Shown: piece after piece, positions 1-64,000 of the stretch
Position numbering within the stretch: position 1 is the stretch's first letter
Layout of the letters: each line of letters begins with the position of its first letter
Assembly: GCA_963930775.1 (NCBI GenBank)
Contig: OZ005692.1
Location: 3,458,135-3,522,134 of the forward strand
Origin: Cliona cf. orientalis
Taxonomy: Eukaryota > Porifera > Demospongiae > Clionaida > Clionaidae
Length of the DNA: 64,000 nt
Reading direction: 5' to 3'
The notes under the pieces: model-generated
Databases searched by the model: none
Seen by the model: only the letters and a program-made list of their open reading frames with translations
What the model was told of the DNA's origin: nothing
Translations under genes and position numbers: made by a program

Positions 1-148
1 CTATACTGAGCCAGTTGTAACATGCAAGAGCGATAATCATCCATTACTAGTATAAAATATTTATGAGTGCATAATAATATGTTCAGAACCTATTCACAGG
101 AAAACATCCTTACACTTCATAATAATTATTATTGTATATTATATGATT

Positions 149-640
149 GTGCCCTCCAAAAATTTTATATGTATCCCTTCAAAAATCTTATATGCACAAG
201 AGAAAGTCCTTAGCTACACAATGTAGTATTGAGATGGCTAGAAGTGCCCATGTGCCCTTAAAAAATCTTACACAAGAGAAAAATCCTTACACATTATTTC
301 CATGCTCAGTGGGTGGGGCTGTGCAGGCCGGGACAGATAGGAGTGCCCATGTGCCCTTAAAAAGTCTTACACAAGAGAAAATTCCTTACACATTATTTCC
401 TTGCTCAGTGGGGCTGTGCAGGCCGGGACAGCTAGCTAGATAGGAGTGCCCATGTACCCTTAAAAAGTCTTACACGAGAGAAGAATCCTTGCATATTAGC
501 TATTTCCATGTTCAGTGGGACTGTGCATGCAGGGACAGATAGGAGTGCCCATGTGCCCTTAAAAAAATCTTACACAAGAGAAAAATCTTTACACATTATT
601 TCCATGTTCAGTGGGACTGTGCAAGGACAGATAGGACAGG
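149..640. repeat. Tandem repeat, about 100-bp unit
   Basis: Four near-identical units start at 241, 341, 444 and 543. Each reads GTGCCCATGTGCCCTTAAAA, then TCTTACACAAGAGAAAAATC, then a CAGTGGG..CTGTGCA..GGGACAG block. A more diverged partial unit precedes them from about 149. Open frames through the array follow from the periodicity and are not taken as genes. Confidence 0.85.
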
Positions 641-643
641 AGA

Positions 644-822
644 AGCGCATAGAAACCACTTTTTCAACAATATCTACCGATTGATCGTGCTTATAGTACG
701 CACAGACGCCTAGAACTCGAGATCTGGCGATTTTCGTGCCGACGACGACAACTACAACAACAACAGACGTACAAACCGATTGCTTTACCCCTTGCGCATG
801 CGCGCGGGGTAAAAATTGTGGA
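644..822 (+). repeat. Dispersed repeat family X, copy 1
   Basis: This copy holds a CTCGAGATCTGGCGATTTT segment, a GACGACGACAACAACAA stretch, and an end of CTTTACCCCTTGCGCATGCG followed by CGGGGTA. Related copies occur at 36690-36841 and 50745-50925. No coding content was seen. The class of element is unknown. Confidence 0.7.
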
Positions 823-1504
823 TGTGGGTACATTGGTAGGAAGCCAAAAGTAGGCCAATTAGTGCACTGAGACTGCTAGTACACTTGTTGAACTTTGCAA
901 GCTCATTGCTCAAAACAGGAGAGTGTGGCAAAGGTTGCCTTCACTCATTAAATTCAAAAGATCAAAGCATATTATGCATACCACAGTGTAATTATAGGTA
1001 CTTAAGTTAGGAAATTAGTGACTATAAAGCACATATTTAGTACGTATGGAAAAAAAAAATTTCGAATTTGAAAAACGCGCACTTTTCTGGTAAAGGTCGT
1101 CAATCGCTCCATATATACACGTTATGAAAATTTGTAAAAATTTAATGCTAATTTCTTACGTTGGATTGGATCATACGTTATATTTGATTAACTATGGTAA
1201 TAATTATTATATAATGCATGCTGTATTACTGTATGGGTCCCGAATGTATATAGCTACGTATAACTATAGCTAATGGCCTATATAGCTAATAATGCATAAT
1301 AATATTATTATTATGGTTTGATATTCAATCACTTGCCACCAAGATAGTACAGCATCACACCAGACATGATAATAATAATAATAATTATTATTGTTGTAAG
1401 GTCATGCAGATCAGACTGAGTGTGTTCAACTATAGCTATAGACTATGTAATTTCCTGAATCATCATCAATATAAATTTATTATAGGCTACTCCCAGTTTA
1501 TGAA
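823..1504. other. AT-rich spacer, nothing recognised
   Basis: The sequence holds short ATT/AAT microsatellite runs and no convincing exon, inverted repeat or RNA gene. It may contain the promoter of the gene that follows. I cannot point to a core promoter. Confidence 0.5.
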
Positions 1505-4500
1505 ATGAGTGAAACAAGTGTCAAGATAAAAGTGCAACACGATAGCAATATACATCAAGGAGTTTGTGTACAAAATTGCCCAAATCAACATGGATCTCAT
1601 CAGCAATCAAAGGTAGCTATAATTACAGCTATTTAGAATAATAATAAATTTGGCAGCTACAGGTCTGATATTAAACTTAATGATTTAATGTGGGCACGAT
1701 GATGATGTAATTAATGCTAGAGGTGGTGTATTTAATGAGTGCATTACTCCACCAAGATCGTTATTGCATCATCCGAGTGCATCACACTAGTTAAATCACA
1801 CCGTGCTATATAAGTGTGCTCTGACCAAAGTGACTTTCAACCAAGCTGATGCGTTGAAACTTGCACGATTGATGGTTCACGTGTTGTAGCGTGTTACAAT
1901 GGCTCCGTGCCACAATGGCTTCGTGCAGCCTGCTGGAATGGCCATAGGGAGGCGCGCGCAACAATGGTTCGTTCATGTATACTCTATATAATGTACATAT
2001 ACGCGGTATGGATGGGAGGGACTGGGGGGTTGGGGATGGGTTGCCAATGGTTAGCAGGGTTAGTCTCTAGGGTTTGTCTATGATAGGGGGGAAATAATGT
2101 TTGGCAGCAGCGACAATAGCGGTGGTGTAGTGGTTGGGGCTCTTAATTGTGTGCGGAATAGAATGTAGTGGGTTCGAACTTCTCGCTTCATGCTTTGATT
2201 TTTTTTCACTTGTCAAAATTTTTAAGTTCTCGCGAGCCATTCTAACATGGAGCCAGTATATAGCATGCTGCACATGCATCTACACTCAAGCACTTGAAAT
2301 TTGCTTAGTGTCTTCATGCAGTGTTCTGACTTGTTTAGACTAAGGACACACAAATTTGAATGCTAGTTTCTCGTCATCTCCCGTGACTGTTTCTACCTAC
2401 CGCATCTGCCTTCATTATTGTGTTTGAAACACCAGCCACATGCACCTCTTTTTTGTTAATTATTTGAGTGGTTCCAGGAAACCACACCCTCAAAATTCCA
2501 TAATTAACTAGAGCTCTCTAGAGCACAAAACCCTCGGCGCGTTGCATGGCATTAGCTGCACAAGCAGGCGATGACAATAAAATGTTATAGTAGCTTCCCT
2601 TTGCCCACTTTCAATGCTGCATGCAGAAAAGGGTCAAGGACCAACTGCATGAGGGCTGGGGGCGAGGCTAATGCGTTGTTCAAGGTATAATGGCTTACAG
2701 CAGCAATAACCTTGATGTGTTGTATCCATTTCCACACTCATGGCAGTCCCTACATGCATCAAGTCAGCTTCCAGCCTCCAGGAGTCCTTGAGGACAATGA
2801 CCATAATATGCAAGCAAATGATCGACTGTCATGCCCACTGAGCTGCTGCCACGGTGCTCCAATCAGTGATGAGTTGTAGGATCTACAAGTATAGCTATAA
2901 CCGTACAGTATAAAGGATCCGTCGAAGTTTGCCAGCGAACGGAAGAAGGCGGTGTCAACGATTATCCAGTACTGCGCATGCACTGAGGATTAGCATAGTA
3001 ATACTTATAGACTGACCGTATATAGCGCATGACACACAATAATATATGTTCTATTTATACGTAGAGGCATACCAGCGGTAGCCTGGAAAAGTCAAGAAAC
3101 TTAGAATCGGCAAATGACGCCAAAACTGGCGAACGAAGCGTTTTCGGCGAAATCCACACAAATCATACGTTTGGCCCGTCATAAGGAACCTTGCAACACC
3201 GAAAAATGGACTCGCAAACGAGGTATGTAGCAGCTAGCGTGGTAACAGACAGACAGACAGACAGACACACAGAACGACTACCGTAACCCTACGGCGCATG
3301 CGCCGAGGGTTAATAATGACTGTCCTCCCGCATAGAAATATAAAAGTGGGTGGACGAGAAACCATACAATAATGTAGCTAGTTTGATTGGACTAACATTT
3401 AACTATAGTCTACATTCAAACTATGCAATATCTATTTAATGCATACTTAGCTATTAGTATTGCAGCAATAATATTATGATTTAATGCATACCGTATAGCC
3501 GGAAATATTGGCGGGCATTAAATTTGGCGGTTGAGCCCCAAATCGCTATTAGAAGAATATTGGTGGATTTAAATTTGGCGGTTCGGTACGGCATCGCCAT
3601 ACGTATATATGCGAGTAGGAAATTTTGGCGGATTTTAATTTGGCGGTTGTAATATATACCGCCAAACCGCCAAATTTAATTCCCCGCCAAATTTTCCGGC
3701 TATACGGTAGTTGCTTTCAATGTATCTGATTGCATGGTTGAAAGTCACGTGACCTGAATATGACTAGTGCCTTTATCATATTGATACTTCAGAGTTGTCC
3801 GAAGCTTCAAGTGACGATTAAAGGGAGTAAGAAGGAAGTCAAGGGAGCTGAAGCAATCTATAACTACCTCACACAGTTGAATACACGAATACGACAGGTT
3901 CTTACAATTGACTCATAATATGTTAAATTAGGTATAGCCTCGCACTCCCAGGCAGTGATTAAAAACATGGGAGTGGCCTGGGGCCGGGAAGAGGCGGCTA
4001 ACTAGCTATAGGTATAGGTGGGGTTGGTAAAAAAGGGTAAAAGTCCGGTCCCTACCGCTGTGATGCATGTGGCCATTGATACATACCTAGCTAGCTATAG
4101 CTAACACCCTGTTGCATGGGATCCAGGTTGGAGTTTGGGTATGAACACCACACTGACCAATTTGAGTGTAGTCTCACGCAGCCAGACTCTTACACCTCGG
4201 GAGGGGGAGGGAGAGAGTCTGGTAAAGTGCTATACATCGAGTTGTTCCAGCGCCTCGTACGAGGTGTGACCAATCAGATTGCATCTTTATGGCATTACAT
4301 AGTTTGCGGTGGCGTATCCGACTATGGACGGACGAGATACTATTGTGCACGCGTGTTTATTTTCCGTTCACAATCGGATATACCACCACAAACCTAAGAT
4401 GCAATCTGATTGGTCGCGCCTCGTACGAGGCGCTGGGATAACTCGATGTATAGCACTTTACCAGACTCTCTCCCTCCCCCTCCCGAGGTGTAAGAGTCTG

Positions 4501-7500
4501 GCTGCGCAAGACTAATTTGAGTGAGTGTCTGAATCAGAGTTAAGCTTTGTAAATCATAACTATGGCAACACTTCAAATTCTTAGACTAGTTTACCACCGC
4601 CACATGCATTAAATTAAACTTATATTAAGCTACACAAAGCATAGCTAGCTGTTATAATATAATTATGTTATGGTGATGATTTTAATGATGATTATACATT
4701 AATTTTCAGGCTGATCATGAACCACCTGTTGTTGTCCTTAAAGTCAATATTCCACTGCTTGCTGGGAGAGTGCCTCCAGGATGGACAGTGAGTCTGGTTG
4801 ACAACCCAGGATTTGGAGAGGCCAAAGAACATGTTGTCCAGTTGGCTGATGCTTCCTTAGTGACTAGTTCTGCCTACATTTACCTCCTTCAGACAGAAAA
4901 TATTGGTGGCACTGAGGCTAGAGATTTCTTTAAGGAACTATCTGCAAAAGACAAAAGTAACAGCTAGCAGCTAACCCATTTTGATTTTTCTTGGTAGCTA
5001 TGTCTTATTTCTATACAGCTTCACTGAGCGATGGTCGGCTAGCAGTAGGTGTCACAAAATTTGATACTATCTATTCAAACAAATCAAGAAGGCGTGGTCG
5101 TAGAGCAGTCCCTACTACTGTTGAAAAGGTCAGGGAAAATTTGGTCACTAGCATAAATGAGGCAACTGATACTGTCATATCTGATGATACTATTATCCCC
5201 TTGTGTGGTGAGTGGGCTATGGCAGCCAGCAGGCTGGCTAGCTGTTTGATCAGTGATCCAACTGATGAGAAACAGGAGAGGTTGGAGGAAGCAGCCCAAG
5301 CCCTTGAGAATTATCCTCATCTCTCTCTGCCAGGAGGTCAAGAACAGAGTCCAAAAGATACTATTATGAGTCTACAGCCTATGGTTTTGATTGATCATTT
5401 AGAGAAAGCAAGTGGAGTAGCTGATCTGAAAGCGAGGTAATGTAATCCACGATAATTGAGTACAAGCCGGAGGCATATACTGTATACTTTCTAATATAGG
5501 CACCAATAAAATATAATTACAGATCATGCAGACGCCTCCAATTACAACCGAAAAATTCATGAGCAGGTCAAAGGGCGCCTAAATTAGGGAGGTGCCTAAA
5601 GGGGTGCAATTAGAATAATTCTGGGAAATTTTGCAAGCGCTAGCTATCGCTAAACGGTAGCTAATATTTAGTGGCGGTGGATATGATAGTGGAGAAAACA
5701 ACAAAAATATGATGTTGTAGAGGTTCATTGCTATGTTCTTCGAATGATAAATGAGTTACTTAGCTTAGCATAGCAAAGATTTTCATCGAAAAATTAGACG
5801 TTTGGGTCTCGTGGACCTTTGTCAGCGATAACATACAATGCACGATGCAATGGCAAGAATGTTGAGCGGAAGTGGGTTATGATGTAAAGGTAATTAACTT
5901 ACTGATAAATGGAATAAAGGAGAAGTTTGAAAACTGGAAAATGAGTAAGTTATTTATGGATGAATCTACATCTTTGTTGAAGTATTGGTGGAAATAGCAA
6001 TTATTAAGCACATTGGCTTTGTCCCAGTTTGCCACATATGAAGAGCCATTGTGGATGAGTGTTGGAATGGCAGTTTCACGATTGGTCAAAATCTGGATAG
6101 CTTTCCAGAAGGCTTTAGAGTCTCAACATCTCAAAGATTAAAACATTCAACTTATTCTTGACAAGCGAATCATTACTGTAACAGTGACTCTGTTTCTCAC
6201 AGCCCTATAATTTTGGAAGATTGCTTGCATTACTTTCCAAGGCAAATTTCTGCGTGATCTCACTATAGATTGTGGAATACATAGACAATTTCCAAAAGTT
6301 TCTTTTTCCACTTTTACCAGCGTCCTCTAGACCCCTAGTCTATAGCATCTAGAAGCTCACAGGCATGGTGATAATCTCCATGGGTGTATCACCAAATCTT
6401 GCGACTCCTGGTTTTGGGAGCAGATTTCCTTTGCCCTACAGAAATAGAGAGATACATGCCAAGGTGATCAGAATTCACTAGAAAAGAAATGGTTGCACTA
6501 CTGAAAACACAGAAAGGCACAGATCAATGAATAGTTAAGTCAATGGCCTTTTCAGAAACGAAATGCGTGAGTTCAGACACAACCTGGCTTAGATTAGATG
6601 AAAAAGCCTGCAACTTTGGCAATAGTGGATGAGAAGTATTCAAAATATCGACATTTAAGTCACCAATAAGAATAGAATTATAATAGCTATAATAAAAATG
6701 TAACTTCTACGAACACAAAACTGTGAGTAAAGTATCAAATATGGAATGAAGTGAACTAGGGGGATGACAAAAGAGTAACCATTTATTCCAGGTCATCCGA
6801 CCCTGAAATAACAAGAGAATGCGAGGAAGTATATGAACATAAATTTAAATGCCTCCACCCTGCCCTGTCAGTTGCGATCATGCACGTCGAACAATATCAA
6901 AGTTATGTAAATTCAGTTCATTATTGAAAGAGTTTCGTCCAACCATGTTTCAGTAATGCAAGTTATGTCAGGGTGATGGACAAGGCAGACAGCAATGAGT
7001 TCATCGAGTTTGGGTAACAGGCTCCTAGCATTATAGTACAGAATGCAGAATAATTAAAGCTGCAGGCTTGAATATTTTATTAGTGGGGTTTGGGCTTGGG
7101 TCTGGCAAAAGGAAGCACGTAACAATTCATTACCTGCATTGAGAAGTCACATTATATTGTTATCTGCTTTATAATATTTAATTTAGAATTAGTGGGAGGT
7201 TGGCCTTCTGGTTCTGGATTCAAATCACTATAGGCTAATAGTGGTTTTCTTGTTTGCAGTTGAACCTGAAACTGTCAAGTTTTTCAATTAAGGACTGTGT
7301 CTTCCCCTCATATCATAAACCACCAAGTTGTTGCATTATTCTCTCCATCTGTCTATATTTGTTTACAGAATTCATTATGTTGTTGGAAATGCTTGTGTGA
7401 AGGTATGGGCCACAAAAATCATTTCTGAGTTCCAAAACTATCTGAAAGCTGGAGAGAATGGAATAGAAGGAAGATGTGCGTATTTAGCAGATGCATCAGC

Positions 7501-10500
7501 AGGTATGTATAGGTGTACATACACAATGTTATAGGACAAAATTAATAATGATCATACTAATTTGACAGAAAAAGGAATGGACTTTCAAAATGCACAAGAC
7601 CTGTACAATGAGATCTTATCATCCAGGGCAGATACCAATTAGCTAACAGAAAATTTATATAGCCCACAGAATAAGCTTGTATACTTTATGATGGGAACGG
7701 TATCTCATCGATGGATGTGAAAGTTTACTATAATTATGTTAATAGAAATCTAAACCTCAAGAAGAAGGAAGGATGAAAGTGAGGGACTTAGTGAAGGAGT
7801 TTAGAGATCAGTGCCAAGCTAGGATTGCTTCAAGAAATTTCAGCCCAGCAGATTTTGAAAATAGTATGGCAAAAAAAAAAGATTTGAATTGATGCTAAAT
7901 TTTGTTCACAATAGGCATTCATGTGTTCTTGAATGATAGTGGTCCAAAGTTACAAAAGGTATTTGATTGTTCATGTGGGTTTTGGAATGTTCAATCTGTT
8001 TTAATGCAACACATTGAGTATATGGTTGAAGATATAATCAAACTCCGATCAAATGCAAGGCTGTTGTGCAAAATGGGTCCTGAAGAAGTAACTGAATCAC
8101 GTAAGTTAATTTATAGCTGGCTAAATCATCTACAGGCAGCATAGCTCCATGGCCTCTAAGAACCGCCCATTAAATTAAGATTTGGTGGGGATGCAGGAGA
8201 CCATATCTGCTGTGCTGTTCTAAATCTTGACACTTGACCTTTATACTTTATCCTTAACCTTTGGTCTTATTGCCCAGTGGAATTGAGTTATCACCTATGC
8301 CCTGGGTGTATATCAGCATCCCAGCCAGTGAATGCAAGCATTAACCAAACCAGCTCCTGCATCTGTTTCATCTCGAGAGGAGAGATACTGGCTATGTATA
8401 TTATAGATATTAGCTATTCCTTATTGCGGCCCTTCTTGACTAGAAATGAAATTACATTTAGCTAGTTACTGAAGCAGCTGGCTCACTCAGTTTTACCATG
8501 CTTTCATTTATACTGTTTACTACGTGCATGTGTGTGCAGTGCCAGTAAAATTATATAGCAAAAATTAATAAGAACTGGGACAGAAGAAGTCAGCAGCAGT
8601 ATAAGCCTCAAAGGCATAGAAATGATTTTCACTGTGGGGAGGTGGCTTTATGATAACTGCGTGCTAAGTGTCCGAAAATTATTTATCAGAACCATAAAAT
8701 GCATTAAAATCAGCAATTCCTTCATGGCTGGGAATATTGGCTGTTACAGTATTATCTTAATTTATTACACATTTTTGGCTATACAACATTATTAGATTGA
8801 TGGGCAACAATTATATTATTAACTCCATTAATGGGACATTAAAACATTATATTATATAGATCGAAGGGAAGCTACAACAAGTACAGCGTTGACTGCTCCA
8901 AACCTAGCAGATATCAAATTAAAAGTGAAAATTCCGTAAGATTGCTGCATAATGATTATCTTGCATTGTGATTATTGACTTTGTAAGCATATAGGATTGT
9001 CTCACTGCGTTGGTGGGAGAAAATTATCAAATTTTTTAGGTTAGGTTTATCTAATTACATCTTATTAATAATCTTTTTTAACAAGCTAGGAATCTGCGTG
9101 GTAATGTAATGAGTGAAACAGAACAAGAGAGCGATGATCATGAAGAGTCAGAAAGGGACGACAAAGTCAATGAAGACATCAGTGGTTTACCCGGATCATC
9201 CTTAAGCAACCAAACCAGTGCAATACCAAAAGAAAGAGGAGATGACTCAGATGAATCAGACAGTGCATGATTATGATGAAGAATGTGGCAAACATGCGAA
9301 CGTATTCACAGGGGTCGATTTTGATGTGTCCACTAATCAACACCCATTAAATTCTGAATCAATAACAGAATCAGGGAGCATAACAAGTCACTGCAGTACC
9401 TCTACAGTTGAGGATGAATCTGATGGTACAGGAATATACTTAAGCAAGCAAGGCTCTTCTAATCGAATTAATTCTTACAGGTTAGCCAAGGTTTTGTGGC
9501 TATCTGCTAAAGATTTGCATATTATATTATGTAAGATGTATTCTACAATGACATCGTACATTGATGCAGGAAATGGACTCAAGAACTGGAGGATGCTATT
9601 TGTGAGCTTCAACAGAACATGGAAACAGAATGTGATAAATATTTTGAGGATATTATGCCAAAAGCCATCAAGGTACATAATTATTATTGTATCCTAGCTA
9701 TTTTCATATCTCATTTTACAGGACATTAATAATTCTGTTACAGTAATGAAGTACGGCATTTGCATGCATGCCTAAAGGTTTGATATCTACCACTACAGAG
9801 TAGGTGCACATGCATCAAGTGTTACTTCCTTACTATTATTATGAAAACTTGACCACATCCTCAGTATGTATATAGCTGCATAATTCTAATGGTGCATGAG
9901 GTAAAAGGTTGTCAATAATATAGTACAAGCGGCTTAGCCACATCGATGCTGGCGCCTCAATCGCAGAGATGGAATCTGAGACCGACTCACAACCTCAATA
10001 GGGACAATTATGTTTAATTTCAATGCTTTAATCATAGGAGATGAACTTGATCATGACAGTGCAGTATACAGCTTCCGATCTTCAGATCATGGCGCTATAT
10101 ATAGCTATTTTTGTCCACGAGATTATGTCAGCCAAGAGAACACATGAAATTCGGCCAGTGGTACTTAGTAGCACTCAGCTTTTAGTATATTTGCTGGATA
10201 CAGGTATCAGATACTTACCAATTTTCAAGTCTCAGAAAGGCTCCATTAAGGCCCTAAATTTCCCCATAGTTATCTCATAGGTTACACCATAGGTTTCATC
10301 ATACAATACACCATAATTACCTCATAACCACAGAAAAGTACACTGTATATAGATTGCTACTGGAGGAGCTCAGTTAATAGACGGTAGAATAATAATAGTC
10401 TGCATCAAAGCCACAAATGGGAATGGATACGAGAGGCTTTAAGCAGTGTATAGGGGGATGTTATTATAATAGAAAGATGGAAAAGGCTTGGAGTAGGGCT

Positions 10501-11015
10501 TAAGTTCTGAGCCCCCCTACTTTTGAGCATTGAATAATAATATGATACGCAGAGAGAGAGCGTGATTCTTCAAAAGGCTGAGTCCAGTCAGTTAGCCACC
10601 ACTGAAAATCAAAAACTGCCTTCAGCAGCTAGAAGGGAGCATAATAAATAAAAATAATAATGTGTAGCACTTAGAGCACTAATAACTCTGGAGCTTATCA
10701 AAAATGAATGATAATAAATATTATTATTAATGGTCATAATTAATACTAAATCATAATTTTTCAGTTCTTTTATAAAGATTACTCTCGGAAGACACATGAT
10801 CGTTTGGAGGCCTTTGACAAGGATTTTAGTGGGCCCCTTGAACAAGAAAATCGACGACTAAAAGAGGTACTAATAATTAAAATTCTATTTAAACTGATCG
10901 GATAGAAAAATTAATTCATCAACTTGTGTAGCTAATGCGTGATATTAACTCCCTACAAAAGGAGTATTATGAGCTGCAAGCAAAACAGATTGATATCAAA
11001 AACCTTGTCCAACAG
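1505..11015 (+). CDS. GTPase-like gene with coiled-coil tail, about 13 exons (overall model)
   Basis: Exons inferred from reading frame and GT..AG sites are 1505-1612, 3793-3897, 4710-4956, 5019-5436, 7369-7502, 7569-about 7640, 7746-7863, 7915-8100, 8860-8935, 9090-9480, 9570-9672, 10765-10866 and 10932-11015. Codon phase agrees at nearly every junction, which is the best evidence that these belong to one gene. The predicted protein has a GTP-binding region (DNPGFG, TKFD), a helical middle, an acidic Ser/Asp/Glu-rich linker and a coiled-coil end. It resembles dynamin/IRG/septin-type GTPases, but the family is uncertain. Oddities: no P-loop exon was found, the sixth exon runs into TAG with no GT donor, and the acidic exon changes frame near 9266. 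The gene may be decayed, partly mis-assembled, or missing unseen exons. An exon at 41583 could be a distant continuation. Confidence 0.6.
2108..2206 (+). ncRNA. tRNA-like RNA polymerase III unit (SINE head)
   Basis: A box A-like TGGTGTAGTGG (2123-2133) is followed 38 bp later by a box B-like GGTTCGAACTT (2171-2181). A run of eight T (2199-2206) suits a pol III terminator. The flanks GCGACAA and TTCTCGC can pair at six of seven positions, but spacing near the D arm does not fit a standard tRNA. A tRNA-derived SINE head is more likely than a working tRNA gene. Confidence 0.45.
2505..3316 (+). repeat. Dispersed 1-kb repeat family Y, copy 1
   Basis: The first block begins AGAGCTCTCTAGAGCACAAA and ends near GCGCATGCACTGAGGATTA (about 2994). 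The second block runs from about 3060, includes AATGACGCCAAAACTGGCGA, and ends with a (CAGA)n stretch and GCGCATGCGCCGAGGGTTA. The same order appears at 34745-35735 and, reversed, at 40219-41545. No coding sequence was seen. It sits between exons 1 and 2 of the GTPase-like gene. Confidence 0.75.
3491..3707. mobile_element. Inverted-repeat element (MITE), TA target, CCGTATAGCCGG ends
   Basis: The left end CCGTATAGCCGGAAAT and right end TTTTCCGGCTATACGG are inverted and flanked by TA on both sides. The 217-bp interior repeats the words TTTGGCGG and CCGCCAAA, so the element can fold on itself. TA duplication fits Tc1/mariner-type movement. Related CCGTATAGCGGG elements occur at 21122, 31703 and 35283. 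Confidence 0.8.
4169..4514. mobile_element. Non-autonomous Mutator-type element, 9-bp target duplication
   Basis: The 346-bp element has inverted arms of about 120 bp that begin TAGTCTCACGCAGCCAGACT on the left and TAGTCTTGCGCAGCCAGACT on the right (complement). ATTTGAGTG stands directly outside both ends (4160-4168 and 4515-4523). Long arms with a 9-bp duplication are typical of Mutator-like elements. It lies between exons 2 and 3 of the GTPase-like gene and codes for nothing evident. Confidence 0.8.
4710..5436 (+). CDS. GTP-binding domain exons of the GTPase-like gene
   Basis: Exon 4710-4956 encodes VPPGWTVSLVDNPGFGEAKE, in which DNPG fits the Walker B/G3 motif that contacts the gamma-phosphate and magnesium. 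Exon 5019-5436 encodes LAVGVTKFDTIY, in which TKFD fits the guanine-reading G4 motif. The donor AAAA|GTAACA and acceptor CTATACAG join in frame, and the second exon ends GCGAG|GTAATG. The P-loop G1 motif should lie 40-60 residues before DNPG. I did not find it in the preceding exon or in 1613-4700. Without it, nucleotide binding by this copy is doubtful. The next intron holds a reversed LINE. Confidence 0.7.
5880..7045 (-). pseudogene. LINE retrotransposon fragment (endonuclease and linker), degraded
   Basis: Read on the minus strand, the high-coordinate end gives YYNARSLLPKLDELIAVC and HHPDITCITETWLDET, which match the start of the apurinic endonuclease domain of CR1/L2-like LINEs. The low-coordinate end gives AFWKAIQILTNRETAIPTL and WDKANVLNNCYFHQYF, the linker just before reverse transcriptase. 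Stops and frame changes separate these pieces and no reverse transcriptase follows, so the copy is dead. It occupies the intron between the G-domain exons and exon 7369-7502. Confidence 0.7.
7369..8935 (+). CDS. Middle helical exons of the GTPase-like gene
   Basis: Exons 7369-7502 (IHYVVGNACVKVWATKIISE..), 7569-about 7640, 7746-7863 (MKVRDLVKEFRDQCQARIAS..), 7915-8100 (IHVFLNDSGPKLQKVFDCSC..) and 8860-8935 fit one another in phase, apart from the second, which meets TAG with no visible donor. I recognise no catalytic motif. The predicted segments are amphipathic and helix-rich, as expected for the stalk region of a large GTPase, but that assignment is inference. The 760-bp intron 8101-8859 shows only AT-rich sequence. 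Confidence 0.5.
9090..9480 (+). CDS. Acidic linker exon of the GTPase-like gene, with frame change
   Basis: The exon opens after CTAG in phase with the previous one and encodes a Ser/Asp/Glu-rich stretch (ETEQESDDHEESERDDK..). It meets TGA near 9268. A second frame overlapping it stays open from about 9218 to the donor at 9480 and continues the acidic composition (HDYDEECGKHANVF..). A single-base change near 9266 would explain this. It is either a disabling mutation or a sequence error. Confidence 0.5.
9570..11015 (+). CDS. Coiled-coil C-terminal exons of the GTPase-like gene
   Basis: Exons 9570-9672 (KWTQELEDAICELQQNMETE..), 10765-10866 (FFYKDYSRKTHDRLEAFDKD..) and 10932-11015 (LMRDINSLQKEYYELQAKQ..) are in phase, with clear CAG or TAG acceptors and GTAC or GTAT donors. 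The composition and spacing of Leu, Ile, Glu and Lys suggest a coiled coil. The last exon ends on a donor with no stop, so at least one more exon must exist. A dispersed repeat fills part of the intron 9673-10764. Confidence 0.55.
9838..10255 (+). repeat. Dispersed repeat family Z, copy 1
   Basis: It shares GAAAACTTGACCAC, GGCGCCTCAATCGCAGAGAT, GATTATGTCAGCCAAGA and CAAGTCTCAGAAAGGCTCCA with 41790-42204. In this copy the ATG after the CGCAGAG block meets a stop within ten codons. The other copy stays open to a splice donor. Confidence 0.7.
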
Positions 11016-11571
11016 GTATTTGATGCATATTTAATTGAATTTGCAAACTCAGGTATTTCAAAGACATAATAGACAATAATTACAATTGTGAGCATTAATT
11101 TTTATTAGTGGCCTTGTGATAAATTAGTGTGACATAAGTATTATTATTGTGTAAATGCAAAGCATTTACCCTAGTGAACTAGTGATCTATTTTATAAAAA
11201 ATAAATTACATTAATTATTTTTACAACATGATTATGTTGAACCCATTACACAATGATATCCTTTTTGTTATTAGGTAACTACATTTTACTTATATTCGGT
11301 GTTTAATAACAACAATTTCGATATTAGCCAATATCCATCGTTATACATAGGTGTAGGAAATGGGGAGGGGGGAATGGCAGCAAGTAGTGGCCCTGATATA
11401 TAGTGTAAAAATGGGCGTGGTTTGAGGTGATGTGGGTGTGGTCAAAAAATTCAGACCCGCTACGCACACAACCCTATATTCCACCCCCACAACCTGTAGC
11501 ATCTTCCTATGCCTAGTACATTATTATACTCTCTCTTACTGTCTATAGCTAATAGCAGAATTGTTTCTGCT
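11016..11571. other. AT-rich spacer, nothing recognised
   Basis: A weak inverted pair (GGTGTAGGAAATGGGGAGGG near 11352 and CCACCCCCACAACCTGTAG near 11481) hints at a decayed hairpin element. No exon with convincing splice sites was seen. Confidence 0.4.
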
Positions 11572-11580
11572 GATCTTCTG

Positions 11581-12665
11581 GGGTGTCTCTATTCACTGGA
11601 ATGGACTACTGGACTGGATTACTGGACTGGACTACTGGACTCGCCTTTGACACCAAAACAATAGCTAGAACGGCCATAGAGTTTGGTGTTTTAATAGATT
11701 AGTTGTGTCACTTTTATTGGTTGGTGAACTATGCACAGGTGGTGGAGAGCTATGGACAAACCAGGCAGTGGTGCAAACGTACTGATCTGAAACTGAACCG
11801 TCACTCAGGGGCAGATCTATAGAATTTTCAATTGATGGGGTTGTATATGCACACGGATATATGCAAATATGGAATCAGCTACACAGAATGTGTACAAAGT
11901 TAGCCACTATTTTGTGGGGAGAGACCTTGTCTTAGGAACTAATCCACACAGTTGTAGGAACTTATGGAAATTATCAGTTTATACCCAACACCTGCATTAT
12001 AGTTTAGTCCCCAGTCTGTTAACTTAATTAACTGTAAATGTTTTATTTACATTAATAAATCTTTGTACCGGATACAGGACTGGCCAATGTGGAGTAGTTA
12101 GTACAAATCATCAGTAAACACGTCACGTCTGTGCCTGTGAGACTGGGGGCAGTATAGTTATCACCTCACCTATCTATTTACTGTCCCCTGTCGCGGAGGC
12201 ACAGATGTATTTTGGCAAAATCAGAATGTAACCCCAGCATGCACCTCCCCCCTCTCCCCTGTCACTGGTCGCTACATATCAAAAATTAGTTTTTGCGGCG
12301 TTCTAAAACTCTGTTGCATCATGCAGTAATTCTAAAAAATGGCACATTAATTTAATCTGTGCATGGTGGATGATGAAAGGGAATTCACTACCACAACCTT
12401 GTTCAGGTGGCTTGTGCATGTCAATAATTATTATGCCAACATTTAGCTACGTAAACAAATTATTGTTCTGAATTTGTTCATAACCTATCTCGCCACCTCC
12501 ACTGCTTGTGGATAGTTCACCAACAAGAGTGACAGGGCTGCTCTAAATACCCATAGTTGGCTCATACTATGGCTATTTTAATGATGCTTTTAGGGTCAAA
12601 GGTGAGTCCAGTAGTCCAGTCCAGTAATCCAGTCCAGTAGTCCAGTCCAGTGAATAGTGACACCC
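11581..12665. mobile_element. Non-autonomous Mutator-type element, 9-bp target duplication
   Basis: GATCTTCTG stands outside both ends (11572-11580 and 12666-12674). The ends are inverted: GGGTGTCTCTATTCACTGGA on the left and GGGTGTCACTATTCACTGGA (complement) on the right. The arms continue for about 80 bp as tandem GGACTACTGGACTGGATTAC-like decamers. The 1085-bp interior shows no transposase. The 9-bp duplication points to the Mutator superfamily, as for the element at 4169. Confidence 0.85.
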
Positions 12666-12698
12666 GATCTTCTGTTTAAAATTGACAATCAAACTAAA

Positions 12699-12974
12699 GA
12701 AAGGGTCTGGTGACTTTGGGCAAAAAGATTGGTCCAGTCAGTGACGACCCACAGAGGAATTTGTGTGTCCCAATCAGATCGCAGCTTTAGCCCTGTCATA
12801 TGACTCGCTGGCCACAGGGCCCATTGCCTGCTGTAGCTACAAATTTGAATCACCTAGCTACACAGCCTTACTGAGCAATCAAATCTAGGGTTATTTTAAG
12901 AACACCCATGTCGGCACTAGCTCAGAGCCGGCCAAACCTAAAAGAAAATGATCCAAAGCTACCAGACCCTTTCC
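12699..12974. mobile_element. Short inverted-repeat element
   Basis: Left end AAAGGGTCTGGTGACTTTGG and right end CCAAAGCTACCAGACCCTTT are inverted over about 20 bp with two mismatches, 276 bp apart in all. No target duplication is evident. It lies 25 bp beyond the duplication of the Mutator-type element. Confidence 0.65.
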
Positions 12975-13347
12975 CCTCATTTTAATGGTGCATGGGGTCT
13001 GGGGACAAGCTTAGACTAAGTCATAGACCCTGACTAGAGCTCATAAAAGCTATAGCTATATGTCGAAGATTGATTGTTGACACACCTGTCCTGTCAATCA
13101 GTTTGTTGCTGTTGCACGGTCTTGCTACCTTTGCAAAGAGGAAAGACAAGATTAATTTTAAGTGAGGTGACACACATACATTTACTCAAAATTGCATACC
13201 AAGCGGTAAATAGAATGGAAATACACAGGGATTACACACTTTAGTACACTACATGACATTGTACATCTACTGAGCTCGAGATGAGTGTTTAAGATAATTT
13301 AATTTTAATTAGTACTTAGTTCCATATTAGAGTAACTTTGTTATTAT
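12975..13347. other. Spacer downstream of the collagen pseudogene
   Basis: No exon or repeat was recognised. It should include the 3' untranslated region of the minus-strand collagen copy. I see no unmistakable polyadenylation signal. Confidence 0.4.
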
Positions 13348-14318
13348 TTACTTAGTGCACACAACACAGGAGAGGGCTCTGTCATTCTCATAAGGTGGAC
13401 AATCAAATCCATGACAGGTGGATGCCACATAGTAAATCACAGCACCATTTTCATTGCCAGTGCTACCCATATTCTCTGAATTGATATCCACACAATTATA
13501 CGAAGACCGATAATGCCCCTCGTGCTCTGTTGTCAAGTACCCGTAATATTCACGAGTCCAGCCAGTCGGACAATTTATTTTAGCAGGGATCACATTCACT
13601 GTGCTTCTGGTCGGAACGTAGCATGAAGCACAGGGTACATTGTGATTAGCAAGGTTAGCAAGTGGACTTGAGCGGAAAAATTCATATTCGGTTCCAAACA
13701 TTCGGGGAATTCCTCCTAAGGTGGTACCTATTCTAGATGTACCGCTGAGGTATTCTGGAGTTTCTGGCAGACAAAGTATCTCACCACCACCTCCTTGTAT
13801 GTTGTAGAATGTCCCACCTGCTCTTCCAGCATACAACATTTCAGTTCCAGGGGTTTGTGGGCAAGTGGGCTTCCCCCATCGGATGTATGTCGCACCAGTT
13901 GTGTCTATGGGTAGGAAAGGATCATCAATTGCAAGGAATAATAACTCTACTATAGTGATTATAGTCACAAAAATTAATATTACTATGGATTATAGCTGCA
14001 ATTGTACTTTCAGTCTGTAATCGGTACTCTTAATTACTTCAGCCTAGCTAGGGCAAAATTAATTATGTAACTATTACAGAGGTCTCACTGACTTACAGTT
14101 AGCTTCAGCGACGGCTCTTGCAACCTTCATTTCGATGTACCTGTCGAGGGCTTGAACACTGTTGAATATTATTGACAGTTGCATCCTTCACCACATGTGT
14201 CAGAGCTGGTATCTTGTGCAGATACGTATGGAAGCCGAGAAGGGCAATTTCCTTCGATTCCGCAACCCGCAACCCGCATCCCGCACCTTGCGGGATGCGG
14301 GATGCGGGATGCGGAGCT

Positions 14319-14351
<33 letters not shown>

Positions 14352-14492
14352 AAGTAAACTTTTATGTAATACTCTGTGAGTGTCCAGCTATAACGTATGG
14401 CGGATAGCTATAGCTGGTTAAATTTATCGATGAGAGCTACTGTTTTGTGCTGGAGCTATAAATGTAATAAAAGCTATAAAAGTTAACCTTGC

Positions 14493-14526
<34 letters not shown>

Positions 14527-15005
14527 AGCTCCGCATCCCGCATCCCGCAAGGTTAACTTTTATATAATACTCTGTGAGTGTCCAGCTGTAACGTATGGCG
14601 GATAGCTATAGCTGGTTAAATTTATCGATGAGAGCTACGGTTTTGTGCTGGAGCTACGAAGGTCCATTAATAATATTAGTGGCGATTAATGCCTCTATAG
14701 CATTAAGTATTGTCACGATACAGGACGGCCATTCAGAGGGGCGTGGCTAAAAGATCGTGAAGGCACAGCTAACTTTTCAGTGCTAGAATAGCACATGAAA
14801 GTGATCGATAATCACTACTATAGCTAGCTATAGCTATCATCCAGCAGACGGCTGTGCCGTCTGTATCGGCGATTACGTCATCTGTTTATCGTTGGCACAG
14901 CACCACGCCCTTGGCTTATTAATTACTATTAGCTACGACCGTCTAAAGTTTATACTCCTGAAGTCAGACATATAATATACACTAGCTACGTAGCTCGAGC
15001 TTGAG

Positions 15006-15039
<34 letters not shown>

Positions 15040-15068
15040 CTCCGCATCCCGCATCCCGCATCCCGCAA

Positions 15069-15109
<41 letters not shown>

Positions 15110-15629
15110 GCTCGAGCTAGCTAGTGTGACTTCAGGAGTATAATTTTCAGACGGTCATATTGCTGTAGCTAGCTATAAGCTAGTGGTTGGGCTGACAGCA
15201 AGTATATAGGCTTAGTAGCTAATAGTAATTAATAAGCCAAGGGCGTGGTGCTGTGCCAACGATAAACAGATGACGTAATCGCCGATACAGACCTCTGGTC
15301 AGGGCAGAAAGCATAGACTAGACACCTCAAGTAGCTACGCCGTCTGCTGGATGATAGCTTTATAGTAGTGATTATCGATCATACACTTTCATGTAGATTC
15401 TAGCACTGAAAAGTTAGCTGTGCCTTCACGATCTTTTAGCCACGCCCCTCTGAATGGCCGTCGTGACAATACTTAATGCTATAGAGGCATTAATCGCCAC
15501 TAATATTATTAATGGACCTTCGTAGCTCCAGCACAAAACCGTAGCTCTCATCAATAAATTTGACCAGCTATAGCTATCCGCCATACGTTATAGCTGGACA
15601 CTCACAGAGTATTATATAAAAGTTTACTT

Positions 15630-15662
<33 letters not shown>

Positions 15663-15834
15663 AGCTCCGCATCCCGCATCCCGCATCCCGCATGCAAGGT
15701 TAACTTTTATAGCTTTTATTACATTTATAGCTCCAGCACAAAACAGTAGCTCTCATCGATAAATTTAACCAGCTATAGCTATCCGCCATACGTTATAGCT
15801 GGACACTCACAGAGCATTATATAAAAGTTAACTT

Positions 15835-15867
<33 letters not shown>

Positions 15868-16018
15868 AGCTCCGCATCCCGCATCCCGCATCCCGCAAGG
15901 TGCGGGATGCGGGTTGCGGGTTGCGGAATCGAACGAAATTGCCCTTCTCGGCTTCCATAGATACGCTTCCCAGAAAAATGAGCACCACAGTACTGTATAC
16001 CAGTTTAAAAGTACACAT
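13348..16018 (-). pseudogene. Spongin short-chain collagen C4-like gene, copy 1, disrupted
   Basis: The C-terminal exon (13348 to about 13940) is fully open and carries the sponge collagen C4 domain: YIRWGKPTCPQTPGTEML, AGRAGGTFYN, NHNVPCASCYVP, GWTREYYGYLTTEHEGHYRS and a CVVCTK end. The signal-peptide exon is split. Its start (MCTFKLVYSTVVLIFLGSVS) is at 15960-16018 and its remainder at 14097-14226, separated by a 1733-bp hairpin element. The remainder is also damaged: after CGEGCNCQ the frame meets TAA, where copy 2 reads on. Two independent lesions in exon 1 beside an intact exon 2 suggest recent loss of function. Such proteins are secreted matrix components that form spongin-like fibres. 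No Gly-X-Y exon was seen near either copy. Confidence 0.85.
14227..15959. mobile_element. Giant hairpin (foldback) element with GCGGGAT clusters
   Basis: The element begins TATGGAAGCCGAGAAGGGCA and ends with its complement. GATACG is duplicated outside (14221-14226 and 15960-15965), and collagen copy 2 shows the unoccupied order. Nearly the whole 1.7 kb is one inverted repeat. Five clusters of the heptamer GCGGGAT and its complement (about 14266-14352, 14494-14548, 15005-15111, 15631-15694 and 15836-15940) are mostly centred on GCGGAGCTCCGC. There is no coding capacity. The superfamily is unknown; 6-bp duplications are uncommon. A half copy lies at 32392-32782. Confidence 0.85.
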
Positions 16019-17262
16019 TCTGTTTCTGTGACTTTTCGTGCGATAGTACACTATTAGCTATTATGCATAGTAGTTTGTTCTAGTAACAGTATAATGTGCT
16101 ATTTATATATGCGTGTAAGTGCACCACAGATCCTCCCACTTTGTGCCAGCTCACATAAACAAAGGATGGAGGCGTGTCACAATAATGAATAATACATAAT
16201 AATTATTATTGTGCAATATCTGCCAGTCCGCACCATGAATTGACTATGTGCATATATCCAATCACCAACATTATTAATGATTAATCATAAGCTCTACACT
16301 AAATTTGCATAAAGTCCATATCTGGCAATTGTCCATGGCCAGGACATTTAGCTATAGCTATAATGTTCATGATATTGTTTAGATCACTGAACCACATCAG
16401 TTGATAAATTTGTCGAGAATTAGCTAACTGTCATAAGTATGTGCATGCGCTTAAGTGTGCGGTTACGTTAGAAGATGAATAATGAAGTCCAGTTGAAGTT
16501 GACAGAAACACGTCACGTAGCCTAATAATATTATTTGGTGTCCAATGATAGCAAAGGAACTAGAACTAAGTGCAAATGTCTGGTATTTGCATAAATCAGG
16601 TGGATGAACATTTTTGTCGACATCTCTAGCTCACACATGAAGATTAAATTTTGGTTATGCATACATGCATCAGTATATATTATATTTGACCAGAGCTATC
16701 AGTTAGCGCATGATTCTTAGAATGGTGATCATAATAATATCTATATACCCATACAGAAGCTTCTAGCAAGATCTTGTAAGAATCTTACACAATTCATGCA
16801 AGTTGTATCTTGCACCTACTTACCCTCAGAAATCTTGCAAGATTTTGCAGGATTTATGTATGGGCATCAAGAATCTTGCATTCTACAGCAAAATCTTGCA
16901 GTTAGATGACTTCAAAAATAAAGATGCAAGATTTCTTGCAAGACGTGTTAGGCATCTCACAAAATTTAATACTATGATTATTATACGTAGTAGCATGATG
17001 ACGATCTTTACCAAAAGATCGTATCCCGGGGCTCATTAGTATGGGCGACCCTTACCCATTAACGTTGTATAGTAGCATATAGCAACACATCATTTCATCA
17101 TCATCATCATAATCATGAATAATATTATAGTAATAGCAATAATTAACATTCTTGTAGTAAGTGAAGTAAAGAGTATACTCTTGGTGAAGTCCACACCAAA
17201 TTTTTGACATCATAGAATCCTACAATGCATGTAGTAGACGTAAATGAAATTGGCTATGTCTC

Positions 17263-17267
17263 TCTCG

Positions 17268-17308
<41 letters not shown>
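17263..17308. repeat. CT/CA microsatellite
   Basis: CTCTCTCTC is followed by about fourteen CA units. Copy B has a longer pure CA run at the same place (27653-27698). This is length variation between copies. Confidence 0.9.
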
Positions 17309-17316
<8 letters not shown>

Positions 17317-17852
17317 CACATGTCATGGATTATGGATAGGTCATCCTAATTCTTAATAATTATGATACCCTGGTCCTTTGCTTTGGCGTGGATCATTGCT
17401 CCAGGGTGCTACTTCTAGCCTCGGGCCTAGCACGAGAACAATCCCACTACAGCAGAGACAGTGACTGCAGGGGCATGGCACTAGCCAACTGAGGAAAGGC
17501 CGTGACTCCACACAGGCCACAGCCACATTCCCACCGACAATGGTCATGTCCACCCCAGCATGAGGCCAGGCCCCTATTTACAGTTGGGTTCGGGCTTAAG
17601 CAACTTAACAACTGCACCAAGTCCTCCCCCCCCCCCCCCCCCCATACACACACACAACAGTCACATCCCTTACCATAACAAATTGAGAAATCAAGTGGCT
17701 GAGCCTTAATCAATCTTGTCTCAGGACACCAATACCATGATCCTCACAAGCGTAATGCGTAATACTGTTATCTCAATCTCGTGGTACCTACAAGTAACAA
17801 CATCAGATCAAAATAAATAAATCTTATCTTAAGTTGTGATACAATTAGCATA

Positions 17853-19694
17853 CTGCTAAGTCGACCGACCAGTACTAGTGTGTCTCTGTATGTACGTAGC
17901 TGACCAGTGTAACTGCTGATGAACAGCTAAGTCGACTGACCAGTGTGTCATGTCCGTAACTAAACAGTGTAACTGCTGATAAACAGCTAAGTCGACTGAC
18001 CAGTGTGTCATGTCCGTAACTGAACAGTGTAACTGCTGATAAGCAGCTAAGTCGACTGACCAGTGTGTCTCTGTATGTCCGTAACTGAACAGTGTAACTG
18101 CTGATAAACAGCTAAGTCGACTGACCAGTGTGTCATGTCCGTAACTGAACAGTGTAACTGCTGATAAACAGCTAAGTCGACTGAACAGTGTGTCATGTCC
18201 GTAACTGAACAGTGTAACTGCTGATAAACAGCTAAGTCGACTGAACAGTGTGTCATGTCCGTAACTGAACAGTGTAACTGCTGATAAACAGCTAAGTCGA
18301 CTGAACAGTGTGTCATGTCCGTAACTGAACAGTGTAACTGCTGATAAACAGCTAAGTCGACTGAACAGTGTGTCATGTCCGTAACTGAACAGTGTAACTG
18401 CTGATAAACAGCTAAGTCGACTGACCAGTGTGTCTCTGTATGTCCGTAACTGAACAGTGTAACTACTGATAAACAGCTAACCAGTGTGTCTCTGTATGTA
18501 CGTAACTGAACAGTGTAACTGCTGATAAACAGCTAACCAGTGTGTCTCTGTATGTACGTAACTGAACAGTGTAACTGCTGATAAACAGCTAAGTCGACTG
18601 AACAGTGTGTCATGTCCGTAACTGAACAGTGTAACTGCTGATAAACAGCTAAGTCGACTGACCAGTGTGTCTCTGTATGTCCGTAACTGAACAGTGTAAC
18701 TGCTGATAAACAGCTAAGTCGACTGACCAGTGTATCTCTGTATGTCCGTAACTGAACAGTGTAACTGCTGATAAACAGCTAAGTCGACTGACCAGTGTGT
18801 CTCTGTATGTACGTAACTGAACAGTGTAACTGCAGATAAACAGCTAAGTCGACTGAACAGTGTGTCATGTCCGTAACTGAACAGTGTAACTGCTGATAAA
18901 CAGCTAAGTCGACTGACCAGTGTGTCTCTGTATGTCCGTAACTGAACAGTGTAACTGCTGATAAACAGCTAAGTCGACTGACCAGTGTGTCTCTGTATGT
19001 CCGTAACTGAACAGTGTAACTGCTGATAAACAGCTAAGTCGACTGACCAGTGTGTCTCTGTATGTACGTAACTGAACAGTGTAACTGCAGATAAACAGCT
19101 AAGTCGACTGAACAGTGTGTCATGTCCGTAACTGAACAGTGTAACTGCTGATAAACAGCTAAGTCGACTGACCAGTGTGTCATGTCCGTAACTGAACAGT
19201 GTAACTGCTGATAAACAGCTAAGTCGACTGAACAGTGTGTTATGTCCGTAACTGACCAGTGTAACTGCTGATAAACAGCTAAGTCGACTGACCAGTGTGT
19301 CTCTGTATGTCCGTAACTGAACAGTGTAACTGCTGATAAACAGCTAACCAGTGTGTCTCTGTATGTACGTAACTGAACAGTGTAACTGCTGATAAACAGC
19401 TAAGTCGACTGAACAGTGTGTCATGTCCGTAACTGAACAGTGTAACTGCTGATAAACAGCTAAGTCGACTGAACAGTGTGTCATGTCTGTAACTGAACAG
19501 TGTAACTGCTGATAAACAGCTAAGTCGACTGAACAGTGTGTCATGTCCGCAACTGAACAGTGTAACTGCTGATAAACAGCTAAGTCGACTGACCAGTGTG
19601 TCTCTGTATGTCCGTAACTGAACAGTGTAACTGCTGATAAACAGCTAAGTCGACTGACCAGTGTGTCTCTGTATGTACGTAACTGACCAGTGTA
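17853..19694. repeat. 60-65-bp minisatellite in element A, about 29 units
   Basis: The unit runs GTGTCATGTCCGTAACTGAA, CAGTGTAACTGCTGATAAAC, AGCTAAGTCGACTGAACA. Some units replace TCATG with TCTCTGTATG, and others lack the AAGTCGACTG block. Because 60 is a multiple of three, some frames stay open and give a 20-residue repeat on the minus strand (MTHCSVDLAVYQQLHCSVTD). I regard that as a by-product of the period. Confidence 0.95.
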
Positions 19695-21119
19695 TTAAAC
19701 GCTGGTCCCAGGCTGCTACGAAGTTTAGCCAGAGTGATTGTTTATTGTATTTACTCCCTGCAGTCACAACTTATCTGTCTTAAAAAGATTTCCATTCTGA
19801 AGATATAATAAACTTTCTATAGCATCTAGTTCAGATACCTGACAGAGAAGGAGAGAGAGATATAGATCTATAATATTTATATGTACATGTATTATTATTA
19901 TTAGTGCCTGTATTTACCGAAAGGAGGTGTGGTCAACTCGATCTAGTTCGAAGGAGTGTATCTCTAAGAGGACACGGGTCGTTTGTCATCGTTCAGTTTG
20001 CAGGCTCTTCTCCTGGTGAGCATCAAAGACAAGAATGAACACGAAGTCAGCTCTGCTCGAGCGAATGCTCGCACTAGTATCCCGCCACGACCGCGCTCTG
20101 CTTGCATTTGATTGGTCGTTTCAAGTCACATGATGCGCGGGCCGCCGTATCGCAGCTGAGTTTCAGTCAGAGTTTCAGTTGCCTGCAGCTGCACAGAAGA
20201 GCGAACTCTCACTGGGTATGAACTAAAGAAATAAAGAAATTTTCTACAGAAGCTCTATTGAAGAGTTACAGTTCGAGTCAGAAGAAGGTCTGGCAGAGTT
20301 TTGAACTTAATTGGTATGATATTTGATATGTATGGGAGAGCATAGCTAAAGGTGCTAGCCGCTATCTAATACCAGGGGCAATCCACTTTAATTTTGTCAA
20401 CTTTTGCTGCACCTATTCTACATTGACGGTAAATACCTCTTTCCTTCATAATTCAGTTCTGAAAGAGAGGGTAGCCACCAGACTGAGGACACTATAAGAG
20501 CTAGCTATGCAATTCTGGACAAACACAATGTCATGACAGTTGGACTTTTCTGCTGCATTTTAAGGTAATTTTGAATAATATAAAATTTCTAGTATTTATC
20601 ATATTTGGAGGGGCCAGGTGGTGAGTAGCCTCGTCCCCAGGCCTTCTGAGGAAAGGAAGACCTGCTAATATCCACTGCATGTGCATGCACTACGTTTTCC
20701 ATATATCTAATTTACTGTAAAATTAAAGTGTCCGTAAACTAATTCCTACCACGTGCTAACAAGTGAAACGGTCCATTTGTCTAAAGAATACAGAATGACC
20801 TCCTGACCTTTGTACTAGCGACTGTGGTGCTGTTCAGGCCTTTCCTTCCCCCCCCCCCCCCCCCCCCCCCCCACCCCCAGAAGGCCTGGGAAGGAGATTA
20901 GGTGGTGAGGGGCATCCCACTTTATTTATTATTTTGCTTCCGGAGCAAATTCCTTCACTTGCCCAATGTTTTCCTGCAGTCTTATTTGCAGTCTATACCT
21001 GGTATGTGTTTCATGTGCATCCTGCTGTTGCTTGCAAAGTGCAAGTGAACACTCTTTGAACAATAGATCATTGCAGTGAATGGTGACAATGACTCTCACT
21101 TGTGTGCATGAGCAGAAAG
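19695..21119. other. Interior of element A without recognised genes
   Basis: The stretch is nearly identical to element B apart from the TTAA insertion missing here. It contains a GC-rich patch (about 20040-20220) with TGATTGGTCG and TCACATGATGCGCGGGCCGC, which could be promoter-like, and a pure C tract near 20848-20871. No open exon with good splice sites was found. TTAA at 20307-20310 is the unoccupied site matching the insertion at 29919 in copy B. Confidence 0.5.
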
Positions 21120-21121
21120 TA

Positions 21122-21318
21122 CTGTATAGCGGGAAACTTTCGAGGGAGAAAACTTTCACGAATTTCGCGATTTTTCAGCCATCCGCGAAAGTTTTCTCCA
21201 CGAAATTCTAGGCATGCCACACCCATTATGCTACCATTCCACAAAAGTTTTCTCCGTGAAAAGCTCCTTTCTACCGATCCGCGAAAGTTTTTTCCCTCAA
21301 AAATTTCCCGCTATATGG
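21122..21318. mobile_element. TA-target MITE, CTGTATAGCGGGAAA ends (copy in A)
   Basis: The ends CTGTATAGCGGGAAACTTTC and TTTCCCGCTATATGG are inverted and flanked by TA. The interior alternates GAAAGTTTTCTCC and its complement. Relatives lie at 31703-31843 (shorter by an internal block) and 35283-35479. Confidence 0.8.
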
Positions 21319-21849
21319 TATGTGGTCGGCTAGAGCTGTGGTTGATAGTTACAGGTGTGCATGACCAACGCTAAATGCCTTAGTGGCCAGTCAACCCTCA
21401 GCTTCTCCTCCCCCTCTAGATTCAATGTAAATTCAATTACTATTATTGTATATTGAACTTTGACCCGTAATACAAACATATGGGAAATGCGTGGGCGGAA
21501 ACACGTATGATAATTTTCCATATCAGTCGTGTTCGTCACATGCAAAATCCGTATCAGTCATGTTCGTCACATGATCGCCATATATACAGTGTTGAAACGT
21601 TGAACAATGGTTGAACGTTGAGCGCCAGAGAAGAAAGTAAGTTGCTGCTATATCAGTCATTTTTGTTGCCCGAGTTAGATAAATGAGCCACGGTGCCGCT
21701 GCCCTTACCTTACTTAGCTATACGCCTTAGTCTTCGGTGCCTGAAATGACGGCGGCCATCGCCAAAACGTAGCAGTCCCTTCTTAGCTTTGCCGCTTGAG
21801 CTACTAAAGCTCCATTACAGAATAGGCTTCTTAAATATACGATAAATAC

Positions 21850-21995
21850 CTTATTGCCATAGTAGAACGACGATACCTCGGAAATACCACTCGTTCATTG
21901 CCTTTTGCATTGTTACTCGTGCTTCGCACTCGTAACAATACGCGGCAATGAACTCGTGATATTTCCCGGTATCGTCGTTCTACTATGGCAATAAG
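21850..21995. mobile_element. 146-bp near-perfect hairpin
   Basis: CTTATTGCCATAGTAGAACG at the left is inverted at the right end (CGTTCTACTATGGCAATAAG), and the arms continue through the GATACC..CGGAAATA and TCATTGCC segments. It lies in a roughly 560-bp block present in element A and absent from B at the matching place (about 32270). Confidence 0.75.
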
Positions 21996-22106
21996 TATAT
22001 ATTATTGTGTTGCTTATAGGACCACTAATCAATTTATGCTTTAACTTTGTGCATGCATGTCACACCTCCTCCCACACCCACCCCCTCAGGCAGCCCATTG
22101 TCCCGT

Positions 22107-22107
<1 letters not shown>

Positions 22108-22139
<32 letters not shown>
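22108..22139. repeat. Poly-C tract longer than 30 bp
   Basis: An uninterrupted C run follows GTCCCGTTC. Other long C tracts lie near 17625-17643, 20848-20871, 31441-31460 and 55358-55377, several of them inside elements A and B. Exact lengths are unreliable in most sequencing data. Confidence 0.85.
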
Positions 22140-22141
<2 letters not shown>

Positions 22142-22353
22142 ATTTCAGACTAGATAAAATCATGAGTATTTCAAGCTCAATTTTGCCATGTTTGATGGTT
22201 TGGTTGCCGTTACAACTCAGCTACTAGTAGGGCCCTACATATCCATTGTAGCATATTAGATAATTATATGCACAGCTAGCTTTACCCTTATAATAGCTTT
22301 GGATGCCTCAACCACTCTCCAAGACCTATGGACCTATCATTACTATAATCGTA

Positions 22354-22662
22354 GACTAGCCTTGTACCCAGGCCTGGCAGGAGGAAGAAAGAGGGCTTGG
22401 TACTTATTGCATGCGCATGTGCCAACTACCCCAAGAAAACTTGGGGTGCCGCAAACAACTGTATGCTTTTTCGCTCTCCTCCCGTGCGTAGGGTACGAAG
22501 CGATGTCACATTGGTGTAGCTTTGTACCCTATAGGCCGCAGCAAGAGGGCAATAAAGCATACATAGTACCCCAAGTTTTCTTGGGGTAGTTGGCGCATGG
22601 GTGTGCATTAGGTACCAGGTCCTTTCTCCTCCCCCTCAAAGTGCCTGGGTTCAACGCTAGTC
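22354..22662. mobile_element. Inverted-repeat element with GACTAGCCTTG ends
   Basis: The left end GACTAGCCTTGTACCCAGGC and right end GCCTGGGTTCAACGCTAGTC are inverted, and the inner arms ACTACCCCAAGAAAACTTGG also pair. In element B only the right part survives (about 32783-32846), next to the half copy of the hairpin element. Confidence 0.7.
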
Positions 22663-22930
22663 ATAAACCTAACAGAAGAGGTATAGGATACGACACAGAA
22701 TTTCTATTCAGTTCAGCCGTTAAATAATTATAGGAATTAACATTTTCATAGCACAATATACAATAGGTGATATTTCTACTTTTCTTGAAGTGTTGTGTTA
22801 TGTATCCCAGCATTCATCCCTGCACGCATGCACCTTACATATTAAAGCATACCTCGATGAAACACAATGTCATAATAATAAATTAAATAATATAATCATC
22901 TGATAATATTATTATTGTGTTATTATTCAG

Positions 22931-23040
22931 GTAGCTGATCTGGAGAACAAGCACCTTGAACCCCACAAGAATTTTCTGATAAACACTGGCTACCTGATTG
23001 TCTACTATAAACATATCAGTGACCACAAATGCACATTATA
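22931..23040 (+). CDS. Exon-like segment inside element A
   Basis: After TATTATTCAG the frame reads VADLENKHLEPHKNFLINTG and on to YLIVYY before a stop near 23040. Element B has the same frame at 33128 with only synonymous or small changes at its start. It could be a captured host exon. I do not recognise the protein and see no clear donor. Confidence 0.3.
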
Positions 23041-23445
23041 ATAATTATTATTATTGTAGTGTGTATGTGATCTTAACTCTTATTATTGTGTAGAATAATC
23101 GTAGACTGAAAGGATGTGGGTGGAGCAACTGGTTTCCATAGCAACAATCCATGTGCATGCAGTATAGTAGTCATGCAAGATTATCTTGCAAGATTCCTGT
23201 AGAAATCTTGCATGAATATTGTAAGATTCTTGCATGCAAGATTAATGTCTTGCATGGCTGCAAGGCTTGCAAGAGGTCTTGCAAGCCAGTGCTTGTAAGA
23301 TTCTTGCAAGTTCTTGTAAGATTGTGGCCATTTCTCTTGCAATTTGCAAGATTTTTGAGCAAGCATACAAGATTTTCAGGCAAGATGTGTAAGATTTTGC
23401 TGCAAGCCTGATATGCAAGGTTCTTGCAAGAAGCTAATGTATGGG

Positions 23446-23784
23446 ATAATAGCTCTCTCCATTCCAGGACCTGAGTCTGAGATACGTACAGGCATCTGAT
23501 TATATATATGCAGTGGCTGATAGCTATTCGATTGCTTACTCTACATACTCTCTTATTAGTACATAGTTATTATTATGATAGCTAAAGTCTCTAATTTACT
23601 GCACTGAGGGTTGTGTTTATAATATTATAGTCTACTATGGAACACCCCTGGGTGATGATGCTGTCACCTGTGACACTGATCAGCTAGGTGCTCTAGCCAT
23701 CAGGCCCAACTCATCAAAGTTAATAATCATAAGCTCTAGCATTTTTATACATGTACAAGCCCCATGGCAAGTTATTTTTTACGA
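23446..23784. other. Unannotated spacer between element A and a decayed TTAA-target element
   Basis: The sequence is AT-rich with no clear repeat and no convincing splice-bounded exon. Confidence 0.4.
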
Positions 23785-24210
23785 TTTTGAGGAAGCTGTT
23801 TGGGATTGATTATGGGCTTCCGGTGGCCAGTCAATACTTGATTAAGAATGGTTGGTAGTGCTATTTTGGGCGTGGCGCACAGCAAGAAAGACTTGAGTGC
23901 ACAAGAGTTCCATGGCTTGTACACTGAGAGTTTCCAACCAGTTTCCAAGTTTGGGAAATGAACTCAGTGTGCAAGCTTGGACACTCAGGAAGTTAATGTT
24001 ATCTTACATTTGTGGTTGATTGTACACTGAGTTCATTTCCCAAGTTTGGAAACTGCTTGGAAACTTCAAGTGAACAATGAGTGTAACACTTGTGCACTGC
24101 AGTCGTTCATGCAGTGGCGTGATCTTGAAGTTCCTTCTGGTTCGGATTCTGATCCATCGGAAAGTTTAATGGACAAGTATACGGCTCTAGCCGCCACACC
24201 CCTGAGACAT
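23785..24210 (-). mobile_element. Decayed TTAA-target element, partial, with nested hairpin
   Basis: Segments such as GGAAGCTGTTTGGGATTGATT, GGGCTTCCGGTGGCCAGTC and CGGCTCTAGCCGCCACACCCC match, with divergence, the element at 59278-60501. A 201-bp hairpin (23897-24097, ends GTGCACAAG and CTTGTGCAC, inner arms CAGTTTCCAAGTTTGGGAAA) interrupts it. Neither terminal repeat of the TTAA-target element was found. Confidence 0.55.
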
Positions 24211-24571
24211 AGGAGATAGATATGCGGATGCACTCCCCGGTATACGAGATTGATTATTGTGTATACATATGTACCCATGTAATATTATGTATGCGCACGT
24301 GTGTAATCATACGATGCAGGAAAAACATCATTTCCGTTTCGACATTATAGCTAAACAGGAGATCTTAGTGGAGACTGAAGATTACAAGTCATTATAGGAA
24401 TGGAAATACAGAGGGATTACACACTTTACTACACTATATTATGACATTGTATATTATTATCTGGTTATTAAGGTTAGAGGTATTATAATATTTAGTTCCA
24501 CATACATAATATAATATTATTACTGTCAATAATGAGACAGTAGTCTATCACGATGTATAATATAATGTAGT

Positions 24572-25495
24572 CTATTTTGTACACACAACACAGGAGAGGG
24601 CTCTGTCGTTCTCATAAGGTGGACAATCAAATCCATGACAAGTGGACGCCACATAGTAAATCACAGCACCATTTTCATTCCCAGTGCTACCCATATTCTC
24701 TGAATTGATATCCACACAATTATACGAAGACCGATAATGGCCCTCGTGCTCTGTTGTCAAGTACCCGTAATATTCACGAGTCCAGCCAGTCGGACAATTT
24801 ATTTTGGCAGGGATCATATTCACTGTGCCTCTGGTCGGAACGTAGCATGAAGCACAGGGTACATTGTGATTAGCAAGGTTAGCAAGTGGACTTGTGCCGA
24901 AAAATTCATATTCGGTTCCAAACATTCTGGGAATTCCTCCTAAGGTGGTACCGATTCTAGATGTACCGTTGAGGTATTCAGGAGTTTCTGGCAGACAAAG
25001 TATCTCAGCACCACCACCTCGTATGTTATAGAATGTTCCACCTGCTCTTCCAGCATACAACATTTCAGTTCCAGGGGTTTGTGGGCAAGTGGGCTTCCCC
25101 CATCGGATGTACGTCACACCAGTCGTGTCTGTGGGTAGGAAAGGATCATCAAAGAATAATAATAGTATAGTGAATGCAGTCACAATGCATTACTCCCATT
25201 GGCAAGAGTACAGATTTACAGCTGTAATATTTATTGTACCCTCACTCTGTAGTCAGTAGCTACTCTTGCTTTAGCCTAGGGCAAATTACACAACTATTTT
25301 AGCGGTCTCAAACTTACAGTTCGCTCTAGCGACAGCTCTTGCAACCTTCATTTCGATGTACCTGTCGAGGACTTGAATATTATTGAATTGACAGTTGCAT
25401 CCTTCACCACATGTGTCTGAGCTGGTATCTTGTGCAGATATGCTTCCCAGAAAAGCAAGTACCACAGCAAAGTATACCAGTTTAAAATCATACAT
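24572..25495 (-). CDS. Spongin short-chain collagen C4-like protein, copy 2
   Basis: Exon 1 (25318-25495) begins MYDFKLVYFAVVLAFLGSIS, a clear signal peptide ending near SAQD, then CGEGCNCQFNNIQVLDRYIE and a helical stretch to the donor AACT|GTAAGT. The C-terminal exon (24572 to about 25165) carries the collagen C4 domain with paired cysteines and ends CVVCTK then stop. I count nine residue differences from copy 1 over about 190 residues. The protein should be secreted into the matrix. I chose MYDF over an upstream in-frame ATG (25552) because the signal peptide starts there. Unresolved: no acceptor fitting exon 1's phase was found between 25183 and 25317, and no Gly-X-Y exon was seen, so the gene model is incomplete or atypical. 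Confidence 0.75.
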
Positions 25496-25552
25496 TCTGT
25501 TTCTGTGACTTGGTACTACCTTTTGTGCGATAATACAAAGAATGCTATTCAC

Positions 25553-26460
25553 TATTGTGCACAGTAGTTCGTTCTAGTGTGCTGTGCAAAACACACCGCA
25601 GATCCTCCCACTTTGTGCAAATTCGCGTAAACAAAGGACGGGGGTGTATCATAATGAATATTGTTGTTATTAATGCAACGTCATATGGCATTGCGCATAT
25701 CTGCTGTATAGTCCACACCATGAATTGACCATGCAATCACTAATAATGATTAATCTTAGATTCTATAAATAAAATTCGTACTGGCGATGATTAGGGGTAG
25801 GCAATTATTAAACTTTGAGCATGTATAATAGGTGTGCATGCTTGAGAATTATTATGCTAGCATTGTGGGCATCAAATGGCATAATTAAATTTTCGAGAAT
25901 TTGAGGGCATAACATGCGTAAAATTAATTGATTTTTGGTCACAATGCGTGCACTACGTATATAATAATTATGGACTGGTAATACACTATACGTCAAATAT
26001 CTGGTACCCACGCATTTTTCACTGAATGGCCACACTCAATGATAATGTAACTGAGTTTCATATTGGTTTCTGTTCAACTTGAGCATAATGGACAATGTAT
26101 TGGGAACGATAGGTACACATCTTACAGTCAATTAATTTTAATCAGATGAGATAATTTATTTAAATCATTATACAATAGAGAGAGATGATGCCAGAGTATA
26201 CCTTTTATGGTAGCTAATTGCTAACAGATTTCTGTATGGACAATGTATGGATTAGGTAATGAATAGGTAGCAGCCGAAGGGTTTGGGTTAGAATAATTAG
26301 TAATGATAATCACAAATGTGAATTATATTAATTTATTATACCATAACATCACAGTGACTCTGGTGTTGCAGTACAACAGTACAGCACCTACAGCTGCAAT
26401 GTACACACATGGCTCCTTAATTGCACATCATCTGTGACATGCACTATACTGATGGATGAT
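25553..26460. other. 5' flank of collagen copy 2 and AT-rich spacer
   Basis: From 25553 to about 25760 the sequence parallels the flank of copy 1 (16019-16300), including GATCCTCCCACTTTGTGC, so the duplicated block includes the likely promoter. Beyond that the two flanks diverge and I see no genes. Confidence 0.5.
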
Positions 26461-27650
26461 GTGACCGTCCACGAGAAAACCATGCATAATGCGCTGGATA
26501 TCAATCTGAGATACAGGCCAATTTAGTCATCTTAGTATGGTGATAACTATCGATTTTCACTTTTTTGTATGGATCGATAGAGGAATCATTCCTCTACACA
26601 ACAATCTGCTTCGTAGCTTCTAGAACGCTATACTCACTGAGTTATGGCTCGAAGAAGTCGGCCGTGTAGCTAACATTGGCCGTCCATGATACGGAGCCGT
26701 TGCCATAGTTGCAGGTAGGCAAGCACGGCAGCTGCACAGAAAAAACTCTCCAGCCACTTCTTTCTTCGAATTTTTGTACTAACGATCTTTAGACACGCTT
26801 GTCTTCTTGTTCTTTTCCATCGAAACGTTGGCTGCTGCTCTCGTTCGAGCGTTTTGGCAGCCAGCTAGCTCGTTGACTTTGTGGGCGGGGCCACGTATTT
26901 ACCATAAACGGCGAGTATACGGACTTCCGCGTGCAACGTAGTTCATTGCAATTTTTTGCAATACTCGAGTACGGGCGATCCGGGTACATTTTTGCTCATA
27001 TCTCCATGACTACACGGGCTAGAGACTTCAAAATTGCTGGAGCAATAGTTCAAAGGTTGTAGTTGGTAATGGTGGCCTTAACTCAAAATTTTTTTTCCAG
27101 CGCATTACCCATACAGAAGCTTCTAGCAAGATCTTGTAAGAATCTTACACAATTCATGCAAGTTGTATCTTGCACCTACTTACCCTCAGAAATCTTGCAA
27201 GATTTTGCAGGATTTATGTATGGGCATCAAGAATCTTGCATTCTACAGCAAAATCTTGCAGTTAGATGACTTCAAAAATAAAGATGCAAGATTTCTTGCA
27301 AGAAAGTGCTTGGCGTCTTGCAAGACGTGTTAGGCATCTCACAAAATTTTGATTATTATACGTAGTAGCATGATGACGATCTTTACCAAAAGATCGTATA
27401 TCCCGGGGCTCATTAGTATGGGCGACCCTTACCCATTAACGTTATATAGTACTAGTAGCATATAGCAACACATCATTTCATCATCATAATCATAATCATG
27501 AATAATATTATAGTAATAGCAATAATTAACATTCTTGTAGTAAGTGAAGTAAAGAGTATACTCTTGGTGAAGTCCACACCAAACTTTTGACATCATAGAA
27601 TCCTACAATGCATGTAGTAGACGTAAATGAAATTGGCTATGTCTCTCTCG

Positions 27651-27652
<2 letters not shown>

Positions 27653-27698
<46 letters not shown>
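27653..27698. repeat. CA microsatellite
   Basis: A pure CA run of more than 20 units in element B, at the position of the mixed CT/CA run in element A. Confidence 0.9.
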
Positions 27699-27705
<7 letters not shown>

Positions 27706-28234
27706 CACATGTCATGGATTATGGATGGGCCATCCTAATTCTTAATAATTATGATACCCTGGTCCTTTGCTTTGGCGTGGATCATTGCTCCAGGGTGCTA
27801 CTTCTAGCCTCAGGCCTAGCACGAGAACAATCCCACTACAGCAGAGACAGTGACTGCAGGGGCATGGCACTTGCCAACTGAGGAAAGGCCGTGACTCCAC
27901 ACAGGCCACAGCCACATTCCCACCGACAATGGTCATGTCCACCCCAGCACAAGGCCAGGCCCCTATTTACAGTTGGGTTTGGGCTTAAGCAACTTAACAA
28001 CTGCACCAAGTCCTCCCCCCCCCCATACACACACACAACAGTCACATCCCTTACCATAACAAATTGAGAAATCAAGTGGCTGAGCCTTAATCAATCTTGT
28101 CTCAGGACACCAATACCATGATCCTCACAAGCGTAATGCGTAATATTGTTCTCTCAATCTCGTGGTACCTACAAGTAACAACATCAGATCAAAATAAATA
28201 AATCTTATCTTAAGTTGTGATACAATTAGCATAC

Positions 28235-29340
28235 TGCTAAGTCGACCGACCAGTACTAGTGTGTCTCTGTATGTACGTAGCTGACCAGTGTAACTGCTGA
28301 TGAACAGCTAAGTCGACTGACCAGTGTGTCATGTCCGTAACTGAACAGTATAACTGCTGATAAACAGCTAAGTCGACTGAACAGTGTGTCATGTCCGTAA
28401 CTGAACAGTGTAACTGCTGATAAACAGCTAAGTCGACTGAACAGTGTGTCATGTCCGTAACTGAACAGTGTAACTGCTGATAAACAGCTAAGTCGACTGA
28501 CCAGTGTGTCATGTCCGTAACTGAACAGTGTAACTGCTGATAAACAGCTAAGTCGACTGAACAGTGTGTCATGTCCGTAACTGAACAGTGTAACTGCTGA
28601 TAAACAGCTAAGTCGACTGAACAGTGTGTCATGTCCGTAACTGACCAGTGTAACTGCTGATAAACAGCTAAGTCAACTGAACAGTGTGTCATGTCCGTAA
28701 CTGACCAGTGTAACTGCTGATAAACAGCTAAGTCGACTGACCAGTGTGTCATGTCCGTAACTGAACAGTGTAACTGCTGATAAACAGCTAACCAGTGTGT
28801 CTCTGTATGTACGTAACTGAACAGTGTAACTGCTGATAAACAGCTAAGTCGACTGACCAGTGTGTCTCTGTATGTACGTAACTGAACAGTGTAACTGCTG
28901 ATAAACAGCTAAGTCGACTGAACAGTGTGTCATGTCCGTAACTGAACAGTGTAACTGCTGATAAACAGCTAAGTCGACTGACCAGTGTGTCTCTGTATGT
29001 CCGTAACTGAACAGTGTAACTGCTGATAAACAGCTAAGTCGACTGACCAGTGTGTCATGTCCGTAACTGAACAGTGTAACTGCTGATAAACAGCTAAGTC
29101 GACTGACCAGTGCGTCTCTGTATGTACGTAACTGAACAGTGTAACTGCTGATAAACAGCTAAGTCGACTGAACAGTGTGTCATGTCCGTAACTGAACAGT
29201 GTAACTGCTGATAAACAGCTAAGTCGACTGACCAGTGTGTCTCTGTATGTCCGTAACTGAACAGTGTAACTGCTGATAAACAGCTAAGTCGACTGACCAG
29301 TGTGCCTCTGTATGTCCGTAACTGACCAGTGTAACTGCTG
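28235..29340. repeat. 60-65-bp minisatellite in element B, about 18 units
   Basis: The unit is the same as at 17853-19694, with the same TCATG and TCTCTGTATG variants. The first 170 bp match unit by unit, then copy order and number differ. The array has expanded or contracted since the two elements separated. Confidence 0.95.
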
Positions 29341-29918
29341 GTCCCAGGCTGCTATGAAGTTTAGTCAGAGTGATTGTTTATTGTATTTACTCCCTGCAGT
29401 CACAACTTATCTGTCTTAAAAAGATTTCCATTCTGAAGATATGATAAAGTTTCTATAGCATCTAGTTCAGATACCTGACAGAGAAGGAGAGAGATATAGA
29501 TCTAATATATGTACGTGTATTATTATTATTAGTGCCCGTATTTACCGAAAGGAGGTGTGGTCAACTCGATCTAGCTCGAAGGAGTGTATCTCTAAGAGGA
29601 CACGGGCCGTTTGTCATCCTTCAATTTGCAGGCTCTTCTCCTGGTGAGCATCAAAGACAAGAATGAACACGAATTCAGCTCTGCTCGATCGAATGCTCGC
29701 ACTAGTATCCCGCCACGACCGCGCTCTGCTTGCATTTGATTGGTCGTTTCAAGTCACATGATGCGCGGGCCGCCGTATCGCAGCTGAGTTTCAGTTGCCG
29801 GCAGCTGCACAGAAGAGCGAACTCTCACTGGGTATGAACCAAAGAAAATTTCAACAAAAGCTCCATTGAAGAGTTACAGTTCGAGTCAGAAGAAGGTCTG
29901 GCAGAGTTTTGAACTTAA

Positions 29919-30929
29919 GGTACCATTAAATTGCGTGGGCGTGAGGTGGGGATATGACCCCCAAACCACATCAAAGTCATTAGTGAGGTGCATGTTGTGT
30001 AACCACGCCCTTTTAATTGCACAGGTCTCAGGGGTGTGGCTGCTAGAGCCGGAAGTGTTCATTTAATATCCTCCATGGACCGGAAGCCGAGCCGGAAGGG
30101 AGGGGCCAGGCCACGCCCAAAACAGCCCCACCCTGTTCCCCAAGGACCACCATTCTCAATCAAGTGCCTACTAACCACCGGATGTCCGCCGGAAGCCCAC
30201 AATCAATCCCAATTAAAACACACAGCTTCCTCAAGGCCAAAACACACACAAACACTTGGAGGCCGTTCTGCCACACCGCCCACGCAAGAGCTCACCTCAT
30301 TTCCTGTGTGGGCGGAGTAACAACACGTCATCGCAACCACATCCGCTTCAAACCATCGTCGGCTTCCGTCCGGCCGTACAGGCCCCTCGATCGCACCGCC
30401 GTACAGTGCCTCATTAACAGACATGGCCTCACCTTTGACCTCCTGCCACGCCCCCAAAGCCTCCTGGACGGGTTCAAAGGTCACCACCGCATCCGGGACA
30501 CGCCCACCTATCGCCGCAGCCAAGTCCCCGGCCCCGATGTCCAAGCACTGGCCCGTGAAGCCACGCCCAATCGGAAGCAATAAAACCTGCATTAACGCAC
30601 ACGCACACACTCCACACAGTGCCAGGAACACGCCCACATGCTTAATTAGGCCTAATTAGCTTTTTTTTTTTTTTTTTTTTTTTTTGTCGTTGCGGTTAAT
30701 AGTTAAGCAAGAATGCTTTGATCTTGCTTTGATGTGGGCAATTACCGGCCTTTTCTTCGGGGGCCACTTCCGGTCGCTAATTACACGCGCATAATCATCC
30801 CTGGCCGATTCTGGACACGCCCACCTTCGACCAAAAGCACTCGTATGGCCTCTTCGGCCACGCCCCTTCACGATTCGCTAATTGAATTAGCCATTCCTGA
30901 CGCTCACGCCCACGCAATTAAATGGTACC
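29919..30929. mobile_element. TTAA-target inverted-repeat element, copy 1
   Basis: TTAA flanks both sides (29915-29918 and 30930-30933). The ends GGTACCATTAAATTGCGTGG and its complement are inverted and continue as GCGTGAG. Element A lacks the 1011 bp and has a single TTAA at 20307-20310. A 25-bp T run lies at 30661-30685. The interior is rich in CCACGCCC words and has long open frames on both strands that the second copy does not keep open, so they are not called genes. TTAA duplication occurs in piggyBac and Kolobok groups. Confidence 0.85.
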
Positions 30930-31702
30930 TTAATTGGTATGATATTTAATATTTATGGGGGAGCATAGCTAAAGGTGCTAGCCGCTATCTAATAGCAGGG
31001 GCAACCCACTTTAATTTTGTCAACTTTTGCTGCACCTATTCTACATTGACGGTAAATACCTCTTTCCTTCATAATTCAGTTCTGAAAGAGAGGGTAGCCA
31101 CCAGACTGAGGACACTATAAGAGCTAGCTATGCCGCGTGAATTCTGGACAAACACAATGTCGTGACAGTTGGACTTTTCTGCTGCATTTTAAGGTAATTT
31201 TGAATAATATAAAATTTCTAGTATTTATCATATTTGGAGGGGCGAAGTGGTGAGTAGCCTCGTCTCCAGGCCTTCTGAGGAAAGGAAGACCTGGTATCCA
31301 CAATTTACTGTAAAATTAAAGTGTCCGTAAATTAATTCCTACCACGTGCTGACAAGTGAAACGGTCCATTTATCTAAAGAATACAGAATGACCTCCTGAC
31401 CTTTGTACTAGCGATCGTAGTACTGTTCAGGCCTTTCCTTCCCCCCCCCCCCCCCCCCCCGAAGGCCCGGGGACGAGATTAGGTGGTGAGGGGCATCCCA
31501 CTTTATTTATTATTTTGCTTCCGGAGCAAATTCCTTCACTTGCCCAATGTTTTTCTGCAGTCTTATTTGCAGTCTATACCCGGTATGTGTTGCATGTGCA
31601 TCCTGCTGTTGTTTGCAAAGTGCAAGTGAACACTCTTTGAACAATAGATCACTGCAGTGAATGGTGACAATGACTCACACTTGTGTGCATGAGCAGAAAG
31701 TA

Positions 31703-31843
31703 CCGTATAGCGGGAAACTTTCGAGGGAGGGAATTTTCACGAATTTCGTGACTTTTCAGCCATCCGCGAAAGTTTTCTCCGTGAAATGCTCCTTTCTACC
31801 GATCCGCAAAAGTTTTTTCCCTCGAAAATTTCCCACTATATGG
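31703..31843. mobile_element. TA-target MITE, CCGTATAGCGGGAAA ends (copy in B)
   Basis: The same insertion as 21122-21318, with TA on both sides. It lacks an internal block of about 56 bp that includes CATGCCACACCCATTATGC. Confidence 0.8.
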
Positions 31844-31918
31844 TACGTGGTCGGCTAGAGCTGTGGTTGATAGTTACAGGTGTGCATGACCAATGCTAAA
31901 TGCCTTCGTGGCCAGTCA

Positions 31919-32229
31919 CAGGGGCGTGTCCAGGATTTGAGGAAGGTAGGTACTGAGCCGAACGCGCGCGAAGCGCGCTCGCAAAAATTTTAGCCACGCC
32001 CTCATCAACGCGTTCTTGAACACAGCTTGATGACAAAGAAGGCTGTTTTGGGCCTAGTAGCGACGAGAAACTGCCGTTTAGAGCGAGTCCAGTAAGTTTA
32101 TTGTTGGTCTTAGCTACCAATTGTTGCTTATCAGTAACAATAGTTGTCACACAGCTACTGAGTTGGCTGTTGTGCCAGACCTTAGGGGGGTGCTCGAGCC
32201 CCCTGAGCCCCCCGCTGGACACGCCCCTG
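31919..32229. mobile_element. 311-bp element with CAGGGGCGTGTCCAG ends, 5-bp duplication
   Basis: Left CAGGGGCGTGTCCAG and right CTGGACACGCCCCTG are perfect inverts. AGTCA is duplicated outside (31914-31918 and 32230-32234). Element A has a single AGTCA at 21389-21393. The ends look hAT-like, but 5 bp is not the 8 bp usual for hAT, so the superfamily is open. Confidence 0.85.
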
Positions 32230-32391
32230 AGTCAACCCTCAGCTTTTCCTCCCCCTCCAGATTCAATGTAAATTCATAATAATAATTATTATTGTGTTGC
32301 TTATAGGACCACTAATCAATTTATGCTTTAACTTTGTGCATGCACGTCACACCCCTTCCCACACCCACCCCCTCGGGCAGCCCAGAAAGCA

Positions 32392-32782
32392 TAGACTAGA
32401 CACCTCAAGTAGCTACGCCATCTGCTGGATGATAGCTATAGCTAGTAGTGATTATCGATCACTTTCATGCAGATTCTAGTACCGGTAGCTGTGCTTTCAC
32501 GATCTTTTAGGCACGCCCCTTTGAATGGCCGTCCTGTATTGTGACAATACTTAATTAATACTGTAGAGGCATTCATCGCCACTAATATTATTTTGTGGAC
32601 CTTTGTGGCTGCCGGATAGCTCTAATACAAAACCGTAGCTCTCATCGATAAATTTAACCAGTTAGCTATCCGCCATACGTTATAGTTGGACATTCACAGA
32701 GTATTATAATATAAAAGTTTACCCCAAGTTTGCAGGATGCGGGTTGCGGAATCGAACGAAATTGCCCTTCTCGGCTTCCATA
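32392..32782. mobile_element. Right half of the GCGGGAT hairpin element
   Basis: It matches 15305-15959 from CAGAAAGCATAGACTAGAC to the terminal GAGAAGGGCA/TGCCCTTCTC end, with the GCGGGAT cluster reduced to one or two units. No left end and no duplication are present. It replaces a stretch present in element A, so it arose by truncation or recombination. Confidence 0.75.
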
Positions 32783-33127
32783 CAATAGGTACCAGGTCCT
32801 TTCTCCTCCCCCTCAAAGGGCCTGGGTTCAAGGCTAGTCATAAACCTAATAGAAGAGGTATAGGATACGACACAGCATTTCTATTCAGTTCAGCTGTTAC
32901 AATAATTATTATTGTCAATAGGAATTAACATTTTCACAATATACAATAGGTGATATTTCTACTTTTCTTGAAGTGTTGTGTTATGTATCCCAGCGTTGAT
33001 CCCTGCACGCATGCACCTTACATAAGCATACCTCGATGAAACACAATGTCATAATAATAAATTAAATAATATTGTTATTATAATCATCAGATAATATTAT
33101 TATTATTATTATTATGTTATTATTCAG

Positions 33128-33240
33128 GTAGCTGATCTCGAGAATAAGCACCTTGAACCCCACAAGAATTTTCTGATAAACACTGGCTACCTGATTGTCT
33201 ACTATAATAATATCAACATATCAGTGACCACAAATGCACA
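33128..33240 (+). CDS. Exon-like segment inside element B
   Basis: Counterpart of 22931-23040: an acceptor-like TTATTCAG, then a frame that matches in its first 25 or so codons (VADLENKHLEPHKNFLINTG..). Conservation may only reflect the recent common origin of A and B. No partner exon was identified. Confidence 0.3.
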
Positions 33241-33690
33241 ATTGTACTATTATTATTATTATTATTGTAGTGTGTATTATGATCTTATTATTGTGTAGAA
33301 TAACTGTAGACTGAAAGGACGTGGGTGGAGCAACTGGTTTCCATAGCAACAATTCATGTGCATGCAGTATAGTAGTCATGCAAGATTCCCATTTGCATCT
33401 TGCAAGATTCCTGTAGAAAATCTTGCATGATTCTTGTAAGATTCTTGCATGCAAGATTAATGTCTTGCATGGCTGCAAGGCTTGCAAGAAGTCTTGCAAG
33501 CCAGTGCTTGTAAGATTCTTGCAAGTTCTTGTAAGATTGTGGCCATTTCTCTTGCAATTTGCAAGATTTTTGAGCAAGCATACAAGATTTTCAGGCAAGA
33601 TGTGTAAGATTTTCCTGCAAGCCTGATATGCAAGGTTCTTGCAAGAACCTAATGTATGGGTATGCATGGTTTTCTCGTAGACGGTCACAT

Positions 33691-34744
33691 TATTATAGAC
33701 CATAATACTGTGATTTACGATTTACTGCCCATAATATTATATGGAAGAAGACCACTGGACCAAATTAAAAATAAGATTTCCTTTATGTCGTGCTTACCAA
33801 ACATGCATATGAGCCTGCCAACACATGATTGGCAGAGGATAGAGAATGTAAAGTAAAATAAATGGGATGTGTAGAAAATTTTGCCCTATCTTATACATTT
33901 CTTACATGCATAAAATCCGAACATTTGTCTAGTGGCCGGACAACTGTACGTGCTTACTTTGGTAAATCACCTCCAGGATGTTAAGGATACTTCAAATAAC
34001 TATTCTGTTTCTTGGGCTGCAGGCCTTTCCTCAAGATAGGGTCAGTAGGTCTGCTTATAAATGAAAATAATTCAAGGTATATATAGGCATGTTCGTGGTT
34101 CCAGTATAGAGAAAGTTAATGAGCTAGTTGGAGCAGGGGGTATATATACCTTGAATTACAGGCTAAACCCTCAGTTCACTACTTTTGTTCAAATGATAAG
34201 GCCACTCCAAATTAATCATTAGTTTCTGGTCACCCACCCGCATGATATTTTGAAAACTTTGAGTGAGGACTATTATGATATTCATAGTAAAAATGACATA
34301 AAACTGAGTCACATGATACTCTCGAGATCATACATCTCGAGCTCATTGCCTGCTGCACATTCCATGATGGTGATCAAATATTATTATTAGCTAATGCCTG
34401 TACATGGTTTGTCATTCTGCATTAAATTTTGCTGTTAAACTGCCTATGTAATTGTAAAGCTCATAGCATGAGCTGTGTGTGATGCATGATCTGATATTAT
34501 GATCTGAAGCACCCACTCCCGGATAAGCCCCATGTACCGCATTAAGTGGCTACTGTAGCAGCTTGTATATAAAGGTATGGATTTTATCCCGGATAAGCGC
34601 CCATGTGGCCCATAATCGTGAGTTATGTTTAAGCGTACATGGGTACTTACCAGGAACACTATGGTAGTTCCGATCAGGTGATTAATTACGATGTCAGTCC
34701 CACGCAATACTGCTAGATATTGAACTATAGGTAAATATGCGAAC
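33691..34744. other. Spacer with small inverted repeats
   Basis: A short inverted pair (TTCAAGGTATATATA near 34070 and TATATATACCTTGAA near 34140) is visible. No gene or larger element was recognised. Confidence 0.4.
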
Positions 34745-35735
34745 TAGAGCTCTCTCAAGCACAAAACCCTCGGCGCGTTGCATGGCACTAGCTATAGCAT
34801 ACTTCAACAGTTGCATGCAGAAAAGGGGGTAGCTAAAGGCTGGGGCCGGGGCGAGACAGGAATGGGGCTAATGTACAGCAGTGCTATTCAAAGTTCAATG
34901 GCTCATAGCAGCAACAACCCTAGTGTGTTGTATCCACACTGTGGTATCGACATCAACTCAACTTCCCTCACGTGCACTGTAGCATAACTTTCAATTCTTG
35001 GGGACTTAGCTAGCTGCATCTTAACTTAAAGAACTGTGATGCATTGAAGCATGGCACAAGACTGAAGTACACTAAGCAATACTGCATGTCCAATTTTATC
35101 GCAACTCACTTGGGTTCAATCACTGTAATGTCATGCATGCATACAAGCCAGGGATTCAAAGGGTAACAGACAGCTACGCCTTAGAGTTGAAAAGAAGCCA
35201 CTGTCATCCCACGATCGTCAAAAGATCAACAGATGATGCAACCGCGCATGTGCTGAGGATTAATAGACATACATACTGTATACCGTATAGCGGAAAACTT
35301 TCGACGGAGAAAACTTTTACGGATCGGTAGGAAAGGAGCATTTCGCGGAGAAAACTTTCGTGGAATGTTAAAACTGGTCGCATAATGGTTGTGGCATGCC
35401 TGGAGAAAACTTTCGTGGATGGCTGAAAAAACACGAAATTCATGAAAGTTTTCTCCCTCGAAAGTTTCCCACTACACGGTATAGCGCGCAACCTATTTAT
35501 ACATTAAGTCATGCTATCGCTAGCTCGGGCAAGAAGCTCTAGAATCAGCAAATGATGCCAAAACTGGCGAACAAAGCGTTTTCAGAGGAATCCACATAAA
35601 TCATGCGTTTGGAACGCCATAAGGAACCTTATAACACCACAAATTGGACTCGCAAACGAGGTATGTAGCAACTAGTGTGGTAACAGACAAACCAACTACT
35701 GTAACCCTCGCGCATGCTCCAAGGGTTAATGAATG
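34745..35735 (+). repeat. Dispersed 1-kb repeat family Y, copy 2
   Basis: It begins AGAGCTCTCTCAAGCACAAA and ends CCCTCGCGCATGCTCCAAGGGTTA. Both blocks of the family are present. A TA-target MITE (35283-35479) sits at the block junction, so the repeat is older than that insertion. Confidence 0.75.
35283..35479. mobile_element. TA-target MITE, CCGTATAGCGG ends, nested in repeat Y
   Basis: The ends CCGTATAGCGGAAAACTTTC and GAAAGTTTCCCACTACACGG are inverted and flanked by TA (35281-35282 and 35480-35481). It belongs to the same family as 21122 and 31703, in the opposite orientation. Confidence 0.8.
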
Positions 35736-36205
35736 GTCTTTCAGTGAGTTTCCAGCAATAAGATGCATGCTAATCTGGCAGTGAAGTTTAGTTATTATAA
35801 GCTAATTTATAGTTACAATGAAAAAAAAAACGAAGTACAGCGAATACTCTGTTTTGAGCTCCAAGTTTACAAGACTTATTTAATATTCCTGCAATATGCA
35901 CGCAATACCAGGAAAATGTGACCCTTAAGTGTAGGACCATGCATAGGTAACTAAAACTAAAGTGTCAAGGGGAGCACTAACTACATAATAGACTTGCAAA
36001 CACAGCGTACACTCCAGAAGTAGCAGTGTTCTTAGGTTCTCTCTCGATCTTCCATGCAGTGTATATTGTTGCAAGACCATGGGGATGAGCCGGATTACCC
36101 CAGAACTCACCATAAAATCATTCTAAAAGTAGAGCTCATAGAGCACATACCCCGCGTGCCATTGCAATATCCCCCATGGCCATGCCTGAGACCTCTATTC
36201 TTTGA
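35736..36205. other. Spacer, nothing recognised
   Basis: AT-rich sequence with an A10 run at 35821-35830. The open frame starting near 36054 runs on into the tandem duplication and has no recognisable domain. Confidence 0.4.
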
Positions 36206-36643
36206 AGTTCAGTCTCTTGCTACTCATGAACTTTTTCATTCCCTTCTTAGAGCCATGATCACAAATGACATTAATTTTGTGCTAGAAGTATGCTGTAAAG
36301 CAGCTCTAGCATGCACAGTAGACTCCCAGAGCAGCTCGAGCATACGCAATAGACTTCATGAGGTGCCTGGTGGGCATGTCCGATGAAGGCGTGTCCGACA
36401 TACTCGCACAATTTCTAGCTTCCTTGGATCTCTTGCTATAGTACTCTTGAACTTGTTCATTCCCTTCTGAGATCCATGATCACATATAACATTAATTTGT
36501 GCTAGAAGCATGCTGTAGAGCAGCTTGAGTATGCGCAGTAGACTCCCTAGAAATAGTGGAATAGCTCGAGCATGCGCAATAGACTTCATGAAGTACTAGG
36601 TGGGCGTGTCCAACATACTTGCACGATTTGTAGCTTCCCTGGG
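36206..36643. repeat. Two tandem units of about 215 bp
   Basis: Unit 1 (about 36206-36424) and unit 2 (36425-36643) share TCTTGCTA, TTCATTCCCTTCT, CCATGATCACA, GTGCTAGAAG and CGCAATAGACTTCATGA in the same order, with scattered substitutions. No function is apparent. Confidence 0.75.
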
Positions 36644-36689
36644 CATTGCCTAGGGTTAAGAATGAGACAGAACGTGTTTTTTCGCGGTC

Positions 36690-36841
36690 TTACACCATTT
36701 TATCCCATTTATTGACGTTACTTTTGGTTAAATGTTGAGATTTGCCGATTTTTATGCTGACAGACGACAGACGACAGACAACAGACAACAGACAAACCGA
36801 TTGCTTTACCCCCTGCCTGCGCATGCGCGCACGCGGGGTAA
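36690..36841 (+). repeat. Dispersed repeat family X, copy 2
   Basis: GCCGATTTTTATGCTGACAG and tandem ACGACAGACA precede AAACCGATTGCTTTACCCC and the GCGCATGCGCGC end. It matches 644-822 and 50745-50925. Confidence 0.65.
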
Positions 36842-37071
36842 TTATTGCTCAAACATTAGCTTATAGAATGCAATTGCTCCCTGGTAGCAATGTTAATAAT
36901 TATTATAAAGTTTCAGTCACTCAATGTTGGCTGTATTAAAGAGGAGAGCATGCATGTGCACTGCATTATTGCACTGCATTATTACATTCCTTGTTTATAC
37001 TTTCTCCTTGAGCCCTTGAAGTTGTTTACAAACTATAAATATAGTTTAAATTCTTGTTAACTACGAATAAT

Positions 37072-37182
37072 TCCAGAAATGATGCTTGATCGTTCTTCTA
37101 GCATAGCCTCGACCCTTGGCTCCCTTGAAAGAGGTCTTAGAGTCATCAAAGCTACTAGAATTGACCATCAAGCATCGTTTCT
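37072..37182. repeat. 111-bp imperfect hairpin
   Basis: CCAGAAATGATGCTTGATCG at the left pairs with GACCATCAAGCATCGTTTCT then GG at the right, and the TTCTAG inner part also pairs. There are no flanking duplications. It may be a small element. Confidence 0.55.
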
Positions 37183-38640
37183 GGCTGATCGACACGAATG
37201 GCTGAATCGGCGTGGCTAGAACAACTTACAGACGATCTCAAGACTCCATAAAAAGCTTCAAGTCTGTTCTTTGGACCTTTTGTAAGCTTTAATACGATCT
37301 CAGGTCCACGGGAAAGCTCCCAAAGCCTTATCATCTGGCTGTACAAGTCGAGACTCCAAGCTTCTCTGCCTTCGTCTTAAAATAAACATGCTAAATATAG
37401 TAACACAACTAGCGTGGTAAAAACTGGGATTTTAATCAAATGCGTGGTCGTTTCATTCTCCCTCCCCCTTCCCTTTTTTCAATTATGCACTCCAGATACC
37501 AAATATGTACAGCTAAGTGGCTTTTGTGATTGTTGTATTACGAAGTCTGTGAATTAAATCTTCAGTTATGGGACGTATAGCTTATAGGTTTCCTATACTA
37601 ACTAGTTTACACTAATACCTAAGGGCTGCTTAGCTACCTACCCACACTTGGCAATGCCCGAGTGGAAAATGGGTATACTTGGCATGGTGGATGATGGCAG
37701 ATAGGTTTATGTGTAATTCACTCAGTGAGGCTTCAGCTAATTTAGTCTATTTCAGTGTACGATGAGTGTAAACTTGCCGGCTTTTAATTAAAGATTCATT
37801 CACTAAACAGAAAATTTTCATGGTCTTGTACTTCATCTCCGTTCGTGTGCGCGGACACAGGCGATGCGGTCATGCGCGGCGTCACTGACTCGTCACATGA
37901 CTTCACCATGGCAACACATGCATTATGAGTGTGCACATTATGTGACAAATTGGCAAATCAGATGCCCCCCACTCGCAAAATGCGCTGTACACATCCACGA
38001 TTAAATCACTGTCATGATAACACAAAACCGGCTTGCCACAGACGTGTGCGCTCCAAAATAGAGTGCATTTATACTTGAACCAAGGTGAGTGGTCAGGGAA
38101 GTCGTGAGTTGCCCTGATAACGAAAAGGAAAGATTGACAAAATGCACTTTTTTACAGCCAGTTTAGGCATACCTCATTATTTCCATCCATGGATGTTTGA
38201 GGGCTTGATAGATAGATATTCTGGCGTAGACTATGAATGATAATATTATGTAATAATTTATGGCATCGATCGCATTTCAATAATTATTAATACACAAGCA
38301 CTCAAGATACTGAGCTACCACACTTGGATGTACAATCTGTAAGGTATCTACCTGGTACTTTTGGTCCTAAGTAGCTTCAGAATCTCTGAGCCTGGTGATG
38401 AGGATTGTTACTGAGCTGACTGTTCCAGAGCTGAGGGGCCACGCCTATAGGTGCGGTAAGGCGAACTATTGAGGGGCGTGGCTACGATGGTTGTGCGCTT
38501 ATCATCCAGGATAGAGTAGAGTTGGACAGCTAAGAAAAGATTGCGCTATATTAACAACTAAACAAGCAGCACTAGATCGTGAATAATTATATTATAATAT
38601 TATATTATATTATAGCTACCTCTAACTTTCTTTCCAAATA
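37183..38640. other. Gene-poor spacer
   Basis: No exon with good splice context, RNA gene or terminal repeat was recognised. A GC-richer patch lies near 37850-37910 and CACGCC/GGCGTGG words near 38440-38480. Confidence 0.4.
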
Positions 38641-39099
38641 AATTTTAATTCGCAGAAGATTCTCCATGCATATTACCGGTTAGTAACCGCATGCGCATAT
38701 CACTCCCGGTGGTAAGGAAATATGCGCCTATTAATAGACGATGTCCGAGAGTGGAGTTTTGGCCCCGCCCACTGCCAGCACGTTCGAGCGCTCTATGACT
38801 ATAGCTAGCAAGTTATGAACACAGTATTTCTTGGAATAAGCTCCGTAATAGTTCATGGGAGTATGATCGGAAGCCATCGCTGGAAGAAAACCGTAATAAC
38901 CGATTTCTTTGGCGCTCGCTTCGGTCAAGGCAGAGGTCAAGAGTCCGAACCCGTCTCAGTGGAGCATCGAAGTGCATGCAGCTGGCTGTTGGAAAATAGG
39001 TTGGTAAATTAGTTCTAGCCATGTGGAGCATGGAACACTCTTGATCGAACGATAACTATTACTGTCGTCGTAATTGGACGCATGCGCTTATTAGACAAT

Positions 39100-39455
39100 A
39101 CTTAGTAACAGGAAGGAAGCATGCGCTTATTAAAAAAAATATGCGCTTAGGCCAAGCAAAATTGATTATTAGTTTCTCATCCTATGTTCAGGAATTTCCC
39201 CAGGCGGGAGGGTGGCTTTTTATTTTATTTTTTGTCATGAATATCATTAAATATCATCATGAATTTCATAAAAAAAATGGGCGAGTCTATGACGTAATGC
39301 CTTGTGGACTTTTTAATGATAGTTTTAATGATATTCATGAATTAAAATGTGGTCAGGCGGAGGAAAAACTAGAGGCGGGCGGGGATGAGAAACTAATATT
39401 CAATTTTATTTGGCCTTAATAAGCATGTGTGCTTATTAACCAGATTTTACGGTAT
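39100..39455. mobile_element. Inverted-repeat element with ATGCGCTTATTA words
   Basis: GATTATTAGTTTCTCATCC (from about 39166) and its inverted partner GGATGAGAAACTAATATTC (39383-39401) extend to outer pairs rich in GCGCTTATTA. The core is AT-rich with ATGATATTCATGAATT repeats. No duplication was resolved. Confidence 0.6.
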
Positions 39456-39867
39456 TATGATAATCATTCAAAACTTGATGGCTTGGTCTGGTCTATAAAT
39501 CATAGTATAGGAAATCTTAGCCACCATTGAAAAATAGCTTTTAGACTACAATGAAACAAAAATTGAAACTACCACGGTTTATAGTGGTGCTGTACAGCTT
39601 CTATGTGGATGAATCCTGGGCCCACCAAAAACGAATATATCTTACATTGCCCCTGCCTCATGGTAAAGTGGTAAAGGATTACACAATACTATTATTAATG
39701 AGCGATTGTATAAACGCAATTGTGTACGAGTCATCCGTTATACCCTACCCTACTCAGTCTCTACGTAATACTATAATAATATGAGTAACTGTTAATGGGA
39801 AAATCATGTCAGATACCCTAAAGAGGAAAAAAGAACAGAAACAAGCATAAGAAACAATGTAATTGAG

Positions 39868-40191
39868 AGATGAAGTAGGGATTGTAGGGTCAAAAAGTAC
39901 ACATTGTCAAACAAAATTTGTAGGGACAATCACATCCACTATACATCCCTATGCTTTCTTTTTGAGTAGGTGCAGGAATTGACTAACCAGGCAGTAATAC
40001 AACAGTTAATCCCTGAGTATACAGTACATGTAGATAAGCATGATGAATTCTCCCACATATATAGAAGATTTGAATTAAGGAAAGCTAGCACCAATGGACC
40101 ATCAACAATAATCGAGAAAAGCAAGCATGTGATTATCCCTACAAAATCTTGTTTGTGTACTTTTTGACCCTGCCATTCCTACTTCATCCTT
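39868..40191. mobile_element. 324-bp inverted-repeat element with GATGAAGTAGG ends
   Basis: The left arm GATGAAGTAGGGATTGTAGG, GTCAAAAAGTACACATTG pairs with the right arm ending CCTACTTCATC. The arms are about 65 bp with mismatches. Confidence 0.65.
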
Positions 40192-40218
40192 CAATTAGCT
40201 ACATTTTTTTTATGCTTG

Positions 40219-40258
40219 TTAACCCTCAATGCATGCGCCATAGGGTTACGGTAATCGT

Positions 40259-40294
<36 letters not shown>

Positions 40295-41545
40295 TGTCTG
40301 TCTGTCTGTTACCAAACTAACTGCTACATAGCTACTTCATTTGCAAGTATGTAGCAGTTAAGGTTCCTTATGGCATTCCATATATATAGGCATGATTTGT
40401 GTGGATTTCTCAGAAAACGCTTTGTTTGCCAGTTTTGGAATCATTTGCTAATTCTAATTAAGCTTCTTGACTTCTCCCGCGCAAGAGATAGCATGACTTT
40501 ACGTATAAGTAGAAAGTTGTGTGTCGCATGCTAGCTATATACAATATATATACACGGCTATTAACCCTCGGCGCATGCGTATTAGGTACATTGCAAAATT
40601 AATCCTGGCCGCCACCTTCCTCGCTCAGTCCGCTGGCAAGCTTTCGACGATCGTGTGATGACAGTGCACATGGCTTCTTTTTAACTCTAAGGGTATGTAT
40701 GCTTAGCTACCAATTGCCATGTGCATTCTATAGGTGGTACCCTTAAAGTTTGACTCTCTGGCTTGCATGCATAATATTATGTCATGGCATTGAGCTGCAA
40801 TACCATAGAAACTGGTTGTTAAGTGCATGCGCTTATAACACACGGCAGCAAGAAAATATGCGCTTAACAGGAAGCATGCACTTAATTGAAAGTGCTAAAA
40901 CACGGTAGGTGGGGCGTGCGTAAGGAACGTGTTGAGGGTAGAAACGCTGGCCTACAACTGTGGCTAAGAAGCGACCAGAGAGCGTAATTCTTGACGTTTT
41001 CTTCTTCAGCCTACTTTTAGCCTTCATTCTGGGCGCATGTAACCGATCATTCGTCGTTCAGGTGGCTTGCTGGGCATATGCGCCTAACAAAGAGTGGTAA
41101 AGCTCGCACAAAACTATGCGCTTAATAAAAAGTATGCACTTAACAGCGAGCAGCGCTTAACAACCAGTTTCTACAGTAATACTGGACATGCAATATTATC
41201 TTGCACCAAGGCTTTGCATCAGAGTCCTTTAATAAATTTTGAAGAAGCTAGCTTAGTCCCCAAGAATCGGCAATTACTATAATTATATGAATGAGGGAAG
41301 TTGAGTTGATGTTGGAACCACAGTGCAGAGTTTGATAAACACACCATGCAGGGTTGTTGCTGCTGCGTGTCATTGAAACATTGCTGTGCACTGAGTATAA
41401 CATTAGCCTTGTCCCCAGCTCCTATTATTATAGTAGCATTGCCCCAGGCCCTTTACCCCCTTTCTCTACATGCAACACTGAAGCATGTAGCTAATGCCAT
41501 GCAACGTGCCAAGGGTTTTGGTGCTCGAGAGAGCTCTAGATAACA
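40219..41545 (-). repeat. Dispersed 1-kb repeat family Y, copy 3 (reversed)
   Basis: Reading the complement gives AGAGCTCTCTCGAGCACCAA first (41545 downwards) and ends near 40219 with the GCGCATGC..GGGTTAA motif after a GT/CTGT microsatellite (40262-40309). A TA-target MITE (40808-41171) interrupts its first block. Confidence 0.75.
40808..41171. mobile_element. TA-target MITE with GAAACTGGTTGTTAAG ends
   Basis: GAAACTGGTTGTTAAG and CTTAACAACCAGTTTC are perfect inverts, flanked by TA (40806-40807 and 41172-41173). GCGCTTA and GCACTTA words repeat near both ends. Confidence 0.8.
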
Positions 41546-41582
41546 ATGGATTCATTAGTGAGCATATTAATGTTTGCCACAG

Positions 41583-41647
41583 CTATTAGCAAACAAATCT
41601 GAAGACAAAGTTGTTGACGAATATCAATGGGACAAAATCAAGCTAAG
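41583..41647 (+). CDS. Isolated exon-like segment, Lys/Asp-rich
   Basis: TTTGCCACAG precedes a frame LLANKSEDKVVDEYQWDKIK that reaches AG|GTAAAT. Its entry phase (0) equals the exit phase of the GTPase-like gene's last seen exon at 11015, and it has similar hydrophilic composition. It might continue that gene across 30 kb, or belong to an unrelated or dead gene. Confidence 0.35.
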
Positions 41648-41789
41648 GTAAATATTCATACAGCTCCATGCCGGCTCATGATAATTATATACTAGTAATA
41701 TAACAAGTATGTTTAATGTCACAATCATGGCATAATGTGGCTAGCATGCATGATCATCTATTAATAGCACATGCTCATAAAAATTTAAT

Positions 41790-42204
41790 GAAAACTTGAC
41801 CACTTGCCCAGTAGCTGCATGCATAATGGTTCATATGGTAAAAGGTCGTCAACATAATGCGTACGCACATTGATACTGGCGCCTCAATCGCAGAGATGGA
41901 GTCTGAGAGTCGACCGCGGCCGACTGTCGACCTCGACACTGACAATTTTCAACTTCGAACTCAACAGCTTCTGAACATCAGGTTAGTCGCGGCATGGCAC
42001 ACAGCATGCGTGCTATATATAGCACAAGGCTAGCTTTATTTATCCACGGGATTACGTCAGCCAAGAAAATGCGTGAAGTTCGGCCGGCGGTACTTCGCAG
42101 AGGAAGCAGCGCTCAGCTTATAATTTATTCGCTGGATATATGCGTCAGATACTCTACATAGCTATATAGCTACCGATTTTCAAGTCTCAGAAAGGCTCCA
42201 CGAA
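41790..42204 (+). repeat. Dispersed repeat family Z, copy 2, with possible first exon
   Basis: Same family as 9838-10255. Here ATG at 41896 opens MESESRPRPTVDLDTDNFQL and reaches a donor CAG|GTTAGT at 41981. This looks like a leader exon with its 5' region GGCGCCTCAATCGCAGAG, carried by a repeat. Copy 1 has a stop after nine codons. No matching second exon was found. Confidence 0.5.
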
Positions 42205-42341
42205 GTCGTGGACGGTCACATATAAGAAAAATGACCGTCTGAAAAATATTTTTCGTTGTATATAATAACGATAACTGCTATCAATACTGGAACTTCAAGA
42301 TTACATTACAAATCACCAAAAAATATTAATGATTGAAGTAA

Positions 42342-42807
42342 GGGGGCTTGTCCAAAGTCCTTGTGGAAATATAACGTCATTATGACGTTAGGGGGGGAGG
42401 GAGTCTTGGTCCATGACGTTTTACACTGACTGCATTGTCAGCAGACTTTAGCTTTATAGTAGTTGTGATTATGCATTCTTGTGGTTGAACAAGTCTAGAC
42501 ACACCTCCAACTGTGTTAAAATTTAGTAACAGCTGTGTCAAGCACTATACAGCTAAAAGTGTTCACGTAGCTACAGGCAAGCAAGAAACTGTCAAAGAAG
42601 CACAGGTATGCATGAAGGCATAGCTAGCACTGTAGAATACAAGTAGCTAAATATCGAATGTGTAGCCTAAATAGAGCAGAATCAGAGTTTCGGTGTTGAA
42701 TCTATACTGAAATGCTGTGACGTTAATATAAGAGAGGGGGGGAGGGGGGTAAAATGTTAACATCATAATGACGTTAATTTTTCCACAAGGACTTTGGACA
42801 AGCCCCC
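42342..42807. mobile_element. 466-bp MITE with GGGGGCTTGTCC ends, TAA target (Harbinger-like)
   Basis: The left arm GGGGGCTTGTCCAAAGTCCT, TGTGGAAA.. and the right arm are inverted for about 55 bp, including AACGTCATTATGACGTTA. TAA stands on both sides (42339-42341 and 42808-42810). A 3-bp TAA duplication and G-rich ends fit PIF/Harbinger. Confidence 0.75.
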
Positions 42808-42900
42808 TAACCCTTTGCTTGCGCTCTGCGGCAAGGGCTGAATAACTAATAACAATAGTGACTGTAATAATATTATTAATATTTGTCTGTTACATATTAT

Positions 42901-43058
42901 TCGACAATTCAGCAACTTCTAGTCTTTTTAGGTGACATCCTCAGTGCTCTCAGTGATTACAATTGTTCCCAATGTGATGTTATCTATCTATAGATCTCAA
43001 GAAAGCATTTGATAGCATACCACACCAAGAGCTCATGTTAAAGTTATGGAAGGCTGGC
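42901..43058 (+). pseudogene. LINE reverse-transcriptase fragment, upstream half
   Basis: The frame reads STIQQLLVFLGDILSALSDY, NCSQCDVIYL, then after a short insertion and frame change IDLKKAFDSIPHQELMLKLW KAG. The DLKKAFDS..PH segment is motif A of LINE reverse transcriptase, with its catalytic aspartate. The expected next residues appear at 60547. The upstream end is truncated. Confidence 0.75.
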
Positions 43059-43353
43059 ACTCAGGTGACTTAAGGCCTGGGTCCAGAGGTGATTTCTCAC
43101 TAAATATGCAAAATTAACATAGAAAGGAACTTGAATAATTCATCTATGAAGACAGAATTTGAAACACATATAGACACCATAGACCTTAACATGTGCACCA
43201 GGTTTGGAAGTCACTCAGGTAATCTAAGGACTGGGTACGCGCGCGCCACAGCAGGGGTCACGTGTGCGCAATATACTTCAATACGTTTAGTCACATGATC
43301 ACGATCATGGCCATATAGTAGCTATACAAAGGCAGAGGTTGGCTGAGGCGGCG

Positions 43354-43468
43354 ATGAAGACGCTTAACTATGAAGATATCTCCATTGTACGAAGCGAGTA
43401 TAACGACGATTTTAAGCCATACTGCCCTGGGGCAAGAAGAACTGTTGAACGAGACGGGAGATATTCAG
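43354..43468 (+). CDS. Possible leader exon of the MULE gene
   Basis: ATG at 43354 opens MKTLNYEDISIVRSEYNDDF, KPYCPGARRTVERDGRYS and ends CAG|GTAAAT. It precedes the transposase frame in the same orientation, but I could not find an acceptor that joins the phases. The link is tentative. Confidence 0.35.
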
Positions 43469-43505
43469 GTAAATAACCCTCGTGTGACCTTAGGTTTATC
43501 ACACT

Positions 43506-46327
43506 TTGGGGCATTCCCACTCAAATAAACACCTATCCACCTACAACCCAAGCCCAATTGATGAAAATGATAAGTGCAAATGTACCCCTAATGAACAAAG
43601 TATATCTCCTCCCTGTACATCTACAAACAAATCCAAGAATGTCATACTGAAGTGGAATGAATTACACTCCTCTTTACAGTATGCTCTCCCACCTGATGAT
43701 GACTACTCATACGTAGTTGAAACTTACCAGGAAATAGATGATGTAGCAGATGATTCACCACACTTTTCTGCAACCATCAGGATCAACATAATCAGTGAGG
43801 AAGATGCTAAAGAGTGGATGAAGAAGATGTCCAATCACAGTACCTGTACATACCGTACAACAAAAACGGTGAAAACTAGCAATAAGAGAGTCAAATGTAA
43901 ATTTGCTAAACACTGCCAACATTTTGCCAAAAGCTCTCTCAAAAACAAAAAGAGAAATCAGCACTTTCAAGGGCAAAAAAGAATGCCAAAGCTCCACTAG
44001 CCTCTCAACTCCGAAATAAAAAAACAAACTGTCCGTCATCATTTACCTTAGCCATACAAATTCCAACTAAAGCACAGAAAAGGAATGCTGAAAGTCACCC
44101 ACACCTTCTAAGCCACCGTGGTGTCCTAAAGATAATCTTTCATCATAATCATCCAGTAAGGGCTGCACATACACTATCTTTTCGTGATGTGTCCGTAGAA
44201 ACCAAAAAAGAGCTCACAGACCTGTTTGAAATGGGTCATAATGCTTCGTCAGCAAGGCATGCACATGAGCAGCAACTACTGTATGAAGCAGAAGTCAACA
44301 ATCAAGCAATACTAGCAGACCGAGCCCAAAATCCAAACCCTCAGGATATTTACCGACTCTATAATAAGTGGAGACAAGGCAGTTATGGTAACGACAACGG
44401 AAAAGGTCTGTTTGAAAAACTCCAACAAGCCGTGGACACCTACAACAGTCAAAATGAAAATGAGTCAGGAGGGCAAGCCTTGCTACAGTGGTATGACGCC
44501 AAAGGGCAAGCTAGCGAAGCATCAGACAGTGATTCAGAAGGTGATGAAATTGGACCACCAACAAAAAAGAAGAAAATAACTTCAACAGTTGCTACTCCCA
44601 TGATCCTAGCAATATGCACACCAATAATGAAAAGGGCACATCAATACATACAACAATCCAGAGACGTTGTATTTATTGATGCAACATCCTCGTTCGACAG
44701 GCAGAATACTTCAATATTTCTATTGTCAACAGTAACACCAGGAGGAGCAGTGCCACTGGGTGTAATTGTAACTTCTGATGAACAAGAAGAGACAATTACT
44801 GAAGGTTTAAGGAGCTTAGCATCCATCTTACCAGATAATGCTTTCTTTGGGGAAGGCCCACAGATAGGTCCCTCGCTCGTCATGATTGATGACTGTAGTG
44901 CTGAACGAAATGCACTCACCACCACCTGGAAATCAGCAACTCCACTTCTTTGCACATTCCATTTCCTGCAGCGCCGCTGGACATGGCTACATGATTCAAA
45001 GAATGGAGTACGGAATAAGGAGCACAGAATCATGCTAATAAAAGCAGTAAAAGGGTTGGTATATGCTGAGGAAGAAGATAAACTTGAAGAGCTCTACTCA
45101 AAAATGAAGCAGTGTCAAACAGCAAAATGCTACCCACAATTTCTATCTCACATGGAATCATTATGGCCCAGAAGGAAAGAATGGGCACACTGTTATCGAA
45201 AAAGGTTACTGCTTCGAGGAAATCACACAAACAACTACTCGGAGGCTTGTATGAAAATTCTGAAGGAGCTAATCTTTAGTCGTGTTAAGGCTTATAACAT
45301 GGTCCAGGTGTTTCACTTCCTCTCAGAAACACTTGAGAGTTATTACTGTCGAAAGCTACTCAGCATCTCTAACAACAGATTGGATACCTACATCGCTCTT
45401 CGGTTTCAAGGTTTACATGCTCATAAGATTGCAAAAGAAAGTATTATTGAAACCGAAAACAAAAACGTCTTCACAGTCAAAAGTAAAACAGAAAGAGGAG
45501 TATTCTACACAGTCGACATGACAGTGGGTGTATGTACATGCCCGCAAGGAATCGATGGATCTCCATGCTCACATCAAGCTGCAGTGTCAATACACTATGA
45601 TAAGGCATCAATCAACTGCATTCCAACTCTAGCACCAATTATACGTCAAATTTATGCTCAGATAGCTTTGGGAGAAAAAGCAGAGAAAAATTTAGCCTTC
45701 TATGCAAGTCTACATGACAAACCATCTACCACCAATATGGAAGTAGACATGTTTAATCCAGATTTCACATCACCATCCATGGACCTCATTCGGTCTGGAG
45801 CTAAACCAGACAACGATAACAATGACATGAGTATTAACTCAAATGACATGCAACTACAAGCAAGGATCCAAGAAGCATGTTCAGCAATTGACAAAATTGC
45901 TGATGACCTCAAGGAAAAATTGAAGGAACAAAATCAACAGCTTCTCTTTGGCGTTGAGAAGTTCAGCGCTAGGTATCATAATCTGAAAGGTAGCATTCCA
46001 ATTCTCACCTCATCGTTGTACCGCTTTGGGTGGACGTTTGGTGGATCAGTTACAAGCCGAAAGGGAGGCCACCTACGCCGTGGAAGAAGAATTTCTGTAC
46101 AAGCAACAGCTGCAGGAAGGAGGAAAGGTACCAAGTCACGAGGAAAGGCTCGAGTAACACCAGGAGCACCAGTAAAATCTGTAAGAGGGAAAACGTCAGA
46201 GACTTCTGAATACTATGATACAGACTCTAGGTACTACATACCAACAAGAAGACCCCCAAAAGGGCGGAGACCACACTCACTTACGTGCAATGTTGAAAAG
46301 GGACAACAAAATGCTGGGAAATGGTAA
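43506..46327 (+). pseudogene. Mutator-like (MULE) transposase with SWIM zinc finger, one frameshift
   Basis: The first frame (43506-44000) is followed by a second that is open from about 43960 to 46327. Near its start it reads KKTNCPSSFTLAI then HRGVLKIIFHHNHPV and LSFRDVSVETKKEL, the N-terminal zinc-binding region of animal MULE transposases. Numbering from 44189, the catalytic triad is D164 (VVFIDATSS), D234 (VMIDDCSAE) and E352 (NNYSEACMK), with CTFHFLQ between. A SWIM finger follows (C449, C451, C460, H462). The C-terminus is basic and Arg/Gly/Lys-rich. The frames meet near the A6 run at 43975-43980. A one-base loss there, or a sequence error, separates the DNA-binding part from the catalytic part. 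It would cut and paste MULE DNA in the nucleus. Confidence 0.85.
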
Positions 46328-46496
46328 CACATTTAACTTTCCACTTACTTTTTCTTTTGTGCTTGTTTCTTGTTTACACTCAATTTTCATAATGCCGTCA
46401 GGAAAAGGTTAAATGAGTATCAACGAGCATGCGCAATGTAAAACACTGAGCCATTTATGACCTTTGAACCTGCACTCGGTGAAGAGTTTAAGTCCA

Positions 46497-46719
46497 AAGC
46501 GGTTCCAAAAAAAAAAATCGCCCGCCGCGGAAGCGCTTTCGGCGCGAAGGCACGCCGACCTCGCAGCCAGCCTCGCAGGCCTCTAAAGTCTCCTACTGCT
46601 TCGAAGGACAGTGCTTCCGGCATCCCAAGCCATGCGATAGGGAGCACAAATGCATCCGCTGTGGGAAGGACCATCGCATGGTGGATTGCAAGGCCTCGTT
46701 TGTTCCCACTACTTCATAG
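46497..46719 (+). pseudogene. Gag C-terminal fragment with zinc knuckles, DIRS-type element 1
   Basis: A frame rich in Arg/Pro/Ser leads to CFEGQCFRHPKPCDREHKC, IRCGKDHRMVDC, a cysteine/histidine array seen at the end of Gag-like proteins of tyrosine-recombinase retrotransposons, and stops at TAG 46717-46719. The N-terminal Gag body is missing, so the element is truncated at its left end against the MULE. A probable intron (acceptor TTCCAATACAG at about 46961) follows. Confidence 0.7.
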
Positions 46720-46961
46720 GTGCAGCAGAGTCTCGGAACTCGTACCAATCATGACTATTGGCTAGCTGCAGTGTAGCAGTTCTGAACTATATTGAATTGT
46801 ATACTATACAATGTTATGGCACGCATGCGTGCACAAAAGAAAAATGAAATTATTATAATTCTATAAAAATTAATAGTGACAGCAATCATTCTCTGAGTAA
46901 TGGATTGCAATTACTAAACATCCTTAATGGCATGCTATTGCTTGTATATATTCCAATACAG

Positions 46962-48712
46962 TTGGTAACGTCTCTGACGGTTGTTACGGCTACACAGAGG
47001 ATCTGTTGGCCCTGGAGGCAGCTTCTCATTATGAAGTGCCCCTACCAGGAGATTGTTGTCTTATAACCTCCCCCCTGAAGTCTAATATCTGGGAATGCCT
47101 CCTATCAGCCCACCCAGATAGGCGATATGCCAGTTTCATTGTTAACGGCATTCAGAGAGGTTTCCGCATCGGCTGCAATGCGGGTAGAACAGATCTTCGA
47201 TCCTCCACACAGAATATGTTAGCTGCATACAGCAACTCCGGCGTCGTGGATAAATATTTGAAGGAGGAACTTGAGTCCAGTCGTCTAGTAGAAGTTCAAT
47301 CGCCGCTCGCAGAGGTCATTCACACCTCGAAGCTGGGGGTCATCCCCAAGAAACACCAGCCGGGGAAATGGCGATTGATAGTGGATCTGTCGTCTCCCAA
47401 GGGAGCGAGTACCAATGACTTTGTCAGCCCCACATTATGCTCACTTTCTTATGCATCGGTGGATTATGCAGCAGCCTATGTCTATGAGGCAGGGAGAGGA
47501 ACGCTGCTGGCGAAGCTTGATATAAAGTCGGCATACCGTAATATACCCGTGCACCCTGGGGATCGGCATCTGCTAGGTATCCAGTGGAAGGGCAAGACGT
47601 ATGTGGACACCTGTCTACCATTCGGCCTCCGGTCAGCCCCAAAGTTGTTTAATGCTGTGGCTGACGCCCTGGAGTGGGTCATCGTCAATGAAGGTGGATC
47701 TCAAGTCGAGTTTGTCATCCACTACCTGGACGACTTCTTGTTCGGGGGACGTCCTGGCTCAGAAGCCTGTGGCAAGGCCTTGGACCTTGCTCTTCATCTA
47801 TGCCGAGAAGTAGGCTTCCCAGTCATGCAGGAAAAAGTCCTTGGCCCAGCTACGGTGCTAGACTTTCTGGGCTTCATAATTGATACCACATCCATGGAAA
47901 TCAGACTGCCAGACGAGAAGTTGTCACGTATCAAGCAGATGATTTACTCATGGAGATCGAAGAAAAGCTGTACTAAGCGTACTCTTCTCTCTCTGATAGG
48001 CAACCTGCAGCATGCGAGCTCGGTGGTGAGGCCTGGTCGTACGTTCCTACGCCGAATGATCGACCTATCAAAACGTCAGGTCCATATGGACGGTCATTTG
48101 CGGCTTAATGCCGAGTTCCGAGCAGATCTTCGGTGGTGGGCAACCTTTCTCGATACGTGGAACGGAGTGTCGGTGATATCCGCTCTGTGCAGATGCCCGA
48201 TTGATGCCAGGCTAGTCACCGATGCCTCTGGCTCCTGGGGGTGCGGAGCCTATTTTGGCAGCAAGTGGTTCGCTCTGTCGTGGTCCTCTTGCCCTGCATG
48301 GGCAGAGGTACATATCAGTGTGCAAGAGTTATTACCGATTGTTGTCTCCTGTGCCATATGGGGGAGTGACATGACTGGTCGCCATATCCGTTGCTTGTGC
48401 GACAATGCAGCTGTTGTTGTCATGATCAATAAACACACAAGTAAGCACCCTATGGCGATGCATCTGCTCAGATGCCTTTTCTTTATATGTGCACGATCCA
48501 ACATCACGTTATCTGCGGAGCACATAGCAGGCATCTCAAATGAAGCAGCTGACGCTTTGTCGAGAAACAATCTACCAGCATTTTTCCTGAAGGTCCCCTC
48601 TGCCGCTAGGGCTGCCTCAGCGATACCTCCGGCGCTGATCGAGATTCTAATCAATCAAAGGCCAAACTGGTTGTCGGCCGAGTGGTCCAGCGCCTTTCAA
48701 GCCTGCCTCTAG
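46962..48712 (+). CDS. Reverse transcriptase-RNase H, DIRS-type element 1
   Basis: The frame is open for over 570 codons. Numbering from 47006, reverse transcriptase shows KWRLIVDLS (120s), LDIKSAYRN with D172, the DTCLPFGLRSAP motif and the active site YLDD (240-243). RNase H follows: D406 (LVTDASGSWG), E441 (VQELLP), D466 (LCDNAAVV) and D516 (NEAADALSR). The sequence copies element RNA to DNA and removes the RNA strand. There is no protease or DDE integrase; a tyrosine recombinase lies next. No good ATG begins the frame, and it probably joins an upstream exon through the CAG at 46961. The catalytic residues I could check are intact. Confidence 0.9.
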
Positions 48713-48844
48713 CCTCTATAGAAACAGTTAAGGCCTGGATATCAGATTCTGTATCAGAATGTTATTTGTCTCTGTTGTTGTATCTTGTGAATTGTATGAT
48801 TGTAGCCATTCTCAGTCATTATGCTCATTATAACTCTTAATATA

Positions 48845-49840
48845 GGACCATCAATGGTCTCTGCTGAATGGGAACAATGTCAGGCGAGCGCTGATGAATT
48901 CTTTGCGAAAGGTCTAGCGAAGTCTACACTCAAGTCCTATCAGTCTGGTATCAGGAGATATAAGAGCTTCTGTGTAAGGCTCAGTCGTCCGACTCTTCCA
49001 GCAAGAGAGGAGACCCTATCGGCATTTGTGGCTGCTCTCGCGAAAGAAGGTGTGTCCTACACCTCACTGAAAGTCTATTTGTCAGCAATACGACATTACC
49101 AGATACAAAATGGGCTGGGGGATCCTGGTATCTCACGGATGGCACGCCTGGAGTACATCATGAGGGGAATAAGGAGAGATGGCGCCCTAAAGCCTAATCC
49201 TAGGAAGGAACGCCAGCCAATTACACCTACACTTCTCAGCAAGCTTTTTGCAGTATGGGAAAGACGAACAGATTTGAGGAACGCCAAAATGCTATGGGCT
49301 GCTTCATGCCTAGCATTTTTCGCTTTCCTACGAGTCGGGGAGTTCACAGCATCAGGAGTCAGCCAATTCGATGACAAGGTTCATCTGTCCATCTCCGACA
49401 TATCAGTTGATCGCCTCGAGGCCCCTTCTATGGTCTTAATTAACTTGAAGCAGTCAAAGACAGATCAGCTAAGGAAGGGTGTCACAGTCGTCCTTGGGAA
49501 GACAAATAAGTCCCCACTGTGCCCTGTATCTGCTTTGCTGAGTTATTTGGTGGTGAGGGGGACGGCTCCAGGTCCTGTATTCATCTGGGAGAATGGGCAG
49601 TTTCTAACCAGAGCCCACTTCGTGGAGGAGGTCAAAAAGGCTTTGCAGCTGGCTGGAGCAGATGCTTCAGATTTCAACGGACACAGCTTCCGGATCGGAG
49701 CAGCGTCTACAGCAGCTGCTAATGGCATGGAGGACAGTCTGATCAAGATCCTAGGCAGATGGGAGAGTGATGCATATCAAAGATACATTAAGATCCCTCG
49801 GCAGGAATTAGCGAATTATACACTCCTGCTTTCCTCCTAG
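48845..49840 (+). CDS. Tyrosine recombinase, DIRS-type element 1
   Basis: The open frame (from 48821; probable exon start after TTAATATAG at 48844) has an N-terminal core-binding region (GLAKSTLKSYQSGIRRY..) and a catalytic domain. Numbering from 48821 the active-site set is R171 (FLRVGEF), K213 (LKQSKTD), H288 and R291 (GHSFRIGAAS) and Y322 (AYQRYIKIP). This enzyme inserts the circular DNA intermediate of DIRS/Ngaro elements and, unlike integrases, leaves no target duplication. It is complete by motif, and its order after RT-RNase H fits PAT/Ngaro-like elements. A short intron, 48713-48844, seems to separate it from RNase H. Confidence 0.9.
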   Translation, partial: GPSMVSAEWEQCQASADEFFAKGLAKSTLKSYQSGIRRYKSFCVRLSRPTLPAREETLSAFVAALAKEGVSYTSLKVYLSAIRHYQIQNGLGDPGISRMARLEYIMRGIRRDGALKPNPRKERQPITPTLLSKLFAVWERRTDLRNAKMLWAASCLAFFAFLRVGEFTASGVSQFDDKVHLSISDISVDRLEAPSMVLINLKQSKTDQLRKGVTVVLGKTNKSPLCPVSALLSYLVVRGTAPGPVFIWENGQFLTRAHFVEEVKKALQLAGADASDFNGHSFRIGAASTAAANGMEDSLIKILGRWESDAYQRYIKIPRQELANYTLLLSS

Positions 49841-49940
49841 CGGCCTACCTGCATCTGGGTAAAATCTCAATATGAATTCATCTTAACTTCTAATACAAAC
49901 ACCTTACATACACTTTCTGGCTTGGGGGGCATTGTATTGC

Positions 49941-50730
49941 TTGGATGCGGGGGTAGTGACGCCACTCCCCCTGGTGTTAGGGACCCCAAGCCTTCAGCGT
50001 TAGGAGGCGCCTCCTGCCGCACCGGGATCGTGGGGACTGGAGAACTCCTCTCGTCCCCGGCGAAGCGGCAGGGTGGAGGTCCTGCAGACAGCTCACTGCT
50101 CAGGGGCTTCCACCAACACCTAACTCTGGTCATAGACCAGCGGACGGTAGCATTATCCAAGGGAGTTACCCTGCAATTAAATGAGGTTTTAATGGTCACA
50201 TTTAAAGCAGGTTAATTGCGCAGGAAGTCCCCGCCCTGCGCGAGCAGGCGAATCGCGCATGCGCGCGCAGGGGCATTACATGAGGCGCCACGCGCGCGTG
50301 GGGTAATTAGCGGGCGTCAAAACATACACAGTATACTGTTATCTGTATCGATAAACATCATACTGTTCATCAATAATAACAAATAAGAGTACAAGCATAG
50401 GCACCCCTGACGCAGGTTGAAACCTGTGACAGGGCTGGAAAGGACCCAGGGTACTTAAGCCGCTGCAAGCGTAGCGGGAAAGCGTGTTAGGTTGAGTAAG
50501 AGCTTAGTGTTGCTGTGGCAAGAAGAGCTGAGGAGCTGCATTCTCTGTCGCCCCACCCCCCCTCCACGAATTTATTATGTGTTTTCTTGTTTGTCTGTCC
50601 GTCTGTCTGTTTGTCTGTTCGTTTGTTTGTTTGTTGTATGTCATCTCCGCCGACTTGTTCGGCGTGATTAGCCCTTTGCAGCCGTGCTGGATGCGGGGGT
50701 AGTGACGCCACTCCCCCTGGTGTTAGGCAC
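49941..50730. repeat. Split direct repeats at the right end of DIRS-type element 1
   Basis: GGATGCGGGGGTAGTGACGC, CACTCCCCCTGGTGTTAGG occurs at 49943-49981 and again, same orientation, at 50691-50729. Direct repeats after the recombinase gene fit the B1-A2-B2 layout of Ngaro/PAT elements. The left A1 partner is missing with the truncated Gag. The segment between holds CpG-rich inverted words and GTCTGTCTGT runs. Confidence 0.75.
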
Positions 50731-50744
50731 TATTTGTGACGCTC

Positions 50745-50925
50745 GTGGACCATATCCCTCGATTCGAGGCACAGTGAAGCTCGTTTTTCGCCAAATGCGA
50801 CTGATTCATTGTGCTTATTAGTCGCTCAGGTGCCTAGACCTCGAGATATGGCGATTTTTGTGCTAACGACAACAACAACGACGACAACGATTACTTTACC
50901 CCTTGCACATGCGCGCGGGGTGATT
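50745..50925 (+). repeat. Dispersed repeat family X, copy 3
   Basis: CTAGACCTCGAGATATGGCG, then ACAACAACGACGACAACGA, then CTTTACCCCTTGCACATGCG with a CGGGGT end. It is the closest relative of copy 1 at 644-822. Confidence 0.7.
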
Positions 50926-50992
50926 ATATGCCTCTGAGGGGTGCTCGAGCACCCTGAGCACCCCCCCTGGATACACCAGTGCGGATATGCAT

Positions 50993-51259
50993 TTACAGTG
51001 GTCAAGATTTGTTAAAAATACCTTAATTGGATCCATTGAAATTAAACTTTAACAGTTCACCCCGTTTTTGATGAAAAACAATAAGCAGCTGAGAAATAAC
51101 GGATTTCTAATTAAAGCGCACCTTTTTAGGTGTGCATTATTTAGGAAACTAGTGATTAATGGTTTTTTAATCAAAAACGGGGTGGACTGCTAAAGTTTAA
51201 AAGAAATTCTATTGAATTGATCCATTAAAGGAGATTTTTAACTAATTTGACCGCTGTAA
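50993..51259. mobile_element. 267-bp hairpin element with TTACAGTGGTCAA ends
   Basis: TTACAGTGGTCAA and TTGACCGCTGTAA are inverted with one mismatch, and the arms continue through AACTTTAA and CCCGTTTTTGAT for about 75 bp. Centre GCACCTTTTTAGGTGTGC. No coding sequence. Confidence 0.7.
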
Positions 51260-52014
51260 CTACATACTCATAATTTTGATGTCCACTGGCTCAATATACA
51301 AAAAGTACAAGTCACATGACCTCCAAGGTTGGCATGCATGCTTAAATCATTGATATCTTGTTATATCGGCAAATTTATAGTCTGCAGGAGTATACCCGGG
51401 TGAAAAGGACCGCGTTATCTGCTGAATTCTCGCGGATTAACGCGGAATTTGATTGAAATACCGTGCAAATTTCACGCGTTTTGTTCACCGCACACCGTCA
51501 GTTCGCGCCGAAACACGCCCATGCCCGTCATTTTCGCGATTGCACACGCGGTGACACGCGAGCGGTTCAACTATCATGGCTGTTGTTGTAGAAAGGTGAG
51601 AATAACAAACGCTGACGGTCAGCGGCGCGGTTATGAGCGTAGCGACGTGGGCCTAATAAACAAGTGCGGTGTCCATTTTTTAAACGAGACTATACGTTTG
51701 CTTACTCGATCTACGGCGATCGCCGTAGCTACGTGTTTTTGACAGTTTTATAGCCTTCATGAGCGTTAACGTCCATGGACTAGCTCCGAGTGGCACGCTC
51801 TTGAGGTACACAATGCATGCATGGGTTAATACTGGAAGGAGATCCTGAACGTTCTATAGTCAAGTAAGAAGGTAGGTGTGGTTATCAAACTATTTTTAGT
51901 ATAGTAATAATTTTTGTTGTGTACTCAATGTTATCTTATGTCAATGATGCAAGAAACTATAATATTAATGTTAAACTATAATGTTGGCAAAGAAAATGAT
52001 AGTCCAATCATTGA

Positions 52015-54839
52015 TCAGTTTTCAGTGTCACTGTTGTCAGATTCAATGGCATCATCACCTTTCTTCTGGGCCTCCTTGATCTTCTTCCTACATCCCCTAC
52101 ATTTATTGTTGAGACTAGTACGGACGATTTTGTCCCACCGAGTGTCACCTTCAGTCCTACTGCTAACCGGATAATAGTAATTGGTGTGGGCTGCGTAAGT
52201 GAAGAAATGGGCATTACTATTGGGGGGACAATAAAAAATTTAATGATGTCATAATAACTTACCCTTTATAGCTAATAGAAGTTGTTGATCCAATAATTTG
52301 CGCCCTTTAGCTTTCGTGCAGCATGAATCTGCTAGCACCTCCTCCGAAAAAAATGCTGTTAGTAGATTTAGAGCAAACTGTTGTGGTCGACCAACTGGGG
52401 GGCAGCCCACAGCTTGCTGAAATAGTGCTAATCCAGCTTCAGAGGGGAGCCTGACTTTCACCTGTTGCTCTGTGCAGTTAGGATCCCCACAGATGACTTC
52501 CAAAGGATCTGAGTATCAGAACAACATGCAAGCTAATCACTACTAGGTACTAAAGTGCAAACAGTAACTGTTATCCAGAAGTGTATATAATAATATTCTC
52601 CTATCTTTACACGATTAACATTATTAGAGTATGTACATGTACACATGCATGCATATTGCATGTACAACTGCAATACACTACATGACTAGTGTCACTGAAA
52701 CTGCACCAATAATAAGTCTTAATAGTACATAGTTGACATACCAGGAGCTCCGCTGATTTTGCTGGTCTCAAGATCACCATTGCTGTCGTCAAGTGCTGCC
52801 CCACTGCCACAGCTGATCCCACCAACCGGCTTCTCTGCCGCATCAAACTGAACCTAAAATAGAATTATATGTATGTATGTACATTCATAAATAATCCTTT
52901 AATAAAGTAGTGTTACTATACATGTTTATAGGCATAAATAATTTCTTACCTTCTTCACACGCTTCTTCTTCACCTCATTTGTCAGAGCATCCAACTTCTT
53001 GTGCACTTCCAAAAATTGGTACTCTAGCCAAAGCTTCAACTGGCTCAGCTGCATTTGATCCACGCTCCTTCCACTGTAGCTTGACCTGTTCATCCACCTG
53101 TCATTCTATCATCAACCCAATATTAACAACCTGCAATAATATTATATGGAATTCATAAGTAAAAGACTCACCCCATATAAATCATCACTAAAATCCATCA
53201 CATTCGTGACATCACTAAAAGGAGCTCTAGGAGTAGACTGCTTGTGAACTGGTGGTGTAACTTTCGTTGAAGTTGTGGAGAGTTGTTTGGAAGGGTTTAC
53301 TCGCTCTGTATCAGGTGAGTAGGGTGGGTCTACTATGGGAAGCTGTGAGTGGTCCTCCAGTGAGCCTATGTCAGGCTCTGGAAACCTGTCCACTTCTGCT
53401 CCTCGAGTTGTTTGCCCTTTCTCCTGAGTTGATGCCTAATAAAAAATGGTGTTTAAAATAAAGCGAATGAATGATACTGAAGTTACCTTTGACTTCTTGG
53501 TTTGAGCTCCATTGCCCGCAGATAGTTGACGGCTAGGGGGGGTTGTACCAGTTTGGTTGAAAGGGGATGCTCTATCAGATGGTGTGGCAGTGGGAGTCTG
53601 AGAGTCGTCTGGTGAGTCCTCCAAATCAGCTAACAGCTGCTCGGTCACCTTCTCGACTCTTTCAAGAATAGGGTATTTGGCTTGCATTTTCTTTCTAGTT
53701 GAAGCTTGTGAATTTGAAGTCTTTGACTTGCGTTTGGGAGGGTAAACTGAATTCATGTTAGACTCTTTCCTAGTCTTCTTGGCATTCTTTGTAGCTTCTG
53801 TTGCCGCCCTTTTCTTACTGGTTGACGTCTGTGTTAAGCAAAGTATAAACTATTATAAGCCTAAATAGATTTACAGGGTTTATTTTAGGGGCGCCAGGGG
53901 GTGCTTTCACCCCTCTCCCCCTCGGAAATTATTTTATGTAATAACATGGTTGCTCTCTTGGATTTGTATTTGCAATTAATTTTGCTGCTATGTGTTTGGG
54001 TGAAATCCTGAAATAAACCCAGGATGTACATACCTCTGACTGATCCACCAATGGAGCTGATGTCTCAATATCAGGTAACAGTGTACCATCTAGACTACTT
54101 TCATCATCATCATCATCAAGCTCTTCCAATCTCTCTAATAATTCATCCATGTTTTTCTTTGTTCCTAGTGATGGAATAATATTGTATTATTAAGTATAAT
54201 TTGCACATTAAATTTTATAGCCTTGTCCTGTCAATGTAGTATTTGGACCGCCATATATACAGATCCTAGAAACTAACCCTGCTAACCATTTTAATATACC
54301 CGGAACCCAGCCCCTCACCCCTTACTATAATTAATCACAAGCATGGGGTCCATATAATTATTTGTGAAATTTTAATGGCGGAGTGGGGGGGGGGGGGGAT
54401 TAGATATTTTGAAATATTTGGACTGGGGAACAAAAAAGGTGGGGGTCCAAAATTTTCATGACACTGTCCCCAAGGGCCTGGGCATGAGGCATATGTATAA
54501 TCAAACACTTACCACTACAGAGTAGCTTTGCACTGTAAGGCACCATCTTAGCTCCTTCCCGAACACGAACACTGCACATCTTTCCAATTTTCACACCTTG
54601 TCCATCAACACCGGTCACGTTCTTTCGTTGTACAACATTTCGTGGGTTTCCATCTTCATCCCATTGAACCAAACAGTAAGCACCTAGTACAACTAAAACA
54701 AAAGCCTGTCAATTAGCTCAATTTTGTTTAGACATTTAATAAAATTTAATGATTTTGTACGCTTACCACACTCTTCTTCGGCCGCTTTTATTCTTTGCGC
54801 TAGACGCGTCGAGGTGACTTTCAAGCTGGAGTCGTCCAT
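52015..54839 (-). CDS. BEN-domain protein of the CACTA element, 9 exons, 559 aa
   Basis: Exons in coding order: 54767-54839, 54513-54692, 54034-54164, 53487-53828, 53172-53435, 52950-53105, 52742-52853, 52263-52508, 52015-52190. All have GT..AG borders, phases agree, and the total is exactly 1680 nt ending in TGA. The N-terminal part (MDDSSLKVTSTRLAQ.. to about residue 84) includes AYCLVQWDEDGNPRNVV and KMVPYSAKLLCSG, a small domain common in animal BEN proteins. Next come an acidic EELDDDDDESS patch, a long basic and Ser/Thr/Pro-rich linker (likely nuclear signals RKKMQAK, PPKRKSK) and KKKRVKK. The C-terminal BEN domain (about 430-540) reads LNLLTAFFSEEVLADSCC..GRKLLDQQLL and TRWDKIVRTSLNNKCRGC. 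BEN domains bind DNA. I infer a second element protein acting on element ends or chromatin. Confidence 0.85.
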
Positions 54840-55068
54840 TGAGTAGATCTTTAACGTTGGAAGATGAATAGGCTGAAATTGTTTAGCAACGAGATGTACA
54901 CTGGCACAAAGATCTGGCAGCTCGCTATCGCGGTATGATCGATCAATCAGCTGGTAATCAGGTGGCAAAATGTCACGTGCATGCATACGCCACACCTCCA
55001 CGTACGTACATGTATGCACGTTTGTACAGTACTGTCCTGAAGGTGGGAATTTGAAGTGATCGATTATG
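54840..55068. promoter_or_regulatory. Divergent start region between the two CACTA genes
   Basis: Only 229 bp separate the BEN start codon (54839, minus) from the transposase start codon (55069, plus). It must hold both 5' leaders and probably a two-way promoter. It contains TACGTACATG and TGTCACGTGCATGCATACG, which include an E-box-like CACGTG. No TATA box is obvious. A minus-strand open frame that continues up to 55193 overlaps it, but has no ATG before the one chosen except an internal one at about 54988. Confidence 0.55.
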
Positions 55069-58000
55069 ATGGCTGGAATTTCAAGCGACGAAGCAAGCTC
55101 ATCCTTTTTGTGGGCTTCTGATAGTGATTCCGATAGTGATACTGGATTCACGGGTACGTCTATACTATTAAAGCTACTACATTCACCGAGCACTTGATAC
55201 AGTTTCTATGATCATTGCCCATAGGCGTAGAAACCATGGGGGCTCCGGGGGCTGGTGCCCGCTATGTTTTCTGATAGTTACATAGTTAGGCTCAATTTTA
55301 TACACACTGATCATACAGCCCTTGCATATAAATATTATTAATATAGATCTATAGTGCACCCCCCCCCCCCCCCCCCATTACCAAACCATCTTCCTACGTC
55401 CCTGTTGTCTGCATGCTATTCGTAAGTCTCAAGTTTTATTTACCTCCTTACAGCCCTTTCTACATCCGAGAATTCGAGCAGTGATGATGAAAGTGGAAGT
55501 AGTAGTTTATCGGGTAAGAATTATATCATCGATGTGATGCTATTATTATCTATGAGTATGAGTAGGCTTACTAGTTCAAATTTGATAATACACCATCATG
55601 CATGCAGATGATAACGAGTCTGTTGATGAACAACCAATGGAAGATGGCAAGGACGAAGTGGAGGATCGCTTTTATGGGATGAATATTGATGAAACATTGC
55701 TTGAGCCTCTGTATGAAGGTGCCAACTTGTCTGTCCTGGAGAGTTACTTTAAACTTATGCAATTTTCATTACATCATAGCTTGACAAAGCAAGCATTCAG
55801 TGATCTACTAAATGTTGTTTGTCTACACTTGCCAACAAATCCATCTATTTCGGTTTACAAGCTAAAAAAGTTTTTTTTGAGCCTCTTCCATGACATCTCA
55901 TTTTCAAAGCACCACTGCTGTTCATCATGTGATACCTTGCTAGACGACAGCCGGACAAGTACTTGTCCAACACCCGGGTGTAGGGGAGCAGCTATCGAGT
56001 TCTTGTCTGTATCCATTGCAGCACAGCTGAAAAGAAAGCTAGAAGGTATGATACAGTGCTATACTATGGAACATAATACTTTTAGTACATGCATGCATGC
56101 ATGCAATACATGTATGCAAGCATACCAATACTTAAACAAGTCTCAACTGTACATATGCACACACTGGACATAGATCCAGTCACTTGGAAACAACTGCAGC
56201 AGAGATTCAGCAGGGTCTCATGTGGGTTAGAAGATGTATTGGATGGGAGGGAGTACCAGAGGCATTCGGATTTCCTGTCTGAGAAGGCTAACCTGTCAGT
56301 GACGATTAATACCGATGGGACAGATGTATTTCGTTCATCTACTGCCTCCTTGTACCCAATATGGGTGACAATCAATGAGCTCCCACCACTTGTTAGGTTA
56401 GCAGAGTAGCGATTATTAATTTTGATGGTAGTATTTAACTTATGGTTTTCTTATCTAGATTTAACAAGAGGAACATACTCCTTGCTGGATTATGGTTTCA
56501 CCGATCTAAACCACCAATGGCAACCTTCCTGCGCCCTATTATTGAGCAGATGAATAGTCTGGCAGACAGAGGTAAAGATTTTGAATTTTATGTGATACCT
56601 TACAAATATGTAGCAGGACTGCAATTAGGGGGAATGGGCAATTGCCCCCCTCCCCCCTCAACCGTGTAATAGCATGTACGTGTAGACAGGTCCCTATGTT
56701 TTCTAACAGCATGAGCCTACATCTCTTTATCCTCATCTCTGTGTAGGTATGTCCGTGAAGACACCAGAGGGAGTGATGACATCAAGAGTGCGGCTGCTTA
56801 TGTGTTCAGTAGATCTTATTGCCAGAGCACCTATACTGAACATGAAACAGTTCAATGGAAAGTATGGGTGCTGTTACTGTGAGGATGAAGGGCAACCACT
56901 GCCAACAACACATCTTCATCGCACCTGGCCTTACTGTGCCTCGAGCACATCTCGCACCCATGACAGTATCCTTGCTAATGCAAGTGAAGCTGTGAGAAAG
57001 AAGCAGCCTGTAAGCCAAGTCTGACTTTTACGTATTTTTGTTATTTCTAGGGAAATTTCTTAACTTAGGTTATGGGAATTAAGGGAGCCAGTATACTCTC
57101 TTCACATCTGCCGTTTGACATGTGTGCTGGAGTAGTGATAGACATGATGCACTGTGTGTTTCTTGGAGTGATTGGGAAGAGTTTAATGAAGTTTTGGTTT
57201 GGTTCAAGTCATCATGCCAAACCATTCAGCCTTAGAAGAAAGGTATGGTGGATATGTTTCTTTAAAACTGTACTTTACTACTGTATGTATACATGTATAT
57301 AATAGATGTCTCACTGTGATGAGCGGCTGCTGAGTATTCTTGTCCCTCATGACTTTAGCAGAGCGCCGAGGAGTCTGAGTGACCTTGCACACTGGAAAGG
57401 TAATAATATATCGTGTGTTCATACTCCTGAGAGAGTTTGTGTATGCATGTATGTATGCCCATATAGCTGTATACTATGGTATGTGTGTACTGTATGTTTG
57501 TATGTGTGTGTACCCAACATAATATTATTATTATTATCATGTTTTACAGCCTCAGAGTATTGCTCTTGGGTCCTCTACCTCTCTCTCCCTGTCTTGGAAG
57601 GACTCCTTCCAGAGCCGTACTTCACCCATTATTCTCTCCTCGTTGCAGCTATGCACATACTTCTAGGCCAATCACTATCATTTCACTCTTTGCAGATGGC
57701 TGAAAAGTACCTACTTCGTTTTTATGAGATGCTTTCACCTCTCTATGGTAGGTCAAATAATGCGCAGTGTATAATACGAGCACTCATATTATTATACTGT
57801 GATGGGGACTATAATATTATAGCAAGATTCATTCTTTGGTACAGGAGAGGTAGCATGCACTTACAATATGCACTTACTGAAGCACCTGTGCAACTGTGTC
57901 AGGAACTGGGGACCCCTGTGGGGCTACTCATGTTTTCCATTTGAGTCCTATAATGGCTTCCTGAAGCGGTACTTCCATGGGACGAGAGCAATGAATGTAC

Positions 58001-58663
58001 AGGTATAATTTTTATGACTAGTTTTACACTAATAATCAAATCAACATGCATATTGAATCATATTATCATCTTTTTCAGCTTGCATTTTCATTTGTGATGT
58101 CGCAAAACCTACCCAGGGAGAGAGGAGGATCACGGATGTAAGCATCCATCCACTCATTAATTTGCATAACAGTAATATTATTATCGTAATACACGTGCAT
58201 CAATACATAGGTTGAAACTAGCAGAGTGTTCCGTTATTGGCAAGGTGCAGGTGGTTTCATTGGATGACGATATCAAGGATGCTATTGGGACAAATGTGGA
58301 GCAGGCATCAATGTTTATGAAAGTGAAGGTGAACAGTGAAATTTACTACAGCCAGAGATACGATCGTTTAAGATCTCGAAATCTGTATGCTATCAAGAAG
58401 ATGATACAGAGAAGTATGGACTGATCCGGTACTTTCTTAGTATACCTGGACAGGTTGTGGCCGTTGTCGTGCCACTGTTCATCCGTGCACCTCCTCACTA
58501 CCCAAGCCAACTCAACATCCTTAATAAGAGAATAATCCCTGTAGCTTTATCATCCACAGTCTGTGCAGTGCCTATCAAGGCATTAGTTTGTAAATGTGTG
58601 TATGTACATTGTGGTAGTGGTATGTTTATTGTCAGAAAGCCCAACCTGCTTAATCTTAATTAA
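55069..58663 (+). CDS. EnSpm/CACTA transposase, 12 exons, one late frameshift
   Basis: Exons: 55069-55153, 55454-55513, 55608-56045, 56174-56396, 56459-56571, 56747-57009, 57069-57242, 57306-57399, 57550-57747, 57845-58002, 58079-58137, 58211-58663. Each junction is GT..AG and in phase. The acidic N-terminus (ASDSDSDSDTGF) is followed by a Cys pair region (CCSSCDTLL..CPTPGC). The catalytic core matches animal TNP2-like transposases: D242 (INTDGTDVF), D419 (VVIDMMHCVFLG) and E583 (FPFESYNGFLKRYFHGT) are the probable triad, with ELPP, GLWF and YCEDEGQ landmarks. The C-terminal part (KYGLIRYFLSIPGQVVAVVV) is in another frame; the shift lies near 58378. About 770 residues in all. It would excise and insert the element in the nucleus. 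Confidence 0.85.
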
Positions 58664-59225
58664 TTTTTATCTGTGTTACATCATGATTATGTAACATTCA
58701 ATGATAATGTAACATTCAATGATAATATCAGTAGTCATCTATACATACCGAATGTCAATAAAAAGTCACAATACATAATATATAGCAACTTTACTAAGTA
58801 TGTAGGAGAGCTGATCTTCAGGTATACTTCTCGCATCGACGTCGCTGCAGGGCCTCGAAAATGGCGTACAACAGCTACCCAAGCGGCCTGCTCTGTGAAA
58901 ACCATCGAGTTGCTGTCCACCATCACGCGTACGAAGATACACAACATCGACAGCGAGCACGCTATTGTCGGCGATGAGACAAACGATCAGTGATGATCGC
59001 GCTCGCGATCGATGAAAGAGCACGGCAGTGCTAAAGCGAACCACGCGCCTTGCAAGCTGTCAGCTATTTAGCATAGTGTTAATGATATCGCCGCGGTACC
59101 ACGCGTAAAACTCACCGATCCTCGCGCCTGAAGGTAGCCGTCTTGTCGCGGTCAACGGCGAGAAAAGGCGTGGCTAGGCGGGAAACCACGGTTATGCGCG
59201 AATCAACGCAATGACCGCGAAAACG
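58664..59225. other. Right non-coding arm of the CACTA element
   Basis: A duplicated TAACATTCAATGATAATG lies at about 58690-58725, followed by a CpG-rich part (58830-59225) dense in GCGATCG, CGCGG and ACGCG words. These are likely transposase-binding subterminal repeats. Open frames on either strand here lack recognisable domains. Confidence 0.5.
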
Positions 59226-59277
59226 CGCGGTCCTTTTCACCCGGGTAGTATTTTCATTACAAAATTTGCATATTTGA

Positions 59278-60501
59278 GGTACAATTTAATTGCGTGGGCG
59301 TGAGCGTCAGGAATGGCTAATTCAATTAGCGAATCGTGAAGGGGCGTGGCCGAAGAGGCCATACGAGTGCTTTTGGTCGAAGGTGGGCGTGTCCAGAATC
59401 GGCCAGGGATGATTATGCGCGTGTAATTAGCGACCGGAAGTGGCCCATGAAGAAAAGGCCGGTAATTGCCCACTTCAAAGCAAGATCAAAGCATTCTTTC
59501 TTAACTATTAATCGCAACGACAAATTACACACTAAGTAGAAAAAAAAAAAAGAATTTAAATAATTAAATAATTAATGTAATTCCCAGAGGATCTGGGAGC
59601 ACTTGGGGAGATAATTTTTACATGGGCACGCAGAATGGGTCAAAATTAAAAAATTGATGGCGGGAAATTTTGATTCACACTTTAGAATTAGAGATATGGC
59701 ACTTTAAAGTTCTCCATATGTTTGTATAGGAAGCCATGTTTGCCCATAAAAAAAATTACGGGCGCGCGGCGTACGTTGACGACCCTTTACCAAACATTGT
59801 ATATATGAGTGTGTGCGTGTGCGTTAATGCAGGTTTTATTGCTTCCGATTGGGCGTGGCTTCACGGGCCAGTGCTTGGATATCGGGGCCTGGGACTTGGC
59901 CGCGGCGATAGGTGGGCGTGTCCCGGATGCGGTGGTGACCTTTGCACCCGGCCAGGAGGCTTCGGGGGCGTGGCAGGAGGTCAAAGGTGAGGCCACGTCA
60001 GTTAATGAGGCACTGTACGCCGGTGCGATCGAGGGGACTGTACGGCTGGACGGAGGCTGACGATGGTTTGAAGCGAATGTGGTTGCGATGACGTGTTGTT
60101 ACCCCGCCCACACAGGAAATGAGGTGAGCTCTTGTGTGGGCGGTGTGGCAGAACGGTCTCCGAGTGTTTGTGTGTGTTTTGGCCTTGAGGAAGCTGTGTG
60201 TTTTAATTGGGATTGATTGTGGGCTTCCGGTGGACATCCGGTGGCCAGTCGGCACGTGATTGAGAATGATGGTCCTTGAGGCACAGGGTGGTGCTGTTTT
60301 GGTCGTGGCCTGGCCCCTCCCTTCCGGCTCGGCTTCCGGTCCATGGAGGATATTAAATGAACACTTCCGGCTCTAGCAGTCACACCCCTGAGACCTGTGC
60401 AAATAAAAGGGCGTGGTTACACAACATGCACCTCACTAATGACTTTGATGTGGTTTAGGTGTTATATCCCCCACCTCACGCCCACGCAATTTAATGGTAC
60501 C
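59278..60501. mobile_element. TTAA-target inverted-repeat element, copy 2 (reverse orientation)
   Basis: The ends GGTACAATTTAATTGCGTGG and the complement of GGTACCATTAAATTGCGTGG are inverted. TTAA follows at 60502-60505 and TTGA (a probable mutated TTAA) precedes at 59274-59277. It matches 29919-30929 through most of its length in reverse and has an extra block (about 59525-59790) with an AAAAATT-rich core. It inserted 27 bp beyond the CACTA element. Confidence 0.8.
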
Positions 60502-60546
60502 TTAAAGAGCAGGTGCTTATGGGACCCAGGCCTTAAGTTACCTGAG

Positions 60547-60672
60547 CATATGATTGTGGGAAGCTTGTGGAAATGGTGCAGAGAATACCTAGCCAACAGA
60601 TATCAACATGTAAGCATCGGCAACTGCAAATCCTCCACTATGATTAATTGCAGTGGAGGTGTACCATGCATA
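60547..60672 (+). pseudogene. LINE reverse-transcriptase fragment, downstream half
   Basis: The frame reads HMIVGSLWKWCREYLANRYQ, HVSIGNCKSSTMINCSGGVP and then stops. LWKWCREYLANR..V and SGGVP fit the region from motif A to motif B. It continues LKLWKAG at 43058 with only a few residues out of register, so the two halves came from one element. Beyond SGGVP it has decayed. Confidence 0.75.
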
Positions 60673-61016
60673 TGATTGTTATGATGGAGTATATGTAGCT
60701 ATAGTGCATGCTTTATAATACAATGTCATGAGAGAGCTATCATAGCAACTTTATTATTTATAGTGCTGCATGCACGTGCATGCTGCACCGAGATAGGTGG
60801 CTATTGGGCATTTGGTCAAGACTCAAGACTTAACGTTGAAATTGATGATGTATTAGCTAATGACTAAATTATCACAGTTATTATCTACGTATAATAATAC
60901 TATTATTATACAACATCATTATTAATTTTTTTTGCTTCCACTGTGCTTATATTATACCATTACATTTTTATAGAGTTACGTATCTAAGTTCACACATTTT
61001 TCATCACTAATAATTA
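60673..61016. other. AT-rich spacer, nothing recognised
   Basis: No exon or repeat was recognised. It probably holds the 3' untranslated region of the minus-strand kinase gene. Confidence 0.4.
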
Positions 61017-61405
61017 TTAAGAATCAGGATTATTGGTAAAGGCACCAATACGAAGATATCCCGCCTGCTTCTCAAGAGAATCAGAGAGAGTTTTCACCAG
61101 CGTGGAGAATGAAGGTCTATCACCAGGTTCCATCTCCCAGCACCAACGCATCATCAAGTACCTGCATATATGACGTACAGTGAAGAATGAATATTGACTG
61201 GGCCGGGCCAACAGCCATCTTGACAGATTCATATAATATAGTCTGCTTTATTGAATTCTTACAAATCAGTATTGCAGGCAGAATTGTTAGGCATTTCCAA
61301 TCTCTCTCCTCTCTGAAGAAAAGAGAGCAGTGCTGATGATCTAACACCTGCATAGGGGGCTTGGGCTCCAGTGAAGATCTCCCAGCAAGTTACACCGAAG
61401 CTCCA
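61017..61405 (-). pseudogene. Tyrosine-kinase gene, last two exons only
   Basis: Exon 61263-61405 (minus) encodes WSFGVTCWEIFTGAQAPYAG, VRSSALLSFLQRGERLEMPN then a donor TT|GTAAGA. Exon 61017-61161 encodes YLMMRWCWEMEPGDRPSFST, LVKTLSDSLEKQAGYL and ends in TAA. WSFGV and the CW..xP..RPSF motif identify the C-lobe end of a tyrosine kinase, cytoplasmic or receptor type. The catalytic loop, DFG and everything upstream are missing: the sequence before WSFGV is replaced by the flank of a DIRS-type element. It could also be an intact gene whose earlier exons lie beyond 64000. Confidence 0.75.
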
Positions 61406-61653
61406 CTATTTAGTAGTGTTTGTGTACATGTACGAGATTCAGTGTACAAAATATGTGTGTACATAATATAATATAGTTGGTAAATGATCGTTAATGGAAA
61501 GGTGTGGCCAATACCTGGCGCATGCGCCGCTAGCAATCGAGCACATGGGCAATTCGCAGCCAGCAGCGAAATTAGCAGCTCTTTGTCAGCGTTTCTCTGT
61601 GTGAAAAAGAACCGAGGCAAGCACAGCCGGCCGTTGCCAATCCTCACAGAAGC

Positions 61654-62880
61654 TTGGGAAGAGTCGCTAAGAAAGTCGTAGCCACGCCTAAACGCCTGAG
61701 GCCACTGATATCGCGGAGGAGATTGACGGCTCCATCTCCAAAAGATATCAGACAGCTCCCCAAAGAGACCCTTCGACAGCACTTGATAAAAAATAGTCTG
61801 GATACGTCGGGCACTCGCCAACAGATGATATCATGTCTCACGTCATTCCTCAAGACAGTCTCCAAGGACCAGCGTCCACAAGAGCCGGACCAGCGTCCGG
61901 AAGACAATAATGGAGATGGCAATGGCGAAAGTAGTTCAACCTCTGACAGCTCAGAGGCCACAGCTACAACTGCCCGAGACAACAAGTCTGGCTCATCAGC
62001 TCGGAGACCCCACAAAAATGTTCAAGAAAGAGGCAGAGGGACTCGTCCAGCTCTTCAGACAGTCACTCTTGCAAAAAGAGACATCGCAGACGACACTACA
62101 GTTCATCATCCTCCTCTTCCTCAGCTTCCTCGACCTCGTCTCGGTCATCCAATTCTTCCAGTGGCCACCACTCTCGCAGACGCAAGCACAAGCGACGCCA
62201 CCGCAAACGCAGGAGACACCCCCCTCCGAACTATTACCCAGGATCAATTTCCTGTGCCCCCCCCCTCTACCAAAGAGTTTACGGCATCGTATTAGACGAG
62301 GTAAATTTGTCATATTTGATAAATTATTACTCCCTAAAAGCGTACCGCCTACTTCAAAGACCAAAGCAAAGCAGAGCCAATGGCAGGTTACCGATCTACC
62401 TTCTTGGCTTGAGGCATGGAACAGATACATATGCGTTAGGCTTGCGTACAATCGTTCCATGGCCCTCGAGCTTGTTAAGTATCAGACGATCATGGTGATG
62501 CTTTTCGCAAACCATTCTCCAGCTCGTTGCCTCGAGTATGATAGTTTGTTCCGGCAAGTGGCTGCACGTGATCCAACGCTACGCTGGGACACCATTAAGG
62601 AGGACATATATGTGTGGGCCATCACGCAGCGCCATGACACTAGTACCTCTCACTCCCAGTCGAGCAACTCCACTTTTCGTGACTGACTTCCAATATCAGC
62701 CCGTCTGGGGCCCCCACCAAACGAGATAACCAAAGCGACTCCACCGCATGCCACACACACGGCAGAAGGCAAAGAAATCTGCAAGCGGTACAATGCAGGA
62801 CGTTACAAAAGGGGGGACGAATGCATTTTCACGCATGTCTGCTGGCACCCAGGCGGCCAGGGTGAGCACCCTGGCAAAGA
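61654..62880 (+). pseudogene. SAP-domain Gag of DIRS-type element 2, frameshifted
   Basis: Frame 1 (61654-62295) holds a SAP motif, LPKETLRQHLIKNSLDTSGT and RQQMISCLTSFL, a helix-extension-helix that binds DNA or RNA. The Gag body continues in a second frame (to 62686): VTDLPSWLEAWNRYICVRLA, ELVKYQTIMVMLF and DPTLRWDTIKEDIYVW, typical of DIRS/Ngaro Gag. A third frame (about 62765-62880) gives a Cys/His array, EICKRYNAGRYKRGDECIFT, HVCWHPG.. . At least two frame changes show decay. SAP plus Gag suggests packaging or tethering of the element to nuclear DNA. Confidence 0.7.
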
Positions 62881-64000
62881 GTGTGCTAAACAACCTTGAG
62901 CTCCAGCGAGCTCTCACCCCCCTACGACACTCTCAATTCGAGAGGGAGCTAGTCAATCACCCAGACAAAGCCTGGAAACACTGGCTGCTTGATAGCATCA
63001 TGAATGGAGTTGCACTCGGCTACGACGGCCCACGCGGTCTGAAGGAAGATCGTAATTTAGTATCTGCATTTCAACATACACACGTACTTGATGAGGAGCT
63101 AAGAAAGGAATGCCTAGTCGGCCGAATTCGTGGCCCCTTTCCAGAAAGACCAATTGGTAACCTAAAGTGCTCTGGCTTGGGAGCAGTTCCCAAGAAGCGA
63201 GGAAGTGGCGCATGATCCTCCTTCTCTCTGCTCCTCCAGGACAGAGTATAAATGACTACATCTCGAAGGAAGAATTCTATCTCCGGTACGCATCCATCGA
63301 TGATGCCACTCGCATGTTAGCTGCATTGGGGAAGGGTGCACTCATGGCCAAGGTAGACTTAAAGTCTGCATTTAGAATGGTACCAGTCTGCCGTAATGAT
63401 TGGGAATTACTTGGCATGAAATGGAGAGAGGCTTATTTCGTGGATACCTGTCTTCCCTTCGGGCTAAGGTCAGCACCTTACCTTTTTAATCAGTTTGCAG
63501 AAGCCCTGCAATGGTTATTATAACACAACTATGGCTTGCAATGGCTCATCCACTATTTAGACGACTATTTCATAGTTGGCGCACCAGACTCACACAGCTG
63601 TGGCGAGCACCTCCAATGTTTTCTGAGGGTGTGCACTCAGCTAGGGATTCCAGTTGCTATGGACAAAGTTGACGGTCCAACGACCGTCCTCCCATTTCTG
63701 GGCCTAGAGTTGGACTCAATGTTGCAGCAGATACGCCTACCACCCAACAAGCTAGGCGAAATCCTAGCAGAGCTAACCAAATGGCAATCACGCAATAAAA
63801 CAACAAAACGGAAACTACTCTCGTTAATAGGCAAGCTGACGTTTGCAGCACGAGCTGTCCCAGCAGCCAGATTTTTCATTAGGCGCCTAATCACACTTAG
63901 CACAAAAGTAAAAAAAGCTACACCACCGCATACGTCTCAATAATGAGGCAAGGGCGGATATCGCTTGGTGGCGAGAGTTCTTGCCAACGTGGAATAGCAC
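62860..64000 (+). pseudogene. Reverse transcriptase of DIRS-type element 2, broken, runs off the window
   Basis: Pieces in order: ELVNHPDKAWKHWLLDSIMN and GLGAVPKK (frame to 63215), ISKEEFYLRYASIDDATRML, VDLKSAFRMVPV and DTCLPFGLRSAPYLFN (to an in-frame TAA at about 63522), LQWLIHYLDDYFIVG with YLDD (to 63943), and RLNNEARADIAWWREFLPTW to the edge. Frame changes lie near 63190 and 63915, and the stop precedes YLDD. RNase H and recombinase must lie beyond 64000 if present. The sequence differs clearly from element 1 (DYFIVGAPDS against DFLFGGRPGS), so it is a separate family. Confidence 0.8.

Follow-up and report, generated by a model that had tools for sequence, protein, structure and literature searches.

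A BEN-domain gene head-to-head with a tnp2-type transposase gene in an EnSpm-like transposon of the sponge Cliona cf. orientalis

Introduction

Plant CACTA transposons encode a second protein, for example TnpA of En/Spm, which binds arrays of subterminal repeats, and in one study of En/Spm the products of tnpA and tnpD were reportedly both required. Narrow-sense CACTA (EnSpm) elements have CACTA or CACTG at their termini, and the plant elements make a 3-bp target duplication. The stretch of sponge DNA analysed here (64,000 nucleotides, hereafter the window) was originally predicted to contain a CACTA element in which a TNP2-like transposase gene is accompanied by a divergent gene for a BEN-domain protein, a possible binder of the element ends. 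This raises the question of whether the BEN gene belongs to the element and, if so, what its product might do there.

Results and discussion

Structure and classification of the element

The window contains a DNA transposon of 7.85 kb, which is of the cut-and-paste, EnSpm-like (CMC/CMCT) type and carries two genes. Its features are listed below, with the basis of each assignment in brackets.

51393..51394, unstranded: left copy of the target-site duplication, TA (length rule derived from 18 short copies)
51395..51414, plus: left terminal inverted repeat (TIR), CCCGGGTGAAAAGGACCGCG (inverted-repeat listing; genome-wide end matches)
51395..51794, unstranded: left CpG-dense subterminal region (CpG o/e 1.71, 9 CGCG)
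52015..52190, minus: BEN exon 9, second half of BEN domain and stop (frame joining, Pfam)
52263..52508, minus: BEN exon 8, first half of BEN domain (frame joining; 49-51% identity to L054, L055, L077, L087)
52742..52853, minus: BEN exon 7 (frame joining)
52950..53105, minus: BEN exon 6, conserved block of residues 396-432 (frame joining, relatives)
53172..53435, minus: BEN exon 5 (frame joining)
53487..53828, minus: BEN exon 4 (frame joining)
54034..54164, minus: BEN exon 3 (frame joining)
54513..54692, minus: BEN exon 2, conserved N-terminal beta-rich domain (45-50% identity to relatives)
54767..54986, minus: BEN exon 1, first in-frame ATG at 54986 (frame joining)
54987..55065, unstranded: 79-bp gap between the start codons, presumed shared promoter region (gene frames)
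55066..58424, plus: tnp2-type DDE transposase gene, 12 exons, C-terminal end uncertain (frame joining, Pfam, relatives)
55066-55153, 55454-55513, 55608-56045, 56174-56396, 56459-56571, 56747-57009, plus: transposase exons 1-6
57069-57242, 57306-57399, 57550-57747, 57845-58002, 58079-58137, 58211-58424, plus: transposase exons 7-12
58846..59245, unstranded: right CpG-dense subterminal region (CpG o/e 1.51, 12 CGCG)
59226..59245, minus: right TIR (inverted-repeat listing)
59246..59247, unstranded: target-site duplication TA, right copy (2-bp rule from short copies)

The predicted inverted ends are a perfect 20-bp pair of TIRs (51395-51414 and 59226-59245) enclosing both genes; counted with the adjoining TA the pair is 22 nt long, and no other 100% pair among the 25 inverted pairs listed for the window is as long. 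Allowing up to 3 mismatches, the TIR has 119 + 120 matches (239) in the genome, against 4 + 0 for a reversed control, and from among these end matches 18 short copies were examined for duplications. The dinucleotide just outside CCCGGG is the same on both sides in 16 of the 18 and differs among copies (TG, AC, TA, AA, CT, AG, CA); the 3 bp beyond it agree in none of them. Because this 2-bp rule holds across the short copies, the duplication at the window element is TA and not GTA, as had been proposed, and the flanking GTA/GTA is most likely a coincidence.

The label CACTA proved too narrow as well, because the ends are CCCGGG. The termini read CCCGGGTG.. in the window element, CCCGTGTG.. in the related elements L054, L055 and L077, and CCCTAT.. 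in a more distant cousin, C11; neither the window element nor its relatives have CACTA or CACTG termini, and their duplications are of 2 bp rather than 3 bp; a tnp2-type DDE transposase (Transposase_21), another narrow-sense feature, is present. The CMCT clade, in the account given of it in PMC12730594, has duplications of 2-5 bp, a D, D, E triad whose second D and E flank C(2)C and H(3-4)H, and termini that are CA..TG "in most cases". The window element has the same DDE arrangement, C(2)C being followed in that interval by H(3)H, and a duplication within the CMCT range, but its termini are CCC..GGG; since the source limits CA..TG to most cases these are compatible with membership, the likeness being one of motifs and duplication length.

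The TNP2-like assignment is borne out by a plus-strand frame of 693 codons joined from 12 exons, whose product matches Pfam Transposase_21 with E 5e-9 (36.1 bits, above the cut-off of 28.6); the same match in the C11 transposase has E 1.1e-13. Residues D243, D330, C349/C352, H560/H564 and E584, which fit the CMCT motif, are identical between the window and C11 proteins, the catalytic D and E having been picked by eye. A frameshift relative to C11, suspected by eye in the C-terminal tail of the window transposase, was discarded when tblastn gave no tail match in another frame. Viral contigs yielded 45 pattern matches and no confirmed transposase relatives.

The second gene is spliced and divergent, as predicted, lying on the minus strand head-to-head with the transposase gene, and its nine exons join in phase, exon 6 having to start at 53105 to keep the frame open. 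The predicted length of 559 residues stands as a count from the second methionine, whereas the first in-frame ATG (54986) gives 608 aa. The whole protein scores 21.8 bits against Pfam BEN, just below the cut-off of 23.2, but the C-terminal 140 aa taken by themselves reach 24.5 bits, and an independent profile built from 30 other BEN loci in this genome finds it with E 1.9e-9 (32.9 bits, against 4.6 bits for the best of 500 shuffles), which confirms the predicted C-terminal BEN domain. For L055 and L054, two relatives, pieces joined from their exons reach only 16.4 and 13.7 bits, respectively, against Pfam BEN. A profile of 14 BEN domains from this genome, the window's included, matches BEND3 (7v9g, E 1e-10) and BANP (7yug, E 1.5e-7). 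The protein shares the BEN domain with BANP, BEND3 and NACC1, but differs from them in being transposon-encoded and in its N-terminal domain. That domain, of which the L055 version was modelled with a mean pLDDT of 85.4, looked SH3-like, but its best Foldseek match in the PDB has only E 0.43, and because there is no confident fold match it is named beta-rich only.

Recurrence of the gene pair

Whether other copies lack the BEN gene, and whether the two genes co-occur between matching ends, are points raised by the original prediction, and they were examined in this genome. A partner gene lies upstream in 14 of 17 sampled related transposase loci, 11 of these with the BEN domain itself and 3 with the partner's other conserved domain; the DNA slices fetched for the other three showed no partner gene. 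Both genes lie between defined ends in five elements, the window's among them, which represent four subfamilies. The head-to-head pair is found again in L054, L055 and L077, with 2-bp duplications at matching ends (TA, GG and AG, respectively), and L087 is known by its BEN part only; the transposases of recurring pairs are 44-63% identical exon by exon, and the BEN proteins of these four loci about 50% identical in conserved exons. A further subfamily, with a transposase about 40% identical, is represented by two copies, C11 (duplication CA) and C6 (TA). The BEN codons are under purifying selection, with dN/dS 0.37 (P 0.0015) between the window and copy 2 and 0.07 (P 2e-6) between L055 and L087. 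Within this genome, the recurrence of the BEN gene inside the matching ends of diverged relatives and the purifying selection on it strongly support the view that it is part of the element and no captured neighbour.

A genome-wide Pfam screen, which overlooks intron-split BEN genes such as that of the window, found 3 of 35 BEN places to have one of the 88 tnp2 places no more than 5 kb away (chance expectation 0.25; maximum 3 in 2000 random placements), and these three neighbours are copies of one family; most tnp2 transposases therefore have no Pfam-visible BEN neighbour. Three further loci were not counted as pairs: at L036, not far from a CCCGGG end, that end faces away from the BEN gene; at L033 a tnp2-like frame on the same strand has no Transposase_21 match, and the locus was set aside because its copies L022, L023 and L027 cease matching before that frame; and at L018 a CCCGGG end lies about 7 kb from the BEN locus.

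BEN genes are found beside transposases of another kind too. A Tc1/mariner transposase adjoins the BEN gene at 18 of 30 BEN loci in this genome, against 0 of 46 controls. The only bounded Tc1-BEN element, L015, encloses the pair within Tc1-type ends, and has the features of a Tc1/mariner element: 33-bp inverted ends starting TACAGT, a TA duplication, and a transposase frame matching that of copy L013, where DDE_3 is found with E 4.3e-14. The left inverted end of the L013 copy was looked for and not found. To our knowledge, known Tc1/mariner elements require no protein besides their transposase. BEN genes appear to be a recurrent accessory of transposons, a role of which no description was found in the literature searched.

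Composition of the ends

The composition of the ends is non-random. Among 1272 sliding 400-bp windows across the 64 kb, 12 have CpG o/e of at least 1.4, with GC 0.48, and all 12 overlap the two ends of the element; its interior has CpG o/e 0.44, and the background (positions 1-51000) 0.64. CGCG occurs 9 + 12 times in the terminal 400 bp, against twice in the 7,051-bp interior. CpG o/e at the ends is 1.4-1.8 in four elements and 1.55-1.97 in the 18 short copies, and at the ends of the L015 Tc1-BEN element it is 1.04 and 1.60, against 0.34 inside. Terminal CGCG counts in L055 (26) and L077 (31) exceed 200/200 first-order shuffles of those ends and that in L054 (31) equals the largest shuffle, overlapping CGCG within CGCGCG runs being included for these relatives; the 21 CGCG of the window element's own ends do not exceed the first-order shuffles of these (mean 13.9, maximum 25), and exact repeats of 7 to 10 nt in those ends do not rise above shuffles either. 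The ends of C11 are CpG-poor (CpG o/e 0.12 and 0.00) and dense instead in TCTTG/CAAGA, with 47 copies in roughly 1,155 bp of terminal sequence and 13 in 5,694 bp of interior, in a manual count with boundaries set after the fact.

Possible roles of the BEN protein

With confidence only a little above even, we favour a BEN protein that is a dedicated accessory of this EnSpm-like two-gene element, binding dense sites inside both ends in the manner of TnpA. The transposase would cut and paste the element, while the divergently transcribed BEN protein would bind the dense sites just inside both ends (CGCG/CpG-rich here), and would mark and assemble these ends like plant TnpA; probably it would also keep them unmethylated or open, or regulate the shared promoter. 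Like En/Spm and other plant CACTA elements (TnpD + TnpA), the element combines a tnp2-type DDE transposase, a second protein with a DNA-binding domain, and inverted ends; subterminal arrays are clear in the C11 cousin, and the ends of the window element are CpG/CGCG-dense. Unlike the plant elements, it has as second protein a BEN protein encoded on the opposite strand, CCCGGG rather than CACTA ends, and a duplication of 2 bp rather than 3 bp. The CpG/CGCG-dense ends, together with the TCTTG/CAAGA arrays of C11, favour the suggestion that the protein binds the ends, and BANP and BEND3, in the abstract of PMC11472053, bind unmethylated CpG/CGCG.

Because BEN genes also accompany Tc1/mariner transposases, the role of the protein may exceed end assembly. 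It might be mainly an anti-silencing or chromatin factor, which by recognising unmethylated CpG islands (the ends and the promoter of its own gene) protects the element against methylation or heterochromatin imposed by the host, with no need to touch the synaptic complex. Such a factor could well go with two unrelated transposase superfamilies, as do the transposon-borne TET/JBP enzymes of fungi (PMC12730594), which presumably shield their transposons in a similar way, and it would suit the high CpG o/e at the ends of the four elements, the 18 short copies and the bounded Tc1-BEN element. C11, however, carries a BEN gene and yet has CpG-poor ends packed with TCTTG/CAAGA, which looks like a sequence-specific end-binding system, and we judge a mainly protective role rather unlikely. 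It is more doubtful still that the protein acts only as a self-limiting repressor of the 79-bp divergent promoter, with no role at the ends: the start codons are indeed close, and in the abstracts consulted, PMC11472053 among them, animal BEN proteins are mostly described as transcription or chromatin regulators, but the CpG/CGCG enrichment is terminal and the interior is poor in both. That a host BEN gene was captured by chance, or that the transposon landed beside one, leaving a pairing without function for the element, might be entertained in a genome with 35 Pfam BEN places; partners at 14/17 transposase loci, BEN genes within defined ends in five elements of four subfamilies, and dN/dS below 1 make it very improbable, and within this genome close to refuted.

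A bolder reading can be put forward tentatively, as possible but less likely than not. BEN would then be a recurrent and exchangeable accessory of unrelated transposons (EnSpm-like and Tc1/mariner), an end reader of unmethylated CpG that aids transposition and helps the element to evade silencing; it would be the animal-type equivalent of fungal TET/JBP and a possible source of host BEN factors such as BANP and BEND3. According to PMC12730594, fungal TET/JBP genes occur on transposons of unrelated lineages and have moved from one lineage to another; the BEN genes likewise form one accessory gene family on unrelated lineages, although BEN is a DNA-binding domain and not an enzyme, and its passing between lineages in this genome is only hinted at.

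Conclusions

An EnSpm-like element hereby gains a candidate for a second, end-binding protein of the plant CACTA kind, and its presumed recognition of the ends is directly testable, because human BEN relatives have solved DNA complexes. The presence of BEN genes beside Tc1/mariner transposases suggests that BEN proteins serve transposons generally, which bears on the origin of animal CpG-island readers.

Structure of the element and its two genes

The termini of the window element, an EnSpm-like (CMC/CMCT) DNA transposon, are inverted repeats of 20 bp without a mismatch (CCCGGGTGAAAAGGACCGCG), in agreement with the inverted ends originally noted. The two divergent genes noted between them were likewise recovered: a TNP2-like transposase gene with a Transposase_21 match, and a gene whose final two exons encode a BEN domain, the respective start codons being 79 bp apart. 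Gene models were set by eye and homology. The predicted BEN protein of 559 residues is obtained from the second in-frame ATG, and the first gives 608.

The window element and its genes
51395-59245, element, 7,851 bp
55066-58424, + strand, transposase gene, 12 exons, 693 codons
54986-52015, - strand, BEN gene, nine exons, 608 codons (first in-frame ATG) or 559 (second)

Just beyond the left end lies an inverted repeat (window 51042-51200; 37-nt arms, 92% complementary, 85 nt between), perhaps another small element. An unrelated repeat adjoining the element contains an open frame (SRKCSFNILHGPEAEPEGRG..) that is nearly identical at window 59998-60372 and at 411-944 of L088, another piece of this genome.

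Short copies and target-site duplication

The element's end sequence is abundant in the genome, occurring at 239 places (up to three mismatches) versus 4 for the reversed pattern. Short copies, mostly of about 390 bp (L058-L075 and elsewhere), carry the window element's ends, one being CCCGGGTGAAAAGGACC and the other CCCGGGAGAAAAGGAACGCG or similar. Of 18 such copies fetched, 16 (all but L073 and L074) have left and right flanks of CCCGGG that share their first 2 bp, and the next 3 bp outward match in none of the 18; a 730-bp copy, L046, has TA on both sides, with AAC versus AGC further out. The window element is therefore concluded to make a 2-bp duplication, here TA, in place of the GTA originally proposed.

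Recurrence of the BEN gene with the transposase

All counts of copies and relatives come from a single genome (217 Mb, 149 contigs). One copy, at C1:26,763,352, is 90-96% identical across element positions 3-5863, and an additional transposase exon nearby (C1:26,749,935-26,750,144) suggests that the remainder sits beyond an insert. It retains both BEN-domain exons, but 13 BEN codons contain gaps, BEN exon 4 has gained 8 bp, and transposase exons 1-3 include one stop. Identity to the window is 96-99% in exons and 89-97% in introns, and of the changes in the BEN codons 19 are synonymous and 25 nonsynonymous (dN/dS 0.37; Fisher P 0.0015, site numbers rounded). A partly deleted copy at C1:31.94 Mb still has a BEN exon.

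A genome search with the transposase gave 104 matches, most of them single exons, and upstream DNA was examined for part of these loci. The 17 loci counted have a transposase with at least one piece of 39% identity or more, together with either sampled upstream DNA or a BEN match by Pfam; some 12 further related loci, and those 26-30% identical, fall outside the count. The repeated co-occurrence originally proposed as a check is found in this genome, with a BEN domain at 11 of the 17 loci and the partner's N-terminal domain at three more.

Partner at the 17 counted transposase loci
BEN domain: window; C1:26.76; C1:3.93 (L054); C1:7.93 (L055); C10:9.05 (L077); C1:7.12 (L087); C11:3.11 (L053); C6:4.60; C1:24.26; C6:0.067 (L056/L091); C1:18.45 (L097)
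N-terminal domain exon upstream, opposite strand, BEN portion outside the fetched DNA or not found there: C1:26.06 (L093); C6:4.95 (L094); C12:7.97 (L092)
No partner in slices that span only part of the upstream stretch and contain other repeats: C1:3.41 (L088); C6:5.99 (L095); C1:3.378 (L089, L096)

Identity to the window BEN is about 50% in L054, L055, L077 and L087. Joined exon pieces of L055 and L054 score below the Pfam cut-off (16.4 and 13.7) and are called BEN from their sequence match to the window protein. Relative to the window, transposase identity drops to 40% in the C11 cousin, whose BEN gives a Pfam match of 24.6 bits and was not detected by tblastn with the window protein. Between the BEN genes of L055 and L087 there are 12 synonymous and 3 nonsynonymous changes (P 2e-6, one stop codon, which may be intronic, being set aside); L054 and L077, with 2 changes, are too similar for a selection test. 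L055 has the N-terminal domain of the BEN gene in tandem duplicate (3400-3654 and 3764-3949), and L054 has a second BEN-like exon (7244-7483, E 0.0023) beyond the element's right end.

Within this genome, the pairing is also seen between matching ends, in the following elements.

Relatives with both genes within defined ends
L054, 6,241 bp, duplication TA/TA
L055 (with L076), 6,688 bp, duplication GG/GG
L077 (with L082), 6,208 bp, duplication AG/AG
C11 element, 6,850 bp, ends CCCTAT, duplication CA/CA
C6 copy of the C11 element, duplication TA/TA, identity of 99.5-99.9% over two compared flanks

A transposon-encoded BEN gene is described nowhere among the matches listed from open-licence literature (titles and beginnings of abstracts). 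The nearest precedent found is that of TET/JBP genes, which ride on many fungal transposon lineages (PMC12730594); the word BEN is absent from the main text of that paper.

BEN genes beside Tc1/mariner transposases

Pfam places BEN at 35 sites in the genome, missing intron-split domains such as the window's own. Among 30 of these, surveyed 1.5 kb to each side and many of them copies of one another, a Tc1-like transposase match adjoins 18 (13 tail-to-tail), a tnp2-like frame one, and neither 11. The Tc1 queries were drawn from five surveyed loci, so five of the 18 are self matches; DDE_3 (Pfam) confirms those five, and 46 control pieces of 3.2 kb gave no match to the queries. L015 (with L080/L081; C3:3661900-3671000) is a 4,390-bp element with 33-bp inverted ends that begin TACAGT and TA on each side, enclosing both a BEN gene and a Tc1/mariner-like transposase gene; its copy L013 has only the right end in common with it. 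Tail-to-tail frames of this kind are seen in L015, L013, L024, L025, L028, L029 and L032. For the Tc1-type BEN, dN/dS is about 0.34 in L013/L016 (P 0.006) and L013/L017 (P 9e-13), and not significant in L013/L031 (0.51) and L024/L035 (0.65); nor is it when the transposases are compared (two pairs, 0.46 and 0.37, both with P 0.12).

A tree built from the short BEN domain, weak because it rests on about 65 residues, places the BENs that accompany the window's transposase lineage in one cluster (support 0.84), apart from the Tc1 BENs, which spread over more than one group. Further multi-copy BEN families, their copies mostly 88-99% identical, are L009-L012, L019-L021 and L022/L023/L027/L033; L010-L012 have a weak N-terminal Tc1-like match on the same strand.

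Composition of the ends and a possible role for the BEN protein

CpG observed/expected (o/e) is 1.4-1.8 in the terminal 400 bp of the window element, L054, L055 and L077 and 0.44-0.59 in their interiors, with 0.64 for window 1-51000; the short copies are extremely CpG-rich (1.55-1.97 in 18 measured). An o/e of 1.4 with GC 0.48 is reached by 12 of 1272 sliding 400-bp windows of the 64 kb, all overlapping the element's two ends, and by 2 of 313 in eight other loci, some of which hold element ends.

The window element has 9 and 12 CGCG in its respective terminal 400 bp and 2 inside. When the ends are shuffled 200 times (first-order), these 21 are unexceptional (mean 13.9, maximum 25), and thus CpG density is the primary fact for the window; L054 equals the shuffle maximum (31), and L055 (26 versus 21) and L077 (31 versus 24) exceed it with overlapping sites counted. 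Of 52 intervals between consecutive CGCG, 24 are close to one, two or three turns of the helix, versus 12.5 expected (P 2e-4), in a post hoc test on mutually related elements with overlapping sites collapsed.

According to PMC11472053, BANP and BEND3 bind unmethylated CpG/CGCG DNA, NACC1 binds CATG motifs, and one CGCG palindrome holds two head-to-head BANP BEN domains. Because BANP and BEND3 read CpG/CGCG and the BEN gene sits between CGCG-dense ends, it is plausible by analogy that its product is an end-binder. The ends of the C11 element are CpG-poor; TCTTG/CAAGA occurs 21 times in its first 420 bp, 26 times in its last 735 bp and 13 times in the intervening 5,694 bp, part of the right-hand excess being accounted for by a tandem repeat of about 90 bp containing the motif (about C11:3113673-3114338). 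If the BEN protein does bind the ends, then this cousin, with its other end arrays, would have a different BEN specificity.
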